Below, one piece after another: positions 1 through 33,148 of a stretch of DNA of 33,148 nucleotides (position 1 is the stretch's first letter; each line of letters begins with the position of its first letter). The stretch covers positions 1 to 33,148 of the forward strand of contig CAJWKT010000015.1 of NCBI GenBank assembly GCA_913041665.1. The letters are read 5' to 3'. A program made the position numbers and the translations under genes. The notes below the pieces were generated by a model. It was not told the DNA's origin. It was given only the letters and a program-made list of their open reading frames with translations, and did no database searches. Source of the stretch: an uncultured Gammaproteobacteria bacterium (GTDB lineage: Bacteria; Pseudomonadota; Gammaproteobacteria; Steroidobacterales; Rariloculaceae).

Positions 1-1
1 C

Positions 2-544
2 AGAATGTCCGGGGTGGGCATGAATCTGTTGTATTTCGCAGGCCTGGGCACCGTTGGGGTAAGCAGTAGCCTAGCTGATTTCTACAACAACATCGCTACG
101 GGCCTGACCGATGGAGCGATCGTCTGGCCCGAGGCCATCGTCTCATTCAAGCTGTACGAGGTTGCCCCCTACCTTATCGACGCACGACTCGGTGCTGTGA
201 GTTCCGTTGCAATAAGTGCAAACAAACACACCTGGAATCAGCTACCCGACGAGGTACGCGGAGCATTGCTTACGGCAGCGGAAGTGTATCGGGACGAGTT
301 AGCGCTGGAGACCGTCCGAAGAAGCACGAGAGCAATGGAGTCCTTTGAAGCTCTGGGTGGAGTAATAGTCTCGCTGTCTGACGAGCAGCGGAGCGAGTGG
401 GCCGCCTCCGTGCCCGATCTGACTGGCGCCTGGGTGGCAGACATTGAGCGAAGGGGGTTGCCCGGCAGAGAACTTCTGCAGGCCTACATGAATACTATGC
501 GGGCGAACGACCAACCCATTATGCGACACTGGGACCGCGAGTAA
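2..544 (+). CDS. TRAP transporter substrate-binding protein, DctP-type, C-terminal part (5' end outside window)
   Basis: ORF is open to the window edge; translation resembles the C-terminal DctP half (FYNNIATGLTDGAIVWPEAIVSFKLYEVAPYLID..., DEQRSEWAA...). Confidence 0.75.
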   Translation, partial: RMSGVGMNLLYFAGLGTVGVSSSLADFYNNIATGLTDGAIVWPEAIVSFKLYEVAPYLIDARLGAVSSVAISANKHTWNQLPDEVRGALLTAAEVYRDELALETVRRSTRAMESFEALGGVIVSLSDEQRSEWAASVPDLTGAWVADIERRGLPGRELLQAYMNTMRANDQPIMRHWDRE

Positions 545-559
545 AGCACCAAACCATAA

Positions 560-650
560 TGGCGGAGAGGGAGGGATTCGAACCCCCGGACGGGGATTAC
601 CCGCCAACGGTTTTCAAGACCGCCGCATTCGACCACTCTGCCACCTCTCC
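560..650 (-). tRNA. tRNA-Ser (anticodon UGA), CCA encoded
   Basis: Reverse complement reads GGAGAGGTGGCAGAGTGGTCGAATGCGGCGGTCTTGAAAACCGTTGGCGGG...GGTTCGAATCCCTCCCTCTCCGCCA: long variable arm, TTCGAAT T-loop, acceptor pairing GGAGAGG/CCTCTCC, anticodon loop CTTGAAA. Confidence 0.95.
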
Positions 651-887
651 GGCGCCTGCATTCTCTCGGGGCCCCTCGTTCAGCGCAAGACCCTAGAACC
701 AAAGGCCATTGAGGAACCCAAAGTTCATTATGGCATTTATCCACACAAAGGTAGGTGACGGGAACATAGAGAAATCAATATAGTGCACCAGTACAGCGCC
801 GCTCATGCAGGCATGTTGCTGACAAGTCGCTGATAGTAAACTCTGAAAATATCAACATCAAACCACTAGTACGGTGCTATAAATATC

Positions 888-1622
888 ATGATTGATCTTA
901 GCAATGAGACCGCTTTAGTAACCGGCGGGACTCGTAATATTGGACTGTCCATTGCAAAAAACCTCAAAGCCGCCGGAGCCAGAGTAGGCATTATCGGAGG
1001 CTCTGATCCAGAAGCACTGGAAGAGGCAATAAAAACATTAAAAGGGGGAAATGGCGATGCCATGGGAATGTTGGCTAATGTCGCTGATGAGAAAGCTGTT
1101 ATAGGAGCATACGACAAAATCGAGGCTGGACTCGGTCCCGTCTCAATTCTCATCAATGGGGCGGCAAAACGCCCACATGAACCACTAAAGGAGATTAGTC
1201 GTGAGTCCTGGAATGCGGTTCTTGACGTCATACTCACGGGGGCTTTTTTCACATCCCGAGAACTCTTCACCAGACTGCCACAGGAGCGACGGGGGTCTAT
1301 TATCAATATAGGTGGCCTCAGCGCCCACCGTCCTGCCAGGGATCGTGCTCATGTGATCTCAGCCAAAGCCGGGCTGGTCGGTCTAACACGGGCATTGGCT
1401 GAAGAAGGACTAGGAAGGATTCGTGTTAATTGTGTCGTTCCCGGGGTAATCAGCACGCAGCGCCTGCCAGACCAAAACCCACCTCAGTTCGACGAAGACT
1501 CAAAATATGCCTCGGGTACGCCCGAGGATGTAGCACGCGCAGTGGTAGCTTTGGCCGACCCACGAGACGTCTACGTCACAGGCCAAATACTGCATGTCAA
1601 TGGCGGGCGGTTGATGCCCTAG
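888..1622 (+). CDS. SDR family NAD(P)-dependent oxidoreductase
   Basis: TGGTRNIGLSIA nucleotide-binding motif, INGAAKRP, C-terminal VTGQILHVNGGRLMP typical of FabG-like SDRs; the usual YxxxK appears as HVISAK. Confidence 0.85.
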   Translation: MIDLSNETALVTGGTRNIGLSIAKNLKAAGARVGIIGGSDPEALEEAIKTLKGGNGDAMGMLANVADEKAVIGAYDKIEAGLGPVSILINGAAKRPHEPLKEISRESWNAVLDVILTGAFFTSRELFTRLPQERRGSIINIGGLSAHRPARDRAHVISAKAGLVGLTRALAEEGLGRIRVNCVVPGVISTQRLPDQNPPQFDEDSKYASGTPEDVARAVVALADPRDVYVTGQILHVNGGRLMP

Positions 1623-1664
1623 ATCGAGCCAAAAAAATAGGCCTGCGAACAGAAAGCCCTGCCC

Positions 1665-2971
<1,307 letters not shown>

Positions 2972-3017
2972 CTAGAGGAACAAACCTGAATCGTCAGATG
3001 GCTGCAAAAATATTTAG

Positions 3018-3410
3018 TTAAGAACTGGAATTTGCCGCTAGAAAAAACCCCTCAAGACGCTGACACCAAGCGACGAGTACGCTCTGTGCGAGTATCAGGC
3101 CAAAGAGAATTCCCACCGCATTAGCCAGCAAATCAAGGGGATCAAAGCCCCGATAAGGCAACTGGCCCTGTATCACCTCAAGAGCCAATCCCAGGGCAAA
3201 TAATACTAGCGCAATAAAGACATGGAGCTGACGCCGATAAAGACCCGCAAACCAAGTTATCAGGATTAAATACGAGCCTCCGTGCACCAATTTATCGGCC
3301 GCTGAAAAGCCCTTGACCACGATGACCGGTACCACGCTACCCGCCATAACTAGAATCAGCAGCAACCAGCCTAAGCCCAGCCAAACCCGAGGGTACTTAA
3401 GTGGTAACAA
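3018..3410 (-). CDS. VanZ-like family membrane protein
   Basis: About 130 aa with several TM stretches; DKLVHGGSYLILITW and GFDPLDLLANAVGILFG typical of VanZ family. Confidence 0.8.
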   Translation of the reverse strand: MLPLKYPRVWLGLGWLLLILVMAGSVVPVIVVKGFSAADKLVHGGSYLILITWFAGLYRRQLHVFIALVLFALGLALEVIQGQLPYRGFDPLDLLANAVGILFGLILAQSVLVAWCQRLEGFFLAANSSS

Positions 3411-3415
3411 TGGAA

Positions 3416-4126
3416 CTACTCGATACCGCCAATGACATCCACACCGTCAGGAACAGTAAACTCAAACACACTATTCGCTATCCTTGGGTTTAACTCTACA
3501 TTAAAGAACTCAATTTGCGTAATTTGACTGAGCCCATCAATTAGCTCTAACCGCTCAGGGACACTGTCGCGGAATCCGATTAGTAAAGCATTGAAGTCTG
3601 CGCCTTCGGTCGCAGGCCCGAGCCTTGCCCAACTCACCCCACTCGCCTCGAAATAATCCAGCACCTCAAAGCTCTCTCGTGCTGCGCTATCCCCACTCAA
3701 CAACATAGCAGGGGTTGCTGATATCGCATCATCCAAAGGGGTAACAGTCGCCTGAGCCAACTCAATATCATAAATCCACAGGCTTTGTCCGTCCGACAAA
3801 ATTAATTGCTCAATAGGTGAAGAATAACTCCAAAGAAAAAGATTGGGTCTCCTTATTGAAACCTTGCCGGCAGCAGTTTCCACAAGCTGATTGTCCGCAT
3901 TCCAAAGCTGCTGGCTAAAATCAGCCTTCATGCTTTCCATGTTCTCTAGAAAAAAATCAAGCGGATGCTCCTCGGTACTCACACCCTCGTCTGAGAATTC
4001 CTGAGCAACGGCGAGCCCGGGCAAATCAATCACTTCAATACACAAGGACAGCACTAGCAGGGCTAACACCAAGCCAGCCGAATAATCTCCACGTCTGACC
4101 CTATTCTCATTGGCACGAAAAAACAT
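3416..4126 (-). CDS. lolA: Outer-membrane lipoprotein carrier protein LolA
   Basis: MKADFSQQLWNADNQLVETAAGKVSIRRPNLFLWSYSSPIEQLILSDGQSLWIYD is LolA-like; next to ftsK as in many gammaproteobacteria. Confidence 0.92.
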   Translation of the reverse strand: MFFRANENRVRRGDYSAGLVLALLVLSLCIEVIDLPGLAVAQEFSDEGVSTEEHPLDFFLENMESMKADFSQQLWNADNQLVETAAGKVSIRRPNLFLWSYSSPIEQLILSDGQSLWIYDIELAQATVTPLDDAISATPAMLLSGDSAARESFEVLDYFEASGVSWARLGPATEGADFNALLIGFRDSVPERLELIDGLSQITQIEFFNVELNPRIANSVFEFTVPDGVDVIGGIE

Positions 4127-4131
4127 TCGGT

Positions 4132-6429
4132 CTAATCATCATTCGGCGGTGGTGGCGCAAGTACTTCCCTAGAACCATTGGGTTGCAAGCTACCCACGAT
4201 GCCGACGCTTTCCATAGTTTCTACCATTCTCGCAGCTCGGTTGTAACCAATCTTTAGACGACGCTGGACACCAGAAATGGACGCCCTTCGAGTCTCTGTT
4301 ACCACTTGAACCGCCTGGTCATAGAGTGGGTCCTGCTCTCCATCAGCCCTGTCAACGCTAGCCGACTCATGGCCGGGGACCTCGCCTGGCGGGTCCTCCA
4401 ATACTTCAGGTATGAATGAGGGTGTACCGACAGCCTTTAGGGATTTAACCACTGCATGCACTTCATTATCTGACACGAATGCTCCATGAATGCGTGTAGG
4501 CATTGCGGTGCCAGGGGGAAGGAACAACATATCGCCATGACCTAGTAATTGTTCCGCGCCCATCTGATCTAAGATCGTTCGAGAATCCACCTTGGCGGAT
4601 ACCTGAAAAGCAATGCGGCAAGGTATGTTCGCCTTAATTAGGCCCGTGATTACATCAACCGACGGACGTTGAGTGGCAACGATCATATGGATCCCCGAGG
4701 CCCGGGCCTTTTGCGCAAGCCGAGCGATCAACTCCTCGACTTTCTTTCCTACCATCATCATCATATCAGCAAGCTCATCTATGATTACAACCACGTAGGG
4801 CAATGGCTGCAGAGAGGGTGCCACTTCTTCAGAATCATCAGCGGCTTGGAACGTAGGGTCCGGAATTGGCCGGCCCTTTGCAATCGCGTCATTAACCTTT
4901 CGGTTATAGCTCGAAATGTGTCTTACGCCCATCGCGGCCATAAGGGAGTAGCGTCGCTCCATCTCGGCCACACACCAGCGCAAAGAGTTAGCCGCTTGCT
5001 TCATATCCGTAACTACGGGTGCCAGAAGGTGCGGAATCCCTTCGTAGACAGAAAGCTCCAGCATCTTCGGGTCAATCATAATAAGTCTTATATGCTCTGG
5101 TGAGGATTTATAGAGCAAACTTAGAACCATGGCATTGAGTGCCACAGATTTACCTGAGCCGGTGGTACCAGCAATCAAAAGATGTGGCATTCTGGCAAGA
5201 TCAGCAACCATTGGCTGACCACCGACGTCCTTACCTAAGGCCAAAGTGAGCGGTGAACTTAGATCATCATAGACACGGGACTTGATTATCTCACCCAGAG
5301 CTACCAATTCACGCACCTCATTGGGTATCTCAAGCCCCACGAAAGGCTTACCTGCAATAACCTCTACAACCCGGACGCTCACGGTGGAAAGTGAGCGCGC
5401 TAAATCTTTAGACAAATTGCTGATCTGACTAACTTTAACGCCAGCAGCAGGCTTGATCTCGAAGCGGGTGACTACAGGACCCGGATGCACCGCAACGACC
5501 TCCGCTTCAATCCCAAAATCCCCTAACTTTAGCTCCACTAATCGGGACATCGCCTGCAGGGCTTCGTCAGAGTATCCACCCTCTGCCGGCGGCGGGTCAT
5601 CCAGTAATGACAAAGGGGGCAACTCTGAAGATTTTGGTGGCTCAAACAATGGCACCTGCCGTTCGCGTTCCAATCGAACGCTGGATTCCACTTTTTCAAA
5701 TAGCGGTTCAATCCGGGGTGGAGTAACTTTAGCTCTAGAAAGTTTTTTGCTTATTACTGTTTGTCGCTGTTGCTTTACACGGCGTCCCTCATTCCAAACT
5801 TGAAATCGGCTACACCACGTCTGCCCGAAACCGAAAGCAACAAATACTGCGTGGCCAATGCGATCCATTAATGAAATCCATGAGATACCCGTAGTCAAGG
5901 AAACCGCAACCAACCAGCAGACAACCAAAAGAACCGTCGCACCCAGTAGTCCGAGCACACGCTCGAGCCCTTCTCCTACCCATTGCCCAACAATACCCCC
6001 TGAGGTTTCATACATTTCCGGAGAAATAAAATGCAAAGTTGCTAAACCACAGCTGGTTGCCATGATGAGGGCAAACCCAAAAGTTTTTACTGCAATGCCT
6101 ACCCAGTTAAATCCGGGTCCCTGCTTGTTGCGGCCACGGAAAAACAAAATACCGAAAAAAAGAGAGAGGGTGGGAAAAAGATATGCAGGCCTACCAAAAA
6201 ATAAATAAGCCAAATCGGCGAACCAAGCGCCCGCAGGCCCCATGCGATTGGCAATCTCATTACTGTCCCCAGCAACACTGAACGCCTTATCCGAAACGGT
6301 ATAGCTAGCGAGCGCTACAAATAACATGATGCTCAGACCCGCAAGCAACCATAGCGCAGACTCCCTTAGGCCCCGAATTCTGGGCACAAAAAAGGCTCTG
6401 GCCATGCTACTGGGCTTCACAATGCTCAC
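4132..6429 (-). CDS. ftsK: DNA translocase FtsK
   Basis: N-terminal TM segments, Walker A AGTTGSGKSVALN, Walker B VVIIDELADMMM, C-terminal gamma winged helix (RRASISGVQRRLKIGYNRAARMVETME). Confidence 0.96.
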   Translation of the reverse strand: MSIVKPSSMARAFFVPRIRGLRESALWLLAGLSIMLFVALASYTVSDKAFSVAGDSNEIANRMGPAGAWFADLAYLFFGRPAYLFPTLSLFFGILFFRGRNKQGPGFNWVGIAVKTFGFALIMATSCGLATLHFISPEMYETSGGIVGQWVGEGLERVLGLLGATVLLVVCWLVAVSLTTGISWISLMDRIGHAVFVAFGFGQTWCSRFQVWNEGRRVKQQRQTVISKKLSRAKVTPPRIEPLFEKVESSVRLERERQVPLFEPPKSSELPPLSLLDDPPPAEGGYSDEALQAMSRLVELKLGDFGIEAEVVAVHPGPVVTRFEIKPAAGVKVSQISNLSKDLARSLSTVSVRVVEVIAGKPFVGLEIPNEVRELVALGEIIKSRVYDDLSSPLTLALGKDVGGQPMVADLARMPHLLIAGTTGSGKSVALNAMVLSLLYKSSPEHIRLIMIDPKMLELSVYEGIPHLLAPVVTDMKQAANSLRWCVAEMERRYSLMAAMGVRHISSYNRKVNDAIAKGRPIPDPTFQAADDSEEVAPSLQPLPYVVVIIDELADMMMMVGKKVEELIARLAQKARASGIHMIVATQRPSVDVITGLIKANIPCRIAFQVSAKVDSRTILDQMGAEQLLGHGDMLFLPPGTAMPTRIHGAFVSDNEVHAVVKSLKAVGTPSFIPEVLEDPPGEVPGHESASVDRADGEQDPLYDQAVQVVTETRRASISGVQRRLKIGYNRAARMVETMESVGIVGSLQPNGSREVLAPPPPNDD

Positions 6430-6513
6430 ATTTTACGATAATAAATATAGTTAAGATACTGATTAGATAGAAAACCCAATCTCCAAAAATTCAGAAACTC
6501 TGGTGGTGCTCTA

Positions 6514-7716
6514 GTGACTGGGGCGCGATCTTGGCATAGTACCGACATGACCCCAGAACTTCGACTGAATCAACATAATAGCATTCTTGAATTAGATGCT
6601 CTGTCCTGGAATCAGCTAGCGGGAGATTCGCCTTTTTTACGCCATGAGTTCCTTGCAGCCCTAGAAAGAACGGGCTGCGTAGATGGGGAAACCGCTTGGC
6701 AATCTAGACATCTAACGGTCACAGACCATGCAAACAAACTCTTGGGGGCGTTGCCTTTGTATATAAAATACAATTCACTCGGAGAGTATGTATTTGACTG
6801 GAGCTGGGCAGATTCTTATGACACTGCAGGCCTACCTTATTATCCAAAACTGGTATCTGCGGTTCCTTTTACGCCGACGACCGGGCGCCGGTTTTTAGTC
6901 GCACCTGAATTAGATTTCTCGAGTGTAGTGCCAGTACTTTTAAGTGGTGTACATGAGCTTGCAGATAAATTGAACGCCTCCTCCCTTCATGTCCTTTTTC
7001 CTACTGAATACGAACGGTCCTACCTAGATAGCAAGGGCATGATGGCCCGCAAAGGTTGTCAATTTCACTGGCATAACCACGGTTACAGTCATTTTGATGA
7101 TTTTCTCAGTTGCTTCACTTCAGCAAAAAGAAAAAAAGTTAGGAGGGAGCGTAAAAGAGTTGCCGAAGCAGGCATCCAGTTTGAGCGCATGCATGGCAAT
7201 CAACTCAGTGCAGATGATTGGGAAGCGGTTTTCAGTTTTTACGCTAGAACATTTTATCGTCGAGGGCGCGCTCCATACCTTAACCGTGCTTTTTTTACCG
7301 AAATAGCACAAACGATGCCAGAAAATCTCCTGATCATTCTCGCCCGCTATGGTGGGCATCCAATTGCAGCGGCAATCTGTTTCTGTAACCAGCACACTCT
7401 TTACGGAAGATACTGGGGGTGCCTGGATGATTTTCATAGCCTTCACTTCGAGTGTTGTTACTACCAAGGCATCAGCTATTGCATTGAAGAAAAAATTCAG
7501 ACATTTGAACCTGGAACCCAAGGCGAACATAAAATAAGCCGTGGCTTCATACCTACTGCCACCTGGTCTAATCACTGGCTGGCAAATCAAGAGTTTAGTG
7601 ATGCAGTTGCAAATTTTTTGCGTCGTGAGCGCCTACATATAGATGCCTACATAGCAGAAACTGCCAGCCACACACCCTACCGCAGTGATCTACCCCTTTC
7701 TTTGCCACCCCGATGA
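6514..7716 (+). CDS. FemAB-like / GNAT-fold N-acyltransferase (PF04339/DUF482-type)
   Basis: SFKR-like SAKRKKVRRERKRV, FYARTFYRRGRAPYLNRAFF, GRYWGC and ISRGFIPTATWSNHWL motifs. Start uncertain (GTG 6514 or ATG 6550). Confidence 0.8.
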   Translation: MTGARSWHSTDMTPELRLNQHNSILELDALSWNQLAGDSPFLRHEFLAALERTGCVDGETAWQSRHLTVTDHANKLLGALPLYIKYNSLGEYVFDWSWADSYDTAGLPYYPKLVSAVPFTPTTGRRFLVAPELDFSSVVPVLLSGVHELADKLNASSLHVLFPTEYERSYLDSKGMMARKGCQFHWHNHGYSHFDDFLSCFTSAKRKKVRRERKRVAEAGIQFERMHGNQLSADDWEAVFSFYARTFYRRGRAPYLNRAFFTEIAQTMPENLLIILARYGGHPIAAAICFCNQHTLYGRYWGCLDDFHSLHFECCYYQGISYCIEEKIQTFEPGTQGEHKISRGFIPTATWSNHWLANQEFSDAVANFLRRERLHIDAYIAETASHTPYRSDLPLSLPPR

Positions 7717-8438
7717 ATACGCTGCAGTGGTTATCGGCTAACGATTCTCCGGGGGTCTTTCCTTGCCCTAACGAAGCACTAACAGATCCTAATGGGTTGC
7801 TAGCTGCGGGCGGAGATCTTAGCAGTGAACGTTTACTATTAGCTTACTCACAGGGAATTTTTCCTTGGTATGAAAAAGATCAGCCCATTTTATGGTGGTC
7901 TCCCGAACCACGTGCAGTGCTTTGGCTAAAAGAAATCAAGATCTCAAGAACACTTAATCGCAAAATACGGCGTGGAACATTTTTTGTGAGTGCTGACCGA
8001 GCCTTTAGTGATGTACTCCGAGGTTGCGCAAAAGAACGTCGTAATGGAAATGGAACCTGGATTACCAAGGAGATGGGATATGCTTATCAAAATCTTCATG
8101 ATCTTGGATGGGCACATTCCTTTGAGGTGTGGCAGGATAAAGTGCTCGTCGGTGGTCTTTATGGAGTTGGGATTGGCCAAGTTTTTTTTGGGGAGTCCAT
8201 GTTCTCTCAAAAAAGCGATGCATCAAAAGTAGCATTGGTTAAAGCAAATGAGTACTTGCAGCACCGTGGCTATAAATTAATAGACTGTCAGATATGGTCG
8301 ACACACCTGGGAAGCCTTGGAGCAAGGCTCATGCCGAGGCAAAAATTTCTTGACGTGCTCGCTCAATTTTGCGAACCTCCCGGTAACCCTGGGCCCTGGA
8401 CAAAGGGGTTCGACACATTCGCCAGGGAATCAAAATAA
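7713..8438 (+). CDS. aat: Leucyl/phenylalanyl-tRNA--protein transferase
   Basis: NGLLAAGGDLSSERLLLAYSQGIFPWYEKDQPILWWSPEPRAVL and GGLYGVGIGQVFFGESMFS hallmark motifs; ATGA overlap with upstream gene. Confidence 0.97.
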   Translation: MNTLQWLSANDSPGVFPCPNEALTDPNGLLAAGGDLSSERLLLAYSQGIFPWYEKDQPILWWSPEPRAVLWLKEIKISRTLNRKIRRGTFFVSADRAFSDVLRGCAKERRNGNGTWITKEMGYAYQNLHDLGWAHSFEVWQDKVLVGGLYGVGIGQVFFGESMFSQKSDASKVALVKANEYLQHRGYKLIDCQIWSTHLGSLGARLMPRQKFLDVLAQFCEPPGNPGPWTKGFDTFARESK

Positions 8439-8531
8439 AATAATTCCCGACTTCAAAGGAAGTCCCTGCCATTGCTTGGCTTGCAGAAGGTGTGCAACAA
8501 TCCCCGGCCGTACCAAACAGATATTAACTAT

Positions 8532-8750
8532 ATGCCTAAAGAAGAAGCATTACAGATGGAAGGATTGGTAGTGGAAACACTACCGAACACCACTTTTCGT
8601 GTAGAGCTAGAGAATAAGCATGTTGTTACTGCGCATATCTCCGGAAAAATGAGAAAAAATTATATTCGAATTCTCAAAGGTGATGAAGTTACCGTAGAAC
8701 TTACGCCATATGATTTAAGCAAGGGGCGCATCATCTACCGAGCCCGATGA
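8532..8750 (+). CDS. infA: Translation initiation factor IF-1
   Basis: 72 aa [72 protein letters not shown]. Start moved downstream relative to the ORF track. Confidence 0.97.
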
Positions 8751-8812
8751 AAACCGTGGGTAAAACGAACTATTAGTTCCTAAAAGAATTCACACTTTAC
8801 AAAAAAACTGAT

Positions 8813-11095
8813 CTACGATTCAGTCAGACCCTCAAGCTCCGTCGTAGTCGCCTCAGCATCAAGCGTTAAACTTTCCCCATTTTTCGCTAGGGACACGCAC
8901 ACATGACCACCCTTGGAAAGTTTGCCAAATAAAAGCTCCTCAGCCAACGGCCGCTTGATATGTTTCTGAATTACACGAGCCATTGGCCGTGCACCCATTT
9001 TCTTATCATAACCCCTTGACGCAATCCAATTTCTTGCTGCTGGTTCTAGTTCGATAGTTACGCCATTCTTGTCAAGCTGAGTCTCTAGCTCAACGATGAG
9101 CTTATCTACTACCCTAAGAATAGACTTCCTTTCCAGCACATCAAATTGGATGATTGCATCCAATCGATTTCGAAATTCTGGAGAAAAGATTTTTTTAATA
9201 ACTTCCGCTGAATCTCCGGAATGATCCTGCACCGTAAAACCAACCGAAGCACGGCTCATCTCATGAGCACCAGCGTTAGTAGTCATCACTATTATGACAT
9301 TATGAAAATCTGCCTTTCGGCCATTGTTGTCGGTTAGGATGCCGTGATCCATAACCTGCAAAAGCAAATTAAATACCTCAGGATGTGCCTTCTCTATTTC
9401 GTCTAACAATAAAACGCAATGAGGGTTTTTAGTGATTGCCTCTGTTAACAGCCCACCTTGATCAAAACCTACGTATCCAGGCGGAGCACCAATCAAACGA
9501 GATACTGTATGACGTTCCAGATACTCAGACATATCAAAACGCACTAACTCAACCCCCATGGCCATTGCAAGCTGCCGAGTAACCTCAGTTTTGCCGACAC
9601 CTGTGGGGCCTGAAAAAAGAAAAGCTCCAACCGGCCTTTGGTCATCACCCAAACCTGAGCGGGACATTCTGATGGAACCGGCCAGCGCTGAAATAGCGCG
9701 ATCTTGACCAAAAATTACCAGCTTTAGATCTCGCTCCAAATTGCGCAGCACATCCCGATCCGACGTAGAAATGCTTTTTGGCGGTATTCTGGCCATCTTC
9801 GCTACAATGTTCTGAATAAGTTTCACATCCACCAACTCTTCTCTCTCTTCCTTAGGCTGCAAGCGCAGATTAGCGCCGGCCTCGTCAATCACGTCGATAG
9901 CCTTATCAGGTAACTGGCGATCCCCAATATGCTTACTGGATAGCTCAGCAGCGGCCATAAGCGCATCATCTTCGTAACGTACGCCATGATGTTCCTCAAA
10001 GCGGCTTTTGAGTCCACGCAATATCTCTACAGTCTCAAAAACAGTTGGCTCTACAATCTCAATTTTCTGGAACCGCCTCGCAAGCGCATGATCTTTCTCA
10101 AAGATTCCGCGAAACTCTGAATAAGTCGTAGAGCCAATACAACGTATCTCGCCATTGGCAAGCACAGGCTTGATCAAATTAGAAGCGTCCATTACGCCCC
10201 CTGATGTCGCGCCAGCACCGATAAGGGTATGGATTTCATCGATAAACAAAATGGCTCCGGTTTCCTTCTTCAACTCAGACACGACACCCTTTAGTCGTTT
10301 CTCAAAATCACCTCGATACTTAGTGCCTGCAATGAGAGAGCCCATATCTAATGCATAGATTGTGCAGTCGTTCAGCACTTCCGGTGCCCGACCCTCAACT
10401 ATTAAGCGGGCGAGACCCTCAGCTAAGGCTGTCTTTCCAACACCCGCCTCTCCAACAAACAGTGGATTATTCTTTCGGCGCCGACAAAGAATTTGCACAG
10501 TACGCTCAATTTCTATTTCGCGACTTATGAGTGGATCGATCCGGCCCGCTTCGGCTTGAGCATTTAGATTCGTAGTAAAGCGCTCCAATGCTGTTGCACG
10601 CAAATCTTCCTGATTAGATTCGGCAACTTGGTCCCCATCAGTGCGGCCTGACTCGCTCCCAGAAATTTTTGAAATTCCATGGGAAATATAGTTGATAACA
10701 TCTAGACGAATCACATCGTGCAGACCAAGGAAATACACTGCCTGAGATTGCTTTTCATTAAACAGAGAAACAAGAACATTGGTCGGTGTCACCTCCTTTT
10801 TGCCACTAGATTGCACATGAAATACCGCGCGCTGCAAAACTCTTTGAAATCCAAGTGTTGGCTGCACATCCACCTCATCGTCTTGTTTTAAACGGGGCGT
10901 GGATTCTCCAATGAATTGCTTGAGTTCTGCTTGCAAGGGGTCAATTTCTGCGCCGCAAGCCTCGAGAATCTCTACCACCCGGGGGGCACCCATTAAGGCC
11001 AAAAGAAGATGTTCTGCTGTTATGAATTCGTGGCGCTCGTCACGTGCCCCTTGAAAAGCATTATTGAGGCAATGCTCTAACTCCGTTGACAACAT
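8813..11095 (-). CDS. clpA: ATP-dependent Clp protease ATP-binding subunit ClpA
   Basis: Two AAA+ modules (GEAGVGKTALAEGLA and SGPTGVGKTEVTRQLA), ClpA N-domain MLSTELEHCLNNAF; start codon overlaps clpS stop (TGATG). Confidence 0.97.
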   Translation of the reverse strand: MLSTELEHCLNNAFQGARDERHEFITAEHLLLALMGAPRVVEILEACGAEIDPLQAELKQFIGESTPRLKQDDEVDVQPTLGFQRVLQRAVFHVQSSGKKEVTPTNVLVSLFNEKQSQAVYFLGLHDVIRLDVINYISHGISKISGSESGRTDGDQVAESNQEDLRATALERFTTNLNAQAEAGRIDPLISREIEIERTVQILCRRRKNNPLFVGEAGVGKTALAEGLARLIVEGRAPEVLNDCTIYALDMGSLIAGTKYRGDFEKRLKGVVSELKKETGAILFIDEIHTLIGAGATSGGVMDASNLIKPVLANGEIRCIGSTTYSEFRGIFEKDHALARRFQKIEIVEPTVFETVEILRGLKSRFEEHHGVRYEDDALMAAAELSSKHIGDRQLPDKAIDVIDEAGANLRLQPKEEREELVDVKLIQNIVAKMARIPPKSISTSDRDVLRNLERDLKLVIFGQDRAISALAGSIRMSRSGLGDDQRPVGAFLFSGPTGVGKTEVTRQLAMAMGVELVRFDMSEYLERHTVSRLIGAPPGYVGFDQGGLLTEAITKNPHCVLLLDEIEKAHPEVFNLLLQVMDHGILTDNNGRKADFHNVIIVMTTNAGAHEMSRASVGFTVQDHSGDSAEVIKKIFSPEFRNRLDAIIQFDVLERKSILRVVDKLIVELETQLDKNGVTIELEPAARNWIASRGYDKKMGARPMARVIQKHIKRPLAEELLFGKLSKGGHVCVSLAKNGESLTLDAEATTTELEGLTES

Positions 11096-11424
11096 CAGCT
11101 CTCCTCCATGGTACAAAACAAAGGATGCTGATGCTGCTGTGCTAGGCCCGCAACCTGAGCAACCTTCGTTTCGGCAATTTCGTAGGTGAAAGTGCCACAG
11201 ATACCCTTACCCTTGGTATGGACTTCAAGCATGACGCGTGTTGCTACGTTACGATCCAATGAAAACACATCCTGCAATATCTGCACTACAAACTCCATCG
11301 GAGTGTAATCATCATTGAGCAAAATAACACGATAAAGGGGTGGCTTTTTAAGCTGGGGGCGCGCGTCCTCTACCACCAAGCCCGGATCTTGGTCAATGTC
11401 AGTTTTGGTATGTTCATTACTCAT
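11095..11424 (-). CDS. clpS: ATP-dependent Clp protease adaptor ClpS
   Basis: PPLYRVILLNDDYTPMEFVVQILQDVF and VHTKGKGICGTFTYEIAETKV; likely start MSNEHTK at 11424. Confidence 0.96.
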   Translation of the reverse strand: MSNEHTKTDIDQDPGLVVEDARPQLKKPPLYRVILLNDDYTPMEFVVQILQDVFSLDRNVATRVMLEVHTKGKGICGTFTYEIAETKVAQVAGLAQQHQHPLFCTMEES

Positions 11425-11531
11425 GTGGGTAATTTTATAGGCCTTGGCATCCAAATTTACAGCCTACAGACTAGTAAAAGTTTGAGTCGAAGGTACATAT
11501 ACTAATCCATACAATGGTGGTTTAAGTTCAA

Positions 11532-11593
11532 AAGCCGCTGGTTCACTTGTCCCAGATGCCCATGCTACCTATCATGGCTATCAAAAGCGGCTT
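11532..11593. repeat. Nested inverted repeats in the gspC leader (AAGCCGCT...AGCGGCTT; inner CCATG...CATGG)
   Basis: Direct reading: outer arms 11532-11539/11586-11593, inner arms 11560-11564/11573-11577. Confidence 0.45.
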
Positions 11594-11607
11594 GTTCCAG
11601 GTACACA

Positions 11608-12537
11608 ATGAATCTAGCAATACACCTCCCTAAGCTCAAGAGGCAAGCCTTGGGACGGCAAGCTAGAGTTGCGAGTCTCTGGATTCCATCCTGGGTAAGT
11701 GGCGTATTGATTATCGCAGTGACCTACAAACTAGCAGAACTGACGTGGATATTGCTACCAGAAGGATCATCACCTCCCCAACAGACCCTCGCTCCCGCGC
11801 CCCCCTTACCCCAGCCTTTGAGCAAGGTGGGGCCAAATGCGGATATTGGTAACCAGATAATTGAGGCACACCTCTTCGGTATTGCGCCCTCTGAGTCTCT
11901 TGGACCAATGACTGAGACAATAATAGAAGCTCCGGAAACTACCTTAAGTCTGAAACTAGCGGGTATGGTTAGTGTATCGGGTGGGGAGGACCAATACAGT
12001 AGCGCAATTATCGTTAGTGGTAACGGGGAACAAAAAACTTATCAAATAGGTCAAACTATCGACGGTAGTGGTGGAGCTAGGCTGCATTCTGTGCCCAACA
12101 ACCGTGTATTAGTTGCTCGTGCTGGCCAGCTGGAAAGCTTGAGTTTGCCTAAAAAGGAATCTGGAAATTCCCTTACAGTTGTCCCAAGAGTTGCAAGAGT
12201 AGCTACAACCACACCAGTTCGCGAAATAATCAGCCCTGATGCATCTAGGATTACCGATATCATTCGGGTCGCACCACACATCGAGCAAGGGCAGATGGTC
12301 GGTTTTCGGGTCACTCCGGGCAAAGAACAACAGCAATTTACCTTGCTAGGTCTATTGGCCGGTGATGTGGTAACAGATATCAACGGAACGTCTATGAATG
12401 ATCCCAGTAGAGGGATTCAGGTATTTGAGTCCTTAGGGGAAGGCACTATTGCGAATGTGACCGTTATACGAGAGGGAGAAACTCAAGTCTTAGCGGTCGA
12501 CACAAGCCAGTTAGGTAACTTATTGGATAACCGCTAG
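11608..12537 (+). CDS. gspC: Type II secretion system protein GspC
   Basis: Single N-terminal TM, HR-like region, C-terminal PDZ-like domain (GLLAGDVVTDINGTSMNDPSRGIQVF); directly upstream of gspD. Confidence 0.88.
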   Translation: MNLAIHLPKLKRQALGRQARVASLWIPSWVSGVLIIAVTYKLAELTWILLPEGSSPPQQTLAPAPPLPQPLSKVGPNADIGNQIIEAHLFGIAPSESLGPMTETIIEAPETTLSLKLAGMVSVSGGEDQYSSAIIVSGNGEQKTYQIGQTIDGSGGARLHSVPNNRVLVARAGQLESLSLPKKESGNSLTVVPRVARVATTTPVREIISPDASRITDIIRVAPHIEQGQMVGFRVTPGKEQQQFTLLGLLAGDVVTDINGTSMNDPSRGIQVFESLGEGTIANVTVIREGETQVLAVDTSQLGNLLDNR

Positions 12538-12555
12538 CAGTTACGGAATATCACT

Positions 12556-14499
12556 ATGAATACACTACGCAGCCGAAGCTTGAAGACATTCTGGCCCTTT
12601 ATTGTTGTGCTATTGCTGCACGGACCACTCAAAATAACATTGGCCCAGCAAGCAGGTAACCTACAAATAATGCCTAACTACAGGCAAGCAGATATTCAAC
12701 AAATAATCGAAGCGGTTGGTGAAGTTACTGGGAAGAATTTTGTAGTTGACCCTAGGGTACAAGCCCAAGTTACTTTGCTGTCCTTCTCGCCCATGACCCC
12801 GGATGCTTTCTATGACACTTTTTTAGCAGCACTTCAAGTGCATGGATATGTAGCACTAGACTCAGGCGATATAGTGAAAATTGTTCCTGATGCAAATGCA
12901 AGACAGCTGCCGGGAGCTCCTCCCGGCTCTACTGGAGATCAACTCATCACTCAAACGGTAAGGCTAGAAAACGTTGGGGCCGCGCAGTTAGTGCCCATTC
13001 TCCGGCCGCTAATTCCCCAATATGGACACCTAGCGGCACACACGACATCTAACATGCTGATAATCGCCGACCGGGCCGCAAATGTAGCCCGAATGCTCAA
13101 CATCGTGGCAAGAATTGACCAAGCAGGAAATGAAGAGATCGAAATCATTCCACTTGAAAATGCCTCTGCTAGTCAGATTGTTCGCATGCTAAGTGCGCTT
13201 AACCAAGCTTCAGCAGCAGCCGGTAACGCTCCTGGTGTCCAGTTAGCCGCTGACGAAAGAACGAACAGCTTACTCCTGAGTGGAGCTCAGTCCGGCCGAT
13301 TGCGATATAGGGCCCTAATTGCTCACCTGGACACTCCGACAGATGACGGCGGAGATACTCGCGTTCGCTATCTAAACTATGCTGACTCTGAGGATTTGGC
13401 AACCAATCTCCAGGCGCAATTTGGGGCTCTAGGTGAAGGGGGAGCAGGTGGTACATCCCAGGCAATCACCATCTGGTCTGATGCTCCGACAAACGCACTT
13501 GTAATCAATGCACCTGCAAATATCCTTCAGGATATGAATTCAGTTATCGACCGGCTTGATATCCCGCGCGCTCAGGTAAAAGTTGACGCAATTATCGTAG
13601 AGGTTACAGAAGATAAGGCTGCCGAATTTGGTGTAACTTGGGCTATCGAGGCTGCGCAAGACAACATTGGCATTGGTCTCACTAATTTTCCCGCAACGAG
13701 CACCGGTATTGCTCAGGTAGCAGCAGCCACTCAGAGCGATATACCAAACGCTTCTCTGGCACCTCAAGGAATTAGTTTCGGTGTGGGTAGAATTAATAGG
13801 ACTGAAGCAAGTTGGGCGACTATCTTGACCGCGCTAAAGGGAGATGCCACTACTAACATCATCTCAACACCGTCCATCGTAACTATGGATAACGAACAGG
13901 CAGAAATTTCAGTTGGCCAAGAGGTACCTTTTCTGACTGGCCAATTTACTGCTACAGGGGCAGCGCAGGGAGCAATTAATCCTTTCCAAACTATTCAACG
14001 CCAAGCAATTGGCACAAGTTTGACAATTACGCCCCAGATTAACGAAGGAACAGGCGTTAAGCTTAATATCGAGCAAAAGACTTCAAGCATTAGTGCAGGT
14101 GCCGCCGGAGCAGTAGATATTATTACCAATAATCGAACCATCACAACTTCGGTATTCGTAGAAGATGGCGAAATATTAGTTCTAGGTGGATTAATTAATG
14201 ATCAGCTCCTGGAAACCGAACAACGGGTACCGGTGCTAGGACGAATACCACTCCTTGGTTGGCTTTTCCGGTCTAGCTCAACAGAGAAGGTAAAAACCAA
14301 CCTAATGGTTTTTATTCGACCAACAATCCTTAGGGACAATATACAGGCACGCTTCGAGACCGATGCAAAATATCAATACATCCGAGACTTACAATTAGAG
14401 CAAGCAGAAGAGCCTGTCCAACTTATGAGAGGCGCGAGTCGTCCGATTCTTCCCGAACTACCACTGCTGCCGGAAGAGGTCGATGAGGATGGAAACTAA
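12556..14499 (+). CDS. gspD: Type II secretion system secretin GspD
   Basis: N-domains plus secretin domain ([58 protein letters not shown]). Confidence 0.96.
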
Positions 14500-15988
14500 C
14501 ACCGAAATTACTGAAGAAAAGAATCGCCTGACTGACGGGAAGCTAAGTCTTCCGTTTGCGTTTGCGAAACGACACGGTGTACTTGTGGAGAAAGCAAATG
14601 ATGGCTGTATCTCAGCAATTTATCGCGAAGGATCCTCCTACTTAAGTCTTGCTGAAGTACGGCGGTACGCTAAAGGTCCCGTACATTTTTCCATTGTAGA
14701 TCCAGATACTTTTGATGCCCGACTTCAGGTCGCTTATGAAAGTGGTGCTACCAGAACTATGATGGAAGGCATAGACGACGAAACGGATCTCCTTGAAATA
14801 GCTCAACAACTCCCGGAACCATCAGATCTATTAGAAAGCGAAGATGAGGCCCCAATCATTCGGCTCATTAATGCTGTACTTACCGAGGCGGTAAAGAAAA
14901 ATGCCTCTGATATACACATCGAACCCTATGAGAAACGTTTAGTCTTAAGATTTCGTATCGATGGTGTGCTCCAAGAGGTCCTTCAGTCTCGTCGTGCGGT
15001 AGCGCCCCTAGTAGTATCCAGAATAAAAGTGATGTCAAAGCTAGATATTGCTGAAAAACGGCTACCTCAGGACGGGCGAATGTCACTTCGCGTTGCGGGC
15101 AGGGCCGTGGATGTGCGGGTCTCCACGATTCCATCAGGACACGGGGAAAGAGTCGTGCTCCGATTACTAGATAAACAGGCTGGTCGATTGAATCTTGAGC
15201 ATTTGGGAATGTCAAAAAATAACCAAAGAGTTGTAGATGAAATTATGCACCGACCTCACGGCATTCTGTTGGTGACGGGCCCCACAGGATCAGGAAAAAC
15301 CACAACACTTTATGCGGCGCTCGAACGTATCAACGATCTCAGTCGAAATATTTTGACAGTGGAAGATCCCATTGAATACTTCATGGAAGGTATTGGACAA
15401 ACTCAAGTTAATAGGAAGGTGGAAATGACTTTTGCGCGAGGCCTACGGGCAATTCTGCGCCAAGATCCTGATGTAGTTATGGTTGGTGAAATCCGGGACC
15501 TGGAAACAGCAGAAATCGCCATACGAGCAAGTCTTACGGGCCACCTTGTTCTTTCAACCTTGCATACCAACACTGCAGTAGGAGCAATCACTCGCTTGAG
15601 AGATATGGGCGTGGAGCCATTCCTTCTTTCTTCAAGCCTCATTGGAGTGCTAGCACAACGTCTTGTCAGGGTCTTAAATCCACACAACCGGCAACCTTAT
15701 CAAGCCACGAAATATGAGTGTGGCATACTAAACGCTGATCCTTCTGAGCCCCCAACCCTTTATCGCCCCTCCTCCAACGAAACTGGTTACCAGGGACGCA
15801 GTGGGATTTACGAATTGGTTAGCATTGACGATCAGATCCGCACCATGATTCATGATACTGCCGGTGAACATGAACTTGAAAGCTATGCGCGCAGCCAAGG
15901 CCCGAGCATTCTTGAAGACGGGCTAAAGAAAGTAGCCGAGGGAATTACCACACTAGAGGAAGTCCTTCGGGTAACCCGGGCCAATTAA
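14483..15988 (+). CDS. gspE: Type II secretion system ATPase GspE
   Basis: Walker [16 protein letters not shown], Asp box, Walker [39 protein letters not shown]. Confidence 0.95.
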
Positions 15989-17202
15989 TGGGCGCATACC
16001 AGTACGTCGCCCTTGATGAAGTTGGCAAAGAATGCAAAGGAATTCTTGAAGGTGAGACCCCGAGAGCAGTCCGCCAAACACTTCGCGAACGAAAGTTATT
16101 TCCCGTGGAAGTAGTGGAGACAAGGATAAAAGAAAATATTACCCGCCGAAAATTTGTCGTTAGAAAATCTATTTCAGCGTTAGACCTGGCGCTGTTTACG
16201 CGCCAGTTGGCTACCTTAGTTCGGGCAGGCCTGCCCCTAGATGAAGCACTTCAAGCCGTCAGTGAGCATTCAGAAAAAGTTCGCATTAAAAACATCGTAC
16301 TGGGTGTTAGAGCTAAAGTCCTAAGTGGCCACACTTTAGCCGCGAGCCTAGATGATTTTCGTAAAATCTTTCCTGCCGTCTACCGAGCCACGGTAGCGGC
16401 GGGTGAACAATCAGGACGCTTGGACACAATCCTTGACCGTCTAGCAGAGTACACTGAATCTCGTCATAGCTTACGTCAGAAAATTAATCATGCGCTGATT
16501 TATCCAGTGGTACTTACGAGCCTATCCTTAGCCATTATTGTCCTTATGCTTGTGTACGTAGTACCAAAAGTGGTTGGTGTATTTCAAACTAGCGGACAAA
16601 GCCTACCGATGCTGACGCGGAGTCTAATTTGGTTTTCTGATTTTCTTCAACACTGGTGGCTTGGTATCCTCGGAGCCCTAGGGATACTTGTTTTTACCAT
16701 CCGCCGCTCTCTCGCCAACGAAGGAACAAAGAAACGTGCCCACAGGTGGATATTGAAAATACCCGTGCTCGGCAAAGTAAGCCGGGGGCTGAATACCGCT
16801 CGATTTACAAGAACATTTAGCATTCTAAATTCCAGTGGGGTACCAGTTCTGGAGTCGCTGCGCATCAGCGCGTCTGTGGTTTCCAACCTACCTATGCGGG
16901 ATGCTGTCGAAGAGGCAGCAATGCGTGTACGTGAAGGTAGTGCCATTGGTCATGCGCTGAATAAATCTGGGGTATTCCCAGCAATGAGTATTCATCTGAT
17001 CTCAAGTGGTGAGGTAAGTGGGGAGTTAGACAGCATGTTAGAAAAGGCGGCTACTCACCAAGAAAAAGAAATGGATAGCACTCTGACTACCATGCTTAAC
17101 CTACTTGAGCCCATTCTCATTATCTTTATGGGGCTTATAGTCTTGGTCATTGTGATGGCAGTACTACTGCCTATTTTTCAAATTAACCAGCTGATCCTCT
17201 AA
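15988..17202 (+). CDS. gspF: Type II secretion system inner-membrane protein GspF
   Basis: Two T2SSF domains (LALFTRQLATLVRAGLPLDEALQAV; FTRTFSILNSSGVPVLESLRIS), TM helices; TAATG overlap with gspE. Confidence 0.95.
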   Translation: MGAYQYVALDEVGKECKGILEGETPRAVRQTLRERKLFPVEVVETRIKENITRRKFVVRKSISALDLALFTRQLATLVRAGLPLDEALQAVSEHSEKVRIKNIVLGVRAKVLSGHTLAASLDDFRKIFPAVYRATVAAGEQSGRLDTILDRLAEYTESRHSLRQKINHALIYPVVLTSLSLAIIVLMLVYVVPKVVGVFQTSGQSLPMLTRSLIWFSDFLQHWWLGILGALGILVFTIRRSLANEGTKKRAHRWILKIPVLGKVSRGLNTARFTRTFSILNSSGVPVLESLRISASVVSNLPMRDAVEEAAMRVREGSAIGHALNKSGVFPAMSIHLISSGEVSGELDSMLEKAATHQEKEMDSTLTTMLNLLEPILIIFMGLIVLVIVMAVLLPIFQINQLIL

Positions 17203-17214
17203 AGTAAGAAAACT

Positions 17215-17637
17215 CTACTCACCTGCTCGCCTAATCCCAGTACCGCCTCCCGAAAATATAGCAACGTCTCCGTTGGGAAACTCGGCTCGCGACAAACGCA
17301 TAAAGTTTGGTTCAGTTAGACCGGGTGCCCCAGCAACTAGTTTTAGTTTGTCTCCGGGACGGAACATTTCATTCCCTATGCCTGAACGCCTCAAATTGTT
17401 GGCACTTGCAAGTTCCGCACTCCATTCCATTTCGTTGCCATCATCATCTGTAACTAGGTAGATGAGCCTCCCGTGGGGATTAAATAATTGATAATCCACA
17501 ACCGTAACGTTTTCATGTTGCAACTCGACATTGAGGTCGAAATAAACACCCCCATTGTGATGCGCCGTTGCAGAAAAACCAGCAAGTGATATTAAAATCA
17601 CCAGGGATAGGCATGCACTAAGATATCTCATGGCCAT
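17215..17637 (-). CDS. Secreted DUF6152-like protein
   Basis: Signal peptide MAMRYLSACLSLVILISLAGFSATA then HHNGGVYFD, NPHGRL, EWSAELASANNLRRSG. Start set at internal ATG just downstream of neighbouring stop. Confidence 0.7.
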   Translation of the reverse strand: MAMRYLSACLSLVILISLAGFSATAHHNGGVYFDLNVELQHENVTVVDYQLFNPHGRLIYLVTDDDGNEMEWSAELASANNLRRSGIGNEMFRPGDKLKLVAGAPGLTEPNFMRLSRAEFPNGDVAIFSGGGTGIRRAGE

Positions 17638-17650
17638 TGCGTCTCCATTT

Positions 17651-18298
17651 TTAACCGAGGCCCCCGAATTCCGGGATACACTCATACTCCCAAATTTCAC
17701 CGTCCGGCGCAAAAATCCACCGTCCATTTACTACATACGGCTCCTCATAATAACGCGAGTCATGCACTTCTCCTGTAAAGGTTAATACATCCCCGTCACG
17801 ACTATAGCGCTCCAATACGTAGGATGATTCATCACCTGAAAAAGGAAAACCGGCTGTCCATACATAATTGTCCGGCGACATATGAGTAGTCTTAATTACT
17901 AAAGTCTCGCCCTCCCAATGACCTGTCGAGTAACCAATAAGCGACGGTAACCAATGATCAGGCGCCTGTCGGCCATCCATGAAAACACGGCGCACCTGAT
18001 GAAAATGTTCATAGAGGATCAAAATTTGATGGTCTTGCTGCACAATTTCTATCGGGTATGGATCTACCAAGCCCAAAGGGATTCCGGGCATCAGGCACCG
18101 TAGGGTCGGATCCTTGTCTGCGCCAAAATCCTCAAACTCGGCTTGTCCCTCCGGGGTAAGCTTGACATCGCTTGGCAAAGGCTGACCCATACGCCGTGGA
18201 TGTTGCGCGTTCCAGATTCCTTGAAAATCAGCCTGAGCAAAAGCCGTTCCAGCAATCAATATCGCCAAAAAAACCATGCAGATTCTATTGATACGCAT
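17651..18298 (-). CDS. Secreted protein of unknown function (DFQGIW... / CLMPGIP...PYP / YSTGHWEGETLVIKTTHM motifs)
   Basis: Signal peptide MRINRICMVFLAILIAGTAFAQA; homologous by eye to the C-terminal half of the 18477-19532 protein. Confidence 0.7.
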   Translation of the reverse strand: MRINRICMVFLAILIAGTAFAQADFQGIWNAQHPRRMGQPLPSDVKLTPEGQAEFEDFGADKDPTLRCLMPGIPLGLVDPYPIEIVQQDHQILILYEHFHQVRRVFMDGRQAPDHWLPSLIGYSTGHWEGETLVIKTTHMSPDNYVWTAGFPFSGDESSYVLERYSRDGDVLTFTGEVHDSRYYEEPYVVNGRWIFAPDGEIWEYECIPEFGGLG

Positions 18299-18476
18299 TT
18301 TTTCTCCCATAGCTGCAAAGACTGCAATATTTCATTCTCAGGCTCTATATCTTAATAATGATTCAAACATAAAGAAAACAGAACCAGAGGATATAATAAC
18401 TATACCGTGGCTCTTTGGGATACAGCTACAAAAAATGTTAAACATCCGCGCACGCTTGAATAATGAGGTGAATAAT

Positions 18477-19532
18477 ATGTACACCCAAAAAATAGGTGTA
18501 TTAGCAATATTAGGGATCTTACCGATGGTGTCGTCGGCCCACCATAACGTCGGAGCAAACTTTGATCCGAGCACTACAAAGGAACTCGAAGGTGAAATCA
18601 CTAACATACTCTGGCGAAATCCACATATAGCCTTCACCCTTGGGGTTAAAGACAATACCGGCAGACAGACCGAATGGAACATAGAAACCCATTCTTTGAG
18701 CATTATGCGGCGGATGGACGTCGCCGAACCGTTTGTTGCAGTTGGAGATACGGTGAAGGTAGCTGGCTGGCCAGCACGGCGTGACCAAGGAATGTTTGCT
18801 AATAATATGCTTCTTCCTAGCGGAGAAGAATTCGTTTTTACCTTCTCCCCAAAACCCGCAGATCTTCGATGGTCAGATCGGTTATGGGGAACTAATGAAC
18901 GATGGTTCGCGGAGGGCGGTAACACATCAGCATCGGAGCGTGGCATTTTCCGAATCTGGAGTACCACATTTTCCGCCAAAGCACAGGCCGTACCTAGTGA
19001 AGCTGCACGCACTGGATTCTTGAACCTGCGAGACTACCCGCTCACGACTGAAGCGCGTGCACTACAAAAAACGTTTGACCCAATAACAGATGATCCACTC
19101 CTTAACTGCGGACTGAAAGGTATGCCTGGGATCATGAACAATCCATATCCCATGGAATTTGTGGATCGCGGAGACACAATCGAGATGCGCATAGAAGAGT
19201 ACGATACCATCCGGATAATCCATATGAACGACCAAACCGTTCTGGAGCCGGAACCCTCAATCTATGGCCATTCTACGGGATACTGGGACGATGAGACCTT
19301 AGTCGTACAAACATCGCATAACAACTGGGGACATTTTCAAGGCAGAGGCATTCGAACCAGCAGTGATATCAGTTTCATAGAGCAATTCACACCTACACGG
19401 GATGGAAGTAGGCTTGAATATCAATTAATAGTTGCGGACCCGGCTACGTTTACCGAACCGGTAGAACTTAAAAAGGCCTGGGTCTGGTTACCCGATGTTA
19501 CGGTTGAGCCATACAACTGCATAACAGACTAA
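18477..19532 (+). CDS. Secreted two-domain protein: DUF6152-like N-terminal domain fused to the unknown-function C-terminal domain
   Basis: MYTQKIGVLAILGILPMVSSA|HHNVGANFD..., NPHIAFTL, TEWNIETHSLSIMRRM; then DPLLNCGLKGMPGIMNNPYPMEF...IYGHSTGYWDDETLVVQTSHN. Start set at ATG 18477 with GAGGTG upstream. Confidence 0.7.
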   Translation: MYTQKIGVLAILGILPMVSSAHHNVGANFDPSTTKELEGEITNILWRNPHIAFTLGVKDNTGRQTEWNIETHSLSIMRRMDVAEPFVAVGDTVKVAGWPARRDQGMFANNMLLPSGEEFVFTFSPKPADLRWSDRLWGTNERWFAEGGNTSASERGIFRIWSTTFSAKAQAVPSEAARTGFLNLRDYPLTTEARALQKTFDPITDDPLLNCGLKGMPGIMNNPYPMEFVDRGDTIEMRIEEYDTIRIIHMNDQTVLEPEPSIYGHSTGYWDDETLVVQTSHNNWGHFQGRGIRTSSDISFIEQFTPTRDGSRLEYQLIVADPATFTEPVELKKAWVWLPDVTVEPYNCITD

Positions 19533-19647
19533 TAATTTTTTGTTCATTCGCCTAATCTGCGGAGTTCTGGGCAGCCCCCGTTAATTTTTGGATGTCTAAT
19601 AAGATTTTTCAAACTCACAACAGTTTTCATAGCTTTTTGTTTTTAAT

Positions 19648-20259
19648 CTACTTGATGGTGTCTCGAACAACACCTACAACTACACCCTCGATGGTCATAG
19701 CTTTCTCTCGAAGATCGATATGAATGGGGCTAAACTCAGGGTTCTCTGGCAAAAGCCAGACTTGATGGCCCTCTTGGCGGTAACGCTTGACGGTTACCTC
19801 TTCTTCCAAACGCACCACCACGATTTGCCGATTTCTTACCTCTGGTGAGCGATGTACTGCTACCAAATCTCCATCCAATATGCCCGCATCCCGCATACTC
19901 ATACCATGTACACGAAGCAAAAAATGAGGATCTGATTTAAACAATTGGGGGTCAATTTGATAGTAATCTTCAATATGCTGCTCCGCTAACAGCGGTTCGC
20001 CTGCAGCAACCCGCCCTATTAACGGCAACCCTAACTGATCCCTTAACGAATCCTTGAGCCGAATGCCCCGAGAAGTACCAGGGAGAAGCTCAATCATCCC
20101 CTTGCGCTCTAAAGCTCGTAAATGTTCTTCGGCTGCATTTGCCGAACGAAAACCCAACTGCTCAGCAATCTCGGCACGCGTAGGTGGCATGCCAGTTTCA
20201 CGAATAACTCTTTGAATTAAAAAAAGAACCTCTCCTTGTCGAGAAGTTAAGCTATGCAT
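19648..20259 (-). CDS. lexA: LexA repressor
   Basis: [16 protein letters not shown], winged [26 protein letters not shown], cleavage site region RVAAGEP, catalytic [15 protein letters not shown] and K in EVTVKRY. Confidence 0.97.
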
Positions 20260-20268
20260 TGCAATTAC

Positions 20269-20284
20269 CTGTATATATAAACAT
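20269..20284. promoter_or_regulatory. Putative LexA/SOS box 1 (CTGTATATATAAACAT)
   Basis: Matches CTGT-N8-ACAG at 7 of 8 defined positions; immediately upstream of lexA. Confidence 0.8.
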
Positions 20285-20287
20285 ATA

Positions 20288-20303
20288 CTGATATTATATA
20301 CAG
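20288..20303. promoter_or_regulatory. Putative LexA/SOS box 2 (CTGATATTATATACAG)
   Basis: Matches CTGT-N8-ACAG at 7 of 8 defined positions; tandem with box 1. Confidence 0.75.
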
Positions 20304-20564
20304 TTGTTTATACAAGTCAAAATATGACTACCACTTCCCGTAATTAAGGATGCAGATTTATAAAATCAGCCCCCTCGCCGCAACTTTTTAGTTCTGTGCC
20401 AAAAATTTATTGCTAAACCTAACCAAATACCATCTGCGTCCTAATAAAATTTTGAAAATAATTAAATCGCACAGAACAAGGACTTTGTTTTTCTTTTAAT
20501 TGCAGTAGCGTGCGCTTTAGGAAATAATTGCCCCTATTCTGTTATTCAGCCAGAGGAAAAACTA

Positions 20565-20849
20565 ATGACCACGAAACTTCGGCTAAGCGTATTCTTCGCT
20601 GTTTTGGTTACTGCTGCCGGTTGTGCAACTATTACTGCGGAGGATCTCAACGCAGTTCGAACAATCGCGCAAAACGCCCAAAGTGCGGCAAGTGACGCCC
20701 AGCGCCAAGCGGGCGAGGCTCGCCAGATGGCCTCGGGAGCTCAAAGCACTGCAAACCAAGCGCTATCTGCGGCTAATGCTGCCCAAGCCTGTTGCGATGC
20801 GACTAACGAGAAAGTTGATCGTATGTTCGAGCAATCCCTATCTAAATAA
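20565..20849 (+). CDS. Lpp/OprI-like alanine-zipper murein lipoprotein
   Basis: Lipobox VTAAGC, Ala-rich heptads, C-terminus ATNEKVDRMFEQSLSK resembling Pseudomonas OprI and ending in Lys. Confidence 0.8.
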   Translation: MTTKLRLSVFFAVLVTAAGCATITAEDLNAVRTIAQNAQSAASDAQRQAGEARQMASGAQSTANQALSAANAAQACCDATNEKVDRMFEQSLSK

Positions 20850-20870
20850 AGGGTTGAGAAATTATGTGGC

Positions 20871-20901
20871 GCCGATGCCGTTGGTGTCGGCGGCTTTTTT
20901 T
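20871..20901 (+). terminator. Rho-independent terminator after the OprI-like gene
   Basis: GCCGATGCC-GTT-GGTGTCGGC stem (9 bp including G-U pairs) followed, after GG, C, by a run of seven T. Confidence 0.75.
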
Positions 20902-20928
20902 GCTCCCTAAATCGCAATCTACTCAAAA

Positions 20929-21858
20929 CTAGTGCAGCGAAGTGGTTGCTTCCAGAGATACGAACTCCGGCGTCCCAAGGCCGCGCTCGGCCACCAGCTC
21001 TGCTAGACGCCAACTGAACATCCCCGCTTTGCGTTTCTCAGTAGCTAGAACGTAAGCGCGGGTCAATGCCGTCATTGTCCGGCCGTTATTTAATTTCTCA
21101 TTTAGCGGTGGGTGTGCCTCCAAATAAAAACCGCCTTCTACCCACCCGATTTTGTATGGCTGATTCACAATGTAAACCGGTGTTCCGATTGCTACACGGC
21201 CAAATAAGGCCTCAATGTCTTCAGGAAACATTCGGATACATCCGTGAGTGACTCGCATACCAACCCCGGAGGGCTTATTAGTTCCGTGTATTAAATAACC
21301 CGGTAACGAAAGCCTTAGCGCATGATCACCCAAAGGGTTGTCAGGCCCCGGTGGTACAGCTCTAGCCAAGGAACGGCCATCTAGTGCATATTCCTTGCGA
21401 ATGGACTCTGGGGGGTACCAAATGGGCTTTAGCGCCTTACTTTGAATGTGACTAGTACCCAAAGGGGTTCCCCAATCCATGCGGCCAATGCTGATTGGAT
21501 GCGTTATCACCAAACCAGGGCTGTCTTCCGGAAAATAATAGAGTCTAAGCTCAGGCAAGTTGATCACGATGCCATGCTGAGATGCATAGGGAAGTACGAA
21601 GCGCGTAGGGAGAACAATATCAGTACCTTCTCCCGGCAACCAAGGATTAACGCTTGGGTTGGCCAGTACTAACTCTTGGTAACCGAGATTATAATGACGA
21701 GCGATCTTTATGAAGGTGTCTTCGTGCCGGGCCTTAATAACCTGAATTTCACCAACCAGTCCGCTCACCCCTACGATCTCTAGTTCCCTGCCCGGCGCAG
21801 AGGTGACTGAACCCAATACTGAGACGACTAATAAGACTTTAAATCCCACAAACCTCAT
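20929..21858 (-). CDS. L,D-transpeptidase (ErfK/YbiS/YcfS/YnhG type) with N-terminal LysM-like region
   Basis: YkuD catalytic motif HGTNKPSGVGMRVTHGCIRMFPEDIEALF; LysM-like DTFIKIARHYNLGYQELVLANP; signal peptide. Confidence 0.93.
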   Translation of the reverse strand: MRFVGFKVLLVVSVLGSVTSAPGRELEIVGVSGLVGEIQVIKARHEDTFIKIARHYNLGYQELVLANPSVNPWLPGEGTDIVLPTRFVLPYASQHGIVINLPELRLYYFPEDSPGLVITHPISIGRMDWGTPLGTSHIQSKALKPIWYPPESIRKEYALDGRSLARAVPPGPDNPLGDHALRLSLPGYLIHGTNKPSGVGMRVTHGCIRMFPEDIEALFGRVAIGTPVYIVNQPYKIGWVEGGFYLEAHPPLNEKLNNGRTMTALTRAYVLATEKRKAGMFSWRLAELVAERGLGTPEFVSLEATTSLH

Positions 21859-21901
21859 AGCTTTAAACCACCACCATACCTAGTCAATCATCTCCCAAAC
21901 C

Positions 21902-22861
21902 CTAAAATCGCACCAAATTAGCGCCCCACGTAAAACCTCCGCCAAAAGCCTCAAGTAACAACAAATGCCCACGCTGAATCCTGCCGTCCCTGATTGCTGT
22001 ATCCAACGCCATAGGTACCGAAGCGGCTGAAGTATTGCCATGATCCTGGACCGTCAGAACGACTCGCTCCATTGGCATATCTAAGCGCCTAGCAGTGGCC
22101 TGAATAATCCGAAAGTTAGCCTGATGAGGAACTAGCCAATCGATTGCATCTTTCGTCAGCTGATTCTCCTCAAGTATCTCATCCACAATACTCCCCAAGG
22201 TCTTGACTGCAAGCTTGAATACCTCATTGCCCTTCATCTGAATAGTTGGAGACTTACCTTCATTTTCAGTGTCTGTAATCCCTGTCGATGCGCGTAGCAG
22301 ATCGCCACGACTGCCGTCTGCAGCAAGCTTTGAGCCGATAATGCCTGGTTTATCCCCTTTTTCTAAAACTACCGCTCCTGCGCCATCACCAAAAAGTACA
22401 CACGTTTCCCTGTCGGTCCAATCGACTATGCGAGACATGCACTCCGCTCCTATGACAAGAGCACGGCTCGCTTGTCCGCTTCGAATAAAATGATCGGCAA
22501 TGTTTAGGGCATACACAAAACCCGAGCAAGCGGCCTCTAAAGAAAAAGCGGCCATGCCCTTAATGCCCAGCTTCTTCTGAACGAGGCAAGCCACATTAGG
22601 GAAAATCAAATCAGGAGTTGCAGTACCGACAAGAATTAAATCGATGTCATGAGGAGATAAGCCAGCATCATCGATTGCCACACGTGCTGCTTCGTAGGCT
22701 AAATCGCTAGTGGCCTGATTTTCTGCTGCTATATGGCGTCTTTTTATGCCCGTGCGAGATTGAATCCACTCATCTGAAGTATCTAATGTTTTTTCCAAAT
22801 CGAGATTACTCAAAACTCGATCGGGAAGATACTTTCCTGTACCAATTATGCGGGAATACAT
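21902..22861 (-). CDS. fabH: 3-oxoacyl-[ACP] synthase III
   Basis: DEWIQSRTGIKRRHIA, active-site LEAACSGFVYAL, PHQANFRI, DHGNTSAASVPMAL. Confidence 0.97.
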   Translation of the reverse strand: MYSRIIGTGKYLPDRVLSNLDLEKTLDTSDEWIQSRTGIKRRHIAAENQATSDLAYEAARVAIDDAGLSPHDIDLILVGTATPDLIFPNVACLVQKKLGIKGMAAFSLEAACSGFVYALNIADHFIRSGQASRALVIGAECMSRIVDWTDRETCVLFGDGAGAVVLEKGDKPGIIGSKLAADGSRGDLLRASTGITDTENEGKSPTIQMKGNEVFKLAVKTLGSIVDEILEENQLTKDAIDWLVPHQANFRIIQATARRLDMPMERVVLTVQDHGNTSAASVPMALDTAIRDGRIQRGHLLLLEAFGGGFTWGANLVRF

Positions 22862-22863
22862 AC

Positions 22864-23874
22864 TTAGATCATACCTTCGATCAACTTTCCTATTTGTCCT
22901 GGCACGCCCTTGCGCGCCTCCACAATTGCTGTATTGACAGCTGTTTCAAATGCAAATTTATCTGCACCTCCGTGGCTTTTAATGACTACGCCGGTTAACC
23001 CAACGAGGCTTGCTCCATTGTATCGCCTTGTATCAAGTCTCGCGCGAATAGCCTCGAGTGCATTATGTGCAAAAATTCCCTCTAGTTTCCGCACCACGTT
23101 TTTCTGAAATTCCTCTCGCAAGAAAGTTGCAAATACATTTGCGACCCCCTCCATGGTTTTGATTGCAACATTACCCACAAAACCATCAGTGACCACGACA
23201 TCAGCCTTGCCATAAAAAACGTTATTGCCCTCTACGAATCCCACATAATTGAGGCTACTTGCAGATAGCAAGTCACCCGCTTCTCTGATTATTTCATTTC
23301 CCTTGATATCTTCCTCACCGATATTTAGCAAGCCAACGCGGGGCTGCTCTATATCAAGCATATATCCCGCTACCACTGATCCCATGAGAGCAAATTGGAA
23401 TAGTTGTGGCGACGTACATCCTACATTCGCACCAAGATCCAACATGAAAATAGGACCCTGTAACCCCGGCACTGCAGATATAATAGCCGGGCGGTCGATC
23501 CCTGGCAGTGTTTTGAGTACATGCCTTGCAGTTGCCATCAATGCACCCGTATTACCAGAGCTCACGCAGGCATCTGCGAGACCATCCTTGACTAACTCCA
23601 GGGATACCCGAAGGGAAGAGTTTTTCTTTTTCCTTAAGGCCTCTGCGGGATGCTCATCCATCTCGACCACTTCCCTAGCCGCCCGAAAACTCAGTCTGCC
23701 CCCAGTTTTATTGCCAGCCTGATGACGCGCGCTTTCAAGAACATCCGGCAATCCAACCAATATAAGATTGACCGAGTCGTCCTTCTCCAGGATCGCCCTG
23801 GCAGCTGAAATCACAGTCTCGGGGCCTAGATCGCCTCCCATAGCGTCCAAGGCAATTGTGACCTTGTGGTTCAT
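22864..23874 (-). CDS. plsX: Phosphate acyltransferase PlsX
   Basis: VTIALDAMGGDLGP, VSSGNTGALMA, LDLGANVGCTSPQLFQFA. Start set at MNHKVTIALDAMGGD. Confidence 0.97.
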   Translation of the reverse strand: MNHKVTIALDAMGGDLGPETVISAARAILEKDDSVNLILVGLPDVLESARHQAGNKTGGRLSFRAAREVVEMDEHPAEALRKKKNSSLRVSLELVKDGLADACVSSGNTGALMATARHVLKTLPGIDRPAIISAVPGLQGPIFMLDLGANVGCTSPQLFQFALMGSVVAGYMLDIEQPRVGLLNIGEEDIKGNEIIREAGDLLSASSLNYVGFVEGNNVFYGKADVVVTDGFVGNVAIKTMEGVANVFATFLREEFQKNVVRKLEGIFAHNALEAIRARLDTRRYNGASLVGLTGVVIKSHGGADKFAFETAVNTAIVEARKGVPGQIGKLIEGMI

Positions 23875-23938
23875 TGAAATAATCTTGGGCAAGGAAAGCC
23901 GCGGGATGACGCACCCCATGACTTAAGAAATCGACGCC

Positions 23939-24148
23939 TTAGCCCTGCTGCTCCTGGTCCTGATCCTGATCCTGATCTGGAACATCAAAAACTTTTTTCC
24001 CCCGATAATAGCCGTCAGCAGACACATGATGACGAAGATGGGTAGTGCCTGTAGTCGGATCTTCTGACAGAGTCGGGCGCTTAAGAGAATCGTGTGAGCG
24101 GCGCATATCTCTCCTAGAGGATGTCTTACGCCTTTGCTGAACGGCCAT
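23939..24148 (-). CDS. rpmF: 50S ribosomal protein L32
   Basis: [22 protein letters not shown]...[17 protein letters not shown]. Confidence 0.96.
23954..23977. repeat. Hexanucleotide tandem repeat (CTGGTC + 3x CTGATC) encoding Asp-Gln repeats in the L32 tail
   Basis: Direct reading; encodes part of [12 protein letters not shown]. Confidence 0.85.
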
Positions 24149-24678
24149 TACTTAATTACTCCTAGATTATTTTCTGCGACAAGCGAAGTCTGGGGTTGGG
24201 TAGTTAAGCAATCCACAGAATTCTTTAGACGTTTTATTAGACTACCGCACCTATCTTCCGGAAAATGCACCGGGGCAAGTGGCACCGATACGATTAACTC
24301 ATCTTCTATTAATGCAGATGGGCTAAAGCGATCATCTGGTAGCATTAGCAACTCATAATCATTGACTTTACTCGGCCATGATGAACTAGATAGCTCCAGA
24401 GCTACCGAGGTATGTTCACAGATTTCTTGAGTAAATGGCTCCAAACACCTTTGGCACACTAGCTCAAGTTCTGTTTCATAGTCAAATTCGAGAGTCACGC
24501 AATTATCTCCCTGTTGGCTAAACACTATACTTGCTTTTACACTCCCGCTATACACATACAGAAGTTTGCGAAGACGAGTCAGTTGGCTCAATGCGATCTC
24601 GCCAGTGAGCCGTGCTTTGCGCTCGCCGAGCGCGCCCAAATCGCTGGCACTGTACCGATTATGCAACGAAATGAGCAT
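24148..24678 (-). CDS. yceD: YceD/DUF177 family protein
   Basis: [10 protein letters not shown] motif, [34 protein letters not shown]; immediately upstream of rpmF. Confidence 0.9.
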
Positions 24679-24731
24679 GGGCGACGAATGATAGAGATAA
24701 GAATTTCAGCTGTCAAAACGGGAGGTTACGG

Positions 24732-25316
24732 ATGCGCCGCTTAATTTTGGCCTCCGCCTCGCCGTATCGGCAAGCATTATTGCAGCGACTCGGGCTAGAT
24801 TTTGAGGTACAGCCATCCGGCCTAGACGAAACTGCTAAGCAAGGCGAGCAGCCAAAAGCTCTTGCCAAACGTCTAGCGAGCGAAAAAGCCCAACATATTC
24901 CTAGACTTAATGCGCTAATCATTGGAGCTGATCAGGTGGCAACCCTTGGAGAGGAGATACTACGCAAACCTGAGAATCACTTCACAGCACTCCAACAACT
25001 GGTGAGATGTCAGGGCAAAATGATCATGTTTTATACGGCGATTACCGTAATAGACCAGTCCTCAGATCAACATTGGGAAGCAGTAGATCAAACCGAAGTG
25101 CGTTTTCAAAATCTTGAGCGAGCACAATTAGATCAGTATTTAAAATTAGAAAAACCCTATGATTGCGCTGGAGGCTTTAGAGCAGAAGGATTGGGAATTT
25201 CTCTTTTAGAAACTATCAAATCTACAGACCCTACCGCACTGCTCGGCCTGCCACTGATATGGCTTATTGGCGTACTAAGAAAAACGGGCTTAGATCCCTT
25301 AGAGCCTATGTCCTAA
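24732..25316 (+). CDS. Maf-like nucleotide pyrophosphatase (YceF type)
   Basis: LILASASPYRQALLQRLGLDFEV, IIGADQVA, YDCAGGFRAEGLGISLLE, LIGLPL-like LLGLPLIWLIGVLRKTG. Confidence 0.93.
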   Translation: MRRLILASASPYRQALLQRLGLDFEVQPSGLDETAKQGEQPKALAKRLASEKAQHIPRLNALIIGADQVATLGEEILRKPENHFTALQQLVRCQGKMIMFYTAITVIDQSSDQHWEAVDQTEVRFQNLERAQLDQYLKLEKPYDCAGGFRAEGLGISLLETIKSTDPTALLGLPLIWLIGVLRKTGLDPLEPMS

Positions 25317-25336
25317 ATATAAATTCACATCCAGTA

Positions 25337-26302
25337 TCATCGTGAAACATTTACCCTATCTAACACTTGGCCTAATTCGTCAGGCAATGACGTACTGACA
25401 AAGAACTCCTCTTCAGTTTGTGGCCACACAAAACTGATTGAGAGCGCATGAAGAAATAGTCGATGCAATCCCTTACTCTTCATAATCAAATTAAATTCCT
25501 GATTCCCGTAACGCTCATCACCAGCTACTGTATGCCCCATATGAGCCGCGTGAACCCTAATCTGATGTGTTCGCCCTGTAGTGGTAGAAACTTCCATCAA
25601 GGTCGAGCCTGACTCATAACGCTCTATGACACAGAAACGGCTGTGTGCAGGCTTTCCCTCTGAATCTACTCTTACAAAAGTCTCACCTTTTTTCCGGCGA
25701 TTTGCAGTCAAATTAAAATCTACGTCTGTCTCTGAGCCCTGCCATACTCCCTCCACTAAGGCCAAATAATGCTTATGAACTTGCCCTTCACGCAACAATT
25801 GGTGAATCCTTCTAAGCGCGCTACGACGCTTGGCAACAAGAAGACAGCCCGATGTACCGCGATCTAAACGATGAACGAGCTCTAGCGATGGTAAGTTAGG
25901 CCTAAGGTAACGAAGCGCCTCAATGCAGCCAAGAGAAATGCCGCTTCCTCCATGAACCGCGATCCCAGACGGCTTATCTAGCACCAAAATCCGAGAGTCC
26001 TCATAAATGATTCGTTCGACTAACAAATCTGTGTCTTCTTTCTTAAATGTACGCCCGATGATGGGGGAGCGCTGACTCACAGGTGGGATTCTTATCAGAT
26101 CATCTAACTTTAAACGATAGCTAGGACGCGCCCTTCCACTATTCACTCTAATTTGCCCCGATCTAATCAATCTATAAACGTGGCTACGCGGTACCCCCTT
26201 TAGAGATCGTAAAAGAAAATTATCTAATCTCTGCCCCTCGAATTCGGAGTTCACCTCAATATGGTAAACGCCCCGGCTATATTGTTCTGTTAATGATTTC
26301 AA
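25337..26302 (-). CDS. rluC: 23S rRNA pseudouridine synthase RluC
   Basis: S4-like domain; catalytic HRLDRGTSGCLLVAK; TGRTHQIRVHAAHMGHTVAGDERYGN; divergent to rne as in many gammaproteobacteria. Confidence 0.94.
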   Translation of the reverse strand: MKSLTEQYSRGVYHIEVNSEFEGQRLDNFLLRSLKGVPRSHVYRLIRSGQIRVNSGRARPSYRLKLDDLIRIPPVSQRSPIIGRTFKKEDTDLLVERIIYEDSRILVLDKPSGIAVHGGSGISLGCIEALRYLRPNLPSLELVHRLDRGTSGCLLVAKRRSALRRIHQLLREGQVHKHYLALVEGVWQGSETDVDFNLTANRRKKGETFVRVDSEGKPAHSRFCVIERYESGSTLMEVSTTTGRTHQIRVHAAHMGHTVAGDERYGNQEFNLIMKSKGLHRLFLHALSISFVWPQTEEEFFVSTSLPDELGQVLDRVNVSR

Positions 26303-26340
26303 TGAGTTTCGAGAGTATGGCCAATCAGCTGTGCTATAGT

Positions 26341-26661
26341 ACTCCTGCGGAGTCCCTTGCTGAAACTAGTAAGTGAGCTCTGGCTGACTAACTCAGCGTT
26401 AGCTTTGCCGCTGGCCTTGAGATTCTTAATCGGCGACCCAGGTGGGACTGCCGGATGGTCCTTGGGTACATGTTACCCGGGGGTAAATTACTAAATAATA
26501 GCTCTCCGTCGGTGCGGGCCACGGATTGAGCAGACGCTATAGAAAGGTATCGATGAAAAAAATGTCGTCACACCTTCAATTCTGCTGTAACTCCTTAGAC
26601 ATCGTGGCAGTTCATGTCCGATCTAAGCTCGCCCTGCACGGATCAATTAAACCGAGGAATT
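26341..26661 (+). promoter_or_regulatory. Putative structured rne 5' leader
   Basis: 359-nt divergent gap with several short perfect hairpins (26341-26353, 26383-26397, 26464-26478). Confidence 0.45.
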
Positions 26662-28968
26662 ATGAAACGAATGCTAGTAAATGCAACTCAGCAAGAAGAG
26701 TTGCGAGTAGCCATAGTCGATGGCCAGAAACTTTACGATCTTGATATTGAGGTACCTTCTCGCCAGCAACGGAAAGCAAATATATACAAAGGGCGTATAA
26801 CCCACATAGAACCGAGCCTAGAGGCTGCCTTCATAGAATACGGAGCCCAGCGTCATGGGTTTCTTCCGCTGAAAGAGATTTCTCGGGAATACTTTGTACG
26901 CGAACTCGAAGATGGGGAGCGCCCACAAATCAGAGATGTCCTCAAAGAGGGCCAAGAGATCGTTGTTCAGGTAGAGAAAGAAGAGCGCGGGACCAAGGGC
27001 GCTGCGCTCACTACCTTTATTAGCCTTGCCGGGCGATTCCTAGTGCTTATGCCAAATAATTCACGAGTCGGTGGTGTCTCGCGACGAATCGTCGGTGAAG
27101 ATAGAGAAATCGTGCGCCAATCACTCGCGGACTTGGATCTACCAAACGAAATGGGCTGCATTGTGCGAACTGCTGGGGTAGGTAGAAGTAAAGAGGAACT
27201 TAAGTGGGATCTGGATTACTTGCTTAGCGTGTGGGAAGCGATCAAGCAAGTAGTTGTGAAGCGCGCTTCTCCGTTTCTTGTTTACCAAGAGGGTAGTGCA
27301 GTCGTACGAGCAGTTAGAGATCACTTCTCTAATGAAGTAGGAGAAATTTTAATTGATGACCCAAGTATATACGAAGAAGCCCGTGATTTCGTTGGGCGCG
27401 TGATGCCTCATAACCTTAACAAGGTTAAGTACTATGAAGATGCGACTGTTCCACTTTTTACACGCTTTCAAATTGAAAACCAAATTGAATCGGCATTTAG
27501 ACACAGTGTGTCTTTGCCCTCTGGTGGTAGCATAGTTATTGATCCTACGGAAGCTATGACGGCTATTGACATAAACTCGGGTAAATCAACAAAAGGCGAC
27601 GACATTGAGGAAACAGCGTTAAGTACGAATTTAGAATCAGCCGATGAAATAGCTCGACAATTAAGAATTCGGGACCTAGGTGGCCTGATAGTGGTGGACT
27701 TTATCGATATGGGACCACAACGAAATCAGCGTGATGTCGAAAACAGGCTACGCGAAGCGGTACATAGGGATAGGGCCCGGATTCAAATCGGCCGAATATC
27801 TCGATTCGGACTACTGGAAATGTCCCGTCAAAGACTAAGGCCTTCGCTGGAAGAAACAACTCAGCCAGTTTGCCCGCGTTGCAATGGCATTGGAAATGTA
27901 CGCAGCGTTGAGTCGCTTGCACTAGCAGTTCTGCGTCTGGTTGGTGAGGAAGCTCGAAAAGAACGTACAGCCAGAGTTATTGTCCAGGTACCAATAAACG
28001 TGAGCAATTACATATTAAATGAAAAGCGTGACTGGGTTAGCGCCATTGAGACACGCAATGAGATATTGATTATCTTGGTTGGAAATCCAGGCCTAGAAAC
28101 GCCAAATTATTCTATCAAACGCATCCGTGATGACGAGAAAGAGCTACAGGAAAATACCGCTAGAAGCTACCAAATCACTGGCCCTAAAGAAGATCCAAGT
28201 GAAATCTTTAGCGGCATGCAACACGGATTAAAGCAAAACCAGGAAGAGGCAGCGGTTTCAAACTTAATTCCCAAAGCACCAGCACCAAAACCCAGTAGGG
28301 GGGGAAAGCAATCCAGGCAACAAAATCGACAGTCATTTTGGCGTCGCTTATTTGGGTGGATGCTACCAGAAACAAAGCCTGCACAAAAATCGCCTAGTCA
28401 GCGGTCACGCCGTGGTCCTAACAGGCACCCGCACAAACGTCCTCAAAACGAGCGGCGTGGACGGGGACAAAAAAATCACTCCCAAGGACGAAATCAGGGC
28501 CGTGGTCGAAGCAAAGATCAGAGTCAACATCAGGGGCAAAAACAGAACAATCGTCCGAACCAAACGCAATCAGGCACCAATGAGCGAGGGTCAAAACAAG
28601 GCAGGGAACGCGACAACCAAGGGGAATCAAGCCGTAACCGGAAAGCCAACCGACAACAAGTGTCCAATACACAAGCCAAAGAAGCAACAGGTCCCAAGAA
28701 ACCCTCTGAAAACCTAAAACCCCAAGATAATTCGGAAAAAAAGGGTCCAGTGACTAGCACAAATTTTAATGAAGACAACCGCAAACGCGAAATGGTGAAT
28801 AACCCCCCGTCAAAAGAAGCTGCCGCCGAATCATTATCACAAACAGCTATCACTACTGAACCGACTCAGTCCACTGGGAATGAACGCATACCACATAAAC
28901 CAAAGCCCGAAGTCGAAACTACTCAAACAAGTACTGGAGACGCCCATAAGGGCCAAGATGATTCCTAA
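26662..28968 (+). CDS. rne: Ribonuclease E
   Basis: MKRMLVNATQQEELRVAIVDGQKLYDLDIE, S1 region, DFIDMG, Zn-link CPRCNGIG, Arg-rich disordered C-terminus. Start at ATG 26662 preceded by GAGGAAT. Confidence 0.96.
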   Translation: MKRMLVNATQQEELRVAIVDGQKLYDLDIEVPSRQQRKANIYKGRITHIEPSLEAAFIEYGAQRHGFLPLKEISREYFVRELEDGERPQIRDVLKEGQEIVVQVEKEERGTKGAALTTFISLAGRFLVLMPNNSRVGGVSRRIVGEDREIVRQSLADLDLPNEMGCIVRTAGVGRSKEELKWDLDYLLSVWEAIKQVVVKRASPFLVYQEGSAVVRAVRDHFSNEVGEILIDDPSIYEEARDFVGRVMPHNLNKVKYYEDATVPLFTRFQIENQIESAFRHSVSLPSGGSIVIDPTEAMTAIDINSGKSTKGDDIEETALSTNLESADEIARQLRIRDLGGLIVVDFIDMGPQRNQRDVENRLREAVHRDRARIQIGRISRFGLLEMSRQRLRPSLEETTQPVCPRCNGIGNVRSVESLALAVLRLVGEEARKERTARVIVQVPINVSNYILNEKRDWVSAIETRNEILIILVGNPGLETPNYSIKRIRDDEKELQENTARSYQITGPKEDPSEIFSGMQHGLKQNQEEAAVSNLIPKAPAPKPSRGGKQSRQQNRQSFWRRLFGWMLPETKPAQKSPSQRSRRGPNRHPHKRPQNERRGRGQKNHSQGRNQGRGRSKDQSQHQGQKQNNRPNQTQSGTNERGSKQGRERDNQGESSRNRKANRQQVSNTQAKEATGPKKPSENLKPQDNSEKKGPVTSTNFNEDNRKREMVNNPPSKEAAAESLSQTAITTEPTQSTGNERIPHKPKPEVETTQTSTGDAHKGQDDS

Positions 28969-29002
28969 AAAACTACTTGATGCCAACAATCCATTTATAA
29001 AC

Positions 29003-29470
29003 TTACACACTTGAACCAAGGTGCTTAAGAAGGCCCATGGATGCCTCTTCGACCAAGTCAAGTACACGCTCAAAGCCATCGCCATTTCCATAATACGGGT
29101 CTGGCACATTCTTTTTATTTAATTTTGGAGCGTAGTCCAAAAAAAGATGAATGCGTGATTGGTATTCCGCCGGACTCAATTTATACAGGAAAGAAAAATT
29201 TTCCTGATCCATTGCAAGTATAAACTGAAAACGCAAAAAATCTTTTTCGCTGATTCTTCGTGCGGTCAATTGGCTAATATCAACGCCGCGGTTCCTAGCA
29301 GCCTCTTGTGCGCGAAGATCTGGAGCCTCACCTACGTGGTATGAATGGGTGCCTGCCGAATCAACGTAGATCTCTAATTTAGGGGCGTGTTGCCGCAAAA
29401 TCCTTCTGAACATTCCTTCCGCTGTTGGTGATCTGCAAATATTGCCCATACAGACAAACAGAACAGACAT
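29003..29470 (-). CDS. Low molecular weight protein-tyrosine phosphatase
   Basis: VLFVCMGNICRSPTAEGMF P-loop; VPDPYYG DP motif. Start set at MSVLFVC. Confidence 0.95.
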   Translation of the reverse strand: MSVLFVCMGNICRSPTAEGMFRRILRQHAPKLEIYVDSAGTHSYHVGEAPDLRAQEAARNRGVDISQLTARRISEKDFLRFQFILAMDQENFSFLYKLSPAEYQSRIHLFLDYAPKLNKKNVPDPYYGNGDGFERVLDLVEEASMGLLKHLGSSV

Positions 29471-29648
29471 TTTTTTATTATTTTCTTGTTGCATAAAAAA
29501 TCTTTGGAAAACAAAAGACGCAGAACCACAGACATCCATCACGTTGATCTAGTTTTGGTTGTCTATGCCGTTGCCGCAGAACTAGTTCATCTTGATGTTG
29601 ACATATTCAGCTCATACGGGCGTGATTCACTACACTCGGTTTTGTGGC

Positions 29649-30662
29649 TCAAGCAGGCATCCAGCCCGTGCCAGCGCGGCAGTTGACATATTCCGCGCTG
29701 CAGTCCGTGGCGGGCAGAACCGAAACCTCATGCCACAGCTGCAATTGTAAGTTCGGGCCGTATTTCGGTGCGATCGAAAGGAACGTGTTGAAGATCTCCA
29801 GATGAGTTGGATGATGTTCCGACCAGTTCTCTAAGTCCTTCATCGTCCGGAAATATGCTATCCCACAAGAGCGTCTCAGATTACTGCCATCCAGCGCGAT
29901 ATCCTTCATGTAGCGGCAGGAATAACAATTTACCTCATCACCCTGATCGCGTAGGAAGGCCATACCAGCTTTTAATGTTGGCTCAATTGTATCTATGTAT
30001 TCGCTCAACTGTTCGTCATCGCAGTTGCTCCAGTCCTGCCCCGAGCGGATGATGCAGAGGTTTTCATGCGCTTCAACCACCACGTGGTTGCCGTTCTGTT
30101 CAACCACGCACACGAGCCCATTCGCCTCCAAAGCATCATGTGCTGACAGCGGAATACGGTCGCGCATGCCGCCCCAGTACTGGTGGTGCGGGATAGGGCC
30201 AACAGTCCCTTCGCGCATCTGGCTATAGCCATGGTCATGCACCGGGCCGGAAAAGAGTGTCTCCGTCCGATTGAATGGGATGTTCACGCATTCCTTTATC
30301 ACGCCGTAACCATCAGCATCTATGTGCTTTTTCCAAAAGGCAGTGTATGCGTCAGAGGACATTGTTGCCTTAGCTGCATCCTGATCACGCCAGTAAGCAA
30401 CGCAGGCCGTCTCATGTAATCCGCCACCCGCATCGGAGGTTAATAGATCGCAGATCTCAGCACTTTCCAGCGCGGCTTGCAGTTCTGCCATATGCGGCAT
30501 CACGTCCATACCTGCGGGATGTTGAAAGCCAACTAGGGCCATCGATACACCGGTCTGTGTATCCATAAAGGTTGAAGACCACGCAGGTACTGGCGGCTCC
30601 CACCCCTTGGGCATACGCAAGGGATAGCGCCGATCCGTTGGGATCGCCTTATTCGTCTGCAT
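29649..30662 (-). CDS. Heme-dependent aldoxime dehydratase (phenylacetaldoxime dehydratase family)
   Basis: WSEHHPTHLEIFNTF, LQLWHEVSVLPATDCSAEYVNCRAGTGWMPA, SGPVHDHGYxGxMRDRIPLS match the Oxd family pattern; start set at MQTNK overlapping upstream nitrilase. Confidence 0.9.
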   Translation of the reverse strand: MQTNKAIPTDRRYPLRMPKGWEPPVPAWSSTFMDTQTGVSMALVGFQHPAGMDVMPHMAELQAALESAEICDLLTSDAGGGLHETACVAYWRDQDAAKATMSSDAYTAFWKKHIDADGYGVIKECVNIPFNRTETLFSGPVHDHGYSQMREGTVGPIPHHQYWGGMRDRIPLSAHDALEANGLVCVVEQNGNHVVVEAHENLCIIRSGQDWSNCDDEQLSEYIDTIEPTLKAGMAFLRDQGDEVNCYSCRYMKDIALDGSNLRRSCGIAYFRTMKDLENWSEHHPTHLEIFNTFLSIAPKYGPNLQLQLWHEVSVLPATDCSAEYVNCRAGTGWMPA

Positions 30663-31668
30663 GACCCACGATCTCAAGCTCGGGAGCGTCTTCCGGAACG
30701 ACAACACTACTAGCATCATCAAAGTTCACTACCGGGCGCTGACGCCTTTTGTTGAGGAGCAAGCGCGTCACATCGGGTCGCGAATAATGCCCAGCTGGAT
30801 CTGCTGCTGCCTTTGCAAAGGCGATCATGCTCAAATCAATATCAGCCACCACAAGACCTTCTTCTGTGTGGGATAAATCCGATCCGATAGACTGACCATC
30901 CGGCGCGTAAATCCGAGTGTAGCCGCCACCAACAGGGCACAACGCCTCTTTCTCTGAGTCACCCTGACACAGTATATCCTGTTGTTCCTTGCTAACTAGC
31001 GCGCAAGCCGCAACCACAAAGCAACCTCCTTCCACTGCGTAAATCATGCTCGCACCATTATTCACTTGATGGCCAAGTGCATAGGCCCCACCTTCGTAAA
31101 GCGCGAGGTTTGGCCAAGCCGCACAGTGGATCTGCTCGTTCTGAGCATACATCGCGTATTTCGTTAGGGGCTGCAGATGCTCCCAGCAACTCAGCTGTCC
31201 AATCCGACCCAACGAAGTCTCGTTAACCACAATGTCGGAACCATCACCCTCACCAAATACTGTGCGTTCCACATGCGTGGGCTTCAGCTTACGACGGCGT
31301 TTAATAACGTCACCATTCTCATCATAATGCCACTGCGCAATATAAAGAGAACCACCTTCACGTTCGCTCAGGCCCATTGAAACCTGAATGTTATTCTTGC
31401 GCGCGGCCTCGGCAATAACCTTGTCTTCGGCAGACCTAGCCTCGATCGAACTCTCAAAATAACGGCCGACGAATTGCATTCCCCAGGCTACTGGCCCCAG
31501 CCAAATGTGATTGGGGTAACCTGGCAGCCAAGTTTCCGGGAACACGACCAACTTGGCGCTGGCAGCAGCAGCCTGTTCAATATACTTTACTGCTTTTTCG
31601 ACGCCCGCTTGCAGATCAAGAAAACAGGGCGCAGCCTGTACAGCAGCAGCTTTAAACTGTTGTGACAT
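30649..31668 (-). CDS. Nitrilase (carbon-nitrogen hydrolase family)
   Basis: Catalytic triad context FPETWLPGYP (Glu), RRKLKPTHVERTVFGEGDG (Lys), LSCWEHLQPL (Cys); 339 aa. Confidence 0.93.
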   Translation of the reverse strand: MSQQFKAAAVQAAPCFLDLQAGVEKAVKYIEQAAAASAKLVVFPETWLPGYPNHIWLGPVAWGMQFVGRYFESSIEARSAEDKVIAEAARKNNIQVSMGLSEREGGSLYIAQWHYDENGDVIKRRRKLKPTHVERTVFGEGDGSDIVVNETSLGRIGQLSCWEHLQPLTKYAMYAQNEQIHCAAWPNLALYEGGAYALGHQVNNGASMIYAVEGGCFVVAACALVSKEQQDILCQGDSEKEALCPVGGGYTRIYAPDGQSIGSDLSHTEEGLVVADIDLSMIAFAKAAADPAGHYSRPDVTRLLLNKRRQRPVVNFDDASSVVVPEDAPELEIVGHADE

Positions 31669-31759
31669 AGTTTTTCTTTTCCTTTAGATAACGTAAATAA
31701 TACGGAATACACCGTGGCCGCTTTATTAATAATTGTCTCACAGCGACCGTATCCATGAA

Positions 31760-32518
31760 TTAAGATCTACCACTTTTTATTCGCTCAAAAAAAATCTTGC
31801 GGGCAGTCTCAAGATCCTCTGGGGTGTCCACACCGCTAGGTGGTTTTTCCACCGCCTCGGCGACCAAAATATTGAATCCCAGCCAGAGCGCCCTAAGCTG
31901 CTCCAGTTTCTCGATCCTCTCCAGCTCACATGACTCAGAAGCAGCGAGCATCTTAAGAACGCGCACACGGTAAGCATAAAGCCCAATGTGGCGTTTCGGA
32001 GTTTCCTTCGTCCCATCCTCGCGAGGATGCGGTATAGGCGCACGGCTGAAATATAAGGCATTGTTTTTATTATCTGCAACTACCTTCACTGTATTAGGGT
32101 CAAGCCATTCCTCCTTCGAAGTAATCGAGGTAAACAACGTGGAAATGGATGCATCGGCTTTATTGGCTAATAGCTCAGCCGTCTGAGAAATAACAACTGG
32201 AGGTAACAATGGTTCGTCGCCCTGAACGTTTACCACGATTTGCTCATCAGGCCAACCCAATCGCTGGGCTACCTCGGCTATCCTATCAGTTCCGGTTCTA
32301 TGAGTTCCGGTGAGCTCCACATGTGCACCAATGCCGGTGCAAACATCCTTTATTCTCTCATCATCGGTAGCAATTATTACCTCGGACGCATCAGCCTGGC
32401 AGGCTGATTTATATACCCATTCGATCATAGAGCGGCCACCGATATCTACCAAAGGTTTACCAGGTAGGCGAGTTGAGGCATACCTAGCAGGAATAACAAC
32501 AATAAAATCGGCTGACAT
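31760..32518 (-). CDS. kdsB: 3-deoxy-manno-octulosonate cytidylyltransferase
   Basis: FIVVIPARYASTRLPGKPLVDIGGRSMIEWVY, VNVQGDEPLLPP, HIGLYAYR, LEQLRALWLGFNI. Confidence 0.97.
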   Translation of the reverse strand: MSADFIVVIPARYASTRLPGKPLVDIGGRSMIEWVYKSACQADASEVIIATDDERIKDVCTGIGAHVELTGTHRTGTDRIAEVAQRLGWPDEQIVVNVQGDEPLLPPVVISQTAELLANKADASISTLFTSITSKEEWLDPNTVKVVADNKNNALYFSRAPIPHPREDGTKETPKRHIGLYAYRVRVLKMLAASESCELERIEKLEQLRALWLGFNILVAEAVEKPPSGVDTPEDLETARKIFFERIKSGRS

Positions 32519-32592
32519 AATCAGTATTACTCAATTTTGGGTTGACACCCCCGTCTAATTAACGAACCGTACAAACGGGAACCAAATTCGGT

Positions 32593-33148
32593 TCATTGTT
32601 CCGCGAATTGCATCCGATAAAGAGCCTTATAGTACCCATCATAGGCTACTAACTCAGCGTGATTCCCCGTCTCAACTATTTTCCCATCCCTAAGAACCAT
32701 AATGCAGTCAGCTGTTTCTACAGTGGACAGACGATGAGCGATAACTAACGTTGTACGCCCTTTCATAAGCTGTCCAAGGGCACGCTGAATCCGACGCTCG
32801 GACTCAGTATCAAGTGACGAAGTAGCTTCATCTAAAATTAATATGTCTGGCTTTTTTACAAATGCTCGCGCAAGAGCAATTCTTTGTCTTTCACCACCGG
32901 AGAGTTTTGACCCATGCTCACCAACATTAAAATCTAAGCCTTGAGGAAGATGCTCGACAAAACTTATTGCCCCTGCTCGTCGAAGCGCATCTTTTATGTC
33001 TGCATCGAGGATTTTAAGATTGCCAAAAGTTAAATTATTTCGAACAGTATCGTGAAATAAAATAGTTTCTTGAGGAAGATATCCAATCATCTTTCTTAAA
33101 GATGATTTACTAAAATTATTAATATTTCTTCCATCAATTTCTATTGAG
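32593..33148 (-). CDS. ABC transporter ATP-binding/permease (MsbA-like), C-terminal nucleotide-binding domain; continues beyond the window
   Basis: Q-loop LPQETILFHDTVRNNLTFG, signature LSGGERQRIALARAF, Walker B ILILDEATSSLD, H-loop VIAHRLSTV. Frame is open to the window edge (SIEIDGRNINNFSKSSLRK upstream). Confidence 0.88.
   Translation of the reverse strand, partial: SIEIDGRNINNFSKSSLRKMIGYLPQETILFHDTVRNNLTFGNLKILDADIKDALRRAGAISFVEHLPQGLDFNVGEHGSKLSGGERQRIALARAFVKKPDILILDEATSSLDTESERRIQRALGQLMKGRTTLVIAHRLSTVETADCIMVLRDGKIVETGNHAELVAYDGYYKALYRMQFAEQ

Follow-up and report, generated by a model that had tools for sequence, protein, structure and literature searches.

The window, by which we mean the whole stretch of 33,148 nucleotides analyzed here, carries on its minus strand a nitrilase gene (nit) followed directly by a heme aldoxime dehydratase gene (oxd), with a housekeeping gene, kdsB, on one side and a phosphatase gene on the other (Table 1). 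A 14-nt overlap between the two genes, which the preliminary description had read from the letters, was borne out by the list of open reading frames (ORFs) and by the raw sequence, in which the oxd ATG occupies 30662-30660 and the nit TAA 30651-30649; oxd is listed as an ORF at 29649-30722 (minus strand), within which this ATG is in frame. Neither terminator-like nor promoter-like sites were found on the coding (minus) strand of the gap between kdsB and nit, no terminator-like site was found on the minus strand of the gap between oxd and the phosphatase ORF, and an Rfam scan of 28900-32600 returned no matches. The pair showed a modest GC excess (52.3% in nit and 53.8% in oxd, compared to a mean of 47.9% for the remaining window genes), with GC3 being elevated by 2.5 SD in oxd and 0.9 SD in nit, such that the GC3 of oxd was the only outlier.

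Table 1 Coordinates of the nit-oxd pair, the gaps around it and its flanking genes in the window.
Feature	Position	Strand	Details
kdsB, housekeeping gene of the host for CMP-Kdo synthase, on the upstream side	31760..32518	-	CTP_transf_3 2e-57; in 22/22 family genomes
kdsB-nit gap	31669..31759	-	91 nt; purine-rich RBS-like stretch AAAGGA ahead of nit ATG
nit (nitrilase gene)	30649..31668	-	339 aa, CN_hydrolase; E45, K127, C161
nit stop/oxd start overlap	30649..30662	-	14 nt
oxd (heme aldoxime dehydratase gene)	29649..30662	-	337 aa, Dehydratase_hem; R169, S207, H287, H311, E134
oxd stop-to-phosphatase ORF gap	29543..29648	-	106 nt
Low-molecular-weight phosphotyrosine phosphatase (PTP), downstream flank	29003..29542	-	LMWPc 4.8e-40; beside kdsB in most relatives

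Family assignments were assessed against Pfam, as the preliminary description had proposed. The nitrilase matched CN_hydrolase over nearly its full length (E = 2.7e-49), while the dehydratase (Oxd) matched Dehydratase_hem over profile positions 2-309 of 310 (E = 5.7e-79; 266 bits, cut-off 25) and thus belongs to the aldoxime dehydratase family; with matches this strong and nearly full length, neither ORF is a product of chance. Because both proteins scored below the equivalog cut-offs (250.2 bits against 502.6 for the Nit6803 family TIGR04048, and 251.7 bits against 600 for NF050090, the NCBIfam OxdA aliphatic aldoxime dehydratase), they are members of these families rather than Nit6803 or OxdA proper.

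The Glu, Lys and Cys expected of the nitrilase (E45, K127 and C161) were invariant in 15 of 15 aligned sequences, and this triad, the full-length match and the identity of its nearest relatives as nitrilases place the protein in the nitrilase branch. It matched solved nitrilases as well as cyanide-converting relatives, the closest solved nitrilase being NitA (6zby; E = 3.1e-112, about 56% identity over 307 aa), which we take to be the arylacetonitrilase of Pseudomonas fluorescens EBC191. NitA has the catalytic triad in common with the window protein but carries Ala after the catalytic Cys, where the window nitrilase and other pathway nitrilases carry Trp. The EBC191 nitrilase is active on phenylacetonitrile and indole-3-acetonitrile and is encoded without linkage to oxd (PMC8955678). 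The window's own genome contains another nitrilase-like gene (L100, G000:C125, 616-1293), whose possibly truncated product of 225 aa matches CN_hydrolase over profile positions 1-177 of 256 only; as it is short and shares about 33% identity with the nitrilase of the window, it was rejected as a pathway partner.

Oxd matched all three solved aldoxime dehydratases, OxdRE (3a15), OxdA (3w08) and OxdB (7f2y), with E values from 1.8e-59 (OxdRE) to 6e-52 and identities of 32-36%. Resemblance to proteins of solved structure is enough to establish the fold. In the alignment, S207, R169, E134, H287 and H311 corresponded to S219, R178, E143, H299 and H320 of OxdRE, and R169, S207, H287 and H311 also matched R178, S219, H299 and H320 of OxdA. 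The two His-containing motifs singled out beforehand, HPTHLEIF and LWHEVSV, are both present and supply H287 (the His of THL) and H311 (the His of WHEV), respectively. His299 of OxdRE and OxdA serves as the heme ligand, and its counterpart H287, on whose survival in the alignment the preliminary description had staked its reading, is retained. Ser219, His320 and Arg178 of OxdA serve in substrate fixation, acid-base catalysis and proton relay, respectively (PMC5391958). In a tree of 26 Oxds that included the three solved enzymes, the window protein formed one clade with those of loci L002 and L070 (support 100/99), with none of the solved enzymes inside it, while L003, L069, L074 and OxdB were long branches of unsure placement. 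Given the 32-36% identity and a clade without any solved member, the substrate could differ from those of the solved enzymes.

The pair is best read as the known bacterial aldoxime-nitrile pathway, in which an aldoxime would be converted to a nitrile and the nitrile to an acid and NH3. That the two enzymes are genetically linked elsewhere, as the preliminary description stated, is well documented (PMC8955678, PMC4342420). Oxds often share an operon with nitrilases or nitrile hydratases, and in Bacillus and Bradyrhizobium oxd has, upstream of it, a gene for a probable nitrilase and nitR, of the AraC family (PMC8955678); strain OxB-1 converts phenylacetaldoxime to phenylacetic acid and has an AraC-like gene in its cluster (PMC4342420). 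The window pair resembles the nitR-nit-oxd clusters of Bacillus sp. OxB-1 and Bradyrhizobium sp. LTSPM299 in its two enzyme families, in the inferred pathway and in the adjacency of nit upstream of oxd, on one strand and in one operon (PMC8955678, PMC4342420), but differs from them in having no AraC-type NitR, in the 14-nt overlap and in its position between kdsB and a phosphatase gene, and its Oxd is only about 32% identical to OxdB. OxdRE and OxdA, which belong to the same family by sequence and have the equivalents of R169, S207, H287 and H311, are about 35-36% identical to the window Oxd, and their clusters carry nitrile hydratase and amidase in place of a nitrilase (PMC8955678). Across 23 oxd loci, nit directly adjoined oxd in 14 (the window counted), and of the 13 other nit-oxd loci 11 had an AraC-family gene within the stretch fetched, counts that are indicative only, as loci were chosen by similarity and genome draws, and that do not make the nearby AraC gene a proven regulator of the pair. 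The nit-oxd loci without such a gene besides the window, L069 and L074, are both distant.

The absence of NitR is the main departure from the published layout. Consistent with the preliminary description, the Pfam-scanned other genes of the window included no NitR-type regulator, nitrile hydratase, amidase or cassette-type transporter. A search of the window's own genome with the L002 regulator returned no match, a weak negative given that it had no positive control, and in a bin that is 86% complete the absence of a regulator is partly an argument from silence. An HTH_18 search recovered two AraC-family genes in this genome, compared to 39 matches in the L002 genome; the N-terminal domains of the two are Cupin_6 and Arabinose_bd, and both lack the AraC_binding_2 domain carried by the L002 and L003 regulators. 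A gene annotated "transporter" comes after each of the plasmid-borne AraC-nit-oxd cassettes at L033 and L036 (5053-5928 and 5086-5907, respectively), and that of the Pantoea plasmid cassette matches Phenol_MetA_deg, a possible outer-membrane route of substrate entry that is absent from the window.

The closest cassette was that of L002, from the Geminicoccaceae metagenome-assembled genome IP29b_bin.180, which, going by its sample name and PMC9868349, came from Isopora palifera coral skeleton. Its nit and oxd are 81.7% and 70% identical to those of the window and have the identical 14-nt overlap (8001-8014), but a divergent AraC_binding_2/HTH_18 regulator lies 146 nt upstream of its nit and its flanking genes are unrelated to those of the window. 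SerRS was 50% identical between the two genomes. Distribution was patchy: among 22 sampled genomes of the window's family, the window's own was alone in having oxd, and no full-length relative of the window nitrilase was found in the 21 others, with partial matches in genome G017 and in two other stretches of the window's own genome. Horizontal transfer of the pair is likely, given protein identities of 82% and 70% against just 50% for SerRS and the absence of the cassette from the 21 family genomes, and these patterns suggest that the two aldoxime-nitrile genes move together, as one compact unit, from lineage to distant lineage. Phage carriage was not supported, as no relative occurred among viral contigs; plasmid relatives were distant (37% identity or less) but showed the AraC-nit-oxd layout. 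Repeats at the cassette ends were short, scattered and near chance; there was no signature of an insertion sequence or attachment site, and no tRNA lies close by. Discussion of the pathway has centered on soil and plant-associated bacteria, and the window extends it to a lineage whose nearest cassette relative is in a coral skeleton.

The pair lies within a cell-envelope housekeeping locus, in keeping with the preliminary description, flanked on one side by kdsB and an msbA-like ABC gene (same strand, truncated where the contig ends) and on the other by the phosphatase gene; the surrounding gene order, msbA-kdsB-PTP-rne-rluC-maf, is suggestive of Gammaproteobacteria. Comparison of the kdsB-PTP interval, also proposed there, showed that most relatives have the two genes almost side by side and that the cassette is an insertion. 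In the 16 relatives for which a single fetched stretch contained both kdsB and the phosphatase gene, the gap was at most 103 nt in 12 and 1.3-2.7 kb in four, where it holds genes unrelated to nit-oxd: a MauG-type peroxidase in L089, with a similar insert in L090, a xanthine-dehydrogenase-type subunit in L091 and a cobalamin-independent methionine-synthase-like gene in L098. These differing inserts indicate that the interval repeatedly takes up accessory genes, and its counterpart in the window (29507-31759) holds nit-oxd.

We consider it probable, at roughly 85%, that nit-oxd is a horizontally acquired two-gene operon for the aldoxime-nitrile pathway, coupled by its overlap and expressed by read-through without NitR. 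Oxd would convert R-CH=NOH to R-CN, with the Fe(II) heme bound by H287 holding the oxime nitrogen, S207 fixing the substrate and H311 acting as acid-base catalyst with the assistance of R169, and the nitrilase would then convert R-CN to R-COOH and NH3 via C161, E45 and K127. Translation of oxd would be coupled to that of nit through the overlap. With no coding-strand terminator-like site between kdsB and nit, read-through from upstream host genes is the simplest reading, and, given the lack of NitR and the place in the kdsB-phosphatase interval, expression would probably be constant. Our best guess at the substrates is arylacetaldoximes, such as phenyl- or indole-3-acetaldoxime, and the pathway may serve in detoxification and nitrogen gain. 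Our verdict is that the pair forms a compact operon for the aldoxime-nitrile pathway, without NitR and probably gained by lateral transfer, in an interval that takes up accessory genes within a cluster for outer-membrane functions. The pathway itself is known, and what is new is the NitR-less layout, the occurrence in this lineage, the kdsB-PTP location and the Oxd clade without a solved member. A bolder version is doubtful, namely that a regulator-less, constitutive pathway has been wired into the outer-membrane housekeeping operon of a probably marine bacterium, with an Oxd clade lacking a characterized member and with marine aldoximes as substrates, compounds not so far described either as nutrients of bacteria or as precursors of auxin.

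The same enzymes could instead act in biosynthesis, supplying an acid that serves as a signal, such as the auxin indole-3-acetic acid or phenylacetic acid, out of aldoximes derived from a host or alga, a reading that differs from the degradative pathway in physiological role only. The similarity of the nitrilase to NitA, taken to be the EBC191 enzyme that acts on phenylacetonitrile and indole-3-acetonitrile (PMC8955678), is compatible with this, as is the origin of the nearest cassette in a coral-skeleton sample rich in phototrophs, but no aldoxime-forming enzyme was seen among the products of the window genes, and we regard a biosynthetic role as unlikely. More doubtful still is a cassette gained recently, weakly expressed or non-adaptive, whose purpose went with the loss of its regulator and transporter. 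Such a history would fit a pair without the adjoining NitR or transporter of L033 and L036 and without the NitR of L002, in a genome whose family relatives lack the cassette; however, both frames are intact and every catalytic residue is kept despite 18-30% protein divergence from the nearest relative, which suggests that selection has kept the pair functional. An assembly chimera bringing in a cassette from another organism in the sample is highly improbable, even for a fragmented genome (173 contigs, 86% complete) and a pair with GC above its flanks, since kdsB and PTP are the very neighbors found in most relatives and two independent false joins at one gap would be needed; four relatives have other inserts there.

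There is demand for aldoxime dehydratases as catalysts that yield nitriles without cyanide, and protein-level tests cover only some two dozen of them (PMC11568032); the window Oxd differs by about 64-68% from the three solved enzymes and is naturally paired with a nitrilase.

Two further observations concern other parts of the window. lpxK is missing between msbA and kdsB in the window (32518-32593) but present there in L089, L091 and L098, the relatives read in detail, and a different contig of the same genome (G000:C106, L103) has a C-terminal piece of lpxK right at its end (6672-6926), the remaining genes of that contig resembling lptF/lptG and valyl-tRNA synthetase. Elsewhere in the window (17215-19532), two opposed ORFs, 17215-17727 on the minus and 18276-19532 on the plus strand, both match DUF6152 and adjoin the type II secretion genes gspC-D-E-F (11608-17202).
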